DNA of 64,000 bases from assembly GCA_009379915.1 (NCBI GenBank), contig WHSV01000008.1, forward strand, positions 1 through 64,000, written 5' to 3'. The stretch is from Actinomycetota bacterium (lineage in GTDB: Bacteria > Actinomycetota > CADDZG01 > WHSQ01). The notes below the pieces were generated by a model. That model did no database searches and was not told the DNA's origin. It worked only from the letters and a program-made list of their open reading frames with translations. Every line of letters begins with the position of its first letter. Within the stretch, counting starts at the first letter, position 1. The position numbers and the translations under genes were made by a program. Below are positions 1-64,000 of this stretch, in pieces.

Positions 1-114
1 CTCGGACGACTTCGAAATCCACCATGAGGATGATCGTCGCCGATTTCGGCGAGGGGGTCGAGCCACAGAGGAGCGGCGGACACCTGGACTGTCCAACTAC
101 AATCGGGGGCCGCG

Positions 115-187
115 GCCCTCGTAGCTCAGGGGATAGAGCATCGGTTTCCTAAACCGTGTGTCGCAGGTTCGAATCCTGCCGGGGGCA
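115..187 (+). tRNA. tRNA-Arg (anticodon CCU)
   Basis: A complete cloverleaf can be drawn. The 7-bp acceptor stem pairs GCCCTCG (115-121) with CGGGGGC (180-186), with discriminator A at 187. A D arm follows, then an anticodon stem 141-145/153-157 enclosing the loop TTCCTAA with CCT at 148-150, and a T arm containing GGTTCGAATCC. CCA is not encoded. CCU reads the rare AGG arginine codon. The gene is also the insertion target of the neighbouring element: the recombinase frame on the opposite strand ends inside it at position 126, so the tRNA 3' half is the expected attachment site and has stayed functional. Confidence 0.96.
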
Positions 188-1910
188 CGGACAAAAGGGG
201 TGCGCGGCCCCCATCAGGGTGCGTCAGTTCGGGAACCAACGTCACCCTGATGGTCAGCTCGCGTTTCGTGGGGTTGTATCTCGCTTCAAAGTTGAGCGCC
301 GCGAGCACGTCGCGGAAGTCCTGATCGCTCACGAGCTCCCAATCCACGTCCAGAAGCGGCAGAGCGGCCACGAGGGCCTCTGCCGACTCCGGATCGGGAA
401 CTTGTTCCATCTCCTTCTCGGCGGTCTCCAGAGCCCGTTGCTTCTTCGCCCTCAAGGTCCCAAGCTCCTCTAGCCGGGCCCGGATGTCGTCTGCGATCTC
501 GTTGTCCGGCTCCTGAGCCTCCAGGTTTGTCACGAGCCTGCGGATTCGCTTCTTGATGCCGTCCAGCTCGGTCCCCAACCGGTCGACCTCGTCGTGAGCG
601 TTGTCCGCTTCCGGTCCGATCTCAGCAAGGCTCCGCTTCAACGCCTCAATACGGTCCGGCCCGAACAGGTGCGTGGCAAGGAACTCGACGACCTTCTCTC
701 CCGCCTTGTCCTCCCGGAGGTAGACCATGCGCGGATGGTCCTCGGGGACGAGCCCCGAGTGCCGGCGATTGATCTCGCACGTGTAGTACGCGGTGTTCCG
801 GCCTCGACGGATCTTGCCGTGCATACGCAGGCCGCATATCCCGCATCTAAGGAACGACCGCAGCACATAGATGTGCTTGCGGTAATCCTCGTGGCCTTCT
901 GCTGCCTTGGTCACGTTGTCGCGCTTTATGGCCGCAGCGTTGGCGCGGTCGAACATCTCGCGTGACACGAGCGGTTCGTGCGCGGGCTCCTCCGACCAGA
1001 TCCACTTCTCCGGAGGATTGATCTTGCCCCCGCGCCTTCGCTGCCGTCGGTTCCATACCTGATAACCGGTGTACTTGGGGTTGTGCAGGATCTCCCACAC
1101 CGACGACCGGCCCCACATGCCCGTCCGTCTCTTCGGATCGGGAGACTGCGGAGGCGGATAGCGCTCCAGATCGCTATTCAGTTTTCTCTGTAGCTCTGTG
1201 ATCGTGAGGCCCCTGATGACGTAGTCGTGAAAGATCGTCTTCACTACCGATGCCGTCATCGGATCGGGCTCCAAGACCTTGATCCTCAATCCCTGCTGAG
1301 CCTTGTGCGGGTTCGGGTGCTCCTGCTCCGCGAACCGATATCCATACAGAGGCTTTCCGCCCGCGTGCCGCCCCTGCTTGGCCGCGGTCTCGATCCCCTG
1401 GCGCGACTTGACCTTCAATTCGTGCAAGTAGCCGCGGGCAAGGCCGACGTTGACATGGCGCAGGACGATCGAGCCAAAAGATTCCTCGAACGGCTCGTCG
1501 ATCGCCCACAGCCGCACGCCTTCATCCGCGAGTTGCTCCTCGACACGAAACGTCACCGACGGGTTGCGTGACAGCCGATTGATCGACTCGCACACGACCG
1601 CGTCGAATTGACCGGAGGAGGCTTCTTCGATCAGATCGACGAGGCCTCCGTCTCTCGGTATCGGGATGTCGAAGCCGACCAGACCCTTGCCTGAGCCGCG
1701 CGCGTCGAGGCGCATCGCGCCCGACTCGACGTCGTAGAAGTGCGCCACGATGCGCCCTCCCGTTTCGGCCACGGCGCGCTCGCAGTTGGCAAGCTGGCGC
1801 GGCAACGAAAGCGTCGGGTCCTGATTGTCCTCGGTCGAGACGCGTCCATAGAACGCGAACCGCATGCGCGCGTCCGCGACCTTCTCTCCGTATGTCGTTT
1901 GTGCTTTCAT
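126..1910 (-). CDS. Large serine recombinase (site-specific integrase)
   Basis: 594 aa. It should catalyse integration and excision of the island through a phosphoserine link. The resolvase-type catalytic domain is at about 17-165, with the nucleophile at Ser25 in FYGRVSTED. A Recombinase domain follows at about 190-310, then a zinc ribbon (LRCGICGLRMHG) near 355-385 and a charged coiled coil at about 420-500. This order is typical of large serine recombinases. The ATG at 1908-1910 has an AGGAGG site 7 nt upstream and overlaps the preceding small ORF by 4 nt. Roughly the last 20 residues (including PPAGFEPATHGLGNRCS) are the antisense of the tRNA, so the integrated C-terminus is target-encoded. 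Family call is firm; attachment sites are inferred. Confidence 0.93.
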   Translation of the reverse strand: MKAQTTYGEKVADARMRFAFYGRVSTEDNQDPTLSLPRQLANCERAVAETGGRIVAHFYDVESGAMRLDARGSGKGLVGFDIPIPRDGGLVDLIEEASSGQFDAVVCESINRLSRNPSVTFRVEEQLADEGVRLWAIDEPFEESFGSIVLRHVNVGLARGYLHELKVKSRQGIETAAKQGRHAGGKPLYGYRFAEQEHPNPHKAQQGLRIKVLEPDPMTASVVKTIFHDYVIRGLTITELQRKLNSDLERYPPPQSPDPKRRTGMWGRSSVWEILHNPKYTGYQVWNRRQRRRGGKINPPEKWIWSEEPAHEPLVSREMFDRANAAAIKRDNVTKAAEGHEDYRKHIYVLRSFLRCGICGLRMHGKIRRGRNTAYYTCEINRRHSGLVPEDHPRMVYLREDKAGEKVVEFLATHLFGPDRIEALKRSLAEIGPEADNAHDEVDRLGTELDGIKKRIRRLVTNLEAQEPDNEIADDIRARLEELGTLRAKKQRALETAEKEMEQVPDPESAEALVAALPLLDVDWELVSDQDFRDVLAALNFEARYNPTKRELTIRVTLVPELTHPDGGRAPLLSVPPAGFEPATHGLGNRCSIP

Positions 1911-2104
1911 CTCTTTCCTCCTTGTGCTCGTTTCCTCGACTGCTGTCCCGTCTTGGTCTGTCGCTTCACGCTACCGGTGAGTCCTGACACTCCCGCTGCC
2001 TTGCGGTTCACCGCCACCGCCTCCAGGAAACGCTGGATGGCGGCAAGCTGACGGACCCGCAAGGCGTCGGCTTCCTCTGGCAGCGCCGGGACGATCTCGA
2101 CCAC
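1907..2104 (-). CDS. Small protein between replication-relaxation protein and recombinase
   Basis: 65 aa, GTG start. Its stop overlaps the recombinase ATG by 4 nt (ATGA), and it begins 23 nt after the replication-relaxation stop, so it sits in one operon with both. The N-terminal half is a predicted amphipathic helix (EEADALRVRQLAAIQRFLEA) and the C-terminal third is very basic (VKRQTKTGQQSRKRAQGGKR), which suggests nucleic-acid binding. No family recognised. Position and charge would fit a recombination accessory or directionality factor, but that is only a guess. The Shine-Dalgarno is weak, so translation may depend on coupling. Confidence 0.55.
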   Translation of the reverse strand: MVEIVPALPEEADALRVRQLAAIQRFLEAVAVNRKAAGVSGLTGSVKRQTKTGQQSRKRAQGGKR

Positions 2105-2127
2105 GACGGAAAGCTCGTCCCGTTTGC

Positions 2128-3135
2128 TCAGGCGACCACCCCCTCATCGGGTGGTTCCTCCTCATCGCCTGGTGGCTCTCCGATCGGAAAGCGCGGCCGA
2201 AGCGATAGCGGCATGAGCCGTGCCCACCGCTGTGCTCCGTCCTCTGTGAAGCAACGTCCGATGCAGTCCGATAGGTCATAGTCCATTCCCTCCTTTGCCG
2301 GCAGTTCCACAATCGTCAGACGTCGGTCGAGCTTGGGCAGCAGCCCCCACGCCCGGCCGAGCACGCCGCGCTGACTCAACATCTCCTCGTTGGCAACGTA
2401 GAAGGACAGGCTCGCGAGCCTGTCTGCGCGCTTGAAGCGCGCGACCGCCTCGGCGAACGCCGCCGCCACAACCCGCTCCCGTCTGTGATTCGGGACCACG
2501 ATCAGGACGCAGGGAAAGTGCTCGGCGCCTTGTTCGGTCCAATCCCTTGCTACCCCGATGTAGCCCGCGAGCTTGTTCGCGAGCTGTCTCGTCGTCTCGG
2601 TGCCGCGGTCGTACTCGAGATAGAAGTCGAGCGCGCCGCCCGGGTGCAGGTAGACCCCATACCCGTCGGGACGGATCCAGCCCTCGGCGGTCCTGACCGT
2701 GCGCTCCGGCACCCACTTGGCAAGTCCGTGGCCGTCGATCGCGCGTCCGGCCTCGATCAGCGTGCAGAAGAACTCGTTGGCCCCGATGCGGTGCGCGAGC
2801 CACGCATCCTGTTCGCGGTCCTCCTCGTCTCTGACCACGTAGCGGAGCTCGGAGCGCGCGACGCCAAGGAGCGATGCCACAACCTGGGCGCCGCTCTCGG
2901 TCAGCGTGTGATGTCCGGATGCCTTCCCCATCCCTCGCGGTCGGGGCGGGTACCAGGTGTCGATGAGTCCGCGCTGCGCGAGATGCCGCAGCCGGTCCTG
3001 GGCGCGCCGAAGCGACCCGAAGAACATCGCCTTCAGGTGTTGGGTGAGCAAGACCTTGTGCTCGTATATGACGGACAGGACGGCGCGCTCGCGCGCGTCA
3101 AGCCCGCGGATGAGGTCCCGAGGATCAAGAGTCAT
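2128..3135 (-). CDS. Replication-relaxation family protein
   Basis: 335 aa from the ATG at 3133-3135, chosen because AGGAGG lies 6 nt upstream. The N-terminal region (MTLDPRDLIRGLDARERAVL, then LTQHLKAMFF, RRAQDRLRHLAQRGL) is a winged-helix typical of the Replic_Relax family (PF13814) found on actinobacterial plasmids and integrative elements. The middle carries the family's nuclease-fold-like core, with an EYDRGTETTRQLANKLAGY segment. These proteins are thought to act in mobilisation or replication of the element. Here the gene heads the small-ORF/recombinase operon. No FtsK/TraB translocase or primase accompanies it in the window, so the element is either reduced or relies on other elements for transfer. 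Confidence 0.85.
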   Translation of the reverse strand: MTLDPRDLIRGLDARERAVLSVIYEHKVLLTQHLKAMFFGSLRRAQDRLRHLAQRGLIDTWYPPRPRGMGKASGHHTLTESGAQVVASLLGVARSELRYVVRDEEDREQDAWLAHRIGANEFFCTLIEAGRAIDGHGLAKWVPERTVRTAEGWIRPDGYGVYLHPGGALDFYLEYDRGTETTRQLANKLAGYIGVARDWTEQGAEHFPCVLIVVPNHRRERVVAAAFAEAVARFKRADRLASLSFYVANEEMLSQRGVLGRAWGLLPKLDRRLTIVELPAKEGMDYDLSDCIGRCFTEDGAQRWARLMPLSLRPRFPIGEPPGDEEEPPDEGVVA

Positions 3136-3271
3136 GGCCGACCTCCTGGTGCCTCGGTCCCTGATCTTGGGCACACTTCTTCCCGACGGCCTCGACCGCC
3201 TCTCTCCGGGCGCGCGACACCCGAGCGGTCACCACCGTCCTTCCGCGTGCGAATGCAACTGCTAACTGCAA
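3125..3271 (-). CDS. Possible 48-aa leader ORF upstream of the replication-relaxation gene
   Basis: The TTG start at 3269-3271 lies 6 nt after a perfect AGGAGG (3278-3283), and the frame runs to a TGA that overlaps the replication-relaxation start by 11 nt. The product is basic (VAFARGRTVVTARVSRARRE) and not recognised. A competing frame from GTG 3275 ends exactly on that start codon (ATGA overlap) but sits only 2 nt from the Shine-Dalgarno. One of the two may be real and couple translation of the next gene. The ribosome site is the only firm evidence. Confidence 0.3.
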   Translation of the reverse strand: MQLAVAFARGRTVVTARVSRARREAVEAVGKKCAQDQGPRHQEVGHDS

Positions 3272-4018
3272 ACACCACCTCCTTTCGCAGGCTCTCCTTG
3301 AGCCCGCGGTCGTTCTTGCCGACCGGCCATCTGGACCGGGCAGCTCTTGTTTCGAAGGCAAGACCGTTGAAGTCACCGCTCGTGTTTCCGGACGTTTGCT
3401 CTTTCGGCCTGCGCGCGTGGCACCTCGCTCTTGAACCGCTCCCAATTTCGGATCTGCTCGCGCGTCTTCTGCCTCGTTCATCCCTGATCACCACATCGAG
3501 CGCGCCTCGCCAAGAGGTGCCCGCGTGGGTCGTGAGGATGCTTAGGCGCGGCGCGCTTGCATCACCCGGTATTGAGATTGGTCGTGGAGCCGAGAAACCT
3601 CGCGCTCAGCCGGTTGAGCTACAGCCCGGTTATCCGAGCGACACTCCTCCGGACCTTCCTTCGCTCGTGACTTGCCCTCTACCCCTTAATCCCATGAAGA
3701 GAGGTCGATTTCCCCACGGTTGAGGAAAAGAGTTCTCTCGGAGATCTATCCCTCTACCTAATAACCCCAAAATCGCGGGGCCGATGGGACAGGATCGGCG
3801 AAGAAATTCCCGGGAACCGTGAGGTTTCCTCATTCCGGTCGCCAAGCAGGGCCGGATCCGGACGTGCCCGTTCGGAGTTCTTTCGGAGTTCTCGCGGAGA
3901 GCCGCCCGGATCTGCCCTTTGACCCCGCTCCCGTCGGGTCTGCGTCGACCGTGCCACCGGGGAGGATTTCGCCTCCTACCCATAAAGGCCATTGAAAGGG
4001 CCCGAATTGGTCACGCGC
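3272..4018. other. Island stretch without a convincing gene
   Basis: About 750 bp between the left operon and the left 29-bp repeat. Frames here are short, compositionally poor and lack ribosome sites. Visible elements are a minus-strand D-arm-like segment near 3590-3630 without a matching T arm, a local direct repeat of TTCGGAGTTC near 3872-3892, and several short GC dyads. It could hold the element's replication or transfer origin, or be eroded cargo; I see no diagnostic motif for either. Confidence 0.5.
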
Positions 4019-4047
4019 GGAGCAAATTTCTTCGATGTAATTTACGA
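4019..4047. repeat. Left copy of a 29-bp imperfect direct repeat flanking the five-gene module
   Basis: It matches the copy at 8678-8706 at 25 of 29 positions in the same orientation. Shared cores are GGAG, AAATTTC and GATGTAATTTA. It lies 31 bp beyond the stop of the module's last gene. The AT-rich core is partly dyad-symmetric (AAATT...AATTT), as recombination or protein-binding sites often are. It differs from the tRNA sequence, so it is not the recombinase attachment site within the tRNA. Confidence 0.75.
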
Positions 4048-4077
4048 AACCGAGCGTCGACCCTTTCCTAACGACAG

Positions 4078-4623
4078 TTAGCGCGGCTGGGGCGGTCTCG
4101 CGCCGAAGCCGATGCGCCTGCGTTCGACCCGTTTCGACCTTGGACTCGGAACCCATCCAAAGAGGGACCATGTTTCCGTGATGACGCGTGGCCCCTCCGG
4201 ACCACCAGCATCGACAACCCGAGTCTTGATGAGCCTCCTGCCGCGGTAGGTGTCTTCGATCTCATAGTCCCCGCGTAAGATTCCAGCGACCGCGTCTACG
4301 GCCTGGGTAGTCCAAGGTCGTCCTTGCCCTCCCGCCTCCCACTCGGTGATGTGTTCGTGGGCTGTAAGCCAAGCGACGATGGCCTCATCTTCAGATAGCC
4401 CGATTTCGATCGCGGCCCCCGGCTCCGAGGAATGAACCAACCGAACCTCGATCGTGTTGTCCTTCGTCCTGGCGTGACCACGATCTCTAATCGAACTCCG
4501 GGATCGATCCAGAAGAGGCGGCTGATACGTCTCAAGCATCGTGAGAAGCTCATCGAGAAACGCTGATTGAGTTTGCGTGGGCTCCTCGAACTCCACGGTG
4601 CCGAACCAATCGCCTAGTGCCAC
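4078..4623 (-). CDS. Unknown protein, last gene of the HARE/GHKL module
   Basis: 181 aa, GTG start at 4621-4623, only 3 nt after the stop of the preceding small gene, so expression is probably coupled. The N-terminus (MALGDWFGTVEFEEPTQTQS) leads into a mixed alpha/beta region (IEVRLVHSSEPGAAIEIGLS, DEAIVAWLTAHEHITEW) and a basic, arginine-rich tail. No signal peptide or membrane segment, so cytoplasmic. I recognise no family. Being last in a tightly packed module suggests an accessory or effector role. Its stop overlaps a short hairpin (CTAAC-GACA-GTTAG, about 4068-4081) that could weakly terminate transcription. Confidence 0.7.
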   Translation of the reverse strand: MALGDWFGTVEFEEPTQTQSAFLDELLTMLETYQPPLLDRSRSSIRDRGHARTKDNTIEVRLVHSSEPGAAIEIGLSEDEAIVAWLTAHEHITEWEAGGQGRPWTTQAVDAVAGILRGDYEIEDTYRGRRLIKTRVVDAGGPEGPRVITETWSLFGWVPSPRSKRVERRRIGFGARPPQPR

Positions 4624-4626
4624 GAC

Positions 4627-4907
4627 CTACTCGCCCACGAACGAGCCATCTGGAGTAATGATGAAATCCAATGTGAGTGGCGCGAATGCTCTCCATCCCC
4701 CATCATCGATACTCACCATTACCCGCAGGTCCCCATCCCTTGGGCTGTCCCAAAAGACTTGGACCTCCAGCTGGTACGTGGTTCCCGAAGGCCCCGAAGC
4801 TCGTATGTCTCTTCTCGACCCAAACGTTCCCGAAGCTCCTCGTACGAGAGCTTCCGTAAGCGCGCTATTTGCTCCGCCATGAGACTCCGGGCCTCGGCTT
4901 TATCCAT
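4627..4907 (-). pseudogene. Short conserved-type protein with a single-base frameshift
   Basis: From ATG 4905-4907 the frame gives MDKAEARSLMAEQIARLRK...EETYELRG. The other frame then continues PSGTTYQLEVQVFWDSPRDG, then DLRVMVSIDDGGWRAFAPLT and DFIITPDGSFVGE, stopping at 4627. Together they make a coherent protein of about 93 aa; one G is missing from a short run (CCCC at 4792-4795 on the plus strand). The joined sequence resembles a widespread small hypothetical family that I recall ending in '..DDFIxxPDGSFVGE'. Either a sequencing deletion or a genuine lesion. It lies between the second winged-helix gene and the 181-aa gene. Confidence 0.72.
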
Positions 4908-4966
4908 CTGCTATCGAGCTGTTCTCACCTTGCCGCGAAAAGGCCACTTTCGTCCTTTCCACACCA

Positions 4967-4980
4967 AGGTGCAGGCACCT
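4967..4980. promoter_or_regulatory. Short dyad in the only gap inside the module
   Basis: AGGTGC-AG-GCACCT is a perfect 6+6 inverted repeat within the 111-bp gap between the second winged-helix gene and the frameshifted small gene. This is the only sizeable gap in an otherwise overlapping operon. It could be an operator or an RNA hairpin modulating the two distal genes; nothing distinguishes these. Confidence 0.35.
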
Positions 4981-5018
4981 GAATCACCTTTGAGATCCGA
5001 CGTAGTCCAAGGAGTGCG

Positions 5019-5696
5019 TTACGACGCATACGCGTTCAACAGACGAAGATCCTCGGCGAATCTGGACTTGAGGGTTTCCTGAAACTCCTGAGCGCGAGCT
5101 AAGTCTTCGCGGTCGAAAGCCACGCGACCGCGACCATCGGACAGCTCCTGAAGATCTCGAGCATCAAGTTCTGCTATGGCTGCCCTAATCACGTGATCGA
5201 CGCGTTCGACGCGTTCACGGATAACTCTAGGGGGCGTCCCGGGCGCAACCCCCCAAAAGTGGCCAGCTTCCCGGAAACTCTTGGGTCTTCCTTGATCCTG
5301 TAACCAACTGCGGAAGACTTCATGATCGAGGATTGCCCGCACGCTTTCTCCGAGGCTTCTATCAACCTTTTCTCTGGCGCCCGCATCTTCAGGAGTTAGC
5401 GTCGACGCTCTCTGAAGTCCCTTTACGGTTAGCCGATAGACGCGGGCTCGAACCTTGGTGAGTAAGCCCTGATCGACGAGACCTTTCTGTCCCTTCCCCC
5501 TACTGTCAAGTTCGCGATGCAGACGTTCCGAGTCAGGATGCTCGGCTTCAAAGCCGCGTAGACCGAATGCGGCTGAATCCAACCGCCACGCCGCGACCGC
5601 AAGCTCTTCCATGGTGAAGGTCTTATCGAGATCTCCACCCGAACACTCAAGCGCGGCCAGCAAAATCTTCGCCTTGAGATCGCCTGCGGTGGCCAT
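5019..5696 (-). CDS. Winged-helix protein of the HARE/GHKL module
   Basis: 225 aa from ATG 5694-5696, whose A overlaps the TGA of the upstream ATPase gene (TGATG), implying translational coupling. Residues 1-100 look like a winged helix: a first helix LKAKILLAALECS, a TMEELAVAAWRL helix, and a wing-like GLLTKVRARVYRLTVKGLQR. A distinctive FGLRGFEAEHPDSERLHREL segment sits in the middle. The C-terminal half is helical, with a FWGVAPGTPPRVIRERVERV segment and a charged end. The spacing of these motifs looks like a conserved family, but I cannot name it. Probably DNA-binding; possibly the specificity or adaptor partner of the ATPase. Confidence 0.75.
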   Translation of the reverse strand: MATAGDLKAKILLAALECSGGDLDKTFTMEELAVAAWRLDSAAFGLRGFEAEHPDSERLHRELDSRGKGQKGLVDQGLLTKVRARVYRLTVKGLQRASTLTPEDAGAREKVDRSLGESVRAILDHEVFRSWLQDQGRPKSFREAGHFWGVAPGTPPRVIRERVERVDHVIRAAIAELDARDLQELSDGRGRVAFDREDLARAQEFQETLKSRFAEDLRLLNAYAS

Positions 5697-8017
5697 CAAC
5701 CTGCCTCAAGCTTTCCGCCTTCGACGTACGCACGAAGCTTCGTCCACATGTTCTGGATAGTCTGCACTCTGCGGTTCTCAAGAGCGATCCGATGCGACGC
5801 CCATAGATCCGGGGGTTCGTTCTCTCCTCGCCGAGTGAACTCTTCATCCATCCACACGAGCTCGACCATCTCCATCAACCGTTCTATGTGGAACAGGCGC
5901 CAGAGGCGAGGAGTCTCTGAGCTTTGCTTGAAGGCGTAGGCAGCCGCGGGACTCTGAAGGTTCAACCAGAAAATGTTGTTTACGTAGTCGACCGTCTCTT
6001 GCCACAGCGCGGGCGCATCAGGATTTCCCTCCCGAACGCGTCCGGTCGCCGGATCGACATCTCGATCGGTCAGCTTCAGCTCGGGAAAGCCACCACCCCG
6101 CTTTTCCTTGTCCTTCGACGGAAGGATTGTCACCTCGACCGGGCGACGAGCCCAGAGACCATCAGCGCCTGCAAAGACGTCAGTCCGGCCCTCTTTGTTC
6201 CCGGTGACCCAGCCCACGGATCCGATTCGGACGAGGGCTTGATCCGCGGCGTCGTGGCGCCAGTCAAGGAGGACATCGGTCGACCTATCGCCGTCGTCGT
6301 CCGTTACCTCGGCTGTGATCAAAGCCTTCTTCCCGACCTCAACAGATAGCTCCCGCGGGGCCAAGAAGACGTGCTCGACCAGCCACACGCGAACGGGAAC
6401 GTGCTCAGATTCGAGTGCCGTCCCTTTGACTCGGACCCAGACGTCGCACTTGCCTTTGCCGACTGGTTTCAGCCACTCTCCGTCGACGCTTCCGACCTTC
6501 GGATCGCTGCTGAACCACTCAAGCCTGGGAGAAGGAATCCGATTCCCGTCGCCGTCCAGCACACTCACGCCGAGCTGATAAGCAAGATTGAGGTCAACCC
6601 CGCGTCCGACGTGTAGGCCTCCGTCCGGAACTGCGTATTCGAGTTCTGAGGGAAACCCTGCCTTTGGCTTCTCCGTGCGCTTCCGACGTTTCTTGGAGAG
6701 GTCGTCGCCCCCTTCGCCACTTCCGCTTCCACCCTGCGCTGAGGGAAGGAAGTTGTTCTTGAAGGCGTCCAACTTGCGATTCTCTTCATGGACCTGGTCC
6801 AAAGAACGTTCATCCAGCTCTTGGCGCCGTAGGTCGTTGATGCGCTTGGCGATCTGCGCGATCTTCTCGGCGGCAAACGCGTCGACAGCTTCTACGAGCG
6901 GGCCGTCCTTCGGGCGCTTTCTTCCGGTCTCGACATACCCAGGATCGAGAGCTGGCAGCTCGACGATCCCGTAGACGAACTGCGCTCCACTATTTCCAGG
7001 GGCGAACTCGGCAATGCTCTTCGAGCCGATTGGTTGTTTGCCGGCGCGGTAATTCATGCGCCATCGGGGACGAAGAAGTTTGTATGCCCAATGCATGTTG
7101 TCCCTGGACGTGAATAGCGTGAGACGTCCAGCGTCCTTCTTTCCCCCCTCGTTAGTGGATATGAGCTGATCGTTGGATAGTGGTAGTTCCTCGGGGATTA
7201 CGTGGACCTCGGGCTTCTCGAGGCTTGGGTACGGAGGAATCTCCGGGAGTTGCAGATGCTTACCGCCGTTCATCGACTTGCCATTGTGGATGGCATAGAT
7301 CTCAACCTGCTCGATCACCATTGCGGTCTGATCGTGGCGCAGAAGCTTCCATACGAGGTCGTCGGCGGGGATGCGCTGTTTATACATCTCTGTCGGCGCC
7401 ACGCCCTCGACGAGGGTGAAGGCCTCGCGAGCAACGATGGCATCGCGAACCACGGTCGGAAGATCGTTGAGATCAATCCCATAGGGCTCCAGCGCCGCGT
7501 TGAGCTCTGCCGTAGTCGATGAGATAGATACCTCTCGCCCCTCAGCTTCGTTGGGAATCCAACCCGGGGTTCCACGATCCTCCGATCCCGGCGGGCCCTC
7601 GAATCCTTTGCAGTTACGCTTGCGGTCGTTAACGCCGAGAAACCGACACTGATCGTCGAACATTGCGAATAGGTAAGCCTTCCCACCCTGCCCTTGCGTT
7701 TGTTCCTCATCCAAGCCAGAGCTGCGGTGCGACGCGCTGGGGTCATGCCACACGCTCCAAGCTTCAACGTCATCGATCATCGCCCCGCCCACATCGAGCA
7801 CGGCGATTCGGCCTGCAGACGTGTCGTTGCCGTCCTGGAATAGCAGGACAGAAGCTCTCTGCTCGACGGCGACGTCAAGGCGATCCGTTTGGTACGCACG
7901 ACGGACGTTCTTCAGTAGTTCCGCAAGTCCATCGTCGTGACCGCTAATCCAACGCGTCGCGGCGCGGAGTGTTCCTTCGTTGTGCCATTGGATCGGTTGG
8001 GTTCTCTCAATCGTCAC
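5696..8017 (-). CDS. GHKL/MORC-like ATPase with two Ig-like (BIG2-type) domains
   Basis: 773 aa. GTG start 8015-8017 chosen because AGGAGG lies 5 nt upstream; a longer frame has no ribosome site. Residues 15-130 carry a degenerate GHKL ATP-binding signature: N-box LAELLKN, G1-like VLDVGGAM, G2-like GQGGKAYLFAMF. A transducer-like region follows (VELPALDPGY, RKRPKDGPLVEA). After a Ser/Gly/Lys linker (about 430-460) come two beta-rich Ig-like units at about 480-660, the first with the BIG2 hallmark SSDPKVGSVDGEWLKPVGKG. A helical tail (NPDAPALWQETVDYVNNIFW) ends the protein. No signal peptide or membrane segment, so the Ig-like units are cytoplasmic. MORC/MutL-type GHKL ATPases occur in restriction-like systems; the defence role is inference. 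Confidence 0.8.
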   Translation of the reverse strand: MTIERTQPIQWHNEGTLRAATRWISGHDDGLAELLKNVRRAYQTDRLDVAVEQRASVLLFQDGNDTSAGRIAVLDVGGAMIDDVEAWSVWHDPSASHRSSGLDEEQTQGQGGKAYLFAMFDDQCRFLGVNDRKRNCKGFEGPPGSEDRGTPGWIPNEAEGREVSISSTTAELNAALEPYGIDLNDLPTVVRDAIVAREAFTLVEGVAPTEMYKQRIPADDLVWKLLRHDQTAMVIEQVEIYAIHNGKSMNGGKHLQLPEIPPYPSLEKPEVHVIPEELPLSNDQLISTNEGGKKDAGRLTLFTSRDNMHWAYKLLRPRWRMNYRAGKQPIGSKSIAEFAPGNSGAQFVYGIVELPALDPGYVETGRKRPKDGPLVEAVDAFAAEKIAQIAKRINDLRRQELDERSLDQVHEENRKLDAFKNNFLPSAQGGSGSGEGGDDLSKKRRKRTEKPKAGFPSELEYAVPDGGLHVGRGVDLNLAYQLGVSVLDGDGNRIPSPRLEWFSSDPKVGSVDGEWLKPVGKGKCDVWVRVKGTALESEHVPVRVWLVEHVFLAPRELSVEVGKKALITAEVTDDDGDRSTDVLLDWRHDAADQALVRIGSVGWVTGNKEGRTDVFAGADGLWARRPVEVTILPSKDKEKRGGGFPELKLTDRDVDPATGRVREGNPDAPALWQETVDYVNNIFWLNLQSPAAAYAFKQSSETPRLWRLFHIERLMEMVELVWMDEEFTRRGENEPPDLWASHRIALENRRVQTIQNMWTKLRAYVEGGKLEAG

Positions 8018-8027
8018 TGTCAGCCTC

Positions 8028-8555
8028 CTACGCTTCTCGAACGCGTTTCTTGATCCGTCGCCGCGGTCCATCGTCTCCGGCGGTCGATCGCAGTCCCCAG
8101 GACGCAAGCCCGTACACGCCACGACTCGGCCGTACGAAGCGCGGGTCCCGGCGCATGTGGGCGATCACGTTCGCCTGATCACCGCGACCCGGCAGCGCGG
8201 CGTTCTGCTGCTCCAATAGCCTCATGATCTCGGAGATGTGCAGCGGATGGCCCTCCGCCTCGAGGAGTCGAGCCACCTCATCGACGACTGGATGACGGGA
8301 CCGAGGAAGAGGCGTCCCCTCAGCCGACTTCGCGATGGTCAGGGTCAGTACCGCATCCTCGTCTTCGGGAGGTTCATTGCCTAGGGTAAGAAGCTGTTTG
8401 ATGAGCCGGGCTTCCTGCTCCGCGCGCGCGAGCCTGGTTCGATACGTTGCGATAAACCGCTCTCGCGCTTGGAGAGCAGCCTGAAGGACCTCCGGCGCCA
8501 AGGTCTGGGAGAGATCGTCGCCGTCCTCGGGAAACCAGTCCTCGCGGTCACTCAT
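8028..8555 (-). CDS. HARE-HTH-like winged-helix protein, first gene of the module
   Basis: 175 aa from ATG 8553-8555; an in-frame ATG at 8576 would add 7 residues but lies inside the dyad upstream. Residues 30-70 form a coiled coil (ARERFIATYRTRLARAEQEA). Residues 95-165 match the HARE-HTH pattern: HPVVDEVARLLEAEGHPLHI, then SEIMRLLEQ, GDQANVIAHMRRDPRFVRPS and GVYGLASWG. HARE-HTH domains occur in restriction enzymes and chromatin-type proteins and are proposed to sense modified DNA. The tail is basic (RRRIKKRVRE). The stop is 10 nt before the ATPase start and the two overlap at the ribosome site. Likely the DNA-recognition or regulatory component of the module. Confidence 0.8.
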   Translation of the reverse strand: MSDREDWFPEDGDDLSQTLAPEVLQAALQARERFIATYRTRLARAEQEARLIKQLLTLGNEPPEDEDAVLTLTIAKSAEGTPLPRSRHPVVDEVARLLEAEGHPLHISEIMRLLEQQNAALPGRGDQANVIAHMRRDPRFVRPSRGVYGLASWGLRSTAGDDGPRRRIKKRVREA

Positions 8556-8566
8556 AGTGTAGGAAC

Positions 8567-8587
8567 AGTACACCATGTAGGTGTACT
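8567..8587. promoter_or_regulatory. Perfect 8+8 bp dyad upstream of the module (candidate operator)
   Basis: AGTACACC (8567-8574), spacer ATGTA, GGTGTACT (8580-8587). It lies 12 bp upstream of the preferred start of the first gene. A consensus-like TTGACT reads in the gene's direction at 8618-8613, but no good -10 at standard spacing is evident. A dyad this symmetric between promoter and start suggests autorepression, plausibly by one of the two winged-helix proteins encoded in the module. Confidence 0.6.
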
Positions 8588-8677
8588 ACACAACTGTAGC
8601 AATCCCATGCAAAGTCAAGGTGCTGATCAGCTCGCACTGGTCGGGCCGTCGTAGGCGGAGTCGCCCTTGCGTGGAGG

Positions 8678-8706
8678 GGAGTAAATTTCGTTGATGTAAT
8701 TTATGA
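8678..8706. repeat. Right copy of the 29-bp imperfect direct repeat
   Basis: Same orientation as 4019-4047, 25/29 identical, 4,659 bp apart. The core TAAATT-N10-AATTTA is dyad-symmetric. It sits in the 410-bp gap between the divergent module and the ECF sigma gene, so the pair encloses exactly the five module genes. The rest of this gap (8707-8965) shows no gene; it holds a purine-rich stretch and probably the sigma operon promoter. Confidence 0.75.
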
Positions 8707-8965
8707 GCGCGACGGCCTCCCCCTCCCTTCGGATGAAGGACGGGGAGCCGCATGGGGTCTGACCTGGGCAAACACTGGAAGGCTCTCCATTCACCGCGCT
8801 GCCCAAAACGCCGCCAAAGCGCCACGCGTGGGCCGATCGGTTTCAGCTCCTCGCCGCCGCCGACAACGAGAAAGACGGTGAACCGCGCGACCTCTGAGGG
8901 GGCCAACGCGTATATAGGTCGTGAGGACCTCATCCAGCCCCATAACGAGAATCCGAGAGGAACCA

Positions 8966-9457
8966 GTGCGAGCGGCAAACGACAGACTCGCTGCGCTCTA
9001 CGCACAGCATGCGCCAGCGGCTACAAGGCTCGCTTACATGCTTACGGGCGACCGCGATGTGGCCCAGGATCTCGCCCACGACGCCTTCGTGAAGATCGGG
9101 GGGAAAGTCCTAGCCCTCCGTGATCCCGATCACGCTCGCGCCTACCTCTTCCGAACGGTCATCAACCTCTGCAGGGGAAGAGGGCGGAAGCTGCAGCGTG
9201 AACGGCGCGCCCTCAGAAAACTGTCGCATTCCTCGCCGGTTGAGTCCATATCCGCATCAGGCGACGACGAGATCTGGACAGCGTTGCTCGAGCTTCCGAT
9301 CCGACAGCGAGCCGCTCTCTTCCTCCGCTACTACGAGGACGTCTCTGAACAGGATGCCGCTGATGCACTCAATTGCTCGTTAAGCGCCCTGAAATCGCTC
9401 ATCAACCGAGGGCTTCGGAATCTGCGTACGGTGGTGAAGGAGGAACGCGGTGAATGA
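8966..9457 (+). CDS. ECF-family RNA polymerase sigma factor
   Basis: 163 aa. GTG start at 8966 chosen for the GAGAGGA ribosome site 4-6 nt upstream. Region 2 is at about 8-75 (LYAQHAPAATRLAYMLTGDR, DLAHDAFVKI, ARAYLFRTVINLCRGRGRK) and region 4 at about 105-160 (LELPIRQRAALFLRYYEDVS, ADALNCSLSALKSLINRGLR). It directs polymerase to a specific regulon. The next gene starts inside its last codons (8-nt overlap), so the pair is co-translated and the partner may be its regulator. Confidence 0.93.
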   Translation: MRAANDRLAALYAQHAPAATRLAYMLTGDRDVAQDLAHDAFVKIGGKVLALRDPDHARAYLFRTVINLCRGRGRKLQRERRALRKLSHSSPVESISASGDDEIWTALLELPIRQRAALFLRYYEDVSEQDAADALNCSLSALKSLINRGLRNLRTVVKEERGE

Positions 9458-10496
9458 CTTTGAAGCTCGTCTACGCAACAGTCTGAGACACAATCTCGAT
9501 CCAATCGACGCGACATCTCACCTTCCGGATGATGTAGCAAGCAAAGCTCGCGCCCGACGCTTCATCATGGTCGCGGGGGCGGGAATGGCGGCGATCCTAT
9601 TAGCAGCATCGACCGTCTGGACCGCCTCCATACTGACGTCAAGTCCATCGCAATTACCTGCAGCACCTGCGCCGAAGAGCCCTGAAACGAGTGAGGAGGA
9701 GATTGCCTTCGTGGCGGACTCGGACCTCTTCCGCATAGCAGTCGCTGGAGGATCCCGACGGCGAATCACCTCTGGCCCGGCGTTCGACAGACAACCAGAT
9801 TGGTCGCCCGACCGGCGGCGACTGATCTTCATTCGCAGCGACTCACCCATCGATCCCGGGCATGTCATGGTCGTCAACCGGGACGGCACCAGGTTGGATC
9901 AGTTGACGACCGGGGAAGCATCCTTCTGGGATGCCCGTTGGTCGCCCGATGGGCAACAGATTGCTGTAACGAAGACCGATGCCGGCGGCGCTCGGGTCTA
10001 TGTCATGAAAGCGGACGGGTCGGGCCTCAGACGCCTGGTTGAAATTGAGTCAGCTTGGCCAAGCTGGTCCCCGGATGGGCGCCTCATCGCGTTCGGGGGG
10101 AGTGCAACCGGAGGGGAGCCCGATGGCATTTATCTAGTGGATGTTCGAACGGGCGAGACCAGCCTTCTTGTCTCCGCTCCCGAAACCCTGAATCAAACTC
10201 CCGCGTGGTCTCCGGATGGGAAGCACATCGCCTTCATTCGGATCAAGCTCGATACCGGAGGACAGCAGACGACCACAATCGGGAGTGATCTCTTCGTGGT
10301 CGATGCCGACGGAACGAATGCTCGGGCTCTCGCCAACACGAGTGGTGGGTCCGTCGATTCTCCAACCTGGTCTCCCGACGGCCAGCAAGTCCTCTTCGCC
10401 CCCAGCGGAACGCTGCTCACGGTGGATGCGAACGGAGGACCTACTAATCAGTTTGGTGATCCGCCAATTCGGGGTTCCAATCCGGATTGGAGCTGA
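9450..10496 (+). CDS. Membrane-anchored PD40 (TolB-type) beta-propeller, likely partner of the ECF sigma factor
   Basis: 348 aa, GTG start with GGAGG 6 nt upstream, overlapping the sigma gene. About 38 cytoplasmic residues (LRNSLRHNLDPIDATSHLPD) precede one membrane helix at 39-62 (FIMVAGAGMAAILLAASTVW). The outside part contains five PD40 repeats with the WSPDG-type motif (PDWSPDRRRLIF, ARWSPDGQQIAV, PSWSPDGRLIAF, PAWSPDGKHIAF, PTWSPDGQQVLF). The layout (small cytosolic head, one helix, external sensor, immediately after a sigma gene) is that of an anti-sigma factor, but no canonical anti-sigma zinc motif is visible. What the propeller senses is unknown. Confidence 0.85.
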   Translation: MNDFEARLRNSLRHNLDPIDATSHLPDDVASKARARRFIMVAGAGMAAILLAASTVWTASILTSSPSQLPAAPAPKSPETSEEEIAFVADSDLFRIAVAGGSRRRITSGPAFDRQPDWSPDRRRLIFIRSDSPIDPGHVMVVNRDGTRLDQLTTGEASFWDARWSPDGQQIAVTKTDAGGARVYVMKADGSGLRRLVEIESAWPSWSPDGRLIAFGGSATGGEPDGIYLVDVRTGETSLLVSAPETLNQTPAWSPDGKHIAFIRIKLDTGGQQTTTIGSDLFVVDADGTNARALANTSGGSVDSPTWSPDGQQVLFAPSGTLLTVDANGGPTNQFGDPPIRGSNPDWS

Positions 10497-10504
10497 GAAG
10501 CGTT

Positions 10505-10524
10505 CCCGGTTTTTCATAACCGGG
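10505..10524 (+). terminator. Hairpin after the ECF/propeller operon
   Basis: CCCGGTT-TTTCAT-AACCGGG, a perfect 7-bp stem, begins 8 nt after the stop codon. There is no T-tract, as is common for actinobacterial terminators. Confidence 0.6.
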
Positions 10525-10898
10525 CCCGGTCAGTAGCTCAGGTAATCGAGTAGACCGCATGGAGTACGACGGAGGGAGAGGTTCTTATGCGCCCCTTTCG
10601 TTCGGTTCCTGCCCAGGAAACGAACCTGCGCATCATCCAAATCCTCACATCGAGGAAGCGGTGGATTGCAGGGGAGTTTCACGAGTTCCCCCCCGAAACC
10701 GCAGGTCGGGCAAGTCCGGGAATAGTGACCTGTTAGGAGCACGAACCTGCGCACCGCGCCCTGCTTCGAAAATTCCGGGATGTTGGATTCTGTTGGATGC
10801 TGGCGATGTTGGATTTGTTGGATTTCGCGCTTTCACGACTCCGATTCCGAGAGCAGCGATTACACGAAGGATCTTCCCAAACCGTGACTGCAACTGGG
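10525..10898. other. Gene-free gap with clustered TGTTGGAT repeats
   Basis: No convincing frame in 374 bp. TGTTGGAT occurs four times in 43 bp (10781-10788, 10791-10798, 10807-10814, 10816-10823). ACGAACCTGCGCA occurs twice, near 10619 and 10741. A TTCCTG-CC-CAGGAA dyad lies near 10605-10620. The gap lies downstream of the amidohydrolase on the minus strand and downstream of the propeller on the plus strand, so these are more likely termination or protein-binding sequences than promoters. Confidence 0.5.
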
Positions 10899-11897
10899 CT
10901 ACCGAGCAAGCTGGGCCTTGGCCTGCTCGACATCCATACCGTGCAAGCGCAGCAGGTTCTCGCCGAGGATCTTGCGCTTCGCCTGCTCGGTGAGCTGTGG
11001 GTAGCCGTAGCCCTCGACGAGATCCTGCGGGATCTCGAAGTCCCAGAACGCCCTGAGCGCCCACTGCGGCTGCCAGATCGGTGCTTCACTCCCGTAGATG
11101 ATCTTGTCCTCGCCGCACCAGAACAGGAGTTTGCCCAAGGTCTCCGCAAATTGCTTGGGCGCACGGGCGATGAAGTTGATCGTCGCCGCCAGCGACGCGT
11201 AGAGGTTCGGATACCGGATCAGCTGCCAGCAGACCTCGTCGAGGAACGGAAGCCCGACGTGATAGATGACGAAGTTGATGTCGGGGAAATTCGCGGCGGC
11301 TCCATCCATGTCCCACGTCTGGGTGTGTTCCACGGGTTGCGGTCCCAGGGGGACGCCTTTGTGGACCCCGATCAGGTTGACCCCGAGCTCCTGAGCCTTC
11401 TCGAAAATCGGGAACGCGACCCGGGGATCGTCCATGCGCCACGGGAACGGCGACCCGTAATCGTAGCGGACGTTGTAGAGCTTGAAAGCCTGGGCGTTGA
11501 ACTCTCCCACCTGGCGCTCCATGAGCTCGAGCGCGGCCCGGCCCTCGAGCGGATTGATCGAGCCCCAGAAGACCGTGTGCTCGGGATCGATGGCGGAGAG
11601 CCGAGCGCAGTCCTCCCACGGCGAGAGCCCGTCCTTGTAGAGATCGGTCAACGGGAGCGGCATGGCGCAGAGCATGTCGGTGTCGGATCCTTCGTAGACC
11701 ATCTCGTGGATCTCCTCCGGCGTCCACTGGCGGAGGTACTCCTCGGGCGACAGCACGGTCTCACCTTCCGGCGTGAGGGCTTGGTGGAAGGCGTACAGGT
11801 GATTGCTGAACATCTCGCCGGCCGAACCGAGCGCGTTCTTCGCTTCGAAGTTGAAGACGTGCGCCACACAGTCGAAAACGAATGCATCCCCGATCAT
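10899..11897 (-). CDS. Amidohydrolase-2 family protein (ACMSD-like TIM barrel)
   Basis: 332 aa, ATG with GAGGAGG 8-9 nt upstream. Opens with FVFDCVAHVFNFEAKN, an altered version of the usual DxHxH entry. Later barrel motifs are present: INPLEGRAALELMERQ, VNLIGVHKGVPLG, NFVIYHVGLPFLDEVC and KIIYGSEAPIWQPQWA. Such enzymes are metal-dependent hydrolases or decarboxylases; the substrate is not deducible. It overlaps the DUF59 gene by 4 nt (ATGA) in a two-gene operon divergent from an IclR regulator. I recall this amidohydrolase/DUF59 pairing from actinobacterial propane-type monooxygenase clusters. Confidence 0.85.
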   Translation of the reverse strand: MIGDAFVFDCVAHVFNFEAKNALGSAGEMFSNHLYAFHQALTPEGETVLSPEEYLRQWTPEEIHEMVYEGSDTDMLCAMPLPLTDLYKDGLSPWEDCARLSAIDPEHTVFWGSINPLEGRAALELMERQVGEFNAQAFKLYNVRYDYGSPFPWRMDDPRVAFPIFEKAQELGVNLIGVHKGVPLGPQPVEHTQTWDMDGAAANFPDINFVIYHVGLPFLDEVCWQLIRYPNLYASLAATINFIARAPKQFAETLGKLLFWCGEDKIIYGSEAPIWQPQWALRAFWDFEIPQDLVEGYGYPQLTEQAKRKILGENLLRLHGMDVEQAKAQLAR

Positions 11898-12289
11898 GTT
11901 TGTGACCTCCTCGAATCGGCTTGGGTTGATGAATGCATCTCGACGTATCGGTTCCGGTCCTCGATCGTGACGGGTTTGGGAAGGAACACGAGCTTGTGGC
12001 GGGCATCGTCAGACAGGCGATCCATGGTCCACGCCTCATCCCACACGATGTCCACCGAAGCCGACGACACCCCTTTGATCTCCTCCAGCTTCTCCGTGAT
12101 GGAATCGAGGAGCTGGGTCGCGTAAGGACACCAGCCGGAGGTCAGCATCAGCTCGACCCTCGCTTCCCCCTCTTCCAGAGAGGCCGACCGGACGAGACCC
12201 ATGTCCACCACGGAGATGTCTCTCTCGCGGCAGCACGGGTCGTAGACCGAACGGAGGGACTCGATGATCTCCTGCGAAGCTCCGCCCAT
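11894..12289 (-). CDS. DUF59/MIP18-type metal-sulfur cluster assembly protein
   Basis: 131 aa from ATG 12287-12289, preceded by GGGAGGAGAG; the longer TTG frame lacks a ribosome site. The DUF59 core is clear: ASQEIIESLRSVYDPCCRER, ISVVDMGLV, then VELMLTSGWCPYATQLLDSI with the conserved Cys, and GVSSASVDIVWDEAW. Family members (PaaD, SufT, MIP18) help insert metal or Fe-S centres into oxygenases and other clients. Here the client gene is absent from the neighbourhood. First gene of the operon with the amidohydrolase. Confidence 0.85.
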   Translation of the reverse strand: MGGASQEIIESLRSVYDPCCRERDISVVDMGLVRSASLEEGEARVELMLTSGWCPYATQLLDSITEKLEEIKGVSSASVDIVWDEAWTMDRLSDDARHKLVFLPKPVTIEDRNRYVEMHSSTQADSRRSQT

Positions 12290-12357
12290 CTCTCCTCCCG
12301 GGAACGTGGTCCTCAAGACAATCTCTCAGGCCCCCGCTCCTCCATCAAGACGACGGT

Positions 12358-12386
12358 TTCCATATAGTGAAAAAAGGGGTTCCATA
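12358..12386. promoter_or_regulatory. Two TTCCATA direct repeats in the divergent IclR/DUF59 promoter region
   Basis: TTCCATA at 12358-12364 and again at 12380-12386, exactly 22 bp apart (two helical turns), with the longer match (G)TTCCATANAG. They lie between the divergent DUF59 and IclR starts and are the obvious candidates for operator half-sites of the adjacent IclR protein. Confidence 0.5.
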
Positions 12387-12433
12387 GAGGGAAGAAGCCA
12401 CAGCTTCGGGCTCGACTGCCTCCGGAGGCACTG

Positions 12434-13231
12434 ATGCAGAGCGGATCAACCGGTCCGTCCGATCTCATCCAGAGCGTCTCGCGTGCCTTCCGCGTGCTCG
12501 AAGAGGTGGGAAGCGCACCCGATGGCCTCAATGCCAAGCAGGTGGCGCGTCGCTGCGGCCTCTCGCTGTCGACCACCTACCACCTCGTCAGGACTCTTTG
12601 CTACGAGGGCTACCTCTCCCGTCGCCCTCAGGGCGTTTACCTCCTCGGATACGAGATCGCCGGCCGCTTCCGGGACCTCGTGCAAACCCTTCGGCAGCCG
12701 CCCCAGGTTCGCGCCGTTCTCTCTCACCTGGCTCTGGCGACGGGCCACAGCATCTATTACAGCCGCATGATGGGCGGACGTGTCGTGATCACCGAGGTCG
12801 TGGAGGCTCCCCGATCGCCTCACCTGGAGGACCTGGTGGTGGGCTTCTCCGAGGCAGCGCACGCGACCGCGCTCGGCAAGGCGCTACTCTCGACAATGCC
12901 ACCAGACCAACGGAGTGCCTACCTTCGCGAACAAGGGGTCCGGGCCTGGACCCCTCGGACGGTGACCGGTATAGATGAGCTCGACGCCGAGCTCAGGATC
13001 GCGGCCGGCATCCAACTCTTCGTCGAGGAAGGTCAGTTCAGGAACGAGGTTTCGTGTGCGGCCGTGTTGGTCCGCGATCCCGCTGGTACCGGCTCGATGG
13101 GCGCAATAGCGTTCTCGGCCAGCTCGTCACGCTTTCTCGCGCTCCGCGATCGTCTGGCGCGCGAGCTGCGACTTGCGGCGACAGATCTCGGGAAGCTGGA
13201 GGCAGACAGCGCGCCGGCGCGATCTTGCTGA
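12434..13231 (+). CDS. IclR-family transcriptional regulator
   Basis: 265 aa, ATG start. The N-terminal winged helix (SVSRAFRVLEEVGSAPDGLN, AKQVARRCGLSLSTTYHLVR, YLSRRPQGVYLLGYEIA) is followed by an IclR effector domain at about 85-250 (HLALATGHSIYYSRMMGG, HATALGKALLS, ELRIAAGIQLFVEEGQF, CAAVLVRDPAG). These proteins dimerise and respond to small carboxylic or aromatic effectors. It is divergent from the DUF59-amidohydrolase operon and faces the broken alcohol dehydrogenase, so it likely controlled both. Confidence 0.93.
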   Translation: MQSGSTGPSDLIQSVSRAFRVLEEVGSAPDGLNAKQVARRCGLSLSTTYHLVRTLCYEGYLSRRPQGVYLLGYEIAGRFRDLVQTLRQPPQVRAVLSHLALATGHSIYYSRMMGGRVVITEVVEAPRSPHLEDLVVGFSEAAHATALGKALLSTMPPDQRSAYLREQGVRAWTPRTVTGIDELDAELRIAAGIQLFVEEGQFRNEVSCAAVLVRDPAGTGSMGAIAFSASSSRFLALRDRLARELRLAATDLGKLEADSAPARSC

Positions 13232-13367
13232 GCGCTAATGAGACTTCGCTCGATCCTTCTTCTGCGTTTGGCTCGGACCTCTCGCGGACATCGCCAAAGC
13301 AACGCATCGAGTGGCGCGGGCCGGCATGGCCGACCGACATCTTTGCGGAAGGTGGACGGGCTTACAG

Positions 13368-14050
13368 CTACGGGACCAGGATCCACCGCCCCGCCAGCTC
13401 GCCTGAGCTCAGGTCGTCGATCGCCTGGTTTATGTTCTCGAGCGAGTAGACCTGCGTGTGGCCCCCTTTCCTTCGGATCCATAACTCGCTCGACCAGTCC
13501 GTCACCGGCCTCGATCACGTGATCCGCCCCCGTCTGCTCGGCGAGCTTTCGCGCCTCCTCCGAGATGTCGGCCGCGATGATCTCGGCCGCGCCCAGCGCT
13601 CAGGACCTGGATGCCGATGTGCCCGAGGCCTCCGACCCCGATGACTACGCATTTGGGCCGGGGGCAGGCTTGCGGCGGCCTTCCGGGCGGCCCGACACGG
13701 GGTGATGCCCGCGTCGGCGAGGGCGGCGACGTCCTTGGGCTCGAGGCTCTCTTCGAGCTTGACGAGAGTTCGCTCGCTCGTGCTCAGGTACTCGGCGAAA
13801 CCGCCCTCGGAGTCAAGCCTGGGGAAGGGACACGTGTGGCAGTACATGTCCTCACCCCTCCGGCATGCTAAGCACACGCTGCAGCTCCGCTTTGGGTAAA
13901 CGATGACGGGGTCGCCAGGCTTGACCGTCGTAACCGATGAGCCGACCTCCTCGACCCATCCCGAGTTTTTCGTGACCGAGCGTGTAGGGAAGCCGCAGGT
14001 CGGGGAACGTGTCCTTCGAGATCCCCTCGATGATGTGAAGATCGGTACGG
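13368..14050 (-). pseudogene. Decayed zinc-dependent alcohol dehydrogenase
   Basis: Read in the minus direction, fragments of one MDR-type ADH follow each other in shifting frames: RTDLHIIEG, PDLRLPYTLGHE, then (after an extra A in an A-run) GWVEEVGSSVTTVKPGDPVI, the structural-zinc segment CSVCLACRRGEDMYC, GGFAEYLSTSERTLVKLE, CVVIGVGGLGHIGIQVLSA, then (shift) EIIAADISEEARKLAEQTGA and VIEAGDGLVERVMD. After an internal loss of perhaps 60-75 residues, HTQVYSLENINQAIDDL runs to the stop at 13368. The N-terminal 35 or so residues are missing at 14050, where an unrelated sigma-factor fragment begins. Frameshifts plus a deletion and truncation mean a true pseudogene. Confidence 0.88.
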
Positions 14051-14510
14051 GGTCTCGCCCTGCTCGTGGTCCTCGAGACGCTGAGTCCCGCCGAGCGGCT
14101 CGCGTTCGTGCTGCACGACGTGTTCGCTGTGCCCTTCGACGAGATCGCGCCGATCGTCGACCGCTCCCCCGAGGCGGCACGCCAGCTCACCAGTCGCGCG
14201 CGCCGCCGCGTCCAGGGTGAGAACACGGTTGCCGATGCCGATCTCGACACTCAGCGCGAAGTCGTCGCCGCTTTTCTCGCGGCCGCGCGCGGGGCGACTT
14301 CGAGGCGCTGCTCGAGGTGCTGGACCGGGACGTCGTGCTGCGCGCGGACCTCGGCCCCCTGATTACGGGCGGATCGAGGGAGGTTCGCGGGGTGGTGGCG
14401 GTGGCCGGCCAGGCACTCGATTACTCGCGGCTCGACCTGGTCATGCGGCCTGCGCTCATCAACGGCGTCGTGGGGCTCGTTTCGACGCGCCGCGGAGAGC
14501 CGTTCTCGGA
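14051..14510 (+). pseudogene. Truncated ECF41-like sigma factor (region 4 plus SnoaL-like tail)
   Basis: Begins abruptly at the ADH junction with GLALLVVLETLSPAERLAFV, then LHDVFAVPFDEIAPIVDRSP and EAARQLTSRARRRVQG (region 4), followed by ADLDTQREVVAAFLAAARG. One G is missing from a G-run near 14292; after it the frame continues DFEALLEVLDRDVVLRADLG and RGVVAVAGQALDYSRLDLVM. This is the SigJ/ECF41 architecture with a C-terminal SnoaL_2 domain. Region 2 is absent and the C-terminal end looks replaced, so the product cannot act as a sigma factor. Confidence 0.82.
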
Positions 14511-14542
14511 ATCTGAAGGGTGCCTGCACATATCATTCATCC

Positions 14543-16000
14543 GTGAAGGAAGCACTCTTTCCCGCGCTGCTCGATCCTCCCGACCAAGTGGCGCTTCGGT
14601 TCGAAAACGATTCGCTTAGCTACGAGCAGCTTCGGAACGGAGCGGCACGGGTCGCCGAGCGCGTCGCCGGAGCCAAGCGGGTTGCCCTGTGGGCCACGCC
14701 CCAGACGCAGACCTGCGTGGGATTGCTGGGCATTCTGGCGGCCGGTGTCGCGGCGGTGCCTTTGAACCCCAAGGCGGGACAATCAGAGCTGCGCCATGTC
14801 GTGAGCGACAGTGCACCCAGTTTAGTCGTCGCCGCCAAGGGAGCCGAGCTTCCGCCTACGCTAGCCGGGCTCGATCGACTGCCCGTGGAACAGGGCGGAG
14901 CCAAAGGGGATCTGCCTGAAGAGCCCGAGGCAGAGTCCCCCGCCTTGGTCGTCTATACGTCCGGGACTACGGGGCCGCCGAAGGGTGTCGTGCTGCCGCG
15001 CCGCGCGGTGCGCTCGAATCTCGATGCCCTGGCGGAGGTATGGAACTGGTCGAGTGACGACGTGCTGGTGCACGGGCTCCCGCTGTTCCATGTGCACGGA
15101 CTCGTACTCGGAGTCCTGGGACCCCTTCGGCTCGGTGGGCGCCTTCACCATGTGGGGCGCTTCTCACCCGAGGCGGTCTGCGGCGCGCTCGCGCAGGGCG
15201 GGACCATGCTCTTCGGTGTGCCGACGATGTACCACCGCCTCGCCAACGCACTAGAAAAGGATGCTTCGCTGGAAGCCTCCGTTCGGGGCGCTCGGCTTCT
15301 CGTGTCGGGATCAGCCCCGCTGGCCTCGCGCGAACATGTCCGCATCGAGCGCGCCACCGGGCACCGGATCGTAGAGCGCTACGGGCTCACCGAAACGCTG
15401 ATGAACTGCTCCGTGCGCGCCTCCGGAGATCGCCGCCCCGGTTACGTGGGGCTTCCTCTGCCGGGCATCGAGCTGAGGCTGGCCGGTGACGACGGTTCAA
15501 CGCTCGACGTCAGTGATGACGAGACGATAGGAGAAGTCGCGGTTCGAGGACCGAACCTGTTTACCGAGTACCTCAATCATCCCGATGAGACTGCTGCCGT
15601 GTTGCGTGATGGCTGGTTCTTTACGGGGGACGTGGCCACGCGTGCGCCCGACGGCTACATCCGAATCGTCGGCCGGAGGGCTACCGACCTAATCAAGACC
15701 GCCGGGTACAAGGTTGGTGCGGGCGAAGTCGAGAACGCCCTCCTGGAGCACTCTGCCGTGGCGGAGGTGGCCGTAATAGGGGAGCCCGACGAGGATCTCG
15801 GCGAGCGTATCGCCGCGTTCGTAGTCCTTCGCGGGGACGCGCGGTGCTCGTCTCAGGAACTGAGCGATCACGTTGCCCGCCTGGTCGCTCCCCACAAGCG
15901 TCCCCGCACGGTCCATTTCGTAGACGGGTTACCGCGCAACGAGATGGGAAAGTTGCTCAAGTCCAAGCTCGTGTCTCCAAGCCCAGAAGATGCCGGCTGA
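14543..16000 (+). CDS. matB: Malonyl-CoA synthetase (acyl-CoA synthetase family)
   Basis: 485 aa. Adenylates malonate (or methylmalonate) and forms the CoA thioester. The AMP-binding core is present: LVVYTSGTTGPPKGVVLPRR at about 135, GLPLFHVHGLVLGVLGPLRL, MLFGVPTMYHRLAN, IVERYGLTETLMNCSVRA, GWFFTGDVATRAPDGYIRIV, and a C-terminal lysine motif LPRNEMGKLLKS. Overall layout and many segments match actinobacterial MatB as I remember it. GTG start; no clear ribosome site, but TATCAT lies 6 nt upstream, so the mRNA may be leaderless. Monocistronic here; no malonate transporter or decarboxylase nearby. Confidence 0.88.
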   Translation: MKEALFPALLDPPDQVALRFENDSLSYEQLRNGAARVAERVAGAKRVALWATPQTQTCVGLLGILAAGVAAVPLNPKAGQSELRHVVSDSAPSLVVAAKGAELPPTLAGLDRLPVEQGGAKGDLPEEPEAESPALVVYTSGTTGPPKGVVLPRRAVRSNLDALAEVWNWSSDDVLVHGLPLFHVHGLVLGVLGPLRLGGRLHHVGRFSPEAVCGALAQGGTMLFGVPTMYHRLANALEKDASLEASVRGARLLVSGSAPLASREHVRIERATGHRIVERYGLTETLMNCSVRASGDRRPGYVGLPLPGIELRLAGDDGSTLDVSDDETIGEVAVRGPNLFTEYLNHPDETAAVLRDGWFFTGDVATRAPDGYIRIVGRRATDLIKTAGYKVGAGEVENALLEHSAVAEVAVIGEPDEDLGERIAAFVVLRGDARCSSQELSDHVARLVAPHKRPRTVHFVDGLPRNEMGKLLKSKLVSPSPEDAG

Positions 16001-16046
16001 CCCGCGTTCGCCATCCGACGGATTCGGTCGGTGTGTTGGCGCATGC

Positions 16047-16961
16047 TTAGCCCGACCAGGTGGCGTCGGGCCAGGGGATCCGGCCACGGTTGTCAGCATG
16101 ATGGAAGGTCGAGTAGATCCCGCGTCCGTCAGCCTTGCCCGCGGTGAAGGCGTACCACTCTGCCGGAGAGCCGGTCTCGCACGTGATATCGACGGCGACG
16201 GCGGCGAAGTTGCGCCCGGGATAGTCGTAGATGTGGACCGAGTTCGGCTCGCCGCCCACCGAAGCGTTGTATCCAGCGGGCCGGTATCCCGAGTTGATGT
16301 GGACCGGGCCGAACTTCTTGCGCAGGGGTTCGCCGATCCGCTCGCACCACTCTTTGATGGCGGGCTCGGCCGCCTTGGGTAGTTCCTGCCCGTTCCGGCA
16401 GTCGAATTCAGCGTAGGCGAAATGGGGGGAGGGGCGGTCCATGCGGTCATGGATCCTTTTTCGGCGCGCCCGCATCCGCTTCAACGCCTCGCGATCCTCG
16501 TCGCGCTCCTTGACCGCCTCGTCCAAGACCCTTTCCGCCTCGGTTTCGCGGTCCCTCAGCCGGTCGAGCCTGTCGAGCAGTCGGTCCCGAGTAGCGAGTC
16601 CCTCCTCCAGCAGCCCTGAGAGGTTGTCGAGGCGCGACCCAAGTCGGGAGATCTGCTCAGCGCCAGCGTCTGCATCGCCTTCGACCGGGCCCTCGGGAAC
16701 TTCCCCGGCGGCCGCCCGAAGGCGCTGAATCTCCTCCTCGAGCTCGGCTACGTGCAGATCCTCGCGAACTTCCTTGACCACGGCGCGTCGTTCTTTCAGC
16801 TCCAACCGAATCTGCTTCAGCTCGTCGCGTAGCTCGTCCACTCGAGCGTCGACTTTGCTTACTATCTTTTGCGCGCGCTCGGTCTTGGCCCGGCCGCGCT
16901 TCATGTTCTTCAGCTTCGCCTCGATTCGCTCGTTCATCTCGGCGACGTTCAATTTCGTCAT
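16047..16961 (-). CDS. Coiled-coil protein with C-terminal M15-type peptidase domain
   Basis: 304 aa from ATG 16959-16961, with GGGGGGAGGAA upstream; a longer frame adds low-complexity sequence. Residues 1-190 are a long, highly charged coiled coil (MKRGRAKTERAQKIVSKVDA, VDELRDELKQIRLELKERRA, and a second block around EGLATRDRLLDRLDRL). Residues 195-304 are a Peptidase_M15_3-like domain: HINSGYRPAGYN, then the ligand set SVHIYDY, AVDIT and TFHHADN. Such domains hydrolyse peptidoglycan peptides and are common in phage lysins. No signal peptide is visible, unusual for a wall enzyme, so export may be holin-like or occur upon lysis. Monocistronic. Confidence 0.8.
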   Translation of the reverse strand: MTKLNVAEMNERIEAKLKNMKRGRAKTERAQKIVSKVDARVDELRDELKQIRLELKERRAVVKEVREDLHVAELEEEIQRLRAAAGEVPEGPVEGDADAGAEQISRLGSRLDNLSGLLEEGLATRDRLLDRLDRLRDRETEAERVLDEAVKERDEDREALKRMRARRKRIHDRMDRPSPHFAYAEFDCRNGQELPKAAEPAIKEWCERIGEPLRKKFGPVHINSGYRPAGYNASVGGEPNSVHIYDYPGRNFAAVAVDITCETGSPAEWYAFTAGKADGRGIYSTFHHADNRGRIPWPDATWSG

Positions 16962-17706
16962 AGGTTCCTCCCCCCGATCGGATTGACGCCCGCTCGCGAC
17001 GCGCCCGGTTCTGTCTCGACGCGGGGCTCGACGCAACCCCGTTCCCTGATCGAGGGCGGACCGGCTACCGCCTTGGGCAAAAGATGCTCCTCTCCAAGCG
17101 ATATCGCACATTCACGATATCGCCCTCTGGTTGCACGGCATAGTGATGTTCCCGTGTCTCTCTTGTCGGTGCACCGCGAAGGCGTCACGAACTGATGCGC
17201 CGTCGAGACGAGTTTTTTGGCAGTAATCGTTCCAGTTGTCGCGTTTTGGTAGGTCCCTTAAGCATCTGACCCAGCTCTTCGACACTTCGATACCGAAGGC
17301 ATCGCGCTCGTGTTTCTGGATCTCGGCATGGACGCCAGGACAAGCCAGTGTCGGCTCCTGCGCAACATCATGGCAGCGTTGCCGAAACGAAATTAGATGC
17401 GCAAGATTGGTCGGCTGCTCGACACCCCGGCCTATGCACCACTGCTGCACCTTGATGGGGAGTCGTGGCCGGCAAGTGGGAGCCACATCTGCCGCCGTCG
17501 CCCCGTTCGCTCGGTTCGCCCCGAGGGCACATCCACGGAGCAATCGCGCGATGATTTCTTAGTCGCGCGACAGTCATAGAGACGGGGACTTGGGAGGTGC
17601 TCATCGTCGAGCGAGGGCCGGGAGCGACGGTGGTAAGGAGAGTGCACGGTGAGAGTGGGCTGAAAGTGGGCTACGAGAGCCCCCTGTCACCGGGAAAGGA
17701 ACGCGA
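16962..17706. other. 745-bp gap without a supported gene; paired CGATATCG palindromes
   Basis: Frames here lack ribosome sites and familiar sequence. The 8-bp palindrome CGATATCG occurs twice, at 17099-17106 and 17115-17122, centres 16 bp apart, upstream of the M15 gene; it may be an operator pair. A minus frame at about 17112-17350 encodes some protein-like stretches (FGIEVSKSWVRCLRDLPKRD) and might be a remnant, but no family is recognisable. Confidence 0.45.
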
Positions 17707-18822
17707 ATGAGCAGTGTGAGGGTCCTCGTTGGGACTCGCAAGGGCGCCTTCGTCCTAGAGTCGGACGCCACGCGGTCGGGCTGGGACGTCCGCGGCCCCC
17801 ACTTCGGGGGCTGGGAGATATATCACGTGGCCGGCTCTCCGGCCGATCCCGACCGCCTCTATGCGGCCCAGTCAACGGGCTGGTTCGGCCAGATCATCCA
17901 GCGTTCGGACGACGGCGGCAAGACGTGGGAGCCCGTGGGCAACGAGTTCGCCTACGCCACCGATGCCGGTAGCCATAAGTGGTACGACGGCACACCGCAT
18001 CCCTGGGAGTTCGCGCGCGTGTGGCATCTCGAGCCCAGCCCGACCGATCCTGACACGGTCTATGCAGGCGTCGAGGATGCGGCACTGTTCCGCTCCTTGG
18101 ACGGCGGACATGTGTGGGAGGAGTTTCCCGGACTGCGCACCCACGAATCGGGTTCCGGCTGGCAGCCGGGGGCAGGGGGGCTGTGCCTGCACTCGATCGT
18201 GCTTCACCCCACCGATCCCGAGCGCATGCTGGTGGCGATCTCCGCGGCCGGCGTCTTTCGCACCGACGACGCGGGCAAGACGTGGCAGCCCTCAAACCGG
18301 GGGCTGCGTTCGGAGGGGCTCCCCGACGAGGATGCGGAAGTGGGCCACTGCGTTCACCGCATCGCCATGCATCCGGCTCGTCCCAACGTGCTGTTCATGC
18401 AGAAGCACTGGGACGTGATGCGCAGCGACAACGGCGGCGAAGCCTGGCAGGAGATCAGCGGGAACCTGCCGTCGGACTTCGGATTCCCGGTCGCCATCCA
18501 CGCTCACGAGCCGGACACCGTTTACGTCGTTCCGATCAAGAGCGACTCGGAGCACTATCCGCCCGATGGGAGGCTGCGTGTCTATCGCAGCCGTACAGGC
18601 GGCAACGAGTGGGAGCCACTCACTCGCGGTCTGCCGCAGAAGGACTGCTACGTCAACGTGTTGCGCGACGCGATGGCAGTCGACTCAGTGGACCCGTGCG
18701 GCGTGTACTTCGGAACGACCGGAGGTCAGGTGTACGCGTCGACCGACTCAGGTGACTCGTGGACTACGATCGTGCGAGATCTTCCAGCGGTGCTGTCCGT
18801 CGAGGTCCAGACGTTGTCATGA
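17707..18822 (+). CDS. BNR/YVTN-type beta-propeller (sialidase-fold) protein
   Basis: 371 aa, ATG with AAAGGAA upstream. The sequence is built from repeated Asp-box blades: [56 protein letters not shown], each preceded by a [12 protein letters not shown]-like strand. There is no signal peptide and no sialidase FRIP motif, so an intracellular non-hydrolytic propeller is more likely than a true sialidase. It overlaps the MoaD-like gene by 4 nt (ATGA). The fixed pairing suggests the propeller works with, or is modified by, the ubiquitin-like partner. Confidence 0.85.
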
Positions 18823-19115
18823 TTCGCGTCGTGCTTCCGTACCACTTGCGGACGCTCGCCGGCGTCGACGGTGAGGTCGTACTCGACGTCGAAGGGGGAG
18901 TCACGCAGCGTGCAGTGATCGACGCTCTCGAGGCGCGCTATCCCACACTGCGGGGAACCATTCGCGATCACGCTACCCATCAGCGCCGACCGTTCCTGAG
19001 GTTCCACGCCTGTGAGCAGGACCTGTCTCATGAATCGCCGGACGCTCCTCTGCCCGATGAGGTTGCCGCCGGAAAAGAGCCCTTCCAGGTCGTGGGCGCG
19101 ATAGCTGGTGGCTAG
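18819..19115 (+). CDS. MoaD/ThiS-family sulfur-carrier-like protein
   Basis: 98 aa. Beta-grasp sequence ([40 protein letters not shown]) ending in the diagnostic C-terminal Gly-Gly (VVGAIAGG). In this fold the terminal glycine is adenylated and thiocarboxylated to carry sulfur. Start overlaps the propeller gene. It is not next to moaC/moeA (58 kb) or any ThiF/MoeB activating enzyme here, and it contains an unusual H-rich middle ([20 protein letters not shown]), so a pathway-specific role is likelier than general molybdopterin synthesis. Confidence 0.82.
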
Positions 19116-19287
19116 GGACCGATAAAGGGATTCGTAGCGTTGATTTGAGCGGTGATCAGAAGGGGAGCCTCCGAGGAATGAGGGGGTTTGATGAGTCTCT
19201 GCTTCGAAAGTCACGGGAATGGTTTCCGCCATCTAGAGGTCACGCTCGACAATCTGCTTGCGTAACGTGGGAAATGGGAGGATCGAC

Positions 19288-20220
19288 ATGAAGGTGGCGG
19301 TTTTCGGCACCGGTGGAGTTGGGGGCTACTTCGGCGGGCGGCTGGCACTTGCCGGCGCTGACGTGCACCTAACCGCTCGGGGTGCACACTTGGAAGCGCT
19401 GAGGACGAGCGGGTTGAGGGTAACGAGCCCCAAGGGCGACTTCCAAATTGATCTGCCGGCGACCGATGATCCTTCGCAGGTTGGTCCGTGCGACTACGTG
19501 ATCTTCTCCGTGAAGTCATTCGACACAGACGATGCCGCGGCGCGCCTCCCCGCCTTGATGGGAGACGACACCGCGATCATCTCGTTTCAGAACGGAGTCG
19601 ACAATGAAGAGAAGATTGCTCGCGTGGTCGGACGTGAGCACGTCATGGGCGGGGCGGCGTACATTTTTTCTAGCATTGTTGAGCCGGGGGTCATTGCTCA
19701 CACCGGCGGACCGGCGCGCATTGTGTTTGGAGAAATGGATGGGTCGCGCAGCCAACGCGCGGAGCGCTTCTTGGACACGTGCCGAAAGACGAGCATCGAT
19801 GCCGAACTCACCGACGAAATACATCGAGTGCTGTGGGACAAGTTTGCCTTCATTTGTGCACAAGCGGGGTTGACTGCCGCCGTCCGCCTTCCGATCGGCG
19901 ATGTGAGAACGGTCGACGAGAGTTGGAAAGCGTTTAGAGGAGTTGTCGAGGAGGTCTGCGCGGTCGCCGCAGCCGAGGGCATCGATCTTCCGACTGATAC
20001 CGTGAATCGGCACGCGAGTTTTGCCGAACAACTCGAGTCCAACGGATACTCTTCTTTGTACGACGACCTTGTAAGTGGCCGGCGTATGGAGCTGGAGGCG
20101 CTGCACGGCACGGTTGTACGGCAGGCACACCGCCACGAAATTTCGGTTCCCGTCTCAGAGACGATCTACGCGATTCTCAGGCCCTGGGCAGTTCGAAACG
20201 AGGTCGCGGCCGGCTCGTGA
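19288..20220 (+). CDS. panE: Ketopantoate reductase family (2-dehydropantoate 2-reductase)
   Basis: 310 aa from ATG 19288 with GGGAGG upstream. The N-terminal Rossmann motif GTGGVGGYFGGRLA and VIFSVKSFDTDDAAARL are typical, as are IISFQNGVDNEEKIARVVGR and the C-terminal SSLYDDLVSGRRMELEALHG, which carries the catalytic-region Ser/Asp/Glu. The family reduces ketopantoate to pantoate with NADPH for CoA synthesis, but many paralogues act on other 2-oxo acids. The 4-nt overlap with a metabolite exporter rather than other pan genes leaves room for a different substrate, so the gene symbol is tentative. Confidence 0.82.
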   Translation: MKVAVFGTGGVGGYFGGRLALAGADVHLTARGAHLEALRTSGLRVTSPKGDFQIDLPATDDPSQVGPCDYVIFSVKSFDTDDAAARLPALMGDDTAIISFQNGVDNEEKIARVVGREHVMGGAAYIFSSIVEPGVIAHTGGPARIVFGEMDGSRSQRAERFLDTCRKTSIDAELTDEIHRVLWDKFAFICAQAGLTAAVRLPIGDVRTVDESWKAFRGVVEEVCAVAAAEGIDLPTDTVNRHASFAEQLESNGYSSLYDDLVSGRRMELEALHGTVVRQAHRHEISVPVSETIYAILRPWAVRNEVAAGS

Positions 20221-21146
20221 CCAGCCGACTCCTGGGGCGTGAGGACCTCGCGGCCAATGCCAGCGCGTTCACCGCAGCCGTCTTGTTAGGAGCCTCGGTC
20301 GTGGCGGTGCGAGTTGCGGTTCGTGATATCCCACCAACAACCTTGGCGGTTTTCCGTTTCGGGCAGGGAGCGCTGGTTCTGCTCGGTGCAACTGCGGTAA
20401 TCAAACCAGCGCTACTACGCGTGGATTTCAGAAGCCTTCGCTTTGCTGCACTCCTCGGCGCGATCTTCTTCTCATTGTTTCCTCTCAGCTTCAACTTCGG
20501 ACTGCAGTTCACCCAGGCCACACGGGGCGCGCTGATGCTCGCGACGATGCCGATATGGAGCATGCTGCTGGCGCGGTGGTCCATCGGAGAACGGCTTGGG
20601 ACCCGGCAAATGGTGGGAGTCGGCTTGACATTGTGCGGCGTCCTGATCGTAGTGAGCGAGCGAGGCCTCAACTTGGAGACCGATGGCCGAGCGTTGTTGG
20701 GAGACGCGCTCGTCCTGCTTGGTGCGTTTTTCGCTGCGCTGTACGGCGTTCTGGCAAAGCGCGCCCTAAATCGCCAACACCCACTCACGCTGGTTTCTTA
20801 CGCAATGTTGATTGGGACACTCTTTCTCCTTCCCATCGCACTATGGGAGGGTCTGGTCGAAGAGTCCGGGCGACTCGATTCTTCGCTTGCACTGATCGTT
20901 CTGTTCCTCGGCATTCCGGGGGGCGCAATCGCGTTCGGCATGTGGACTGCGGCACTGGCGCGGTTATCGCCGACACAAGTGGCCGTCTACGTCAACCTGA
21001 ATCCCATCGTCGCGGCGATGCTAGGGGTGCTGTTGCTCTCGGAGCGGGCCACGCCGGTCTTTCTGCTGAGCTTTGCCGCTGTGATCGCGGGAGTCCTGTT
21101 GGTGAACTGGCCTGCGCGCGAACGTACCATTGTCGGCGCAATGTAA
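20217..21146 (+). CDS. EamA/DMT-family transporter
   Basis: 309 aa, GTG start overlapping panE (GTGA). Ten hydrophobic helices in two EamA repeats can be followed: FTAAVLLGASVVAVRVAVRD to VGVGLTLCGVLIVVSERGL, then ALLGDALVLLGAFFAALYGV to LSFAAVIAGVLLVNWPA. The second repeat has the usual YVNLNPIVAAMLGVLLLSE motif. Members move amino acids and other metabolites across the inner membrane. Coupling to a 2-oxo-acid reductase suggests export of a related metabolite. Confidence 0.9.
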   Translation: MTSRLLGREDLAANASAFTAAVLLGASVVAVRVAVRDIPPTTLAVFRFGQGALVLLGATAVIKPALLRVDFRSLRFAALLGAIFFSLFPLSFNFGLQFTQATRGALMLATMPIWSMLLARWSIGERLGTRQMVGVGLTLCGVLIVVSERGLNLETDGRALLGDALVLLGAFFAALYGVLAKRALNRQHPLTLVSYAMLIGTLFLLPIALWEGLVEESGRLDSSLALIVLFLGIPGGAIAFGMWTAALARLSPTQVAVYVNLNPIVAAMLGVLLLSERATPVFLLSFAAVIAGVLLVNWPARERTIVGAM

Positions 21147-21244
21147 GGCTATCTAGAGAGCGGCCCAGGCGACTTAGGTTGCAACGGTAGCGTGGGCCCC
21201 CGTGCGAAGGTCGATCTTCACCACAGCAAGCTCGCCACCGTCAG

Positions 21245-21288
21245 TTGCAACTGCTCGGCTCGTGGGGTACGGTACCCCCCCAGGGTAT
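21245..21288 (+). promoter_or_regulatory. Promoter with overlapping CsoR-like dyads
   Basis: A -35-like TTGCAA (21245-21250) is 17 bp from a -10-like TACGGT (21268-21273). Two dyads overlap the -10 and the start region: GGGGTAC-G-GTACCCC (21264-21278) and TACCC-N5-GGGTA (21273-21287). The second has the G-tract/TA arrangement of CsoR/RcnR/FrmR-family operators. A repressor here would block the small membrane-protein gene at 21316; no such regulator gene is in the window. Confidence 0.55.
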
Positions 21289-21315
21289 ATAGGAGACCGG
21301 AAGGAGAGCCGTCGC

Positions 21316-21771
21316 ATGAGGACAACGACCGAAATCCAGCGGCCGGTGGCGCAGACCGGCAGGCCCAACGCCATCCACGGCGGCACGAGGCACGGCAGAT
21401 GGAATTTCCTCCGCCACTACCTAGAGATGGTCGTCGCGATGTTCGTCGGGATGGCAGTCCTCGGCGCAGCCGTGCGAGGCATCCTGGCGCTCGCAGGATT
21501 GGAGTACCCCGCGCAATACGCGGAGTTGATCTCTCTGGAGATGGCACTCACCATGTCGATCGGGATGGTCGTCTGGATGCGCCACCGCGGTCACAGTTGG
21601 GTGAGCACCCTCGAGATGGCCGGCGCGATGTTCGTCCCCGCCATCGTCCTGTTCCCGCTGCTGTGGCTGGGCCTCCTCTCGGGTGAGTCCCTGCTCGTCG
21701 TCGAGCACATGGCGATGCTGCCGCTCATGTATCTCGTCATGCTCCGCCGCCGCAGTGAGTACGGAGGCTGA
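21316..21771 (+). CDS. Small integral membrane protein (often mislabelled FliP in databases)
   Basis: 151 aa, ATG with GGAAGGAG upstream. After a polar N-terminus come three to four helices: HYLEMVVAMFVGMAVLGAAV, LEMALTMSIGMVVWM, LEMAGAMFVPAIVLFPLLWL, and VVEHMAMLPLMYLVMLRRR. Methionine is strikingly frequent in the membrane segments and 'LEM..AM/GM' recurs three times. There is no flagellar gene nearby; I recall this family being annotated as flagellar protein FliP in actinobacteria, probably in error. The Met-rich helices and the CsoR-like dyad upstream suggest copper or another soft metal. Confidence 0.78.
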   Translation: MRTTTEIQRPVAQTGRPNAIHGGTRHGRWNFLRHYLEMVVAMFVGMAVLGAAVRGILALAGLEYPAQYAELISLEMALTMSIGMVVWMRHRGHSWVSTLEMAGAMFVPAIVLFPLLWLGLLSGESLLVVEHMAMLPLMYLVMLRRRSEYGG

Positions 21772-21933
21772 ACCGGACACACCGCAGTGGCCGTTCAAGG
21801 TCGTTTCGGGTTGGATTCTCCCGCGAGGATCTGTCGGCGAGTTCAGTAGCCCGGGTGTTGCCGAGCCGAGCGTCGCGGCGCGATCCCACACCACTCAGTT
21901 GCCCTCCCTCTCCAAATTCGGGAAGGTGACTTG

Positions 21934-22884
21934 ATGAGCGGCAAGGAAATGCGGGACGGAGTGACGCTGACCAACCTCGACGAAGCGCTGTTCCAAGGGG
22001 CCGACGCCAACAAGCGGGATTTGGTGGATTATCTGGACGCCGTCGCCGACCGCATCATTCGGGAGCTGGCCGACCGGCCCCTGTCGGTGATCCGCGTGAT
22101 CCGCGGCCGGGCGCCGTTCATGCAAAAGAATGTTCCCAAGTACACCCCGTCGTGGGTACGGACCGTGCAGCTGTGGGCGGAGACCTCGAAGCGTGAGGTG
22201 TCCTACGCGTTGTGCAACGACCGTCGCACGCTGCTGTGGTTCGCCAACCAACGTGCGGTCGAGTATCACCCCACCCTGATTCGCGCCGACCGCTGGGACC
22301 GCCCCACCCACCTGGTACTCGATCTCGACCCGCCGGTCGCGCACGCATTCCCCCTGGCCGTCCGCGCCGGCGAACTGGTCCGCCAGGTCCTGACCGATGC
22401 CGGGTTGGTGGGGGCAGTCAAGACCAGTGGGGCAAAGGGTCTGCACGTGTTCGTTCCGATCGAGACCCAGGCGACAATCGAGGACGTGGCCACGGCAACC
22501 CGGGCGATCGCGGCACGTGCCGAGCGCCTCGACCCAGCCCTTGCAACTACGGAGTACGTCCGAGAACGACGTGGAGGAAAGGTGTTTCTCGATTCGACAC
22601 GAGCCGGCGGGGCGACGGTCGTGGCCACGTATAGTCCGCGCGTCCGGCCGGGTGTGCCGGTGTCGTTTCCGGTGGCTTGGGATGAGCTCGATCGTGTTAC
22701 GCCGGGGGACTTCACCGTGCATACGGCAGCGAGATTGATCGCCGACCGTGATCCGTGGGCCGATCTAATGCCTCCACCCCAGCACTTGGGATCCGACCTC
22801 ATCGAAGAGGGCCGCGCCATCCCGGTCGCCCGGGTGCAGGCGATGCACGAAGGCAAACGGCGCGCTCGCGCTCGCCGCCGTTAA
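21934..22884 (+). CDS. LigD-type primase-polymerase domain protein (stand-alone PolDom)
   Basis: 316 aa. In-frame start choice ATG 21934 with GGGAAGGTGA upstream. Motifs of the LigD polymerase domain follow in order: LTNLDEALF, FMQKNVPKYTPSWVRTV, LVLDLDPP with the two catalytic aspartates, VKTSGAKGLHVFVPI, VRERRGGKVFLDSTRAGGA with the third acidic ligand, and YSPRVRPGVPVSFPVAWDEL. The enzyme fills or extends ends during non-homologous end joining. No Ku, ligase or nuclease gene is adjacent, so it is the separate polymerase type known from mycobacteria, and its partners lie elsewhere. Confidence 0.9.
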   Translation: MSGKEMRDGVTLTNLDEALFQGADANKRDLVDYLDAVADRIIRELADRPLSVIRVIRGRAPFMQKNVPKYTPSWVRTVQLWAETSKREVSYALCNDRRTLLWFANQRAVEYHPTLIRADRWDRPTHLVLDLDPPVAHAFPLAVRAGELVRQVLTDAGLVGAVKTSGAKGLHVFVPIETQATIEDVATATRAIAARAERLDPALATTEYVRERRGGKVFLDSTRAGGATVVATYSPRVRPGVPVSFPVAWDELDRVTPGDFTVHTAARLIADRDPWADLMPPPQHLGSDLIEEGRAIPVARVQAMHEGKRRARARRR

Positions 22885-23009
22885 CTGCTACAGCGGACAG
22901 CTGAGGGTGAACCAGGGCCAAGGCTTCCCGAGCGGGTGGCGCCCGATCGAAGGTGCGAGCGATGCGGTTAGATGAAGTCCCTCGCTCGTCGCCGCGTGGT
23001 CAGCGGCCT

Positions 23010-23038
23010 TCTCCACCGAGGAAAATATTGTATATAAT
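23010..23038 (+). promoter_or_regulatory. Candidate promoter with perfect -10 TATAAT
   Basis: TATAAT at 23033-23038 sits in an AT-rich island (AAAATATTGTATATAATG) that stands out in GC-rich surroundings. The -35 at 17-bp spacing (TCTCCA) is poor. It would give an mRNA with roughly 75-nt leader for the quinone oxidoreductase gene; a CTGGTC/GACCAG dyad lies in that leader. Confidence 0.5.
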
Positions 23039-23133
23039 GCCTGCCCTGGTCGAGACCAGGTTGGATCTGCCGAGAACGCCCCTCTTGTTCGGGGCTTGCA
23101 TCCAGGGAGTGAGGACAGACGAAACGAGTCCGT

Positions 23134-24087
23134 GTGCACGAAACGGGGGAGCCCGACGTCATGGTCGTGGAGGAGGTCGAGGCTCCCGATCCTGCTGAGG
23201 ACCAGGCCTTGGTCAGGCTCGACGCGATCGGCGTGAATTTCATCGACGTCAATCAACGGTCGGGCGCCTACCCCATCTCGCTGCCGTTTACGCCTGGAAC
23301 CGAAGGAGCGGGAGTCGTGGAGGCCGTGGGCCCGCGCGTATCCGAAGTGTCACCCGGCGATCGGGTGGGTTACGCGGGCGTCCCAGCCTCCTACAGCCAG
23401 TACGCCACGGCGAAAGCTTCCCGCCTCGTTCCGTTGCCCGATGCGGTCGGAACTGATCTCGCCGCCGCCGTCATGTTGCAGGGAATGACCGCCCACTATC
23501 TGGTCAACTCGATCTGTACTCTCGATGAAGGGGACTGGTGCTTGATCCATGCTGCAGCGGGAGGCGTGGGACTCGTGCTCACACAGCTCGCGAAGCGGCG
23601 CGGCCTACAAGTGATCGGTACCGTCTCCACCGCGGAGAAGGCCGAGCGAGCTCGAAGAGCGGGAGTCGATCATGCGATCGATTACACCCAGGAGGATTTC
23701 GCCGCCGTGGTGGATGAGCTCACGCACGGCGCAGGAGTTCGAGCTGTATTCGAGTCGGTCGGCAAGTCGACCTTCGACAAGAGCCTCGAATGTCTATCCA
23801 AGCGGGGCTACATGGTGCTCTTCGGTCAAGCCAGCGGTCCGGTTGATCCAGTCGACATCCGCCGTCTCCAACGAGGAGGATCTCTGTTCCTAACGCGGCC
23901 GGCTCTCGTCGACTACACGTCGACGGACGAAGAGTTGTTGTGGCGAGGTCAAGAGATCCTCGGCCTCGTTGCGTCTGGAGATCTCGAAGTCCATGTCCAC
24001 GAGCGTTATCCCCTGACCGAGGCCCCGGTAGCACACCGCGCCTTACAAACCCGGCAGACGACGGGGAAGTTGCTGCTCATCCCCTGA
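23134..24087 (+). CDS. Quinone oxidoreductase-like MDR protein (NADPH-dependent)
   Basis: 317 aa from GTG 23134. Motifs: LDAIGVNFIDVNQRSGAYPI, FTPGTEGAGVVEAVG, VMLQGMTAHYLV, the nucleotide-binding IHAAAGGVGLVLTQLAKRRG, and VFESVGKSTFDKSLECLSKR; no zinc-binding cysteines, as in QorA. It transfers hydride from NADPH to quinones or enones. The homologous N-terminus is normally M-K-x-(I/V)-R-V-H-E-T; here the in-frame codons at 23119-23133 read T-K-R-V-R because the expected ATG is ACG, with GAGG just upstream. Either ACG is the true start or the base is an error; GTG 23134 is the fallback. Confidence 0.88.
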   Translation: MHETGEPDVMVVEEVEAPDPAEDQALVRLDAIGVNFIDVNQRSGAYPISLPFTPGTEGAGVVEAVGPRVSEVSPGDRVGYAGVPASYSQYATAKASRLVPLPDAVGTDLAAAVMLQGMTAHYLVNSICTLDEGDWCLIHAAAGGVGLVLTQLAKRRGLQVIGTVSTAEKAERARRAGVDHAIDYTQEDFAAVVDELTHGAGVRAVFESVGKSTFDKSLECLSKRGYMVLFGQASGPVDPVDIRRLQRGGSLFLTRPALVDYTSTDEELLWRGQEILGLVASGDLEVHVHERYPLTEAPVAHRALQTRQTTGKLLLIP

Positions 24088-24230
24088 GGGCAAACTCGTC
24101 GCTTCCGCTCCGTCCCGCGACCATGCTTTGACCTTCCCCGGTTGTCGGGGTTCGCCTGGACTCGATTCCCTCCATCCTAGGCACCACGCGAACGCGGACC
24201 GGCTTCATATGGTGTCGGTAGAATTGGTCG

Positions 24231-24722
24231 GTGATCTCGAACGGTCCCACTGTGACGCTTCGCAAAGCCGGTTCGCAAGATGCAGATGACGTCGCCGACA
24301 TCTGGCGTCTCGGTTGGCAAGATGGCCACCTCGGGTTTGTCCCCCGAGAACTGGTCGAGGCCCGGACTGAGGATTCGTTTGGGATCCGGGCGCCGGAACG
24401 AGTCGCCGACACGACGGTGGCCACCGTCGATGGAGCCGTCGCCGGATTCGTAATGGTCGTTGACGATGAGGTCGAGCAGGTGTACGTCTCGGCTCTCCAT
24501 CGAGGCTCTGGCGTCGCCGCCGTCCTGATGAGTGAGGCCGAGCGACAGGTCAGAGCGAACGGACACAGAAGGGCCTGGCTCTCAGTCGTCGCCGGCAACG
24601 CGAGAGCCCGAGCCTTCTACGAGAAGACCGGATGGTACGACGAAGGGCCCTTCGACTACGCCGCCGCCGCCGAGGATGGACCGATTACGGTGCCCTCCCA
24701 TCGCTACACGAAGCTGCTGTAG
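24231..24722 (+). CDS. GNAT-family N-acetyltransferase
   Basis: 163 aa, GTG start. The fold is recognisable: VTLRKAGSQDADDVADIWRL, then FVMVVDDEVEQVYVSALHRG (strand 4 and motif A entry), SGVAAVLMSEAERQVRA (acetyl-CoA pyrophosphate loop, R-G-S-G-V-A) and LSVVAGNARARAFYEKTGWY (motif B). Substrate unknown. It stands alone between the quinone oxidoreductase and a convergent membrane gene. Confidence 0.9.
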   Translation: MISNGPTVTLRKAGSQDADDVADIWRLGWQDGHLGFVPRELVEARTEDSFGIRAPERVADTTVATVDGAVAGFVMVVDDEVEQVYVSALHRGSGVAAVLMSEAERQVRANGHRRAWLSVVAGNARARAFYEKTGWYDEGPFDYAAAAEDGPITVPSHRYTKLL

Positions 24723-24783
24723 AAGTCGGACAGAGCCACGACGAGAACAGCCGTTGTGAGCGCTGTCTCTTAACCGGTGCCGG

Positions 24784-25248
24784 TCACAGGGTCGGCTTGA
24801 ACACCATCGCCCAAACGGCGGAGAAGATGATGACGAGATTCACAGCGTTAAGACTGCGGAGACGGTTCCTCAGCGCTGCGACTCTTGCGCCATCCGATTC
24901 GGGGATCGATGATCGGTGCGCGAGCTCCTCACCGGCGCGACGGATCGGTCCTGAACCGAGGAACATCGAGAGAACGAGCGCAATCAGCCCCCACAGCACC
25001 CAGAGGGTTGTGAACTCGATCCCGCCGTCAACGATCATCACGAGTCCGGCGACGAGCGCGGTTCCTGCGGCCGGCCCTATGAGCGTCCTGACGAACACTG
25101 CGCTCTGTTGACCGAGCGCGGCCATCGCGGAGCGTTCACTCGTGCGGGCAATGCGAGCGTTGAGGATGCCGACGGTAAACACCCCGCCGACCCACAAGAT
25201 GACCGCGACGATGTGCAGGAACTTGAACAGGTTGTACACCGTGAACAC
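24784..25248 (-). CDS. DUF2269-like integral membrane protein
   Basis: 154 aa, four helices: YNLFKFLHIVAVILWVGGVF, VRTLIGPAAGTALVAGLVMI, TTLWVLWGLIALVLSMFLGS, LNAVNLVIIFSAVWAMVF. The N-terminal 'KFLHIVAVILWVGG' histidine-containing helix is characteristic of DUF2269/CopD-like proteins, where the His may bind haem or metal. Function unknown. ATG start with GAGGAGGCAG upstream. Convergent with the GNAT gene. Confidence 0.82.
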   Translation of the reverse strand: MFTVYNLFKFLHIVAVILWVGGVFTVGILNARIARTSERSAMAALGQQSAVFVRTLIGPAAGTALVAGLVMIVDGGIEFTTLWVLWGLIALVLSMFLGSGPIRRAGEELAHRSSIPESDGARVAALRNRLRSLNAVNLVIIFSAVWAMVFKPTL

Positions 25249-25508
25249 GACTGCCTCCTCAATCTATTTCTGCCCGAACCGCGTTGTCCCTACGACGTCT
25301 GCGCCGCGTGACCATTGTCACCTGAGACCCTTGGAGGCCCCGGTATTTACGGTGGTCGGCCGGTGGAGCGAACGGCCATGCGGCCCCGGTGGGGCCCTCC
25401 CACCGGTCCTGAATAATGGCAGAGCGTACGAGTCCGGGGTCGAGCTCGAGGAGCCGCGGTGAGCCAACAACCGGTACATCCCGCGAGCGCGCCGGGTGAG
25501 CCGGCGAG

Positions 25509-25823
25509 ATGAGGGCGCTTCCCTTTGTCGGTCGGTCGAAGGACGGCGTGCTGATCGAGGTTTTCATCCAACCACGTGCTGCCCGCGACTCGGTCGAGGG
25601 CATCCACGGCGATGCTCTCAAGTTGAAGGTCAAGGCGCCCCCGGTCGACGACCGTGCGAACAGGGCGGTCGAGAAGCTCTTGGCCGATCTACTCCACCTG
25701 CCCCGTTCGAGCGTCGCAGTGGTCGCGGGCCACTCCAGTCGTCGCAAGCGGATCGCCGTCACCGGGGTTTCTCGGGAACAGGTGGTGAATCGGCTTGACC
25801 GCGTACTGGCGCCTGGAACCTAA
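25509..25823 (+). CDS. DUF167/YggU family protein
   Basis: 104 aa. Clear family features: VLIEVFIQPRAARDSVEGIH, ALKLKVKAPPVDDRANRAVE and SSVAVVAGHSSRRKRIAVTG. Small, widely conserved, cytoplasmic, function not established. ATG start at 25509 just after GAGCCGGCGAG. Convergent with the next gene. Confidence 0.9.
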   Translation: MRALPFVGRSKDGVLIEVFIQPRAARDSVEGIHGDALKLKVKAPPVDDRANRAVEKLLADLLHLPRSSVAVVAGHSSRRKRIAVTGVSREQVVNRLDRVLAPGT

Positions 25824-25849
25824 ACCAGTGCCGGGTCTCAGGGGCGTCG

Positions 25850-26110
25850 CTAGCTCTCATCCTCCATGATCTGAGCGAACTGTTCCCAGTTCATCCTGCG
25901 GTGGTACTTGCCGCCACGAGGACGCCACTCCAACCCTCCTCTGGAGATCAACAGGTGCCCGAGCAGGTCACTCGATCTCTTGCGAGCGCGTACCCCCTTA
26001 CCGCGCAGCTGCTGGGCGCTCTGACGAACCTCGACCTCGATGTTGGCGTTGCCGACCACGCCCTCGTAGCCCTTCGGCAGTTTCCACGTCGTGGCGTCGT
26101 GTCGCGGCAT
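25850..26110 (-). CDS. Conserved-looking 86-aa hypothetical protein
   Basis: Starts at ATG 26108-26110, preceded by AGGAGGGTAGCT. MPRHDATTWKLPKGYEGVVG, then NANIEVEVRQSAQQLRGKGV and a basic C-terminal region with GGKYHRRMNWEQFAQIMEDE. Soluble, no recognised domain; the W/Y-containing C-terminus looks conserved. A GCGGG-GTTTT-CCCGC hairpin (26170-26184) lies between it and the upstream SRPBCC gene on the same strand and probably separates the two transcripts. Confidence 0.68.
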   Translation of the reverse strand: MPRHDATTWKLPKGYEGVVGNANIEVEVRQSAQQLRGKGVRARKRSSDLLGHLLISRGGLEWRPRGGKYHRRMNWEQFAQIMEDES

Positions 26111-26370
26111 AGCTACCCTCCTGAAAGAAAGAAGCCCTAGCCAGATTGTGGCCGCAAGATGGGTCCTGAGCGGGGTTTTCCCGCCCAGTGCCCACACCCC
26201 GAGTCGACTTCGACAGGAATAAGTTTGCCGACGTAGCGCCTGAGGGTCGTGGAGCGATCGGAAACGGGTTTCCGAGGCTGGATCTCGACGGGCCGGCCGA
26301 TGACGGTCGAGGGGGCTACCGCTCCGGCGCTCGGCTGCGAGCGCGACCGGCGAGGGATCCGGAACGCCGC

Positions 26371-26895
26371 TTAGCTCTTATTGAGAAACTCTTCCGGCGG
26401 TCCGATCGCCGCAGCCTCGGGACCGAGAACCTCGACGTACTCGGTGTGCACCGTCTCCCACCGACTTCTACCGCCGTCGGCGGGTGGTTCGGCTCCGGCG
26501 AGACGGTCATCGAGGAGATCGAGGCACACATGCCAGCCTGCAGCATCGCGCGCGGCTCGTCCCAACTCGTCGAAGGTGTCGAACAGGGTCAGTACGGTTC
26601 CGTCGCTCTCGGGTCGCAGTTCGAACCGGATAAGGTCCTCGCCCCACTTGAACTCGAGCACCGAGTAAGGGTCGTAGGTGATCATCTCACCGTGCATCGA
26701 CGGCGCTTCGTCCTTTCGGAAGGAAAAGGTCAGTTCTGCACCCTCGACTCGGTCACCCTCCATGGTGGTGGGAAACCACGCGTCGAGATGTTCCGGTTCG
26801 ACGAGCGCGCGCCACACCTTCTCGGGACGGTGTCGAAGTTCGCGCGTGAACCGCAGTCGCCAGCGTGATTCGATCTGTTCGAGTTGTCCCAGCAT
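26371..26895 (-). CDS. SRPBCC/AHSA1-family (START-like) protein
   Basis: 174 aa. AHSA1-type signatures: LRFTRELRHRPEKVWRALVE, EHLDAWFPTTMEGDRVEGAE, EMITYDPYSVLEFKWGEDLI and TVLTLFDTFDELGRAARDAA. The fold forms a hydrophobic ligand pocket. It lies 16 bp downstream of the ArsR gene, the usual two-gene arrangement in which the regulator controls the SRPBCC protein. Ligand unknown. Confidence 0.88.
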   Translation of the reverse strand: MLGQLEQIESRWRLRFTRELRHRPEKVWRALVEPEHLDAWFPTTMEGDRVEGAELTFSFRKDEAPSMHGEMITYDPYSVLEFKWGEDLIRFELRPESDGTVLTLFDTFDELGRAARDAAGWHVCLDLLDDRLAGAEPPADGGRSRWETVHTEYVEVLGPEAAAIGPPEEFLNKS

Positions 26896-26911
26896 CGGGT
26901 GCTCCTTTCTG

Positions 26912-27220
26912 TCAGTCGGTCATGGAGTCGAGATGCTTTTCGAGGTCGTCGAGGCGGGCTCCCCACAAAAAGCGGTAGGGCGCGAGCCACTCGTCGAGGT
27001 CGCGCAAGGGATCCGGCCGTACTCGATAGATGCGGCGTTGGGCATCCGGCCTCACCTCGACCAGGCCCGCCTCGCGCAGGACCCGCAGATGCTTTGAAAC
27101 CGCGGGCTGGCTCACCCCCAGGGCGGCGACGAGCTCGCCGACCGGGCGCTCGGCCTCCCGCAGGAGATCGAGGATCCGTCGCCGGTTGGGCTCCGCGAGG
27201 ACCTCGAGCGCCTGACTCAT
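26912..27220 (-). CDS. ArsR-family winged-helix regulator
   Basis: 102 aa from ATG 27218-27220. LAEPNRRRILDLLREAERPV, GELVAALGVSQPAVSKHLRV and LREAGLVEVRPDAQRRIYRV are the classic ArsR winged helix. There are no metal-binding cysteines in the recognition helix, so it is of the non-metal type that accompanies SRPBCC proteins. A strong promoter ends about 7 nt before the ATG, so the transcript is probably leaderless and the longer in-frame start can be dismissed. Confidence 0.92.
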   Translation of the reverse strand: MSQALEVLAEPNRRRILDLLREAERPVGELVAALGVSQPAVSKHLRVLREAGLVEVRPDAQRRIYRVRPDPLRDLDEWLAPYRFLWGARLDDLEKHLDSMTD

Positions 27221-27227
27221 GGCTTGA

Positions 27228-27256
27228 GTATTACTAAAGAGATATATAACTGTCAA
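27228..27256 (-). promoter_or_regulatory. Consensus promoter of the ArsR-SRPBCC operon
   Basis: Reading in the minus direction: -35 TTGACA (27256-27251), 17-bp spacer, -10 TAATAC (27233-27228). The ATG follows 7 nt after the -10, consistent with a leaderless mRNA. The spacer GTTATATATCTCTTTAG is AT-rich and partly symmetric, a plausible autorepressor site. Confidence 0.72.
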
Positions 27257-27370
27257 GGCAACTAATTAATTTGGGCCTTGCGGACAATCACGGCCAAAGC
27301 CGTCGGGCGATCTTGATTCCGCTCGGGGACGCGTGCTTTCGTGATCCAAACCGGTCAAGGGGGGGTAGCC

Positions 27371-28484
27371 ATGGGGCTCAGTCGCGCATTTCGAATCGGC
27401 CTGATGTGTGTCGCCGCGCTCGCACTGATGATCCCGTCGCCGTTTGCGACGGCGCGCGGGGAGAACCGTGGCGGCGGTGTGGATATCGAGGTCATCGCCG
27501 AGGGCTTGAGCGAGCCGCGCGGCCTCGGGTTCGGCCCGGGACGGCGTGAACTGTACGTGGCGGAGGCGGGAGAGGGCGGGGATGGCCCCTGCGCTCAGCA
27601 TCCGGTTCTGGGCGAGGCCTGCTTCGGAAATTCCGGGGCGATAACTAGGATCGGTCGCAAGGGCGTGAAAACCGTCGTCGCGAATATCGGGTCGATCGCC
27701 GGCGCGGTCGAGGGCTTTGGACCGCACGACGTCTCGGTTCGCGCGGCACATCACATTCACTACGGGTGCGGTCGGGCCTCCCGAACTGCGGGCGCGGTTC
27801 GGACCTGACGCGGAGCGGTCGCTCGGTCATCTACTGACGTCCAAAGCCAAGGGTCACCGGCGCGGCAAGGTCTCGAGGGTGGCGGATCTCGTTGCTTTCG
27901 AAGCCGATGTCAATCCGGCGGGCGGTCCCATCGACAGCAATCCCTTCGGCGTTCTCGCGCAGGGGAGGCGGTCCTATGTTGCCGACGCGGGCGCGAACGC
28001 TCTGCTGGCCGTGAGCCGGCATGGGCGCGTGCGCGTCGTCGCAGTGTTCCCGGATCGCCTCGTTGACTTCGGGGGCGAGCAGATTCCGATGAACGCGGTG
28101 CCCACGACCGTCGTGAGGGGGCCGGGGGGCGACCTGTTCGTCGGAGAGCTGACCGGTTTTCCCTTCCCGCTCGGAGGCGCTCGGGTCTACCGCGTCGAGA
28201 AGGGCGAGGATCCGGAGGTCTACGCCGAGGGGTTCACCAACATCATCGACATCGCCTTCGGCAGACACGGCACCCTGTACGTGCTCGAGATCGCACACAA
28301 CAGCCTGCTCGCGCCGGTGCCGGAGGGCGCCGTGATCAAGGTGGACCCCAACGGTGACCGTGAGATCATCGCCGACGGCCTCTTCTTCCCGGGGGGCCTG
28401 GCGCTGGGTAAGAGCGACGAGCTGTACGTCACGAACTGTGGCGTCTGCTTCGACGACGGCGAGGTCCTCCGCATCACCGAATAG
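27371..28484 (+). pseudogene. ScyD/ScyE-like secreted beta-propeller protein with a frameshift
   Basis: From ATG 27371 the frame begins with a signal peptide (IGLMCVAALALMIPSPFATA-RG) and propeller sequence IEVIAEGLSEPRGLGFGPGR, RELYVAEAGEGG and SGAITRIGRKGVKTVVANIG, then GFGPHDVSV. Near 27740-27750 the coding frame changes by one base and continues HITFTTGAVGPPELRARFG, VADAGANALLAVSRHGRVRV, VYAEGFTNIIDIAFGRHGTL and YVLEIAHNSLL to the stop at 28484. Both halves are well preserved, so this is either a recent lesion or a sequence error; joined, it is a secreted protein of about 370 aa. Confidence 0.82.
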
Positions 28485-28552
28485 GTCTGAGTGCGCTCGC
28501 TCCTCGATGAAGGGCGGGCTCGGAGATAGATGCCGAGGCCTACGATTGCCGG

Positions 28553-29308
28553 ATGAGGAGGCTCATCCCGACATTTGTCTGCCTGGTGTTGTTTGCGGCC
28601 TGCACCTCGAGCACCGGGGACGAACCCGGGCGCGACCGGATACGGGAGCCGGTTCGGCATCAGGACTCGCGGGTGTACGCGGCCGTGGGGGCCAGTGAGA
28701 CCGTGGGTTGGGGGGCCGGGAACTTCACGACCGAGTCGTGGCCACGCGTCCTCCTCGACCGGGCCCTTCCCGATTTCAGGCTGGTGAATCTCGGGCATCC
28801 CGGAGCCACCGTCGAAGACGCAATCGTGCGCGAGCTTCCGAGGCTGCAGCGCGTCGAGCCCGATATCGTCACGGTCTGGTTGAACGCAAACGACATTCTG
28901 CAAGGGGTCGCCGCAGCACAATACAAACAGGACTTCGACCGCCTCCTGCGCGCGATCGAACAAACGGGGCCGCAGCAGGTCCTGGTGGCCAACACACCGC
29001 CCCTCGACAAGCTTCCTGCTTATCGAGCCTGCCGGCCGGATCCTCCCGAGGACGGACCCTTTTGTTTCCTGGGAAGCTCGCTTCCGGCACCCCCCGCGAT
29101 GAGAGCGCTCGTCGACCGCTACAACGAGATCATCAAGAAAGCGGTGAGGAAGACGGGGGCGACCCTCATCGATCTGCACTCGAGCGCGATGGAGGCCCGG
29201 GAGCGAGGCTCGGATGCGGAGCTCATCAGCGGGGACGGACTCCATCCCAGCACGGAGGGTCACGTGGCGGTCGCGGAGTCGTTCAGTGCCAGACTCGAGC
29301 TTCCGTAG
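28553..29308 (+). CDS. SGNH/GDSL-type lipoprotein esterase
   Basis: 251 aa. Lipoprotein signal with lipobox LFAAC, acylated Cys17. SGNH blocks: I as VYAAVGASETVGWG (nucleophile Ser, in GAS rather than GDS), II around NLGHPGATVED (Gly), III as WLNANDI (Asn), V as DGLHPSTEGH (Asp and His). The complete catalytic set suggests an active esterase or lipase anchored outside the cell. Two further cysteines (ACRPDPPEDGPFC) may form a disulfide. ATG start. Confidence 0.9.
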   Translation: MRRLIPTFVCLVLFAACTSSTGDEPGRDRIREPVRHQDSRVYAAVGASETVGWGAGNFTTESWPRVLLDRALPDFRLVNLGHPGATVEDAIVRELPRLQRVEPDIVTVWLNANDILQGVAAAQYKQDFDRLLRAIEQTGPQQVLVANTPPLDKLPAYRACRPDPPEDGPFCFLGSSLPAPPAMRALVDRYNEIIKKAVRKTGATLIDLHSSAMEARERGSDAELISGDGLHPSTEGHVAVAESFSARLELP

Positions 29309-29437
29309 AAGCGGATCTGGACTCGCCTCGTTCGAACCTCCGTCAGGGGGGCCACCGTTGTGACGCTGGGGTGACGGAACGGTGACGACGGCCTCCTAAC
29401 TTCACCCAAACGGGCGAAAGTTCACGGGAGGCACTCA

Positions 29438-30946
29438 ATGGCGCGCTCCAGTCGCGATTCGCGACGTCAAGTCAACATCGAACAGGCACTCGATCGAGCA
29501 GAGCGAATCGGGCGCCTGTATCTCTCACTGGCGCTGGTGGGTGCGATCGCGCTGATCCTCGTCCCCACGATCTACCTCGACCAGAGCAGCCGGCTCTTTG
29601 TGCTCAAACTGGCCAGCGCCGGACTCTTGGCTTTTCTACCAGGTTGGCTCTATCTGCAGTTCATCCGGAACAAGGGGCGCAGTCTCTACGACGAGTACGT
29701 GCTGAACCTCTTTCGACTTCACATCGACGAGCTTGCGAATCTCCCAGCGCCACCGAAGCACACGACGTACTACCTCCCGTGGAAGAAGGCGCACGATAAG
29801 CTCCAGACCAAGCACAAGGACAACCTCTACAGAACGAAGTTCGAGGCGATCTACGGTCGATCCTCGGTCAGCACTCTCGGGCTGATCGTCGACAAGGGAA
29901 AGCTGCCCAACCGCACCGAGGCGTTTTCGCCGGTCGTGTACGCAACGCTGATCATGTGTCTCGGCTGGGTTCTCGTCCTGCAACCCGAGCTGTTGGGTGC
30001 TCTTCGACTCGGAGACGTGGTTCCATCCGGGCGACCCCTCCTGCCCATCGAGCCGCTTCAGTTCGGGTTCCTGGGCGCCTACACCTTCATCATCCAGGAC
30101 CTGGTTCGTCGTTATTACCGGGACGATCTCAGGACGAGCGGTTACATCGCGGCGATCTCCAGGATCGTGTTCTCGGCGGTGCTCATCATGACCGTCAACC
30201 TGATGTGGAGTGGTCAGGCCGGCCAGCAGGAGAACATCCTCGCCTTCTTCATCGGCTTCTTCCCACAGATCGGACTGCAGGTCCTCAAGACCGCATTGAC
30301 CAAACCGTTGGGCAGGCTGGTGCCGAGTCTGAGCACCAAGTACCCGTTGAGCTCTCTCGAAGGACTGAACTTCTGGTACGAGGCCCGACTCAACGAGGAG
30401 GGGATCGAGGACCAGCAGAATTTCGTTTCGGCGAGCTTGGTGGATCTCATGCTGAGGACTCGGGCGCCCATCATGCGTCTCGTCGACTGGCTCGATCAGG
30501 CCTTTCTGCATCTACACCTGCCCGAGGACCCCGACAAGGTCGAGGACATGAAAAGAGAGCTCCGCCGGCTTGGCATTCGGACCGCCACCGAGCTGGAGAC
30601 CACGTTCGAAGAGCTCGGCGACGACCCCGTTTTCCTGAGCGCGCTCAGCGACGCCCTCGGCGTAGCGAGTGACGAGGGCACCTCCGTAGCGCGCTCGATT
30701 CTCGTAACGCTCAACGGGGAGATCAACTACTGGCACGTGCGTGAGTTCAGACGGCACTCGTGGCTCAGGTCCCGCCGGGGACGTCCACAACGTCACGCCC
30801 CCGCAGTCAACGGTGCCCACCCCGAGCTCGCCGCGAGACAGATCGGCGTCTCAACGGAAAGCAACGGAGCGGCAGGGGGTCGATCGAGAGTCGAGAGCCA
30901 ACTAAGCGCGGGAGCGAGCACGAAGGACCGGGGCCGGTCCCAATGA
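29438..30946 (+). CDS. Large membrane protein of unknown family
   Basis: 502 aa, ATG with GGGAGGCACTCA upstream. Hydrophobic helices at about 27-48 (LYLSLALVGAIALILVPTIY), 55-75, 165-185, 215-235, 245-262 and 272-290 alternate with a soluble region at 85-160 (TTYYLPWKKAHDKLQTKH, FEAIYGRSSVSTLGL). After the last helix, about 210 residues face one side: SSLEGLNFWYEARLNEEGIE, DQQNFVSASLVDLMLRTRAP, and a helix-hairpin-like LRRLGIRTATELETTFEELG. The tail is low-complexity. No family recognised. The stop codon lies inside the loop of the terminator hairpin. Confidence 0.75.
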   Translation: MARSSRDSRRQVNIEQALDRAERIGRLYLSLALVGAIALILVPTIYLDQSSRLFVLKLASAGLLAFLPGWLYLQFIRNKGRSLYDEYVLNLFRLHIDELANLPAPPKHTTYYLPWKKAHDKLQTKHKDNLYRTKFEAIYGRSSVSTLGLIVDKGKLPNRTEAFSPVVYATLIMCLGWVLVLQPELLGALRLGDVVPSGRPLLPIEPLQFGFLGAYTFIIQDLVRRYYRDDLRTSGYIAAISRIVFSAVLIMTVNLMWSGQAGQQENILAFFIGFFPQIGLQVLKTALTKPLGRLVPSLSTKYPLSSLEGLNFWYEARLNEEGIEDQQNFVSASLVDLMLRTRAPIMRLVDWLDQAFLHLHLPEDPDKVEDMKRELRRLGIRTATELETTFEELGDDPVFLSALSDALGVASDEGTSVARSILVTLNGEINYWHVREFRRHSWLRSRRGRPQRHAPAVNGAHPELAARQIGVSTESNGAAGGRSRVESQLSAGASTKDRGRSQ

Positions 30947-30958
30947 TGGACCGGCCCC
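30930..30958. terminator. Perfect 11-bp hairpin shared by two convergent genes
   Basis: GGGGCCGGTCC (30930-30940), loop CAATGAT, GGACCGGCCCC (30948-30958), followed by CGTTT. It contains the TGA of the upstream membrane gene in its loop and ends 25 bp before the stop of the convergent MMPL gene, so it can terminate both. Confidence 0.85.
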
Positions 30959-30982
30959 CGTTTCGCTGCCGTAGCTATCTAT

Positions 30983-33187
30983 CTAGCCGACTCGCTCCGG
31001 TTCGAGTTCCGGTACGACGAGCTCCTCCGGTATCAGGTGCTTGCCCTCAACCGAGATGTTCGGCAGCCACTGGAGCCAGCGCGGGAGGTACCAGTTGCGA
31101 TCGCCGAGCAGCTTCATCGAAGCGGGCACCAGCACAGACCGAACCAACGTTGCGTCGATGAACACCGCGACCGCCAGCCCGAAGCCCATCTGCTGCATCA
31201 TCGCCAGCTCACCGGCCGCGAATCCGGCAAACACCGCCACCATGATGGCGGCTGCACCGGTGATCAGACCACCCGTGGTGCGCAGCCCGTAGGCCACAGA
31301 CTCGGTGTTATCGAGCGTCGCAACGAAGTGCTCTCGGATTCTCGACAGCAGGAACACGTGGTAGTCCATCGACAGCCCAAACAGGACCGAGAACAAGAAC
31401 AGCGGGAGCCATGCCTCGATCGCCTCGACCTGTTGGAAGCCGAACAGGTCGGCGCCGACGCCTTGTTGGAAGACCAGCACGATCAGTCCGTAGGCCGCCC
31501 CAACGGACAGCAGGTTCATGATGATGGCCTTGAGCGGCACCACGATCGAGCGGAAGACCACCATCAAGAGGAGAAACGAAAGTCCCAGCACGAAGGCGAA
31601 GACGATCGGAGTGTAGGTAGCGGTCAAATCGAAGAAGTCCTTGTTGAACGCGGTGTCTCCACCGACAAGTACTTCGGCATTGGTCCCATCGAACGCCTGG
31701 GGAACGTAGTCGTCTCGGATGCGGTCGATCGATGACGTGGCAACCTCACTCTGTGGGTCGGCATTCACCGGTGCGCTGATCAGAACGGTGTCACCACTCT
31801 CGTCGGGGCGCAGCTGGGAGGGTCCGAACAACTCGTCGCTTGCGAGCGAAGCCTGAATGTCTTCGATCCCTTGCTGCACCTCGGGAGAGTTCACGTCTCC
31901 GTCGACCACGATCTCGACCGGCGAGTTCAATCCGCCGGAGAACTCGGACGACAGGGTTTCGAACGCCCGGCGCGAGCCCGTGTCCTCGGGCAGCGTGCTT
32001 ACCCCGGCGAATCCGGTATCGATGTTGAAGAACGAAAGGCTCGCGGCCAGCAGGAGTCCGGCTCCGAGAACCAGCGAAATGACAGGTCTCGCCATCACGC
32101 GGCGCGTGATCGCGTTCCAGAAGCGGTGCGAGTTCTCCGATCCAAGATCGGCCTTGCGCCGCAGGATGCTGAGTGAGTTGATGCGGTCGCCGAGCAGACC
32201 CAGCAGCGCGGGCAGCAGGGTCAGTGATGCCAGCATCGCGACGACCACGACAAGGATCGCGCCCGCCCCCAAGCTCCGGAAGATCGTGGTCGGGAGAATC
32301 AGCATTCCGATGAGCGCGAGGACGACCGTTACGCCGCTGAAGAACACGGCACGACTTGCGGTTGATCCCGCAGCACCGATCGCGTCGATCTTAGCCCTTC
32401 CCTTGTGACGCTCTTCCCGGTAGCGACTGACGATGAAAAGTGAGTAGTCGATACCGACTGCCAGACCCATCATCGTGATCATGTTCGTGACGAAGAAGGA
32501 GAAGTCGACGGCCATACCGATTAGCGCCACCAACCCGATCGCGACCGCGATGGATGCGATGCCCATCACGATGGGTATCAAGCCCGCGATCAGAGCTCCG
32601 AACACCAGCACCAGCACCACGAGCGCGACCAATACACCGAAGGTCTCACCCTGTGCGAGGTCTTCTTCCGCGATCGTCGAGAAGTCCTTGTCGATGGTGA
32701 TCGGTCCGAAGGCCTGCGCGGTCAGCCCGCTTTCCTCGCTCGTCTCGATGAGACTTTCGACCGCGGGTTCATAGTCCGAGAGGTTCTGCCGGTCCTCGAA
32801 AGTCACCGGCATCAGGGTGGTTTGTCGATCGCCCGAGACCATCGAGGGGTCCTGGGTGTCGTAGAAGGTGACCGCCTCGGCTCCCGCTTCGGTCGCTTCG
32901 GCCTGCAGCGTGCGCACCGCCTGCTCGAAGGCCGGATCGTCGACCTCGGCTTCGGGGGAATCGAGGATGAAGACCTCGGTGATGCCCTCCTCGCCGAACC
33001 GCTCCTCGATCGACTCCTGAGCCTGCTTGGCCTCGGGGGCGTTCGTGAAATCTACGCTCGTGGTCAGGGCGTTCGCCAGGTACTGCGAGGACAGCCAGCC
33101 GGCGACGGCGAGCGCCACCGCCCAGAGCCCCAGTGTGACCCACGGCCGCCGGGCACTTGCCCGCGCGAGTCCTTCGGTTGTGAACAT
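30983..33187 (-). CDS. MMPL-family RND transporter
   Basis: 734 aa, ATG with GAGGAGGAACCC upstream. Two RND repeats: helix 1 (LGLWAVALAVAGWLSSQYLA), a periplasmic loop, then a bundle containing the proton-relay-type motif AVGIDYSLFIVSRYREERH. The second repeat has VVPLKAIIMNLLSVGAAYGL and LFGLSMDYHVFLLSRIREH. Typical MMPL length. It probably exports lipids, peptides or drugs using proton motive force. Divergent from a TetR gene with an operator-like dyad between, the usual regulator/exporter arrangement. Confidence 0.93.
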   Translation of the reverse strand: MFTTEGLARASARRPWVTLGLWAVALAVAGWLSSQYLANALTTSVDFTNAPEAKQAQESIEERFGEEGITEVFILDSPEAEVDDPAFEQAVRTLQAEATEAGAEAVTFYDTQDPSMVSGDRQTTLMPVTFEDRQNLSDYEPAVESLIETSEESGLTAQAFGPITIDKDFSTIAEEDLAQGETFGVLVALVVLVLVFGALIAGLIPIVMGIASIAVAIGLVALIGMAVDFSFFVTNMITMMGLAVGIDYSLFIVSRYREERHKGRAKIDAIGAAGSTASRAVFFSGVTVVLALIGMLILPTTIFRSLGAGAILVVVVAMLASLTLLPALLGLLGDRINSLSILRRKADLGSENSHRFWNAITRRVMARPVISLVLGAGLLLAASLSFFNIDTGFAGVSTLPEDTGSRRAFETLSSEFSGGLNSPVEIVVDGDVNSPEVQQGIEDIQASLASDELFGPSQLRPDESGDTVLISAPVNADPQSEVATSSIDRIRDDYVPQAFDGTNAEVLVGGDTAFNKDFFDLTATYTPIVFAFVLGLSFLLLMVVFRSIVVPLKAIIMNLLSVGAAYGLIVLVFQQGVGADLFGFQQVEAIEAWLPLFLFSVLFGLSMDYHVFLLSRIREHFVATLDNTESVAYGLRTTGGLITGAAAIMVAVFAGFAAGELAMMQQMGFGLAVAVFIDATLVRSVLVPASMKLLGDRNWYLPRWLQWLPNISVEGKHLIPEELVVPELEPERVG

Positions 33188-33218
33188 CTTGGGTTCCTCC
33201 TCCGATGCGTACCACGTA

Positions 33219-33248
33219 TATCTACGATGTATATGTACAGCGTAGATA
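33219..33248. promoter_or_regulatory. TetR-type operator candidate between MMPL and TetR genes
   Basis: TATCTACG (33219-33226) and CGTAGATA (33241-33248) form a perfect 8+8 bp inverted repeat with a 14-bp AT-rich spacer (ATGTATATGTACAG) that itself contains TGTAC-like dyads. TGTAC elements recur at 33254 and 33262. It lies between the divergent starts (33187 and 33315), where the TetR protein would control both promoters. Confidence 0.65.
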
Positions 33249-33314
33249 CTCTGATGTACGGTGTACGCTTGTCAACGGCGAGACGAAGAAAAAGCAAAGA
33301 AAGTTGGGGTCAGG

Positions 33315-33998
33315 ATGAACGAAGCGGAAGTATCGGACACTCGGAGAAGCTCGCTCTCGCGGGACCGCATCGTCGAGAGCGCCGTCACCATCGCCGACGC
33401 CGAGGGGCTCGAGGCGGTATCGATGCGTCGGATCGCAAGCGATCTCGGCGCGACCCCCATGGCCCTCTACAACCACGTCGCCAACAAGGACGAGCTGATG
33501 AACGGCATCGCCGGCCAGCTGCTGAAGGAGATCGATCTCTCGGCGCTGGATATGAGCGACTGGGCCAAGGCGATCAAGACCGGCTATACCCAGTTCCGCA
33601 GCGTTCTGCTGCGACACCCCAACCTGCTTCCGGTGCTCCAGCGCAAGACCGAGATGTCGGCCGACGCGCTCCGCCCCATCGAGCTTGCGATATCCATACT
33701 GCAGGGCGCGGGCTTCAGTCCCGATGAGGCGCTCAAGGCCCACTGGACGCTGTCGGGTTTCGTCATGGGCCACGTGCTGTGGCAGATGACCAACCCGTTC
33801 CTGGAGGACCAGGAACAGGTGACCGCCCCCCAGATCATGGCCATGAACCACCGACGCATGATCACCTCGGACGAATTCCCCTGCCTGTGCGCGACGCTGC
33901 CGGCGATGGAGTCCTGCGACATGGACGAGGCGTGGGAGTTCGGCATCGATGCGATCATTCACGGACTGAAGGTCAAACTCGCGGCCGCCAAGGTCTAG
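33315..33998 (+). CDS. TetR-family regulator
   Basis: 227 aa from ATG 33315 (GGGGTCAGG upstream). HTH: RDRIVESAVTIADAEGLEAV, SMRRIASDLGATPMALYNHV, ANKDELMNGIAGQLL. The C-terminal domain (RSVLLRHPNLLPVLQRKTEM, AISILQGAGFSPDEALKAHW, TLSGFVMGHVLWQ) resembles TetR_C ligand domains. It probably represses the divergent exporter until its ligand binds. Confidence 0.93.
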   Translation: MNEAEVSDTRRSSLSRDRIVESAVTIADAEGLEAVSMRRIASDLGATPMALYNHVANKDELMNGIAGQLLKEIDLSALDMSDWAKAIKTGYTQFRSVLLRHPNLLPVLQRKTEMSADALRPIELAISILQGAGFSPDEALKAHWTLSGFVMGHVLWQMTNPFLEDQEQVTAPQIMAMNHRRMITSDEFPCLCATLPAMESCDMDEAWEFGIDAIIHGLKVKLAAAKV

Positions 33999-34025
33999 CC
34001 TCCCCGTGTCCAACATCCGAGCCCG

Positions 34026-35159
34026 GTGAGCGAGCCCAGACTCTCGTGGCGTCATGTGATGGCCTGGCGCGCGCGACGGCATCATCTCGACGAGCGAGTC
34101 TCGAAGCGGAAGGCAATGGATGTGGTCGGCGAAGTCGACGGCCTGCACGCACAACTAAGGTCGTCGGCCGAGCTGTCGCTGTGGGCGCGCGTCGACAAAC
34201 TCAAGCGCAACGACGTCGAGAAGTGGCTGTGGACGGACCGCCGGCTCGTCAAGACCTGGGCCATGCGGGGAACGCTGCACCTTCTGAGGAGCGACGAGTA
34301 CCCGCTCTGGCAAGCGGGACTGGGCACTTACGAGCACTACCTCAAGCCGGCGTGGTTCAGAGGCTTCGGGGTGACGCGCGCCGAGCTCGACAGGCTAATC
34401 GCCTCGATCTCCAGGGCCCTGGACGGCCGAACTCTCACGCGCGACGAGCTCGCCGCACGCGTCGCCAAGATCACGAAGTCCGATGCTCTCGCCGAGAGGT
34501 TGCGCGGGAGCTGGGGGGCAATGCTCAAGCCCGCTTCGTTTCAGGGCCATCTTTGCTTTGGACCGAACAAGGGACGCAACGTGACCTTTGCGAGACCGGA
34601 TCAGTGGCTCGGACTCAGTGAGTCAGATGCCATCGATCCGACCCGAGCGCTCGAGGAGATCACTCGTCGTTTCTTGTCGGCTTACGGCCCGGCAACGAGG
34701 GAGGATTTCGCGCGCTGGTGGTCGGTCAGCCCGGCCACCGGAGGCCGGCTCATCTCGGGACTGGGAGGTGAGGTCGCACCCGCCGGACTCGATGGGGGCA
34801 AGTATTGGGCGCTCACGGAGTCACTCGACGAGATACGAGCGGCGTCGCCGACGCGCTCCGTGCGCCTTCTCCCCGGGTTCGACCCTTACGTCATCGGGTC
34901 CACCATTCACGCGGCCAAGCTGATGACCGGAGACTTCAAGGCGCGCGTGCACCGTCCTCAGGGGTGGGTGTCTCCCGTTCTCCTGGTGGACGGACGCATC
35001 GACGGAGTGTGGCGTCACGACAGGAAAGGCAAGCGGCTCGTGGTCGACATCGAACCGTTCGCGAGGGTTCCGAAGTGGGTGGTGCGAGGGGCCGAGCTGG
35101 AGGCGGAGAGCCTTGCCTCGTTCATGAACGCTCCTCTGGAGCTGAAGTGGCTCGGGTGA
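34026..35159 (+). CDS. AlkZ-like winged-helix DNA-binding protein (HTH_42)
   Basis: 377 aa, GTG start. Family signatures: LSWRHVMAWRARRHHLDERV, GEVDGLHAQLRSSAELSLWA (the Q-x-Q/D-type catalytic loop region, here H-A-Q), RRLVKTWAMRGTLHLLRSDE, SWGAMLKPASFQGHLCFGPN, and VRLLPGFDPYVIGS near the C-terminus. AlkZ/YcaQ proteins unhook interstrand crosslinks as DNA glycosylases; many actinobacterial paralogues guard against their own antibiotics. Activity of this one is inferred. The GTG lies 28 nt after the TetR gene on the same strand, so co-transcription is possible. Confidence 0.87.
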   Translation: MSEPRLSWRHVMAWRARRHHLDERVSKRKAMDVVGEVDGLHAQLRSSAELSLWARVDKLKRNDVEKWLWTDRRLVKTWAMRGTLHLLRSDEYPLWQAGLGTYEHYLKPAWFRGFGVTRAELDRLIASISRALDGRTLTRDELAARVAKITKSDALAERLRGSWGAMLKPASFQGHLCFGPNKGRNVTFARPDQWLGLSESDAIDPTRALEEITRRFLSAYGPATREDFARWWSVSPATGGRLISGLGGEVAPAGLDGGKYWALTESLDEIRAASPTRSVRLLPGFDPYVIGSTIHAAKLMTGDFKARVHRPQGWVSPVLLVDGRIDGVWRHDRKGKRLVVDIEPFARVPKWVVRGAELEAESLASFMNAPLELKWLG

Positions 35160-35333
35160 TCTTTCGCACTAATGACTGCTAACGAGACGTGTTGATGTGG
35201 GACGAGTCGCGGAGCCCGCAGGGCCTGAACAGGTCGAGGACGTAAGCGGAGCAGACCGGGCCAGAGCGGACGCGGAGTGGGGTCGACGCCAGCGGCGCAA
35301 GACAGCTCCGCTGCGACGTGGCACGATCGCCAG

Positions 35334-35779
<446 letters not shown>

Positions 35780-35783
<4 letters not shown>

Positions 35784-36199
35784 CCGCTATGGACATCACC
35801 ATTCACACGAGCGTCCTCCCGCACGACGACCCGGACGCCTCCCTGGCCTTCTATCGCGACACCCTCGGCTTCGAGGTCCGCAACGACGTCGGAAACGGCA
35901 AGATGCGCTGGATCACGGTCGGCCCCGCCGACCAGCCCGGCACGTCCATCCTCCTAGCGCCGCCGGCCGCCGACCCTGGGGTCACCGACGACGAGCGCCG
36001 CACCATCGTCGAGATGATGGCCAAGGGCACCTACGGCTGGATCCTGCTGGCCACCGCCGACCTCGACGGTACCTTCGAGAAGCTGCAGGCCAGCGGCGCC
36101 GAGGTCGTCCAGGAGCCGACCGAGCAGCCGTACGGCGTTCGCGACTGCGCCTTCCGCGATCCCGCGGGCAACCTGATCCGCATCCAGGAGCTTCGCTGA
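35780..36199 (+). CDS. VOC-family (glyoxalase/bleomycin-resistance fold) protein
   Basis: 139 aa. LPHDDPDASLAFYRDTLGFE, MRWITVGPADQPGTSILLAP, GTYGWILLATADLDGTFEKL, VVQEPTEQPYGVRDCAFRDP and GNLIRIQEL are the paired beta-alpha-beta units of the VOC fold, with His/Glu metal-ligand positions. Such proteins open rings, isomerise, or sequester drugs. Coupled to the AraC gene and followed by a UvrA2-type ATPase, a combination suggestive of resistance to a DNA-damaging compound. Confidence 0.92.
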
Positions 36200-36362
36200 G
36201 CCGTCCGGCAATCGCAGCCATGACCTGCACAGCCGGCACCGTGAAGGAGCCCGCGCACGACGCCGAAGGAGAACCAGACGTACTGCTCGAAGCTGGTCAG
36301 ATCGAGCCAAGCGACGCCGACGGAGTCCGCGCAGGCGGGCCCGCTTAAGAGATGGAGACACG

Positions 36363-38756
<2,394 letters not shown>

Positions 38757-38902
38757 CCCGGACACCGTGAGACGAGTTCTCTCATCTGTTTCGACTCGTC
38801 CCCCCGGTCAGCCATCAAGCACGGCTTCCGAATCATTCGATGGCATCCCCTGAACCGCGAGGCCGCCGCACTCACGTGGGTCGCCGAACAAGGAGACACG
38901 TC

Positions 38903-39058
38903 CTAGCCGGCGGCCGTTGCCCCCACCCATTCGGAGGGACCTCGCTCTCCCTGATGGTCGCGCGTGTGGTCGCTCATCTCCTGGCCGCAGAACCAGCAGA
39001 CGATGCCCGCCTTCTCGACGTCCTGGGCGGATTCACATTGGGTGCAGATGGCAAGCAT
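38903..39058 (-). CDS. 51-aa zinc-ribbon protein
   Basis: Starts at ATG 39056-39058 with GGAGAG 6 nt upstream and ends at TAG 38903. MLAICTQCESAQDVEKAGIV is followed by CWFCGQEMSDHTRDHQGERG. Cys5/Cys8 and Cys21/Cys24 form two CxxC knuckles of a zinc ribbon. Cytoplasmic, function unknown. It lies in the otherwise empty gap between the UvrA2 gene and the DinB gene, on the DinB strand. Confidence 0.7.
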   Translation of the reverse strand: MLAICTQCESAQDVEKAGIVCWFCGQEMSDHTRDHQGERGPSEWVGATAAG

Positions 39059-39204
39059 GAGATGCTCTCCTGAGTCGCCAGGGTCGCGAAAACCGGGCCC
39101 GTCCTACTAATCATCGAGCAGAGCGAGCCTGCACCTGAGGAGATTTCACCGCTTTTTACGGCAGCGACTGCCGCTGCAGCCCTCGATCCGCCCGCGCTCT
39201 GGGT

Positions 39205-39708
39205 TCAGTAACCGGTGCCGGTGGAGCCGTCGAGTTGTTCCCTGATGATGTCGGCGTGCCCCGCGTGACGCGCCGTCTCCTCGATCATGTGGACGATCAC
39301 CCAGCGGACGTTGTAGTCGGCCGAACGCTCCTCGCCCTTCACCAAGTCGTCGAGTGAGACGGTCTCGATGATCCGTCTCGAGCGAGAGCATTCCGACCTG
39401 TAGAGGTCGAGGATCTCCTCGGTGCTGTCATGCCGCTCGATGCGCAGATCCGCGTCGGGGTCATCGGCATCAAAGGGATACTCGACTTGATCACCGGCAA
39501 TGGTCTCCTGGAACCAGCCTCGTTCGACGTAGGCGAGGTGCTTGATCATGCCGAGGAGTGTGGTCCCCGAGGGGACCATCGGGCGCCTCAGATCCTCGTC
39601 GGAGAGGCCCTCGCAAATGGCGAGGATCGTCGCCCGGTAATGATCGAGAAAGCCGGTGAGAACCTCCTTCTCCGTCCCGGCAACGGGCGTCCCGTATCGT
39701 TTTCTCAT
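39205..39708 (-). CDS. DinB/DUF664-family protein
   Basis: 167 aa. LTGFLDHYRATILAICEGLS, LLGMIKHLAYVERGWFQETI, NVRWVIVHMIEETARHAGHA and DIIREQLDGSTGTGY. The three conserved histidines of the DinB four-helix metal site are present (KHLAYVE, VHMIEE, RHAGH). In actinobacteria such proteins are often mycothiol- or bacillithiol-dependent transferases; the substrate is unknown. ATG start. Confidence 0.92.
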   Translation of the reverse strand: MRKRYGTPVAGTEKEVLTGFLDHYRATILAICEGLSDEDLRRPMVPSGTTLLGMIKHLAYVERGWFQETIAGDQVEYPFDADDPDADLRIERHDSTEEILDLYRSECSRSRRIIETVSLDDLVKGEERSADYNVRWVIVHMIEETARHAGHADIIREQLDGSTGTGY

Positions 39709-39952
39709 TTCGAGAAACTACCTCTCACGGAGTTCCATTTCTCGGGCCAGCTCTCCGTGGTCTCCCCGGGGAAAACCGGCATCGATGGGGGACTCCGTGC
39801 ACGTTCTTGGGCTGGCAACCGCCTGGCGGTACTGAGACCCAAAACGTGTCCGCGTGAAAGGCGATCCTCGGGCGAGTGTGTTGCGCCACAACCGCCCGGC
39901 GGCACCGAATCCACATACCTGGCCTCAAGCCAGTCCCGGGGTCGAGGAGCGA

Positions 39953-41362
39953 TCAGCCCTCGAGTGGGTGGGTCATCTCCTCGGGCACGACCCACTTGTC
40001 GAAGTCCTCTGCGGACACGTAGCCGAGCTCGACCGCCGTCTCTTTTAGGCTCTTGTCCTCCCTGTAAGCCTTCAGCGCGATCTCGGCGGCCTTCTCGTAG
40101 CCGATCTGGAGATTGAGGGCGGTGACAAGCATGAGAGAGCCGGACAGGTGCTCATCGATCATCTTGGCGTTCGGCTCGATTCCAACCGCGCAATGGTCGT
40201 TGAACGAATGACACGCGTCCGCGAGCAGCGAGGCGGACTCGAGGACGTTGTGAAGCATCACCGGTTTGTAGACGTTCAGTTGGAAATGGCCCTGCGAGCC
40301 TGAAAAAGCAACGGTGGCGTCGTTGCCGATGACCTGAGCGCAGACCATGGTCATGGCCTCGGATTGCGTCGGGTTGATCTTGCCCGGCATTATCGAGCTC
40401 CCCGGCTCGTTCTCGGGAATCTTGAGCTCGGCGATACCCGCACGAGGACCCATTGCGTAGAGTCGAACGTCGTTCGCGATCTTGTAGAGCGCGATGGCCA
40501 GCGTTCTGATCGACGCGCTCAAGTCGACCATCGCGTCGTGCGAAGACAGAGCGGCGAACTTGTTGGCCGCCGACTTGAACCGTTTGCCGGTTTCCTCCGT
40601 CAGCTTGGCCGCCACGGTGTCGCCGAAGCGTGGGTGTGCGTTGAGGCCCGTACCCACAGCGGTTCCGCCGATTGCGAGTTCGCTCACGCCGGGAAGAGCC
40701 CGCTTGATGCCTTCGCATGCCTGGTCGAGCTGTGTGACCCAACCGGAGATCACTTGTCCCATTTTCACCGGAGTCGCATCCTGCAGATGGGTGCGACCGA
40801 CCATGACGACGTCCGCGTACTCGTCGCCTTTCTTGGCCAGTGTGTTTCTCAGGACCTCCACTGCGGGAAGGAGAATGTCGCTGGACTCCTCGACGGAGGC
40901 GATGTGCATTGCGGTGGGGAAGGTGTCGTTGGAGGATTGGCCCTTGTTGACGTCGTCGTTGGGGTGCACGGGACTCTTCGAGCCGACCTCACCGCCGGCC
41001 AATTGGATGGCGCGGTTCGCTATTACCTCGTTGGCATTCATGTTCGACTGCGTGCCGGAGCCGGTTTGCCACACGACGAGCGGGAAGTGCTCGTCGAGCT
41101 GGCCCACGATGACTTCGTCGGCGGCACGCGCAATGAGCTCGGCCTTGTCCGGCGGGAGCTGGCCCAGTTCGGCGTTGGCCAGCGCGGCAGCCTTCTTCAT
41201 CAACCCGAGAGCGCGGATGACCCGGCGCCCCCACACGAACCGATCGCGCCCGATGGGGAAGTTCTCGATCGAGCGCTGGGTCTGCGCACCCCAGAGAACG
41301 TCGGCCGGGACGCGCACCTCGCCCAGCGAGTCCTTGTCGATGCGGTAGTCGTCGGGTGTCAT
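39953..41362 (-). CDS. fumC: Class II fumarate hydratase
   Basis: 469 aa from ATG 41360-41362; the longer frame reaches into an upstream terminator region and is rejected. Converts fumarate to malate in the TCA cycle. Conserved regions: [93 protein letters not shown] and the fumarase/aspartase signature [13 protein letters not shown]. Full length, all catalytic regions present. Confidence 0.97.
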
Positions 41363-41387
41363 GCGGCTAATTCTCTCCGAACGCAAA

Positions 41388-41411
41388 CAACCCCCGGTTC
41401 ACCGGGGGTTG
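41388..41411 (-). terminator. Hairpin between the anti-sigma gene and fumC
   Basis: CAACCCCCGGT-TC-ACCGGGGGTTG, an 11-bp inverted repeat (effective loop TTCA) starting 24 bp beyond the anti-sigma stop. It ends the sigma/anti-sigma transcript before fumC. Confidence 0.82.
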
Positions 41412-41434
41412 CTCGAGCCGGGTCGGGCCCGCAG

Positions 41435-42394
41435 CTAAGGCCGGCCACCAGGAACGGAGCTGGGTTTGTCGGCACCGTCCGTGTTGCCGTTGCTGCTACT
41501 TGAACCGCTCGACGCACCTCCGCGGTCCTCGTCGCCGGATCCGGTGCCGCCGGCTCCACCGTCTGCTTCCGGGTTGCCCCCTCCTGGAGTCCCCTCCGGT
41601 TTTACGGCCCCCTCCGGCTTGGAGCTTGGGGTTCCCTCGGGCTTGCCCTGACCCTCGCCCGCGCCGGCCGGCTTGCTCGTGGGGGTCCCCTCCGGCTTGC
41701 CCGCCCCCTCGGGACGGCCCTTGCCCGCGCTCTCGGGCCGCCCCTCGCCCTCGTCGTTGCCCCCTTGTTCGTCCTGGCATGGACCCGGGGATCCGCCTGC
41801 GGCGGTTGCGACCGCGTGACCAAACTCGCAACCCTTGTCGTCGGCCCAGCTACGGATGACGTCGAGCACCGATGGAGCCGATGAACCCTCGGTGGACTCC
41901 GGAAGCCCCTCGGGAACTCCGGCCTCTCCCTCTTCGGCGTCACCGGCCGCGGGGAGTTCGAACCCCACCTTCTCGGCGGCCCTGGCCAGAGCTTCCTGTG
42001 CCGGCTCCGGGAGAGAACCGGCGGCTGCGAGCCCCCCCGTCGTTGCCGCCAGAGCCAAGCCCACGAGAGCGACCTTTGCGATCAGCGATGCGAACAGCGA
42101 AGTGAGCACGAGCTTCACCCTCCTGATTGGTCTGGACGCGGCCGGCTTGGATGCGTGCGCCGGCGCTACGTCGAGGTCGGCGGCGGCCTCCGCCATGGCG
42201 TTCACGTGTGCCGCACGGGTCGCGTCTTCGGGAGCGGCTGCAAAGGTGGTCTTCGCGGCCAGGGAGAAGGCGGCGAGGTCGGCGAGGGAGGCGTCGCCAC
42301 CCGCGTAGTCGCCCGCGAGAGCCTGCTCGATCTCCTCGTCACTGAGCTTCGATAGCCAACCCATGTCGCTCTCGTAAGCGTTCATATCGCTCAT
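41435..42394 (-). CDS. Putative membrane anti-sigma factor with a Pro/Glu/Gly-rich tail
   Basis: 319 aa, overlapping the sigma gene by 4 nt (ATGA). The cytosolic head (LSKLSDEEIEQALAGDYAGG, DASLADLAAFSLAAKTTFAA) is acidic and helical. One membrane helix lies at about 95-120 (LVLTSLFASLIAKVALVGLA). The external part is low-complexity, with repeated 'KPEGTP' and 'GKPEG' units around 225-275 and a Gly/Ser tail. Two cysteines (GCEFGHAV..GPCQDE) precede the repeats. Gene order after an ECF sigma and topology support an anti-sigma role; no zinc anti-sigma motif is visible. Confidence 0.75.
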   Translation of the reverse strand: MSDMNAYESDMGWLSKLSDEEIEQALAGDYAGGDASLADLAAFSLAAKTTFAAAPEDATRAAHVNAMAEAAADLDVAPAHASKPAASRPIRRVKLVLTSLFASLIAKVALVGLALAATTGGLAAAGSLPEPAQEALARAAEKVGFELPAAGDAEEGEAGVPEGLPESTEGSSAPSVLDVIRSWADDKGCEFGHAVATAAGGSPGPCQDEQGGNDEGEGRPESAGKGRPEGAGKPEGTPTSKPAGAGEGQGKPEGTPSSKPEGAVKPEGTPGGGNPEADGGAGGTGSGDEDRGGASSGSSSSNGNTDGADKPSSVPGGRP

Positions 42395-42948
42395 AGGGGT
42401 ACGCCCTCGCGGGAGATCCTCTTCCTAAGATTTGCCAGGCCGCGGCGCTGAAGCGCCTTGACCGCCCCAACCCTCTTCTCCAGGATGCTCGCGATTTCCT
42501 CGATCGTGAGCCCGGCGATCATGCGAAGAAGGAGCACGTCTCGTTGGTCGGACGAGAGAGTCTGGATGATTCGCATCACCTGTCCGGACCCCATCGCGCT
42601 CAGCGCTTCCGTTTCGACATTGCCGCCCTGCGCGGTGTGCTGCGCGATCTCATCGCCGGCCGGCTCGGCGGGCCGACGTTTGCGATAGCGAACGTCGTCG
42701 AGCAGCCTGTGATGGGCGATGGACAGCGTCCAGGCTCTGAAATCGCGCTCGTTACCCTCGAACGAACCCACGTCGCGCACCATGTGAAGGAAGACCTCAC
42801 CGGTCAGATCTTCCGGCTCGGCCGCTCCTCTGCCGCGGAGATATCCGAGGACGAGCGGGGCGAGGTCGTCGTACAGCTCGGCCCAGGCCCACTCGGCTCC
42901 CGCGCGCGCCGCATTGATAACGGAATCAAAGGCTTGCCCTAGGGTCAT
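42391..42948 (-). CDS. ECF-family RNA polymerase sigma factor
   Basis: 185 aa, ATG. Region 2: EWAWAELYDDLAPLVLGYLR, EPEDLTGEVFLHMVRDVGSF and FRAWTLSIAHHRLLDDVRYR. Region 4: LSSDQRDVLLLRMIAGLTIE, EIASILEKRVGAVKALQRRG. First gene of a two-gene operon with its presumed anti-sigma, divergent from the CoA-disulfide reductase-like operon 96 bp away, which could be a target. Confidence 0.94.
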   Translation of the reverse strand: MTLGQAFDSVINAARAGAEWAWAELYDDLAPLVLGYLRGRGAAEPEDLTGEVFLHMVRDVGSFEGNERDFRAWTLSIAHHRLLDDVRYRKRRPAEPAGDEIAQHTAQGGNVETEALSAMGSGQVMRIIQTLSSDQRDVLLLRMIAGLTIEEIASILEKRVGAVKALQRRGLANLRKRISREGVPL

Positions 42949-43044
42949 AACGCGGCATCAGGTTCGCAAAAGCGGAACCCGGAGGCAAAGCGTTCAAGTC
43001 GGACCAGGAACATGGACATCCCGAGAAAGGGTAAAGCAAGAAAG

Positions 43045-44430
43045 ATGCCCGAACGGTTGGTGATCGTCGGCGGTGACGCCGGAGGTATGAGCGCCGCCAC
43101 GCAGGCAAGACGTCGTCGCGATGCGTCCGAGCTCCAGATAGTCGCCTTCGAGCGCGGTCACTACACCTCGTACTCCGCCTGTGGGATCCCCTACTACGTG
43201 GGTGGGACGGTTGAGGAGCTCAAGACCCTTATCGTTCGCTCCCCGGAGGCGTTTCGCAAGAACAACGACATCCACGCGCACATTCATCACGAGGTGACGG
43301 CGGTTGACGTCGGCGCTCGCAAACTGACGGTGCGCGATCTCGAAAACTCGGTCGAGCGGACCGAGGGCTTCGACCAGCTCGTCATCGCTACGGGGGCGAC
43401 ACCGATCAAACCGAACTGGCCCGGCATCGACTCGGATGGTGTCTTCGGCGTTCAGGTGCTGGGAGACGGAGTCGCCTTTCGTCGTTGGGTTGACGAAGAG
43501 AAACCCGCGCGGGCGGTAGTAATCGGCGGTGGTTACATAGGAATCGAGATGGCGGAGGCGTTGAAGGTCAGGGGCATGGACGTGACCCTGGTCGACAGGT
43601 CGCGACAGCCCATGACGACGCTCGATGAGGACATGGGCACCCTCGTCGCCGAGCGGATGCGGGACATAGGGATCGACCTGCTCCTCGAAGAGAAAGTGAT
43701 CAGTATCGAGAGCGTGAACGGTCGCGCGAACGCCGTGGTCACCGAAGAGCGTGCCATTCCCGCGGACATCGTGGTTCTCGGCATCGGCGTAAGCCCGAAC
43801 GTCGGACTCGCCGAGGAGGCGGGAATCGAGATCGGACCGTCGGGTGGCATCAAGGTGGACCGGCAGATGCTTACATCCGCCGACGGAGTGTGGTCGGCGG
43901 GGGATTGTGCCGAGAAGTTCCACCTCGTGTCCCGCCGATGGGTCGCGATTCCCCTCGGAACCCATGCCAACAAGGAGGGTCGTGTCGCGGGGATCAACAT
44001 CGGCGGAGGTTACGAGACCTTTCCCGGAGTGGTCGGAACGGCCACATCGAAGATCTGCGACGTCGAGGTCGCGCGCACGGGACTGAACGAGAGTGAGGCG
44101 ACCGAGGCCGGCTTCCAGTTCGTTACGAACACGAGCGACTCGACGACCCGGGCAGGATATTTCCCCGACACGCGACCCATCAAGACGAAACTCGTCGTCG
44201 AAAGGCAGTCGGGGAGATTGCTCGGCGCCCAGATCATCGGCGAGGAGGGAGCCGCTAAACGCATCGACGTGCTGGCGACTGCCCTGTGGAACGGGATGTC
44301 CGTGGAGCAGATGCTCAACCTCGACCTTTCTTACACTCCACCCTTCGCCCCCGTGTGGGACCCCGTGCTCGTTGCAGCCCGGAAGGCCTGGTGCCTTGTC
44401 GAGGAAAAGATGCAAGTGGATCCGGAGTGA
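43045..44430 (+). CDS. CoA-disulfide reductase / NADH oxidase-like flavoprotein
   Basis: 461 aa from ATG 43045 (MPERLVIVGGDAGGMSAATQ); an earlier in-frame ATG at 43012 is possible. FAD-binding GGDAGGMSAA, redox cysteine Cys46 in YTSYSACGIPYYVGG, NAD-binding VVIGGGYIGIEMAEALKVRG, second FAD motif GVWSAGDCAE and the dimerisation domain (GVVGTATSKICDVEVARTGL). A single active Cys is the pattern of CoA-disulfide reductases and related oxidases, keeping the thiol pool reduced. It starts a four-gene operon with 1-4 nt overlaps; the terminal rhodanese fits sulfur/thiol metabolism. Confidence 0.88.
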   Translation: MPERLVIVGGDAGGMSAATQARRRRDASELQIVAFERGHYTSYSACGIPYYVGGTVEELKTLIVRSPEAFRKNNDIHAHIHHEVTAVDVGARKLTVRDLENSVERTEGFDQLVIATGATPIKPNWPGIDSDGVFGVQVLGDGVAFRRWVDEEKPARAVVIGGGYIGIEMAEALKVRGMDVTLVDRSRQPMTTLDEDMGTLVAERMRDIGIDLLLEEKVISIESVNGRANAVVTEERAIPADIVVLGIGVSPNVGLAEEAGIEIGPSGGIKVDRQMLTSADGVWSAGDCAEKFHLVSRRWVAIPLGTHANKEGRVAGINIGGGYETFPGVVGTATSKICDVEVARTGLNESEATEAGFQFVTNTSDSTTRAGYFPDTRPIKTKLVVERQSGRLLGAQIIGEEGAAKRIDVLATALWNGMSVEQMLNLDLSYTPPFAPVWDPVLVAARKAWCLVEEKMQVDPE

Positions 44431-45221
44431 GGGACGAACTTCTGACCGTCGCGATCGAGGCGGCTCACAGTGCGGGCGAGCTGCTCATGAACTCCTTCGG
44501 CGGTGATCGCGCGGACGTGTCTACGAAGACTTCTCCGACCGATCTCGTCAGCAAGGCCGACAGGGACGCCGAGCGATTTCTGCTCGACTTCCTCGCCTCA
44601 AAGCGTCCGGGCGACGGAATCTTTGCCGAAGAGGGAGGCCGAGCCGAGTCGTCGACCGGCTATCGCTGGGTCATCGATCCGCTGGACGGCACGGTCAACT
44701 TTCTGTTCCGAATTCCGGTGTGGGCTGTGAGTCTCGCGGTCGAGGACCGAGATGGGGGAGTTGCGGGCGTCGTCTACGACCCGAACCGCAACGAGACGTT
44801 CGTCGCACAGCGCGGCGAGGGCGCGTGGCTCAACGACCGCCGTCTGCAGGTATCCGATCGGGCGGACCTCGCTACCGCCCTCATTGGAACGGGATTCGCG
44901 TACGAGGTGAAGCGCCGAGGCGAGCAGGCACGAGTCGCGGCCGACGTCCTCGGCAAGGCACGCGATATCAGGAGGGCGGGATCCGCGGCCCTCGATCTGT
45001 GCGCGGTCGCTTGTCGCAGACTCGATGGCTTCTACGAGGCCTACACCGAGCCGTGGGATCGCGCCGCCGGAGCGTTGATCGTGAGAGAGGCGGGAGGGGT
45101 TGTGAGTGAGGGGCCCGCCCCGGTCGGTGAGGGCACGACAATCTTTGCGGCCAATGCGACTCTGCATGACGAATTGAAACGGCTCGTCTTGGCCAGCGTT
45201 CAGTCAAAAGGAGTGCAGTGA
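44427..45221 (+). CDS. Inositol monophosphatase family protein
   Basis: 264 aa, GTG overlapping the preceding stop (GTGA). Metal-site motifs: FAEEGG, WVIDPLDGTVNFLFRIPVWA, and the C-terminal EPWDRAAGALIVREAGG. Li+-sensitive phosphatase fold; substrate may be inositol-1-phosphate, histidinol phosphate, or PAP. PAP hydrolysis would suit the sulfur-related neighbours but cannot be decided from sequence. Confidence 0.92.
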   Translation: MRDELLTVAIEAAHSAGELLMNSFGGDRADVSTKTSPTDLVSKADRDAERFLLDFLASKRPGDGIFAEEGGRAESSTGYRWVIDPLDGTVNFLFRIPVWAVSLAVEDRDGGVAGVVYDPNRNETFVAQRGEGAWLNDRRLQVSDRADLATALIGTGFAYEVKRRGEQARVAADVLGKARDIRRAGSAALDLCAVACRRLDGFYEAYTEPWDRAAGALIVREAGGVVSEGPAPVGEGTTIFAANATLHDELKRLVLASVQSKGVQ

Positions 45222-45865
45222 TGGACATCCTCAACCCTGCAGTAGACCGTTATCTCGGCTCGCTTGCCTCGACGGATGACGAGCCAGTGCTGATCGAGAT
45301 GGAGGAGTACGCGCGACAGCACGGCTTCCCTATCGTGGGCCGGTTGTGCGGTCGTTTTCTCGAGGTCATGGCTCGCACCATCAACGCAAGGCGCATCTTC
45401 GAGATGGGTTCGGGCTACGGCTACTCCGCCTACTGGTTCTCGCGCGCGACCGGTCCCGAGGGTGAGATACACCTCACCGACATGGACCCCGAGAACGAAA
45501 AGAGAGCTCTCGGCTACCTCGGCCGAGCTGAGCTCGACGGACCGATCAACTACCACGTCGCGTCCGCGTTCGATGCGTTCAACGAGACTTCGGGCGATTT
45601 CGACATCGTCTACTGCGACATCGACAAGCATGAGTATCCGCAAGCGTTCGAGCTAGCGAAGAGCCGCATTCGGGTAGGCGGACTCTACATGTGCGACAAC
45701 ATGCTCTGGTCTGGACGCGTTACCGGCGAGGAGCCGGAAGATTCCAATCCGGAGCTCACGCGCACCATCGACGGAGCGAACAGACTCATCGCGGCGGATC
45801 CGGACTACCGCTCGTTCATCCTCCCGATCCGCGACGGAGTCGTCTGTGCCGTTAGGGTTCGGTGA
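45221..45865 (+). CDS. Class I SAM-dependent O-methyltransferase (CCoAOMT-like)
   Basis: 214 aa, ATG 45221 with GGAG 7 nt upstream. SAM motif IFEMGSGYGYSAYWFSRATG, then EIHLTDMDPENEKRALGYL, DFDIVYCDIDKHEYPQAFEL (motif II/metal region) and SRIRVGGLYMCDNMLWSGRV. Family members methylate catechol-type hydroxyls with Mg2+. Substrate unknown; third gene of the operon, overlapping both neighbours. Confidence 0.9.
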   Translation: MDILNPAVDRYLGSLASTDDEPVLIEMEEYARQHGFPIVGRLCGRFLEVMARTINARRIFEMGSGYGYSAYWFSRATGPEGEIHLTDMDPENEKRALGYLGRAELDGPINYHVASAFDAFNETSGDFDIVYCDIDKHEYPQAFELAKSRIRVGGLYMCDNMLWSGRVTGEEPEDSNPELTRTIDGANRLIAADPDYRSFILPIRDGVVCAVRVR

Positions 45866-46233
45866 TGAGCGGGGTTGGCTCGGCAGGACCGCAGGGGCAG
45901 GATGCCATGGACATCACGCCGTCCGATGCCGCCCGTCGCATGGCCACGGAGGACTTGACCCTCGTCGACGTCCGCGAGCCCTACGAGTGGGAGGCCGGTC
46001 ACGTACCGGGATCCATTCACGTCGAGATGGCGGCGCTGGGGGACCGTCTCGACGAGATTCCCGAGGACCGACCTGTGGCATTCCTGTGTCTCGGTGGCGC
46101 CCGCAGCGGTCTGGTCGCGTCCACCCTCAGGGCGCGTGGCTACGACGCCTACAACGTCGAGGGTGGCTTCAGGGCGTGGTTCGAGACCGGGCTCCCGACG
46201 GAGCCCGACGGCGCAACCGTCGCGCCCCACTAG
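45865..46233 (+). CDS. Rhodanese-domain protein
   Basis: 122 aa, ATG sharing one base with the preceding TGA. MDITPSDAARRMATEDLTLV, DVREPYEWEAGHVPGSIHVE and the active loop FLCLGGARSG, with the persulfide cysteine in place. Transfers sulfane sulfur. Co-transcription with the CoA-disulfide reductase-like enzyme suggests a shared role in persulfide or low-molecular-weight thiol handling. Confidence 0.93.
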   Translation: MSGVGSAGPQGQDAMDITPSDAARRMATEDLTLVDVREPYEWEAGHVPGSIHVEMAALGDRLDEIPEDRPVAFLCLGGARSGLVASTLRARGYDAYNVEGGFRAWFETGLPTEPDGATVAPH

Positions 46234-46327
46234 GTCGACCGGGGGCGCCGACTCTGCGAGCATGGGGGAATAGCCCAGCCCAGAGCGCGTTTGTAATGCT
46301 GTAATTTGCTACCACAGAGGGGACCAC

Positions 46328-48274
46328 TTGCCGCGACCGCATCGACTAACGCCTCCACAACAGCCTGACCGGAAGGCCAAGCCGGGCACCTTCCGGCGGA
46401 TCGTGTCCACGTTCAAGCCCTACCGCGGCACGGTCACCATCGTCGGCGTTCTCATCCTCATCATCTCGGCGATCGGACTCATCAACCCGCTGCTGATCAA
46501 AGTCGTCTTCGACGACGTCATTCTTGCGTCCGACGAACCCACCGCCGAACGCCTGCGACTGCTGTGGCTGGTGGTCGGCGCTATGATCGCGGCCCCCATC
46601 GTCAACGGCGCACTCGGTTTGTGGCAGACCTACCTGAACAACATCGTCGGCCAGAGCGTGATGAGGGACTTGCGCAACAGCCTCTACGCGCACCTGCAGA
46701 ACATGCCGCTGAAGTTCTTCACGTCGACGCGCACCGGCGAGATCCAGTCTCGTCTCTCGAACGACGTCGGTGGCGTCCAGGGAGTGCTTACCGATACGGC
46801 CTCGAGCACTCTGTCCAACGTCACGACGGTGATTTCGACGGTCATCACCATGGCGATTCTGTCGTGGGAGCTGACTGTGCTGTCGCTCGGCATTCTTCCG
46901 TTCTTCCTGTGGCTGAGCCGCAAGGTCGGACGCGTCCGGCGCGAGATCTCCGGGCAGACGCAGGAATCGCTTGCGGATCTAACGGCTCATATGCAGGAGA
47001 CGCTCTCGGTCTCGGGCATTCTCCTGTCCAAATCCTTCGGACGACAGAACTACGAGATCGGTCGTTTCCGCGGAAAGAACGACAAGCTGTTCGGTCTGGA
47101 GATCCGCAGAACGATGGTGGGACGCGGGTTTTTCGCGCTCATCCAGGTTTTCTTCTCGATCATGCCGGCGTTCGTCTATCTGGTGGCGGGATGGCTCTTC
47201 CTGAGTGGATCTCTCGCCGGCGATCCACGTAACGTCGTTGGTACCATCGTTGCCTTCACTACGCTGCAGAGCCGCCTGTTCTTCCCCCTCGGCCAACTGC
47301 TCAACGTCAACGTCGAGATCCAGTCGAGCCTCGCTCTGTTCGATCGCATCTACGAGTACCTCGATCTCGAGCGCGACATCGTCGACCACGACGGCGCCAT
47401 CGAGCTCGCTCCGGAGGAGGTTACCGGCCGGATCCGCTACGGCGACGTGTGGTTCAAGTACGGCTCCCCATCTCCGTACGGCAGTTCGGCTCTGCAGCCC
47501 GAGTCGGAGGATGGCAGGCTGTGGACCATCGCGGGAGTCGAGTTCGAGGCCAGCCCCGGACAGTTGGTTGCGCTCGTGGGTCCATCGGGGGCCGGAAAGA
47601 CGACGCTCACTTACCTGCTTCCTCGTCTCTACGACGTGAACCGCGGTGCCGCGACCATCGACGGCATCGACGTGAGAGACATCCGACTCGAGTCGCTCGG
47701 AGAGATCGTCGGCATGGTGACGCAGGAGACCTATCTATTCAACGCATCCGTCCGGGAGAACCTGAGTTACGGGAATCCGGAAGCGACGGACGAGGACCTC
47801 ACCAGGGCCGCACGAGCTGCGAACATCTGGGAGCGGATTCAGGAGCTGGACGATGCTTTCGACACGGTCGTCGGCGAGCGCGGGTACAAGATGTCCGGTG
47901 GCGAAAAGCAACGGCTAGCCATTGCTCGTGTCATTCTCAAGAACCCCAGCATCCTGATTCTCGACGAAGCCACCAGCGCCCTCGACACGCACTCCGAGCG
48001 CCTCGTCCAGAGCGCGTTGCGCAAGGTCATTCAGGGCCGCACCACCATCGCGATCGCCCACAGGCTTTCGACCATCCTCGCCGCCGACCAGATCCTCTAC
48101 ATCGACCGTGGGCGAATCATCGAGCGGGGCACGCACGCACAACTGCTCGAGAGAGACGGAGCCTACGCGGCGCTCTACCACGAGCAGTTCTCCGACGGCG
48201 CGGTTGAAACCAGATGCGAGGATGGTTTCGTTCTCGCAAACGGAGAGGTCATTTCCGAGCGAGTTCCGGACTAG
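46328..48274 (+). CDS. ABC exporter, fused membrane and ATPase domains
   Basis: 648 aa, TTG start behind AGAGGGGACCAC. Six-helix ABC membrane domain at about 35-330 ([33 protein letters not shown]-type segments). ATPase at 365-610: Walker [18 protein letters not shown] near 417, Q-loop [20 protein letters not shown], signature [20 protein letters not shown], Walker [14 protein letters not shown]-loop [11 protein letters not shown] typical half-transporter acting as a homodimer exporting lipids or drugs. Substrate not deducible. Confidence 0.94.
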
Positions 48275-48312
48275 CGCCGGCATCGCAACAGAGAACAAGC
48301 CAGGAGGGATCC

Positions 48313-49080
48313 TTGAACATCGCGCACAAGGTCGCGCTCATCTCCGGCGGGGCTTCCGGGCTCGGTCTGGCGACCGCCCGGGCGGTCGTGGAGGCCGGCG
48401 GCCAGGTCGTCATCGTCGATCTGGAAGCGTCCAACGGGGCCACCGTGGCTGAGGAGCTGGGCGATGCTGCGCGCTTTGCCGCCGCCGACGTCAGCGATGA
48501 AGAGCAGGTTCGAGCGGCGGTTGCAGGCGCCGTCGAAGCTTTCGGTGGCCTTCATCTGAACGTCAACTGCGCGGGAGTTGGATTTCCCGGGCGAGTATTG
48601 ACTCGAGAGGGCAGAGCCAACGACCTCGAGCGCTATGAGTTCGTCGTGCGAGTGAATCTCATCGGGACCTTCAACGTGCTGAGACTGGCGGCCGAGCAGA
48701 TGGCGGCCCAGGAGCCCGAGTCGGGGGAGCGAGGGGTAATCATCAACACCGCCTCGATCGCGGCCTTCGACGGCCAGATCGGGCAAGTCGCCTACGCGTC
48801 CTCTAAGGGAGGCATCGTCGGTATGACTCTGCCGGTGGCACGCGACCTGGCGACCAAACAGATTCGCTGCGTAGCCATCGCTCCTGGAACCTTCGATACT
48901 CCGATGCTCGCCGGGCTGCCCGAGGAGGCCCGGCGGAAGCTGGCCGCCGAGGTTCCGCACCCTCGCCGCCTTGGACGGCCGGAGGAATACGCGGCTCTCG
49001 CCCTCCACATCGTGTCTAATCCGATGCTCAACGGCGAAGTCATCAGACTCGACGGGGCTCTAAGGATGCCTTCCCGCTGA
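48313..49080 (+). CDS. Short-chain dehydrogenase (type-2 3-hydroxyacyl-CoA dehydrogenase-like)
   Basis: 255 aa. TTG start at 48313 chosen for AGGAGGGATCC immediately upstream; the longer frame overlaps the ABC gene without support. NAD motif [41 protein letters not shown], catalytic [16 protein letters not shown] and YASSKGG, then [19 protein letters not shown] and [13 protein letters not shown]. The pattern '[13 protein letters not shown]' with 'FPxRLG'-type ending is that of HSD10-like enzymes of fatty-acid/branched-chain oxidation. Confidence 0.92.
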
Positions 49081-49170
49081 CGGGTCGAGTCCTGCAGCGC
49101 AGCGCCCGAAGTCGTAACGTCGGGGCTGGAACGGAGCGTGTCTGAGTGTGCGAGGAGCACCGTTGAGGGG

Positions 49171-51549
49171 ATGTCCACAGGGGGAAGCGCCTTGCAGAGC
49201 CTGATCCAGATCATCGGCTGGGTCGACTTCGTCGTCTTTAGCTCGCTCGCCGTTGTGTCATTCATCGGGTGGCGGCGCAACGGCGGCGCGGCGGTCGGTT
49301 GGTTGTCCGCTACGTTCGCCGTGCTGGCCTTCGTCGTGACTATCAGTGTCTTCACGCCCGAGGAATCGGATTCGACGGGAAACGAGATTCTGACCAGAAC
49401 CGTCGTGGCCACTCTGGTGCTCTTCCCGTACTTACTGTTTCGTTTCGTTGCTTCGCTGCGGCCGATCGGTCGATCTCTGGAGCTCCTCGCAGGTGGACTC
49501 ACCGGTGCCTGTGTCGTTGCATCGCTGCTGTTCGGGATGCCGCCCGAAGAGGGCGAATCGCAGTCACTGTCTTTCGTGGTGTTCATCGTGCTCATCCTCG
49601 TTCAATGGACCGCGCTTTCATCGTTCGCTGCCGTGCGCTTGTGGAGAATGGGGAGCGGCCAGCCGACCATCGTCCGTCACAGGATGCGGTTGTTGAGCCT
49701 GGGCTCGGCGGCGCTGAACCTGGCGCTCATTCTCGCGGGCGTGACCTCGGCGAGCGCATCGATCGGATTGGATCTTGTCGTGCAGTTTCTCGGGGTTGCA
49801 AGCGCGCTGCTGTTCTTCGCCGGTTTCACTCCGCCCGGTTTCGTGCGAGTCCAATGGCGGCGCGAGGAAGAGGAGGTACTACGCAAGGCCATCGTTAAGC
49901 TCATGGTCGCAACGTCTTCCGACGAGGTGACCTCGAGCATCCTCCCTCACACCAGCGCCATCGTCGGGGGTCGGGCGGCCGCTCTCGTGGGCCGAAAGAA
50001 CGAGGTGCTCGACTCTCATCAGGTCTCGGACGAGATGTTGCGCTCATTGCCTGAGCTCATCGAGGAGAACGGAAGCAGCAGTGGCTTTGCCCAGGATGTG
50101 ATCGTTCTGGACGTGCCGTTCGGCAAGCTCGTGGTTTGGGGAACTCCAGCAACGCCGGTCTTTGGTCAGGACGAGATCGAGTTGCTTCAGAGTCTTGCTG
50201 TGTTCACCGGTCTCGCGCTGGAACGAACGGAGCTCTTCCAACGGGAGCGTCGAGCGAGGCGCTCGCTCGAGAAGGCCAACAGAGAGCTCGAATCCGCCAG
50301 CGCCGAGCTCGAGCAGGAGGTCGCCGAAAGGCGGAGGGCCGAGGAGGATCTGATCGAGAGTCAGATGCAATTGGCCGAAGCGCAAGAGCTCACGATGCTC
50401 GGAAGCTGGCGGTGGGATATCGAGAAGGACCGGATCTACTGGTCCGACCAGATGTACAGCATTCACGGTGTCGATCCGGCCACCTTCAACGCCAGCTTCG
50501 ACGGCCTCATAGAGATCGTTCATCCCGACGACCGGGAAGCGATGCGCTCGATGGTCGAGAGACTGCATGAGTCCGAGGACAGCTTCTCGATGGAGCACCG
50601 AATCACCCGGCAAGATGGAAAGTCACGCGTCATGTACGCGCGCGGCAAGGTAATGCGTGACATCGCGGGGCGCCCGATACGAGTAATCGGAACCTCTCAA
50701 GACATCACCAAGCGCAAGCAAGCGGAGACCGCGCTGCGCGCGTCCGAGATGCGTTTCCGGCGTCTGGCCGAGAGCTCGAACGAGGGCATCGTGTCGATCG
50801 ACGACGGTGGCCGGATCATTTTCTGGAACCGGGGAGCGCAGAACGTCTTCGGCTACTGGGAGGAAGAGGTCATCGGCGAGACCGTTCAGATGCTCATGCC
50901 CGTGCGTTTCCGACCCGAGCACGAGCGCGGTTTCGCCAGATTCCTGGAAACGGGGGAGAGCCGCATCATCGGCACAACAGTCGAGGTCGAGGGGCTGCGC
51001 AAGGATGGCACCGAGTTCCCCCTCGAGCTATCGCTTGCCGCCTGGACGGTCGACGAGGAGCGTTTCTTCACCGGCATCCTGCGCGACATCTCGGATCGGA
51101 AGAACGCGGAGGCTGAGCTGAGGCGTGTGAGCCGGCAGCAGGAACTGATTCTCAATGCCGCCGGCGAGGGCATCTTCGGCGTCGACGCCAACGGCATCAC
51201 CCAGTTCGTGAACCCCGCGGCCGCGGCTCTGCTCGGCTACGAGTCGAACGAGCTCATCGGGCGGCCCCAGCATTCGGCCATTCACCATTCGCGCCCCGAC
51301 GGGACCCCCTATCCGCCGGAGGATTCTCCGATACTCCAGGCGGTCGAGACGGGTGTCACGGCCAGGGTGGGAGACGAGGTCTTCTGGAAGAGCGATGGCT
51401 CCGCAATCGAGGTCGAGTACATCGTCACTCCCATCACCGAGGACGAGGCGATCACCGGTTGTGTGGTCGTCTTCTGGGAGCGGACGAGCGGCAGCCTCGA
51501 GAAGCTGCACGAGGATCATCCTCGGCACGGAGCGCATCCCGTCGGCTAG
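49171..51549 (+). CDS. Membrane GAF-PAS-PAS-PAS sensor protein lacking an output domain
   Basis: 792 aa from ATG 49171. An N-terminal seven-helix sensor at about 5-225 is followed by a GAF-like domain (225-365), a coiled coil (ERRARRSLEKANRELESASA) and three PAS domains: ELTMLGSWRWDIEKDRIYWS, FRRLAESSNEGIVSIDDGGR and QQELILNAAGEGIFGVDANG, the first two ending in the usual 'DIT(K/S)DRK' connector. After the third PAS the expected connector is replaced by ERTSGSLEKLHEDHPRHGAH and the frame stops. No kinase, GGDEF, EAL or phosphatase domain follows, so it is either truncated or signals through a partner. Confidence 0.85.
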   Translation: MSTGGSALQSLIQIIGWVDFVVFSSLAVVSFIGWRRNGGAAVGWLSATFAVLAFVVTISVFTPEESDSTGNEILTRTVVATLVLFPYLLFRFVASLRPIGRSLELLAGGLTGACVVASLLFGMPPEEGESQSLSFVVFIVLILVQWTALSSFAAVRLWRMGSGQPTIVRHRMRLLSLGSAALNLALILAGVTSASASIGLDLVVQFLGVASALLFFAGFTPPGFVRVQWRREEEEVLRKAIVKLMVATSSDEVTSSILPHTSAIVGGRAAALVGRKNEVLDSHQVSDEMLRSLPELIEENGSSSGFAQDVIVLDVPFGKLVVWGTPATPVFGQDEIELLQSLAVFTGLALERTELFQRERRARRSLEKANRELESASAELEQEVAERRRAEEDLIESQMQLAEAQELTMLGSWRWDIEKDRIYWSDQMYSIHGVDPATFNASFDGLIEIVHPDDREAMRSMVERLHESEDSFSMEHRITRQDGKSRVMYARGKVMRDIAGRPIRVIGTSQDITKRKQAETALRASEMRFRRLAESSNEGIVSIDDGGRIIFWNRGAQNVFGYWEEEVIGETVQMLMPVRFRPEHERGFARFLETGESRIIGTTVEVEGLRKDGTEFPLELSLAAWTVDEERFFTGILRDISDRKNAEAELRRVSRQQELILNAAGEGIFGVDANGITQFVNPAAAALLGYESNELIGRPQHSAIHHSRPDGTPYPPEDSPILQAVETGVTARVGDEVFWKSDGSAIEVEYIVTPITEDEAITGCVVVFWERTSGSLEKLHEDHPRHGAHPVG

Positions 51550-51561
51550 GGCGGAACCGAG

Positions 51562-51897
51562 TTAGCGGCGCGAGCCCTCTGCGTGAACTACCTCGGCGAG
51601 GGCATCGTCCATTTGATCGCTCGCGACGACCGCGTCGGACTCGTCTTGCTCCGCGATCTCACGCTCGAGTTCGCGCCATTCCTTCTCGGCCCAGCGGAGC
51701 TTCTCGGTCGCCGAGGCGAGGTCCAGGAAGTGCACGGGAACGATGTTGGCCCTGGGCCTCAGATAGGCGTCACCGATGAGAGCATCGAGCTCGCGGCGGG
51801 CCTCGGTCAGTCGAGACTGGATCTGCCTCAGCCTCTCCTGCTGCTGTTCGGTGTAGTTGTGTCGACCGGCAGTTGTCAGGCGTACTCCTTGTGGCAC
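51562..51897 (-). CDS. Coiled-coil hypothetical protein
   Basis: 111 aa from a GTG at 51895-51897 without a good ribosome site; AAGGAG precedes an in-frame CTG a few codons on, so the real start is uncertain. The sequence is helical and charged: YTEQQQERLRQIQSRLTEAR, RELDALIGDAYLRPRANIVP, EKLRWAEKEWRELEREIAEQ. Soluble, no recognised family. Convergent with the PAS protein, 12 bp between stops. Confidence 0.65.
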   Translation of the reverse strand: MPQGVRLTTAGRHNYTEQQQERLRQIQSRLTEARRELDALIGDAYLRPRANIVPVHFLDLASATEKLRWAEKEWRELEREIAEQDESDAVVASDQMDDALAEVVHAEGSRR

Positions 51898-52324
51898 TTG
51901 GTGTCCTTATCGGGCGATTTGCGAGGTGCTGATGGGTCGGGCGGCCATTCTTCGGGCCCGCCAACGCCTTCCGACCCTGAAGGTTGAGCGTACATCGCTT
52001 GTGCTTGAAAGCACAAGCGCACTATCACAGTAGTGGCATAGCCGTCGCCCCATTACGCCCGAGTTGTGCCCGAACAACTTTCCAGGAGGGCGCGGGCTTG
52101 CGGCGGTGAACGCCAAACCCCACGCCCTGCCACTACTCGTTCGACCAAAAACCACCGTCAGGAACCTGTTGCGAAAAGTCGAGCAGTTTGCAAACGCGCA
52201 GGTCACAGGCCTGGAACAGCGCGCGCGTTTCGGACAAAAGCGGACGTATCTCAGGTTTGTGCGACAGGCTCTCAGCGTCGTTTTTCGTCGAGAGTGTGCC
52301 TTCGCGGCTCGCGGATTCAACCGG
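51898..52324. other. 427-bp gap without a supported gene; long hairpin inside
   Basis: CGCTTGTGCTT-GA-AAGCACAAGCG (51996-52019) is a perfect 11-bp inverted repeat on its own, about 300 bp downstream of uppP and 100 bp upstream of the coiled-coil gene. It could terminate the uppP-side transcript or act as an operator for the small gene. Frames in the gap are arginine/cysteine-rich and lack ribosome sites. Confidence 0.5.
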
Positions 52325-53140
52325 TCAGCGAAGGATCAGGTAGAAAACCACGCCCGCCACCGCGCAGTAGGCCGCGAAGGGGTACAGCGTCCGGGACCTC
52401 AGGTACCGGATCAGGCCCGCAATGGCCGCGTAGGACGTCACGAGGGAGAGCACGAAGCCCGCGATGCCGGCCCCCAGGTTTATCTCGGACCCCCCCAGTT
52501 TCGGGACCTCCAGGATCGTCGCCCCGATCAGGGCGGGAATTGCCAGGAGGAAGGCGAATCGAGCAGCGTCGTCGCGCGCGATGCCGAAGGTAAGCGCTGC
52601 GCCGATCGTCGCCCCGGAGCGCGAGATGCCGGGAATGATGGCGACCGCCTGTCCGACCCCGACCGCGGTGGCATCGACCAAGTTCATGTCGCCGATGGTT
52701 CGCAGAGCCGTTCCGCGTTTGGCGTTCCGGCGCTCGTGGTAGCGCAATGCCTGCTCGGCGGCCACGAGAATCGACGCAGTCAGCAGGAGTTGCAGCGCGG
52801 CCCCCGCGGCATCGTCGTACTGAGCTTCGAAGAAGTCCCGTAGGAGCAGACCCGCCAGGCCCGCGGGGATGCTTCCGATGATCAACAGAAGGCCGAGGCG
52901 GACCGAGACCCGGTCTCGCCGCATGACACCGCGGACGAGGTCGAGAAGGTCACCCGAGAAGTACATCAAGAGCGCCAACAGCGAAGCGGTATGGAGAAGC
53001 ACTTCGAAGGCGACTCCTTGTTGGCGCGGCCAGTCGAACAGCGCGGGCACGATGACGAGATGTCCCGACGAGGAGATCGGGATGAACTCGGTCAGGCCTT
53101 GGACCGCCCCGAGGACGGCCGCTTCGAAAATGTTGAGCAC
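52325..53140 (-). CDS. uppP: Undecaprenyl-diphosphate phosphatase
   Basis: 271 aa. Hydrolyses undecaprenyl diphosphate to recycle the cell-wall lipid carrier; overproduction gives bacitracin resistance. BacA motifs are intact: AVLGAVQGLTEFIPISSSGH at the N-terminus and IIPGISRSGATIGAALTFG in the centre, with eight or so membrane helices. Downstream partner of mtnP on the same strand (6-bp gap). Confidence 0.96.
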   Translation of the reverse strand: MLNIFEAAVLGAVQGLTEFIPISSSGHLVIVPALFDWPRQQGVAFEVLLHTASLLALLMYFSGDLLDLVRGVMRRDRVSVRLGLLLIIGSIPAGLAGLLLRDFFEAQYDDAAGAALQLLLTASILVAAEQALRYHERRNAKRGTALRTIGDMNLVDATAVGVGQAVAIIPGISRSGATIGAALTFGIARDDAARFAFLLAIPALIGATILEVPKLGGSEINLGAGIAGFVLSLVTSYAAIAGLIRYLRSRTLYPFAAYCAVAGVVFYLILR

Positions 53141-53146
53141 CGAGAC

Positions 53147-53947
53147 CTAAGGCTCGAAGCGCGCGCCCTCGAGGGCGGTTGCGCAGGGGCAGGTTCGTTC
53201 GCCCGGGATCCTCGGGATGAGCGAGAACAGGAGATCCCTCAGCTTCGAGTTGTTCGCGTTGAATACCTCGATGACGGCCTCGTGAGTAACCGCGTCGCTC
53301 TCGCCCTCGACGCCGACGTCGTAATCGGTGATGAGTGCGACGTTGACATAGCAGATCTCGAGCTCGCGGGCGAGGTAGGCCTCGGGGTACTGGGTCATGT
53401 TGATGACCTCCCAACCCGCGTCCTGGAACCATTTCGACTCTGCTCGTGTCGAGAAGCGGGGGCCCTGGATGGTCACGACGGTGCCCCGCTCGTGAATCGT
53501 GATTCCCGTATCCCGGCCCGTGTCGATCGCGAGCGCGCGCAATTCGGGGCAGTAGGGATCGGCGAACGCGATATGGGTGGTCTGAGGGCCGTCGTAGAAC
53601 GTGTCCTTGCGCCCCACGGTTCGATCAACGAGCTGATCGCTCACCACGAAGTCGCCGGGCTTGACGTCTCGCTTGAGCGATCCCGCCGCACAGGGGCCGA
53701 TGATGCGCGTGACTCCGAGCTCTCTCATCGCCCACAGGTTCGCCCTGTAGTTGATCTTGTGGGGTGGTAGTTGGTGCTTGTGTCCGTGCCTGGGGAGGAA
53801 CGCGACCCGCAGCCCGTCGACCTCGCCTACGGCGAACGCCGCCGAGGGCTCGCCGAAGGGCGTGTCAACGTTAACTTCCTCGACATCGTCCAAGAGCGAA
53901 TAGAAGCCGGAGCCTCCGAAGACCCCGACGCCGACGGGCTCGGTCAT
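53147..53947 (-). CDS. mtnP: S-methyl-5'-thioadenosine phosphorylase
   Basis: 266 aa, ATG. Phosphorolyses methylthioadenosine from polyamine or ACC-type pathways to adenine and MTR-1-phosphate. Family motifs: VGVFGGSGFYSLLDDVEEVN, VAFLPRHGHKHQLPPHKINY, VTRIIGPCAAGSLKRDVKPG, GTVVTIQGPRFSTRAES and INMTQYPEAYLARELEICY (methionine specificity segment). Overlaps the FmdB-type gene by 4 nt. Confidence 0.95.
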   Translation of the reverse strand: MTEPVGVGVFGGSGFYSLLDDVEEVNVDTPFGEPSAAFAVGEVDGLRVAFLPRHGHKHQLPPHKINYRANLWAMRELGVTRIIGPCAAGSLKRDVKPGDFVVSDQLVDRTVGRKDTFYDGPQTTHIAFADPYCPELRALAIDTGRDTGITIHERGTVVTIQGPRFSTRAESKWFQDAGWEVINMTQYPEAYLARELEICYVNVALITDYDVGVEGESDAVTHEAVIEVFNANNSKLRDLLFSLIPRIPGERTCPCATALEGARFEP

Positions 53948-54267
53948 TTGTTCGACGACTCCTTCTTCGATGAAGTGGAGGATCCACTCGAACTCGACGA
54001 GGAATCCTTGTGCTTGGTGCCCTGGGAGCCTTCCTTTGTTCGCTTGGAGGACTTTTCAGCCGATTTCGACTGGTTTGCCTGGCTCGATGACTTGCTGTTG
54101 TCGGTCGAGTAGAAGCCCGAGCCCTTGAACACGACGCCCACCGGCGAGTACAACTTCCTTAGGCTTCCCCCGCAAATGGGACAGGTGTCCAGGGGCGGAT
54201 CGGTAAAGCTCTGCCTTGCCTCGGTGCGTTCGCCGCACGCGGTGCAGGCATACTCGTATATCGGCAT
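53944..54267 (-). CDS. FmdB-family zinc-ribbon protein
   Basis: 107 aa, ATG. MPIYEYACTACGERTEARQS and LDTCPICGGSLRKLYSPVGV give the paired CxxC ribbon (Cys8, Cys11, Cys29, Cys32). The FKGSGFYSTDN segment is typical of FmdB proteins. The C-terminal 45 residues are a Ser/Lys-rich disordered tail. Proposed roles are regulatory but unproven. First gene of the FmdB-MtnP-UppP operon. Confidence 0.93.
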   Translation of the reverse strand: MPIYEYACTACGERTEARQSFTDPPLDTCPICGGSLRKLYSPVGVVFKGSGFYSTDNSKSSSQANQSKSAEKSSKRTKEGSQGTKHKDSSSSSSGSSTSSKKESSNK

Positions 54268-54366
54268 TTGTGAATCTTCTCACTAACTTCGGTTGGGAGT
54301 GGCCGCGCCGTAAAGTGACGCTCGAGATCTGTCGAGTTTACGACACAAGGGCGAGGGAGGCTCTAC

Positions 54367-56373
54367 GTGTCTCTGCAGCGACGACTGACGCTGTTCTTCA
54401 TACTCATCGTGATCCTGCCGCTGGCGGCGGCCGGTTTCGTCGTGCAGGACGTCGTGGTCAGAGAGGTCGCGAATAGGGCCGAATCCGCTCTCCGGCCGGC
54501 CGTCAACTCGATCGTGGCCCGCTACAACGAGCGTGTATCGGTGCTTGGGGACGTGACGAGAGCGTCCCTCAGTCAAAACGAGGACTTTGTCGAGATCATC
54601 GAGGGCGACGATCGCTCCAACACCGATGATTTCCTGAAGCGCCGTCTGAATGCCACGAATGGGTTGGACTTCCTGATAGCGCTGAATCCCGGTGAAGACA
54701 TCGCGGGGGCCGCAACCAAACGTGGCTTCTTCCTGCCGGGTTTTTCGCCGCCCACCGTGGACGAGATCATGAGCGCGGATGGAATCGGGCCCGGTTACGT
54801 ACGCACGGAACCTATCGAGGTCGCTTCTCCCGATGACAACGTCGGCTTCATCGTGGGTGGTTTCTGGCTCGACGACACGCTTCTGACGGGCACCTCGCAA
54901 CCGAGTATCGACACCCACCTGGTGGCCGGAGACCGGATCATCGCCTCACCCGCGAACCTCGAGAGGGTGGTGCGCGTGGAGGGAATCGAGGAGGGCACCG
55001 TCGAGGTCGAGGTCGATGGGAACGGGCGGGGAGAGGTCAGCTCGCTCGGTGACGGAGACATGTACGTGCTGGCGTGGACTCCCTTCTCGGAGGTCCAGGG
55101 GCTGGAGCGCAACCTGCTCGGTGCGCTGGTGGGTCTCTTGCTCTTGGCCGTGATCGCGACGGCCGTGCTTGCATACGTGTTGGCCCGGCTCATCGCAAGG
55201 CCCCTCGAGGAGCTCACCGAGGGTGCCCGCGCGATCGCCGGCGGCCGCTTCGATCACCGGATCCCGGTTCGTTCCAAGGACGAGGTCGGCCAACTCGCTC
55301 TCTCCTTCAACGAGATGAGTGACCATCTCGATACGACCATCACGGACCTCGAGTCCTCCCGGGACCAGCTCCAGCGAGCCGTCGACCGGGTGGGCGCGAC
55401 GCTGCGCTCCACGCACGACATGGGGCAGATTCTCGACTCGATTCTGAGCACCGCGTCGGACGCGGTTCTCGCCGAGGCCGGTTCTCTGTGGCTCTTTACC
55501 GGGACGCGCGATGAGCTCTACCCCGCGTTGTCGCGCGGGACCGACGAGGTCGCTCTCGACAGACTGCGGGTCGGCGAGGGGATCGTGGGGCTCGCCGCGG
55601 AGCGCGGCATAACCGTGATGCTTCCGGCTGAGGATGGGGGGCCGAAACCCTCGCGCAACGAACCGCGCTTCCCGGTAACGCTCGCCGTTCCGTTGTACAG
55701 CTCGCAGAGAGTCACCGGCGTCATAGTCCTGTACCGAGAGGGCGCATTCCCGTTCGACAGCAAGGATCTCGATACGGTCGTGTTCCTCGCCGAGCAGGGT
55801 GGAGTTGCAATCGAGAACGTGCTCTTGCACGAGGATGCACAACGCCTTTCGCTCACCGACGGATTGACCGGAGTCTGGAACCGCAGGTATTTGCAGATGC
55901 AGTTCAAGCAGACCCTGGCGAGCGCCAACCGGTTCGACCGTCCCTTCAGCGTCCTGCTGTTGGACCTCGACAACTTCAAGGATGTCAACGACACCTTCGG
56001 TCACCAGCGGGGCGATGCGATCCTGATCGAGTTCGCACAACGTGTAAGCGCCGCTCTGCGCGAGATCGACACCTTCGTTCGATACGGCGGCGAGGAATTC
56101 GTTTGTCTGCTGTCCGAGACGGACATCTCGGGGGCGCGCACGACCGCGGAAAAGATCCGCCAGACGATCTCAAACGACCCGTTCACCGCGGTGGGCGAGG
56201 AGCCTGTATCTCTCACCGTGTCCATCGGAGTTGCCTGCTATCCGCTCCACGGAAACGGGTATCAATCGCTGATCGAGGCGGCCGACCAGGCCCTGTACCG
56301 GGCCAAAGAGGAGGGCCGTGACTGCGTCCGTGTGGCGAAGAGGCCCGCTCCCGGCCTACATTTGGCCACCTAG
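54367..56373 (+). CDS. Membrane diguanylate cyclase (Cache-HAMP-GAF-GGDEF)
   Basis: 668 aa, GTG start. Helix 1 at 8-26 (LFFILIVILPLAAAGFVVQD), an external Cache-like sensor at about 30-245, helix 2 at 250-272, HAMP at 270-325 (LARLIARPLEELTEGARAIA), GAF at 345-485 (TASDAVLAEAGSLWLFTGTR) and GGDEF at 500-660. The active site is RYGGEEF near 574-578, and an RxxD inhibitory site (REID) lies five residues before it, so the enzyme should make c-di-GMP with product inhibition. No EAL domain. Upstream of galU, which hints at polysaccharide control. Confidence 0.94.
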   Translation: MSLQRRLTLFFILIVILPLAAAGFVVQDVVVREVANRAESALRPAVNSIVARYNERVSVLGDVTRASLSQNEDFVEIIEGDDRSNTDDFLKRRLNATNGLDFLIALNPGEDIAGAATKRGFFLPGFSPPTVDEIMSADGIGPGYVRTEPIEVASPDDNVGFIVGGFWLDDTLLTGTSQPSIDTHLVAGDRIIASPANLERVVRVEGIEEGTVEVEVDGNGRGEVSSLGDGDMYVLAWTPFSEVQGLERNLLGALVGLLLLAVIATAVLAYVLARLIARPLEELTEGARAIAGGRFDHRIPVRSKDEVGQLALSFNEMSDHLDTTITDLESSRDQLQRAVDRVGATLRSTHDMGQILDSILSTASDAVLAEAGSLWLFTGTRDELYPALSRGTDEVALDRLRVGEGIVGLAAERGITVMLPAEDGGPKPSRNEPRFPVTLAVPLYSSQRVTGVIVLYREGAFPFDSKDLDTVVFLAEQGGVAIENVLLHEDAQRLSLTDGLTGVWNRRYLQMQFKQTLASANRFDRPFSVLLLDLDNFKDVNDTFGHQRGDAILIEFAQRVSAALREIDTFVRYGGEEFVCLLSETDISGARTTAEKIRQTISNDPFTAVGEEPVSLTVSIGVACYPLHGNGYQSLIEAADQALYRAKEEGRDCVRVAKRPAPGLHLAT

Positions 56374-56394
56374 CTCGCAACAGAGGAGAGACCG

Positions 56395-57279
56395 TTGACC
56401 GTTCGCAAGGCCGTCATTCCCGCGGCCGGACTTGGGACCAGGTTCCTTCCGGCGACCAAGGCGCAACCGAAGGAGATGCTCCCGGTGGTCGACAAGCCCG
56501 GGATCCAGTACATCGTCGAGGACGCGGTGAGAGCGGGGATCGAGGACATCCTCGTGATCACGAGCCGTGGGAAATCCGTTATCGAGGACCACTTCGACCG
56601 GGCCCTCGAGCTGGAGCACCACCTCGAGGCCGCCGGAAAGCTCGACGAGCTCGAGGAGGTGCGCGCGCTCGGCGAGATGGCCAACATGCACTTCGTACGG
56701 CAGAAGCAGCCACTTGGGTTCGGCCATGCCGTGTCGGTTGCCCGTGCTCATGTCGGCAACGAGCCCTTCGTCGTGATGGTTGGAGACGAGATCGTTCCAG
56801 AGCGACGCGAGGGAGAGAAGCTGTTTCTCCCGCGCATGCTGGAATGCTACGAGCAGACGAAGTCGAGTGTGGTCGCGGTGCAGCGAATGCCCCACGAGGA
56901 GATCTCGTCGTACGGTGTCGTCGACCCTGGTGGCTGGGCCGCAGAGGACCTCGTTCAGATGAAGGGCATGATCGAGAAACCTTCGGCGGAGGACGCTCCC
57001 TCGGACATGGGTTCGGTGGGCCACTACGTGTTGAGTCCCGAGATCTTCGACGCGATCGATCAGACCTCGGCCGGCGTGGGCGGCGAGATCCAACTCACCG
57101 ACGCCATCAACCTGCTCGCGAAAGAGAGGGCCGTCTACGCGTATGTGCACGAGGGACCGATCTACGACGTCGGCAAGAAGCTTGACTATCTGAAGGCGTC
57201 GATCGAACTGGCGTTGCGACGAGACGATCTAGCAAAGCCTTTGCAGGAGTACCTCAACGAGGTTGCGAGCCGAGGGTAG
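56395..57279 (+). CDS. galU: UTP-glucose-1-phosphate uridylyltransferase
   Basis: 294 aa, TTG start after GAGGAGAGACCG. Makes UDP-glucose for polysaccharides and glycolipids. VIPAAGLGTRFLPATKAQPK, EMLPVVDKPGIQYIVEDAVR, VMVGDEIVPE, EISSYGVVDPGGW, MIEKPSAEDAPSDMGSVGHY and GGEIQLTDAINLL are all present. Its TAG stop overlaps the moeA GTG by one base; galU-moeA adjacency is common in actinobacteria. Confidence 0.97.
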   Translation: MTVRKAVIPAAGLGTRFLPATKAQPKEMLPVVDKPGIQYIVEDAVRAGIEDILVITSRGKSVIEDHFDRALELEHHLEAAGKLDELEEVRALGEMANMHFVRQKQPLGFGHAVSVARAHVGNEPFVVMVGDEIVPERREGEKLFLPRMLECYEQTKSSVVAVQRMPHEEISSYGVVDPGGWAAEDLVQMKGMIEKPSAEDAPSDMGSVGHYVLSPEIFDAIDQTSAGVGGEIQLTDAINLLAKERAVYAYVHEGPIYDVGKKLDYLKASIELALRRDDLAKPLQEYLNEVASRG

Positions 57280-58514
57280 TGGTCGATGTGAGCTTTGCCA
57301 ATCTTCTGAGCGTCGACGATGCGCGCGCCCGGGTGCTTGGATCGGTTGAGCCTCTCGCGACCGAAGAGGTATCGCTGCACGACGCGCTCGGACTCGTGAC
57401 GGCCACGGAGGTTCACGCGCCACATCCGTTGCCACGCTTCGACAACTCGGCCATGGACGGTTACGCGGTGATCGCCGAAGATACGTCGGGGGCGGGGGAG
57501 TACTCACCGGTCGAGCTCGAGGTCGTCGGTGAAGTGCGCGCGGGAGGTTCCGATGAAGTCGTCGTCGAGCCGGGGACCGCCGCCCGAATCATGACCGGAG
57601 CGCCGCTCCCACCGGGGGCGGACGCGATCGTCATCGTCGAGGTGACGGAGGAGAAGGACGGCAAGGTGCTCGTCAAAGCCTCGGCCGGGAAAGGCCAGCA
57701 CGTGCGACCCGCGGGCGACGATCTCGACGAGGGCGAGGTTCTCGTCCCGGCCGGGCTCGAGCTCGGTCCCGGAGAGCTGGCACTCCTGGGCTCGATGGGG
57801 ATGACCCCCGTCGAGGTCAGGCGGGGGCCGCGCGTCGCGCTGCTCGTAACCGGTGACGAGCTGGTCGACCCGGAGGAGGAGCCGGGCCCGGGCCAAATCA
57901 GGGATTCCAACCAACTGGCCTTGCTCGCACTTCTCGAGCGGGCGGGCGCTCGCCCGGTGTTGTCCGAGCGCGTTCCCGACAGACGCGAGGCCGTGGTCGA
58001 CGCTTTCAGGCGCGCCGCGGAGTCGGCCGACCTCGTGGTGTCGTCCGGAGGCGTCGCCGTCGGTAAATACGACTTCGTCAAGGACGTGGTCGAGGAGCTG
58101 GGCCACATCGAGCTGTGGCGCGTCGCGATGCAACCCGGCAAGCCGGTGGTGCTCGGCTCGGTCAAGGGCGTCGCCTTCCTCGGGTTGCCGGGAAATCCGG
58201 TTTCGGTGCACGTCGGGTTCGAACAGTTCGTTCGTCCGGCGATTCGCAGGATGCGCGGGTGCAGTTCGCTGCTCAGACCGACGCTCGACGCCACCTTGAC
58301 CGAGACCGTCACCAAGCGACCCGGGCGGCTCCACTTCGTTCGAGTTCGGCTCGCGAATCGTGACGGAGAGTGGTTCGCCACTCCGACCGGCCCCCAGGGC
58401 AGCCACATTCAATCGAGCCTCGTCGATTGCCACGGAGTCGCTCGATTCGAGCGAGAGGGAGCCAAGTTGGACGAGGGACGGCGGGTCACGGTCGAGCTCT
58501 GGAGGCTTCCGTGA
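57279..58514 (+). CDS. moeA: Molybdopterin molybdotransferase
   Basis: 411 aa, GTG. Inserts molybdate into adenylylated molybdopterin. [80 protein letters not shown] and [20 protein letters not shown] follow the standard MoeA order of domains. Overlaps moaC by 4 nt (GTGA), giving a cofactor operon with galU upstream. Confidence 0.96.
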
Positions 58515-58978
58515 ACGAGAGGCATCCCGAGGCGGAAGCTCGCATGGTGGACGTCACGGCCAAGAACGTGACCGATCGAGAGGCGCTGGCGGCCGGCTCG
58601 GTGCTGATGAGTCCCGCCACGGCCGACCTGGTTTTCGAACGGCGGCTGGACAAGGGGGACGCGCTCGAAGTGGCGCGCATCGCGGGCATCATGGCTGCGA
58701 AGAAGACGTCGGAGCTAATCCCGCTCTGTCATCCGATCGCCATCGGAGCGGTCGAGGTGACATTCGATCGCTCGGCCGGGGGGGTCGAGATCGAGGCACT
58801 CGTCCGCACTTCAGAGCGAACCGGAGTCGAGATGGAGGCGCTGAGCGCGGTCAGCGTGGCGGCGCTCACCATCTACGACATGGTGAAGGGAACCGAACGA
58901 GCCGTTGCCATCACCGACGTGCGGTTGCTTCGCAAGTCGGGAGGCCGCTCCGGCCTCTGGGAGCGCGACCAGCGGTGA
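58511..58978 (+). CDS. moaC: Cyclic pyranopterin monophosphate synthase
   Basis: 155 aa from GTG 58511; the longer frame antisense-overlaps nothing but lies inside moeA and is rejected. Catalyses the second half of cyclic pyranopterin formation after MoaA. Signature: [72 protein letters not shown]. Usual length. moaA and moaE are not in the window. Confidence 0.96.
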
Positions 58979-58979
58979 G

Positions 58980-59144
58980 CTAGTTCTCGTCGTTCTGGGC
59001 GGGCCTTTTCAGGAACGCGGTCATACCGAGTTGCTGGCTCTCGAGGACCTGAACGAGGTCCCATCCCTCCTCGCCCCACTGGTTGAGAATCTCCTGAAGC
59101 GCGTGCGAGATCAGCGGAACCGTCGTGTACTCCCACTTCTGCAC
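58980..59144 (-). CDS. DUF4177-like small protein
   Basis: 54 aa from GTG 59142-59144 with AGGGAG upstream. VQKWEYTTVPLISHALQEIL, then NQWGEEGWDLVQVLESQQLG and TAFLKRP: the KWEY...LNxxGxEGWELV pattern of DUF4177. Function unknown. Convergent with moaC, stops one base apart. Confidence 0.85.
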   Translation of the reverse strand: MQKWEYTTVPLISHALQEILNQWGEEGWDLVQVLESQQLGMTAFLKRPAQNDEN

Positions 59145-59191
59145 AGCGTTGCTCCCTTCGGTCTTCGGCGAACCACTTAGTGTTGCGCGCC

Positions 59192-59542
59192 ATGGCGGAA
59201 CAGATCGTTGTCGAGTCGTCCGGCAGGATAGTCGCTCACGACGTGAGGTGGGCGAGGACGCTGGCCGAGCGCTCAAAGGGCCTCATCGGCTCACCTCCAC
59301 CGACCGCCGGCCAGGCGCTCGTCATCGAGCCGGGGAAGCAGGTTCACACCCTCCGTATGAGTTACCCGATCGACGTCATTTTCGTGGACCGCGACTGGAA
59401 GGTGCGTCACGTCGTGCGGACGATGGCGCGGCGCCGCATGAGCAAGTTCGTGTTCGGGTCCCGCTTCGTAATCGAAATGGCGTCCGGCTCCCTTTCGGAC
59501 GAGGTAAAGCCGGGCACTCAACTGAGATTGGTCGACTCATGA
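59192..59542 (+). CDS. DUF192-family protein
   Basis: 116 aa from ATG 59192. ARTLAERSKGLIGSPPPTAG, LVIEPGKQVHTLRMSYPIDV, IFVDRDWKVRHVVRTMARR and the C-terminal FVIEMASGSLSDEVKPGTQL match DUF192, whose function is unknown. Divergent from the DUF4177 gene (47 bp between starts), so the short gap must hold both promoters. Confidence 0.9.
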   Translation: MAEQIVVESSGRIVAHDVRWARTLAERSKGLIGSPPPTAGQALVIEPGKQVHTLRMSYPIDVIFVDRDWKVRHVVRTMARRRMSKFVFGSRFVIEMASGSLSDEVKPGTQLRLVDS

Positions 59543-59689
59543 ACCCCGGAGCACCACGCCCTGCGCACGGTCGTAGTTCGCAACCAATCGCGGCGGAAGC
59601 CGGAGCCTCACGTGATTGGGGGTGAAATCGCGGTAGGCGACGTCTAATATGACCTCCTACTATTCCCGTAGTAATTGACCGGAGGGGAC

Positions 59690-60748
59690 TTGACCAAGCG
59701 ACGCGGACGGCACCTTGCGCGTGTGCTCTTGATGCTCGCTCTGTTGCTGGTGCCGGTAGCCTGCACCGAGGGGGAGACCCAGGGCTCCGAGCAGGAGGCG
59801 GAACCGGCGCCTCAGTTCACGGGAAGGATGCTCACCACAGGGGGGCTCCGCGATCCCGCAATGCAGGTCCACGACCTGGCCGCGGACACGACCGAGCGCG
59901 TCCGGTTGCCGGGCGACCCGAGAGTTGTCGATGCCTTCTGGAACGAGTCCGGTGATGCCGCCTACGTCCTCGCGGAGGCTGAAGAAACGGGGCTCATCCT
60001 CGAGATCGGTTCCGATGGTAGGGCCCGGCGACTGGGCGAGGCTCTGCCCGGGCATGCGAACACTGCAGATCTCGGAGGCTCACTCCTTCTGGCTCCCGTT
60101 TGCCGGCGGACAGACCCCTCGATTCTGGTGATGGATGTCGAGGGGCCTCTGAAATGGAAGAAGGTCGCATCCGGCTGCAGCGGTGCCCTCTCGCCGGACG
60201 GTCAAGAGGTCGTCTACTCGCCGGACGCCCGCACGCTGTGGACGATTGCGGCTTCGGGCCGGGGTCGCACGCGCAAGTTCGCCGATCTGGAGGAACTCAC
60301 GGGAGTCGAGCCCGATGACGTACCTCTGGCGCGCGTCGAAAACATCGATTGGGGCGACGGAGGCATCGCAATCGAGGTGTCCATCGCGGACCGCTTGCTT
60401 GCAGTGGTGGCGGGTGAAGACGGGAGCCTCGAGGCGATCGCCGGGGATCCCGGCGTCAACGAGCTCGAACTTACATGGCAACCCGACGGCGACCAGCTCG
60501 CAGTCGTGACGTTCAGCTCGGCGTTCAACGATGCCGAGGCCGTCCTTCGCATGATCGATGCGGACCAGCAAGAGGGCCAGGTCGTGGCCATCGACCCGAG
60601 CCGCTTCTTCAACATGACCTGGTCGCCCAACGGCGACTACCTCGTCGTGACGACGTCCGATGGGCGGTGGTTGTTCGCCGATGCCGAGGGCAACTGGCTG
60701 AAAAGCGAACATATCGTAGCCGCCGGCACGCTCGATTGGGCGCCGTGA
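59690..60748 (+). CDS. Lipoprotein with beta-propeller-like repeats
   Basis: 352 aa, TTG start with GGAGGGGAC immediately upstream. Signal LARVLLMLALLLVPVAC gives a lipobox with Cys25. The mature part has WD/PD40-like blades: VVDAFWNESGDAAYVLAEAE, GCSGALSPDGQEVVYSPDAR, LELTWQPDGDQLAVVTFSSA, FNMTWSPNGDYLVVTTSDGR. Extracytoplasmic, tethered to the membrane. It precedes an FtsX-type permease and its ATPase in one operon, so it may be the substrate-facing component of that transporter. Confidence 0.88.
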   Translation: MTKRRGRHLARVLLMLALLLVPVACTEGETQGSEQEAEPAPQFTGRMLTTGGLRDPAMQVHDLAADTTERVRLPGDPRVVDAFWNESGDAAYVLAEAEETGLILEIGSDGRARRLGEALPGHANTADLGGSLLLAPVCRRTDPSILVMDVEGPLKWKKVASGCSGALSPDGQEVVYSPDARTLWTIAASGRGRTRKFADLEELTGVEPDDVPLARVENIDWGDGGIAIEVSIADRLLAVVAGEDGSLEAIAGDPGVNELELTWQPDGDQLAVVTFSSAFNDAEAVLRMIDADQQEGQVVAIDPSRFFNMTWSPNGDYLVVTTSDGRWLFADAEGNWLKSEHIVAAGTLDWAP

Positions 60749-60750
60749 GC

Positions 60751-60840
60751 GCGGGGCGGGCTCGGCCGGACCGCAGGATGGCGGGGCGGGCTCGGCCGGA
60801 CCGCAGGATGGCGGGGCGGGCTCGGCCGGACGGCAGGTCG
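60751..60840 (+). repeat. Three tandem 30-bp repeats between lipoprotein and permease genes
   Basis: Units 60751-60780 and 60781-60810 are identical; 60811-60840 differs at three positions near its end. Each begins GCGGGGCGGGCTCGGCCGGA, and the identical units end CGCAGGATG. The array fills the whole gap from the lipoprotein stop to the permease GTG. Because 30 is a multiple of 3, the repeats keep an open frame; from ATG 60778 it reads MAGRARPDRR, MAGRARPDGRSP and stops with a TGA overlapping the permease start (GTGA). Confidence 0.92.
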
Positions 60841-60842
60841 CC

Positions 60843-63443
60843 GTGACCTCGCTGGTGAGGCTGCTGCGATGGCCGTCGCTTGCCTGCGCGGTGTTCGTGT
60901 CGGCCGCGATTCTCGTGTGTGCCACCGCCGTCGCCCCCCTGTTTCTCGCCGGTGCAGGTTCGGCGATCTTCGAGGAGTACGCCGTCGGCCAGGGGGCCGA
61001 CGGCGCCGTCACGATCGCGAACGACGGCACCTTTTCTGCCGACGTGGCGAATTACCGTGAGCGGCTGGTGGTCGAGTCGGCGCCCGACCAACTCGGCGAG
61101 CCGAGACGCACGATGATCGGCGCCGAGTCGTTCATGCAGGGTCGGGGCGGGGGATACGCAGCACGGCCGATCTTCCGCAGCGACGCCCTCGACCAAGTCG
61201 AGCGGCTCACCGAAGGTCCCGGCCATGGCGTGTGGATCTCGAGCTTCCTCGCCGAGCGCATGGACGCGGGGCCGGGTGACACCGTGGAGCTGGGCAGCAA
61301 CCCAAGTGTGGAAATCGAGGTTGCGGGTGTGTTCCGCGACCTTCTCGAGCTGCCCAGGAGCGATTTCTGGTCGCCTCTCGACAACCTGATCTACCAGAGG
61401 CCGACCGAACAACTGCGGCCACCGGACCCCCTGATCGTCGACCGCGCAACCTTCTTCGACATCGAAAATTCGCTCGGTGACTTCAGGGGTGAGTCTCGTT
61501 GGGAGTTCCCGGTCGACGCCGGCAACATGACCCTCAGCGAAGCGACGGAGGCCGCGGCGGCTACGTCTCGTTGGGCAGCGATTCTGCGTGACCCGACCAC
61601 GGAACCTGGGACCGCGATGCTGACGGCCAATTTCGTCTCGCTTCTGGCCGGATGGGCCGAGCTCGCCGAGGGGGCCGTGACTGCGATATCGGGTCCCGTC
61701 GACATGCTCTCGTTCGGCGGCCAGGCCGTGGCCCTGCTTGTCATCGCAGGATCCGGCTTCTTCATCGTGGGTCGGAGAAGGACGGAGTACATGCTGCTTC
61801 ATGCACGCGGAATCAGCCCTCTGCGACTCGGTTTCGGCGCAGCGGTCGAGGGCTTGCTTCCCGTGGCCGCGGGTGCGGCGCTGGGGGGTGCCGTCGCCTG
61901 GCTGTGGCTCGAAGCGGCAGGACCAGATGGTCTGTTCGGTCGCGCGGTGGCGCTCGAGGCAGCGCGAGCCGGAGCCGTCGTGGCGGGCGCGTCCCTTGTG
62001 CTGCTGGGAGCGAGCGTCGCGCTCGCGGTGCGGGCACAGGCACACGAGGGCTTCGGTCGCGTCGGCCGGTCGGCGGCGCGAGTTCCGTGGGAGTTGCTGA
62101 TTCTGGTTCTGGCCGCGGCGTCCCTCTACGAGCTTCTGACGCGTGGCGTGACTCCGGTCGAAGGCACGGAAGACGCCGTTCCGCGCATGGATCGCCTGGT
62201 CATCCTGTTCCCCATCCTGTTCCTGACCGGGGCCGCGGGCCTGGCTTCCCGCACTCTGAGGCGCGGACTCCCGCGCCTGCGCGCGGCGGGCGGAGGATGG
62301 CCGCCGGCTCTCTACGTCGCAACGAGAAGACTTGCATCCACGGGCCGGTCGGCCGCGGCCCTCGTCACTGCGGCAACCGTTGCGATCGGGATGTTCGCAT
62401 ACTCCGCCATCATCTCGTCGTCCGCGGAGGCAACCGCCTCGCAGCACTCGCTGCTTAGAGTGGGGAGCCGCGTGTCGGCGAGTATCAGCGCCCCTCCTCG
62501 GGTCCTTGATTCTGCCGACTTCGCCAACACGCCGGTGATTCGCTACGCGGGGGCCAGGCTCGGCACCGACGCAACGAACGCGATCGACGTCATAGCCGTC
62601 GACCCCGCGACATTCGACGAGGCGGCGTACTGGGACTCTCGGTTCTCCGACGTTTCGCTCGAGGAGTTGCTGACTCGTATCGACGGCGACACCGGCGAGG
62701 ACGTCCCGGCAGTCGTTGTGGGATCGGCACCGGACGCAACGCTGCTGCAGATCTCGAGCTACGACGTCCCGATCGAGGTCGTGGGACGAGCCGAGACCTT
62801 TCCAGGGGTGCTCGAAGGGCGGCCGCTCATCGTGGTCGCTCGCGAACCATTGACTCAAGCACTGGCGGCGAACGACGCGTCGCTTCGCATCGGAGAAGGG
62901 GACTTCCAAGTCTGGGGCAACAGCACTCCGTCCGAGATGAAAACGGCACTCACCACGGCCGGCGAGTCGGTTCACACGCTTCTGAGCGCGGCCGAGTTGC
63001 GAGACACGCCACCATTCCTGGCTTTGACTTGGACCTTTGACCTGCTGGAGGCCCTGGGCGTGCTCATCGGACTGGTAGCGCTCGTCGGCATGTTCCTCTA
63101 CCTGCAAACGCGCCAGCGCGAGCAACAAGTCTCTTACGCGCTCGGTGCCAGAATGGGCCTCGAGCGGAGTTCCCACCGGCTTTCGATCGGGATCGAGATG
63201 ACGGGAATGCTCGGCGCATCCGTGTTGCTCGGACTGGTGCTGGCAATCATCGTGACCGTCCCGACGCACGATCACATCCAGGTGTTCTCCGATTCGGGTT
63301 CCGTTCCCCTGGTGCAGATCCCCACGCCCGCCCTGGCGCTCGCCGCGGCCGTCGTGCTCGCCGCCGCGTGGGTGGGTGCGTGGTTCGTGCAGCGAGAAGC
63401 CGACCGAACCGACGTAGCGCAGGTGATGCGGCTTGCACGCTGA
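60843..63443 (+). CDS. FtsX-type ABC transporter permease
   Basis: 866 aa, GTG start. One N-terminal helix (FVSAAILVCATAVAPLFLAG), a large extracytoplasmic region, a central block of helices with an FtsX-like core (LLVIAGSGFFIVGRRRTEYM, LLHARGISPLRLGFGAAVEG), then a second external domain (residues 500-715) and a C-terminal FtsX block (ALGVLIGLVALVGMFLYLQT, SYALGARMGLERSSHRL, GMLGASVLLGLVLAIIVTVP). This MacB/LolE-like layout transmits ATP hydrolysis to extracytoplasmic work rather than moving solutes through a pore. Overlaps the ATPase gene. Confidence 0.88.
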   Translation: MTSLVRLLRWPSLACAVFVSAAILVCATAVAPLFLAGAGSAIFEEYAVGQGADGAVTIANDGTFSADVANYRERLVVESAPDQLGEPRRTMIGAESFMQGRGGGYAARPIFRSDALDQVERLTEGPGHGVWISSFLAERMDAGPGDTVELGSNPSVEIEVAGVFRDLLELPRSDFWSPLDNLIYQRPTEQLRPPDPLIVDRATFFDIENSLGDFRGESRWEFPVDAGNMTLSEATEAAAATSRWAAILRDPTTEPGTAMLTANFVSLLAGWAELAEGAVTAISGPVDMLSFGGQAVALLVIAGSGFFIVGRRRTEYMLLHARGISPLRLGFGAAVEGLLPVAAGAALGGAVAWLWLEAAGPDGLFGRAVALEAARAGAVVAGASLVLLGASVALAVRAQAHEGFGRVGRSAARVPWELLILVLAAASLYELLTRGVTPVEGTEDAVPRMDRLVILFPILFLTGAAGLASRTLRRGLPRLRAAGGGWPPALYVATRRLASTGRSAAALVTAATVAIGMFAYSAIISSSAEATASQHSLLRVGSRVSASISAPPRVLDSADFANTPVIRYAGARLGTDATNAIDVIAVDPATFDEAAYWDSRFSDVSLEELLTRIDGDTGEDVPAVVVGSAPDATLLQISSYDVPIEVVGRAETFPGVLEGRPLIVVAREPLTQALAANDASLRIGEGDFQVWGNSTPSEMKTALTTAGESVHTLLSAAELRDTPPFLALTWTFDLLEALGVLIGLVALVGMFLYLQTRQREQQVSYALGARMGLERSSHRLSIGIEMTGMLGASVLLGLVLAIIVTVPTHDHIQVFSDSGSVPLVQIPTPALALAAAVVLAAAWVGAWFVQREADRTDVAQVMRLAR

Positions 63444-64000
63444 GCGAAGTCAGGAAGCCGCCTCCTGCAACGGCCTCGTGAAGATCTACTGGACCGCGAG
63501 CGGCGAGGTCCACGCGCTCAAGGGCATCGACGCGGTTTTCCCGAGCCGCTCTGTGACTGCGGTCGTCGGGCCTTCGGGAAGCGGAAAGTCTTCGCTGCTT
63601 CGAATTCTCGCGGGACTCGATCTCGCCACCGCGGGCGCGGTCACGATCGGCGGCACCAACGTCGCGGGCGCCAAGGCGCGCGCGCTGAGAAAAGTTCGTC
63701 GCAGGTTCACCGGATACGTTTTCCAGCGTCCCTCCGACAACCTGATCCCTTACCTCACCGTCGAAGGCCACATGAGACAGGCTGCTCGCCTTCGAAGGAC
63801 GAAGCTCGACTCGAACTCCTTGCTCGAGCAACTCGGGCTCCAAGGACGCGCTCGGCACAAGCCCGATCAGCTCTCGGGCGGCGAGCAGCAGAGGCTTGCG
63901 TTCGCGCAGGCCGTCGTCGGGAACCCGTACATGGTGGTGGCCGACGAGCCGACCTCGGAGCTCGACAGCAGGTCGGCGGCGGCCCTGCTCGAAACCGTGT
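63433..64000 (+). CDS. ABC transporter ATPase (partial, runs off the window)
   Basis: TTG start at 63433 with AGGTGA 9 nt upstream, overlapping the permease stop by 11 nt; the only later in-frame candidate (GTG 63478) has no ribosome site. 189 codons visible: GLVKIYWTASGEVHALKGID, Walker A VGPSGSGKSSLLRILAGLD, Q-loop YVFQRPSDNLIPYLTVEG, signature DQLSGGEQQRLAFAQAVVGN, Walker B MVVADEPTSELDS. LolD/MacB-type subfamily, matching the FtsX permease. Truncated at position 64000 before the H-loop. Confidence 0.93.
   Translation, partial: MHAERSQEAASCNGLVKIYWTASGEVHALKGIDAVFPSRSVTAVVGPSGSGKSSLLRILAGLDLATAGAVTIGGTNVAGAKARALRKVRRRFTGYVFQRPSDNLIPYLTVEGHMRQAARLRRTKLDSNSLLEQLGLQGRARHKPDQLSGGEQQRLAFAQAVVGNPYMVVADEPTSELDSRSAAALLETV

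Follow-up and report, generated by a model that had tools for sequence, protein, structure and literature searches.

In the window, by which we mean the whole stretch of 64,000 nucleotides that was analysed, five consecutive ORFs lie on the minus strand at 4078–8576, within the interval 4019–8706, which confirms the overlapping minus-strand operon described in the initial annotation. In the direction of transcription, they encode a 182-aa protein that consists of a coiled coil and a C-terminal HARE-HTH (8028–8576; 175 aa if translation starts at the ATG at 8555), a 773-aa GHKL-like ATPase which has two Ig-like units of the Big_2 type and whose C-terminus is helical (5696–8017), a 225-aa winged-helix protein (5019–5696), a small gene that looks frameshifted (4627–4907, judged from a three-frame translation) and a 181-aa protein with no family match (4078–4623). 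This operon is borne out, but only two or three of its genes, not five, make up the module: the core is formed by the ATPase and the winged-helix gene, and the HARE-HTH gene is their upstream partner.

The five ORFs are bracketed by an imperfect 26-bp direct repeat on the minus strand (8678–8703 and 4019–4044). The bracketing repeat that had been noted from the start is borne out, since its copies are identical at 23 of the 26 positions, are the only two in the 3.39-Mb genome and have no equivalent in shuffled sequence. Outside the 26 bp, there is no evident similarity between their surroundings. On the minus strand, the repeat also encodes similar short peptides (VNYIEEICS and INYINEIYS), and for that reason it may be either a site of recombination or a piece of coding sequence that was duplicated. 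The GC content between the repeats (58.8%) is below that of the whole window (63.6%), but the drop relative to the flanks, which had been called visible, is modest, the right flank being at 60.2%.

To the left of the module lie a large serine recombinase gene (126–1910, minus strand; PF07508, PF00239 and PF13408), which overlaps a tRNA-Arg (115–188), and the gene of a Replic_Relax (replication-relaxation) protein of a presumed mobile element (2128–3174, minus strand; PF13814, E = 1.3e-32). This combination is typical of an integrated element. The tRNA-integrated island proposed initially has these three components, but a second copy of the tRNA end (the attachment site), which was looked for within the window, was not found; integration at tRNA-Arg is for this reason plausible, and not more.

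The HARE-HTH domain occupies residues 103–160 of the 182-aa protein (PF05066, E = 1.5e-5, model positions 9–71 of 71), in agreement with the HARE-HTH-like winged helix that had been recognised by eye; its score of 25.7 bits is 0.2 bits under the curated cutoff of 25.9. An inverted repeat, GTACAC-N7-GTGTAC, at 8568–8586, spans the earliest start codon available to the gene, and may be an operator. When plasmids were searched with the HARE-HTH protein, only a sigma-factor gene was returned.

The stop of the HARE-HTH gene overlaps the Shine-Dalgarno sequence of the ATPase gene, which probably starts at the GTG at 8017, behind AGGAGG and ten bases past that stop; this start gives the 773 aa that had been announced. 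The ATPase has the motifs E33/N37 (N-box), D75xxG78 and G109xGGK113, whose columns are invariant in the six members of the family. Motif II has the variant form D-x-x-G; the N-box aspartate, kept in the other members, is an arginine in the window protein. The three blocks have the order and spacing of GHKL proteins and are the invariant core of a family that is otherwise 21–32% identical; on the strength of these motifs, the ATPase is likely to belong to the GHKL superfamily. The GHKL-like assignment of the initial annotation stands as far as the motifs are concerned, but profile searches of Pfam and the PDB gave no match to a GHKL family or structure for any of the six ATPases, and the AF2 model of the window protein has a pLDDT of 40. 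The Ig-like units, on the other hand, are supported by Big_2 (E = 0.013 in the window ATPase, 3.7e-6 in the relative P0026) and by the bacterial Ig-like PDB chains that the ATPase profile matched.

The start codon of the second core gene (ATG at 5696) lies inside the stop of the ATPase gene (TGATG), which suggests that the two genes are translationally coupled. The AF2 model of its product (225–226 aa), built from a four-sequence alignment, has a pLDDT of 82, and the top Foldseek matches are the winged helices of MukF/MukE, of PadR-family proteins, of ORC and of FOXN1 (forkhead), with probabilities up to 0.91, yet none with E < 0.01. The protein looks like a winged-helix protein, as had been proposed. 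We also note that on a viral contig (L025:7704–8246) the same winged-helix domain, with 55% identity to P0015 over 77 aa, is fused to a zinc-ribbon-like N-terminus; no ATPase was found on this contig.

The last two ORFs are of a different kind. The 62-aa ORF at 4719–4907 goes on in another frame to about 4627 (as ...SGTTYQLEVQVFWDSPRDGDLRVMVSIDDGGWRAFAPLTLDFIITPDGSFVGE, followed by a stop), and this continued frame ends just before the 181-aa gene. The unbroken gene would encode about 93 aa, one base being short in a run of G; the frameshift may reflect genuine decay, or else a fault in the assembly, which comprises 158 contigs. A gap of 111 bp separates the winged-helix gene from the two ORFs, which are found beside none of the ATPases of the relatives described below. 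For the 181-aa protein, neither Pfam, PADLOC and NCBIfam nor 100 related genomes gave a match. These two ORFs are probably not part of the module. The initial annotation had put forward a five-gene set, whose effector could be hidden in the 181-aa or in the second winged-helix protein; as a whole, this set was seen in none of the relatives, which share the two-gene core but not the last two ORFs, and no nuclease was recognised in either of the two proteins.

The window ATPase alone, used as a query, retrieved nothing from genome contigs, viral contigs or phages; its only match in 297 genomes of the phylum (L002) was rejected as an Ig-domain artefact. Among plasmids, it had one match, on pCTYH.Ch1_3 of Ensifer adhaerens (22.7% identity over 84%, E = 1e-20), and the gene that follows this ATPase is a homologue of the second core gene of the window (27%, E = 2e-19). 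Further relatives were reached via this match and alignments built from that pair: two IMG/VR contigs that are nearly identical and bear phage tail genes (prophages), a third viral contig which ends inside the ATPase gene, a Phycisphaerales MAG and the planctomycete genome G605 (E = 9e-101). Matches in four other genomes (G370, G681, G325 and G271) covered no more than the Ig-like or linker region and were discarded.

The ATPases of the relatives are 21–32% identical to that of the window and form two branches. The first consists of the window and G605 proteins (31.5% identical), and viral contigs scanned with this branch yielded nothing; the others make up the second branch, and are 42–49% identical to one another (the near-identical prophages aside) and 21–23% identical to the window protein. 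In every complete locus (the Ensifer conjugative plasmid, the prophages, the MAG and G605), the ATPase gene is immediately followed by the winged-helix gene, so that the recurrence in other genomes, which the initial annotation had suggested looking for, is observed for this pair, whose carriers are a conjugative plasmid, prophages and two planctomycetes. Wherever the context is clear, the copies are carried by mobile DNA or have recombinases or tRNAs nearby. Our impression, from 1,343 whole genomes and pattern-based scans, is that the pair is rare, with about five independent loci known. At the G605 locus (L035), a gene pair encoding a nucleotidyltransferase (MNT) and a HEPN protein lies immediately downstream of the module (13034–13772), and an N-terminal scrap of another GHKL-like protein (ALVREVIQNSLDAM) is found just upstream of the ATPase (9606–9881).

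The slot upstream of the ATPase gene is variable. It is occupied by the HARE-HTH gene in the window, by a winged-helix-like gene in planctomycetes, and by the gene of a small protein with a GNLSN motif in Ensifer and on three viral contigs. The gene of the Phycisphaerales MAG encodes a 209-aa winged-helix-like protein (P0021), a 48-aa relict of which precedes the ATPase of G605 (42% identity, E = 2e-11), and part of the C-terminal half of the 209-aa protein aligns weakly with the HARE-HTH of the window (E = 0.007 in a single comparison). The Ensifer protein is small and helical (75 aa).

Proteins of 65–90 aa with a GNLSN or GNLAN motif, most of them with an FKL-like tail, precede several unlike operons; members lie at L003:9644–9871 and at about 4974–5219 of L004, L005, L006, L007, L008 and L009. 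On plasmids, the family also precedes the PADLOC candidate PDC-M33A, and a HATPase_c_3 protein that adjoins GajA (Gabija); Dcm, Vsr, restriction or Shedu genes are found near these plasmid operons. The family appears to be a partner common to several GHKL-type defence candidates, and its context is the strongest contextual link of the module to defence.

A PF01555 DNA methyltransferase is found nearby in three lineages, and these enzymes are 48–50% identical among themselves. In the prophages and the Phycisphaerales MAG, the methyltransferase gene and the winged-helix gene are transcribed towards each other; on the Ensifer plasmid, the methyltransferase gene lies about 4 kb upstream of the pair. 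The Ensifer locus has, between the methyltransferase and the ATPase module, a McrBC-like pair made of an AAA_5 protein and a possible PD-(D/E)XK protein (L003:5830–8813), and because these genes separate the methyltransferase from the pair, it may belong to them. No PF01555 methyltransferase was found near the window module (the two weak matches in this genome are on other contigs) or at the G605 locus, and neither the window module nor the intervals between conserved genes in the relatives yielded an SFII helicase or an endonuclease, the McrBC-like genes occurring only in Ensifer. The window module is best read as a divergent subtype without methyltransferase.

We propose, with as much doubt as conviction, that the module is a mobile, restriction-like, MORC-like DNA-surveillance system that has probably not been described before. 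The GHKL-Ig ATPase and the winged-helix protein coupled to it would be its core, and the gene in front of them an exchangeable partner. The HARE-HTH protein and the 225-aa protein would bind DNA, perhaps in a modification-sensitive manner, and, once bound, these winged-helix proteins would load the dimeric GHKL ATPase, which ATP would close as a clamp in the fashion of MORC or MutL. The Ig-like and helical regions would bridge to DNA or to partners, and the invading DNA would then be compacted, blocked, or passed to a nuclease encoded elsewhere. In relatives that bear the methyltransferase, host methylation would mark self, while the window subtype may instead read a modification on foreign DNA via its HARE-HTH. 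We infer ATP clamping, modification sensing and the anti-invader function by analogy with the MORC/paraMORC proteins of restriction-modification systems (PMC2292703), with the GHKL-Shedu protein VcSduA (PMC12137116) and with HARE-HTH as a reader of modification (PMC10853773).

We favour this explanation because the two core genes are neighbours in all complete relatives, the methyltransferase lies near the module in three lineages, the GNLSN protein also precedes the PDC-M33A and HATPase_c_3/GajA operons, the copies with clear context lie in mobile DNA or have recombinases or tRNAs as neighbours, and the residues of the GHKL motifs do not vary among six members. It is also favoured by the literature, in which HARE-HTH is regarded as a reader of modified DNA (PMC10853773) and GHKL proteins recur in restriction-modification systems (PMC2292703). 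It is weakened by the fact that neither profiles nor the PDB nor structure prediction support a GHKL fold, that the module has no nuclease or helicase, that the window–G605 branch has no methyltransferase and the Ensifer one perhaps belongs to the McrBC-like genes, and that only about five independent loci are known. The scheme of two winged helices and a GHKL clamp, already present in the initial annotation, is favoured by the L017 locus, in which the upstream gene also looks winged-helix-like; structure prediction did not confirm the GHKL fold. If confirmed, this would be a GHKL-based surveillance system absent from the defence catalogue that was searched, with a defined minimal gene pair, and one could ask directly if the GHKL-Ig proteins of bacteria capture invading DNA or compact it.

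In eukaryotes, the trapping or compaction of DNA is attributed to MORC proteins, and SMCHD1 is a eukaryotic silencing protein that contains a GHKL ATPase and Ig-like domains and has a DNA-binding role. It may be, though we consider it rather unlikely, that the module excludes DNA without any nuclease: the GHKL-Ig clamp, loaded by winged-helix readers of modification, would silence or compact foreign DNA, a prokaryotic equivalent of the silencing by MORC and SMCHD1, with one subtype that has the methyltransferase and a methyltransferase-free subtype that has the HARE-HTH.

Another possible, if unlikely, explanation is that the module serves the maintenance or silencing of the element that carries it, the GHKL-Ig protein and its winged-helix partners organising or segregating the DNA of the element or repressing its genes, without exclusion of invaders. 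This would fit the presence of copies on a plasmid, in prophages and in a recombinase-bearing island, the fact that the best Foldseek matches of the winged-helix protein, though weak, are MukF and MukE of the chromosome condensin, and the phage that bears the same winged-helix domain without ATPase. However, the carrier elements are unrelated in type, a methyltransferase of the restriction-modification type is linked to the module in three lineages, and the small upstream protein is common to candidate defence operons that lie beside restriction-modification and Shedu genes.

It appears improbable that the module is a transcriptional control unit, in which the HARE-HTH and winged-helix proteins would be regulators and the ATPase a kinase-like or chaperone-like switch. 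The PadR-family regulators among the Foldseek matches (winged helix and helical C-terminus) and the inverted repeat that overlaps the start of the HARE-HTH gene point in this direction, but there is no conserved target operon besides the methyltransferase, and neither a phosphoacceptor domain nor a receiver was detected. Quite improbable, too, is the hypothesis that the ATPase belongs to a different Ig-containing family and that its motifs are coincidental. The failure of the Pfam, PDB and AF2 analyses to return a GHKL match argues for it, as do the insignificant hhalign comparisons of the ATPase with the HATPase_c_3 protein (P0013) and with PDC-M33A. Against it stand the three blocks in GHKL order and spacing, which form the invariant core of so divergent a family, and the best path to the HATPase_c_3 protein, although insignificant, pairs the same blocks and is above the shuffled controls. 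Last, the cooperation of all five ORFs with a hidden effector, which their common strand and their position between the two repeats would suggest, is very improbable considering that the last two ORFs are beside none of the relatives, that the 181-aa protein is unmatched in 100 related genomes, that the small ORF looks frameshifted and that 111 bp precede these two.

We return to the surveillance system that we favour, and to its place among known systems. PADLOC gave no match for the window proteins or for any of the six ATPases, NCBIfam gave none for the window proteins, and no paper describing the gene set was found in the open-licence PMC literature, subscription papers and preprints being outside the scope of this search; the initial impression that the set is not a named system is in line with these results. 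The module cannot be filed as a MORC-type restriction-modification system, as PDC-M33 or as Shedu, because a defining feature of each is absent.

VcSduA, of Shedu type I-D/paraMORC3 (PMC12137116), resembles the module in that a GHKL ATPase is proposed to control anti-DNA defence, but it has a DUF4263 PD-(D/E)XK nuclease domain, and none was found in the module with Pfam and PADLOC. The HARE-HTH of restriction and Dnd-associated proteins (PMC10853773; Aravind and Iyer 2012, cited there) is, as may be the case here, a probable reader of modified DNA; that of the window is not fused to a nuclease but stands alone, with a coiled coil, beside the ATPase. The PADLOC candidate PDC-M33 (M33A, M33B and the DUF6339 protein M33C) also has a large protein with GHKL-like motifs after a GNLSN protein, in restriction-modification and Shedu neighbourhoods; however, M33B and DUF6339 are absent here, the ATPases do not align significantly, and the window has no GNLSN protein. 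With SMCHD1, the module shares the combination of GHKL and Ig-like domains, a likeness of architecture for which we do not claim homology, and no SMC hinge was detected in the ATPase of the module. The MORC and paraMORC1–5 proteins of restriction-modification systems (Iyer, Abhiman and Aravind 2008, PMC2292703) differ from the module, which has no SFII helicase, Vsr or RE-fold nuclease, has Ig-like domains and a coupled winged-helix gene, and gives no profile match. They have in common with it a large GHKL-like ATPase, a sporadic occurrence in mobile operons and DNA-binding partners, and a DNA methyltransferase is linked in three of the lineages related to the module, though neither at the window module nor in G605; our best reading, by analogy, is that the module would work most like a MORC/paraMORC module.

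Follow-up and report, generated by a model that had tools for sequence, protein, structure and literature searches.

The window, a 64,000-nucleotide stretch of Actinomycetota bacterium DNA (contig WHSV01000008.1), carries near its left end an ATPase gene, a small gene that overlaps the ATPase stop codon, and several features of mobile DNA. By position in the window, these are:

115-188: tRNA-Arg, overlapping the 3' end of the recombinase gene
126-1910, minus strand: large serine recombinase (Pfam PF00239, PF07508 and PF13408)
2128-3174, minus strand: Replication-relaxation family protein (Pfam PF13814, E 1.3e-32), in the same mobile region
4020-4047, plus strand: 28-bp direct repeat, left copy, identical to the right copy at 24 of 28 positions
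5019-5696, minus strand: partner gene, a winged-helix-like protein of about 225-226 amino acids
5696-8017, minus strand: GHKL-Big ATPase gene, 773 amino acids, with the seven segments that follow
5699-6100, minus strand: carboxyl-terminal helical module, residues 640-773
6116-6382, minus strand: Ig-like (Big_2-like) unit 2, residues about 546-634
6383-6655, minus strand: Ig-like (Big_2-like) unit 1, residues about 455-545
6656-6748, minus strand: linker rich in G/S and K/R, residues 424-454
6749-6901, minus strand: coiled-coil-like helices, residues 373-423
6899-7360, minus strand: predicted S5/transducer-like mid-region, residues about 220-373
7373-7972, minus strand: GHKL ATP-binding domain, residues about 16-215
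8028-8576, minus strand: HARE-HTH protein, 182 amino acids, immediately upstream of the ATPase gene
8679-8706, plus strand: 28-bp direct repeat, right copy, which brackets the cassette together with the left copy

The open reading frame at 5696-8017 is a real gene. It starts with GTG at position 8017, with an AGGAGG Shine-Dalgarno sequence 6 nt upstream; it stops with TGA at 5698-5696; and near full-length homologues, at 22-26% identity, are found in other lineages. The source genome contains a single copy, and none of 397 genomes of the phylum contains a second. (The lone extra match among them, in L003, is not a copy of the ATPase but a Big_2 protein whose signal resembles that of a lipoprotein.) From genome collections scanned with short patterns or in part, four family members are known, including two that share 98% identity; these contig scans yielded no further relatives, and no phage record matching the ATPase was found.

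The amino-terminal domain contains three GHKL motifs in order, all kept in four homologues: motif I, E33-x-x-x-N37 (here E33-L-L-K-N37); motif II, D75-x-x-G78 (D75-V-G-G78-A); and motif III, G109-x-G-G-K (G109-Q-G111-G112-K-A). In motif I, the acidic residue that usually follows N37 is missing (N-V-R-R-A, against N-x-K-D in relatives), and motif II is a variant, D-x-x-G-A rather than D-x-G-x-G. Because of these two departures, ATP turnover is not certain.

Curated GHKL profiles gave no Pfam HATPase match to either the window protein or its Ensifer homologue, which are too divergent. The GHKL link was made through profile comparison with a family from the same phylum. A HATPase_c_3 search in relatives brought up one member, a PF13589 protein (L018, E 1.3e-14), with homologues in L068 and L069; the three together form a GHKL (HATPase_c_3) family that lacks Ig-like units. 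Compared by hhalign over its whole length, the ATPase profile matches this verified family at P 6.1e-5 and aligns motifs I-III in register; shuffled or reversed controls gave P of at least 0.13. The mid-region and coiled coil together match at P 2.4e-6 over 77 columns, and five shuffles gave at least 0.14. The amino-terminal domain alone gave P 0.059, and it is the motifs, together with the homology of the mid-region, that carry the GHKL assignment. The best reading is of a cytoplasmic GHKL ATPase, probably of the MORC/paraMORC/MutL type, in keeping with the "GHKL-like ATPase" of an earlier, sequence-only reading of this DNA.

The mid-region ends in an F-x-x-G-x-V-x-x-P-A-L motif common to the Ig-free family. 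Beyond the coiled-coil-like helices comes the charged linker that the sequence-only reading had described; the homologues are likewise charged at the same place. The carboxyl-terminal module bears a conserved N-[IV]-[FV]-W-[LI]-N motif, equivalent, by position and pattern only, to I-N-x-D-H-P in the Ig-free relatives. Homology of the two modules, considered by itself, was rejected as not significant (P 0.39). A full-length AlphaFold2 model built from a three-row alignment reached a pLDDT of 32, too low to support a Bergerat fold, and the coiled-coil segment, modelled as helical, supplied its only blocks at 50 or above. The AlphaFold2 models are unusable, and the fold assignments therefore rest on sequence profiles.

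Two Ig-like units follow the linker, as the sequence-only reading had proposed, although the pair spans residues 455-634 or so rather than 480-660; the carboxyl-terminal module comes after them. Six domains from genomes of the phylum were combined into a Big_2 profile; compared with it by hhalign, the family profile gives P 6.5e-4 for unit 1 and P 3.3e-5 for unit 2, and five other regions of the same ATPase gave P 0.28-0.74. Thirty column shuffles of each unit reached maxima of 18.4 and 15.3, against observed scores of 25.1 and 31.7. Both units therefore exceed what chance would produce. It is the second unit that matches Big_2 better, although the first had been quoted as the close one. The correspondence to PF02368 holds for the family profile; as a single sequence, residues 547-615 score 16.0 bits against a cut-off of 22.8, a sub-threshold match (E 0.012). 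The family profile also matches, in phase across both units, Big-like units that stand in tandem in a bacterial teneurin-like protein (E 8e-4). In PHROGs, the stretch of residues 547-615 matches two families weakly (E 0.0014 and 0.0055); both comprise phage tail/head proteins, and the annotation of one includes an Ig domain. An AlphaFold2 model of the pair alone is all-beta at low confidence (pLDDT 45), with seven strands and no helix in unit 1 (pLDDT about 47-68). Foldseek with this model found no match at E <= 0.001; its weaker matches include many of Ig type.

Big_2 and other Ig-like modules are usually extracellular, or are carried on virions and phage particles. The ATPase has neither a signal peptide nor a transmembrane segment: its highest 19-residue Kyte-Doolittle mean is 1.07, and the value near the amino terminus is 0.06. 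With an ATPase domain at that terminus as well, an exported adhesin or phage-tail protein is ruled out, and the protein is cytoplasmic, as first supposed. Proteins with PF02368 domains (adhesins, phage structural proteins, and bacterial teneurin-like proteins) share its tandem, in-phase Big_2-like units, but are typically exported or part of a virion, whereas here the units lie inside a cytoplasmic ATPase.

The window ATPase and its Ig-free relatives both have a GHKL amino terminus; a predicted S5-like region with the F-G-E-V-x-x-P-A-L motif; a coiled coil, a charged linker, and a carboxyl-terminal module with an IN-type motif; and an adjoining small partner gene. The relatives differ in that they are just about 20% identical to the window ATPase, their partner gene lies upstream rather than downstream, and in one of them (L069) an alpha-CTD/sigma-70 region 4 protein is encoded upstream. 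They also lack the Ig units: in the slot between the coiled coil and the carboxyl-terminal module they carry a charged low-complexity linker. On the simplest reading of these sequences, a change at a single slot in a common architecture would account for the Ig pair, either by insertion or by loss. Of the three roles first suggested for the units, which are binding of a phage structural protein, polymerization and a rigid spacer in an ATP-driven clamp, the last best fits this replacement.

The Ig-free GHKL genes and their winged-helix-like neighbours look like an undescribed operon type. No family name was found for this pair, and PADLOC gave at most a marginal match to the Ig-free relative. 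At L069:2365-6992, the next upstream gene encodes two RNA polymerase alpha-CTD stretches along with the sigma-70 region 4; a similar-looking sigma-like reading frame lies near the GHKL gene of L068. The same phylum also contains a separate GHKL type (L070:2801-5269 and L072:2666-5119), two proteins of about 820 amino acids with IN-x-x-HP or N-T-A-HP motifs and extended carboxyl-terminal regions.

The partner gene is tied closely to the ATPase gene. Its ATG overlaps the ATPase stop (TGATG), making the two a translationally coupled pair, and an orthologue in an overlapping reading frame lies directly downstream of the ATPase in all four known loci: the window, Ensifer adhaerens plasmid pCTYH.Ch1_3, and two IMG/VR contigs (L004 and L005). 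The pairs in the other three loci show 22-31% identity. In all three genomes with Ig-free GHKL genes, these adjoin a protein of similar partner pattern, and the two kinds of partner show a weak, distant match (P 0.0039; eight shuffles, at least 0.12). Matches of the partner to phage records are weak (E 0.09). Its sequence pattern suggests a winged-helix DNA-binding protein. (Its conserved amino-terminal domain is also found fused to a four-cysteine putative zinc ribbon, in protein P0010 of a phage contig, L008:7701-8243.)

On the other side, the stop of the HARE-HTH gene overlaps the ATPase Shine-Dalgarno sequence. This gene matches Pfam PF05066 at E 1.5e-5, with a score of 25.7 bits, 0.2 bits under the cut-off of 25.9. 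Together with the winged-helix-like partner, as judged from its pattern, it bears out the earlier remark that the ATPase sits between two DNA-binding genes. The alphaproteobacterial loci have in its place a small gene of 75-88 amino acids, alike among themselves. The unit of interest is the conserved coupled pair on mobile DNA, rather than the ATPase alone; this the sequence-only reading had missed. The pair is covered by nothing in Pfam, NCBIfam, or PADLOC, the last of which matched neither ATPase nor partner.

All four loci are mobile. In the window, the recombinase frame ends inside the tRNA-Arg gene, so that the antisense strand of the tRNA codes for its carboxyl-terminal peptide; this is a sign of integration at the tRNA. 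Third-position GC is 0.56-0.71 in the cassette, against 0.79-0.81 in the recombinase and relaxation genes. The 28-bp repeat, with two copies in the whole genome where none is expected, is possibly a recombination site or an operator. A small gene at 4614-4907 on the minus strand appears to be frameshifted, with its amino-terminal (MDKAEARSLMAEQIARLRKLSYEELRERLGREETYELRG) and carboxyl-terminal (..DLRVMVSIDDGGWRAFAPLTLDFIITPDGSFVGE) portions in different frames; this could be decay or a sequencing error. The Ensifer copy lies on a conjugative plasmid, and L004 and L005 are phage or prophage contigs, one with genes for a GTA-like phage tail and the other with a depolymerase-like gene.

Three of these loci also have homologous N4/N6 DNA methyltransferases (48% identity between L004 and Ensifer). 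The methyltransferase adjoins the pair in both phage contigs and lies about 4 kb away in Ensifer, with an AAA_5 ATPase and a possible PD-(D/E)XK protein in between. (The latter two, at L002:3830-6813 on the minus strand of the Ensifer plasmid, have with the methyltransferase a McrBC-like layout.) No methyltransferase lies beside the window pair. Searching the source genome for an equivalent of the L004 enzyme gave no full-length match, the matches being to a short carboxyl-terminal stretch, on other contigs. No nuclease or helicase was recognized in or next to the window pair.

The preferred reading, for which the case stands evenly balanced, is of an Ig-armed, paraMORC-like DNA clamp that acts with a DNA-binding partner and is probably defensive. 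ATP binding would dimerize the GHKL domains, and the S5-like and coiled-coil regions would close around DNA as a clamp. Placed between the coiled coil and the carboxyl-terminal module, the Ig pair may serve as a stiff arm that sets the module's reach or docks another protein. The winged-helix-like partner would bring the clamp to DNA or read the state of the DNA. Riding on mobile elements, the module most likely would clamp or loop foreign DNA and so defend its carrier or host; defence is the least secure step of this reading. More tentatively, and less likely than not, the pair could be a mobile system of a kind not yet described, directed against phages or plasmids: a GHKL DNA clamp that lacks a nuclease, in which the cytoplasmic Ig pair works as arm or docking site, together with a coupled DNA-binding partner.

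The methyltransferases raise a different prospect, in which the pair is the ATP-driven, nuclease-free part of a restriction-modification-like system. A methyltransferase would mark self DNA, leaving unmarked DNA as the target of the pair; the window copy would have lost its methyltransferase or would use another. Besides the repeated proximity of methyltransferase and pair, the account by Iyer et al. offers a precedent in MORC and paraMORC proteins of restriction-modification operons (PMC2292703). However, the methyltransferase gene in the phage contigs is convergent with the pair rather than co-transcribed; the distance in Ensifer, and the absence of an adjoining enzyme in the window or a full-length equivalent in its genome, count against this; and the Ensifer AAA_5 ATPase and possible nuclease, which are closer to the methyltransferase, could be its true partners. 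This explanation is unlikely, though it is the chief rival.

Quite unlikely is a complex for element maintenance or regulation, in which the ATPase and DNA-binding proteins organize or silence element DNA, or control its transcription and transfer, instead of attacking foreign DNA. The mobility of every carrier is consistent with such a role; the alpha-CTD/sigma-70 region 4 protein of L069 and the HARE-HTH protein of the window suggest contact with transcription; and the domain conserved among the partners is also found by itself, behind the Cys-rich putative zinc ribbon of P0010. Against it, GHKL-S5 ATPases of known role in mobile contexts mostly act in defence or restriction-modification, and the pair has no conserved replication or partition gene as a neighbour. 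Very improbable is a sensor of an abortive-infection ATPase whose Ig units bind a phage structural protein: two copies of the pair are in phage contigs and the PHROGs families matched are structural, but those matches are weak and probably reflect the fold, and no toxic effector domain was recognized.

The clamp reading draws on two groups of known proteins. In Iyer et al. 2008 (PMC2292703), MORC and paraMORC GHKL-S5 proteins are placed in restriction-modification operons, with DNA looping proposed, and MORC proper is marked by a GhXhhpXXRhl motif in the S5 domain. The paraMORC1-5 types described there resemble the window ATPase in their amino-terminal GHKL domain, predicted S5 region, carboxyl-terminal extension, and mobile or restriction-modification-like settings. 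They differ in that the window pair has no SF-II helicase, no RE-fold, Vsr, or HNH nuclease, and no fused nuclease or TIR domain; and an Ig pair is not among the paraMORC descriptions in the available text. Because no helicase or nuclease was found, the pair is not a member of the paraMORC restriction-modification types as defined, but it may work like paraMORCs at the level of the ATPase. VcSduA, a GHKL-Shedu paraMORC3, is an anti-phage protein modelled as a clamp, in which ATPase and nuclease are both needed (PMC12137116). It too combines a GHKL ATPase with a clamp-like middle region on mobile DNA; unlike the window ATPase, in which no nuclease is recognized, it has a DUF4263 PD-(D/E)XK nuclease, whereas the window ATPase has the Ig units and a separate partner.

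The middle part of the eukaryotic protein SMCHD1 contains Ig-like repeats. A literature search found nothing on a relation between SMCHD1 and the window ATPase, and no paper joining paraMORC/GHKL proteins of this kind with Ig-like domains.

The Ig pair within a MORC-like ATPase makes a new architectural variant with a putative clamp function. Since the Ig pair occupies a defined slot in an ATPase of the DNA-clamp type that has Ig-free relatives, its contribution can be probed by deleting it. If the two genes together are indeed a defence system, it would add an uncatalogued, nuclease-free one, akin to the prokaryotic relatives of the eukaryotic MORC chromatin ATPases.
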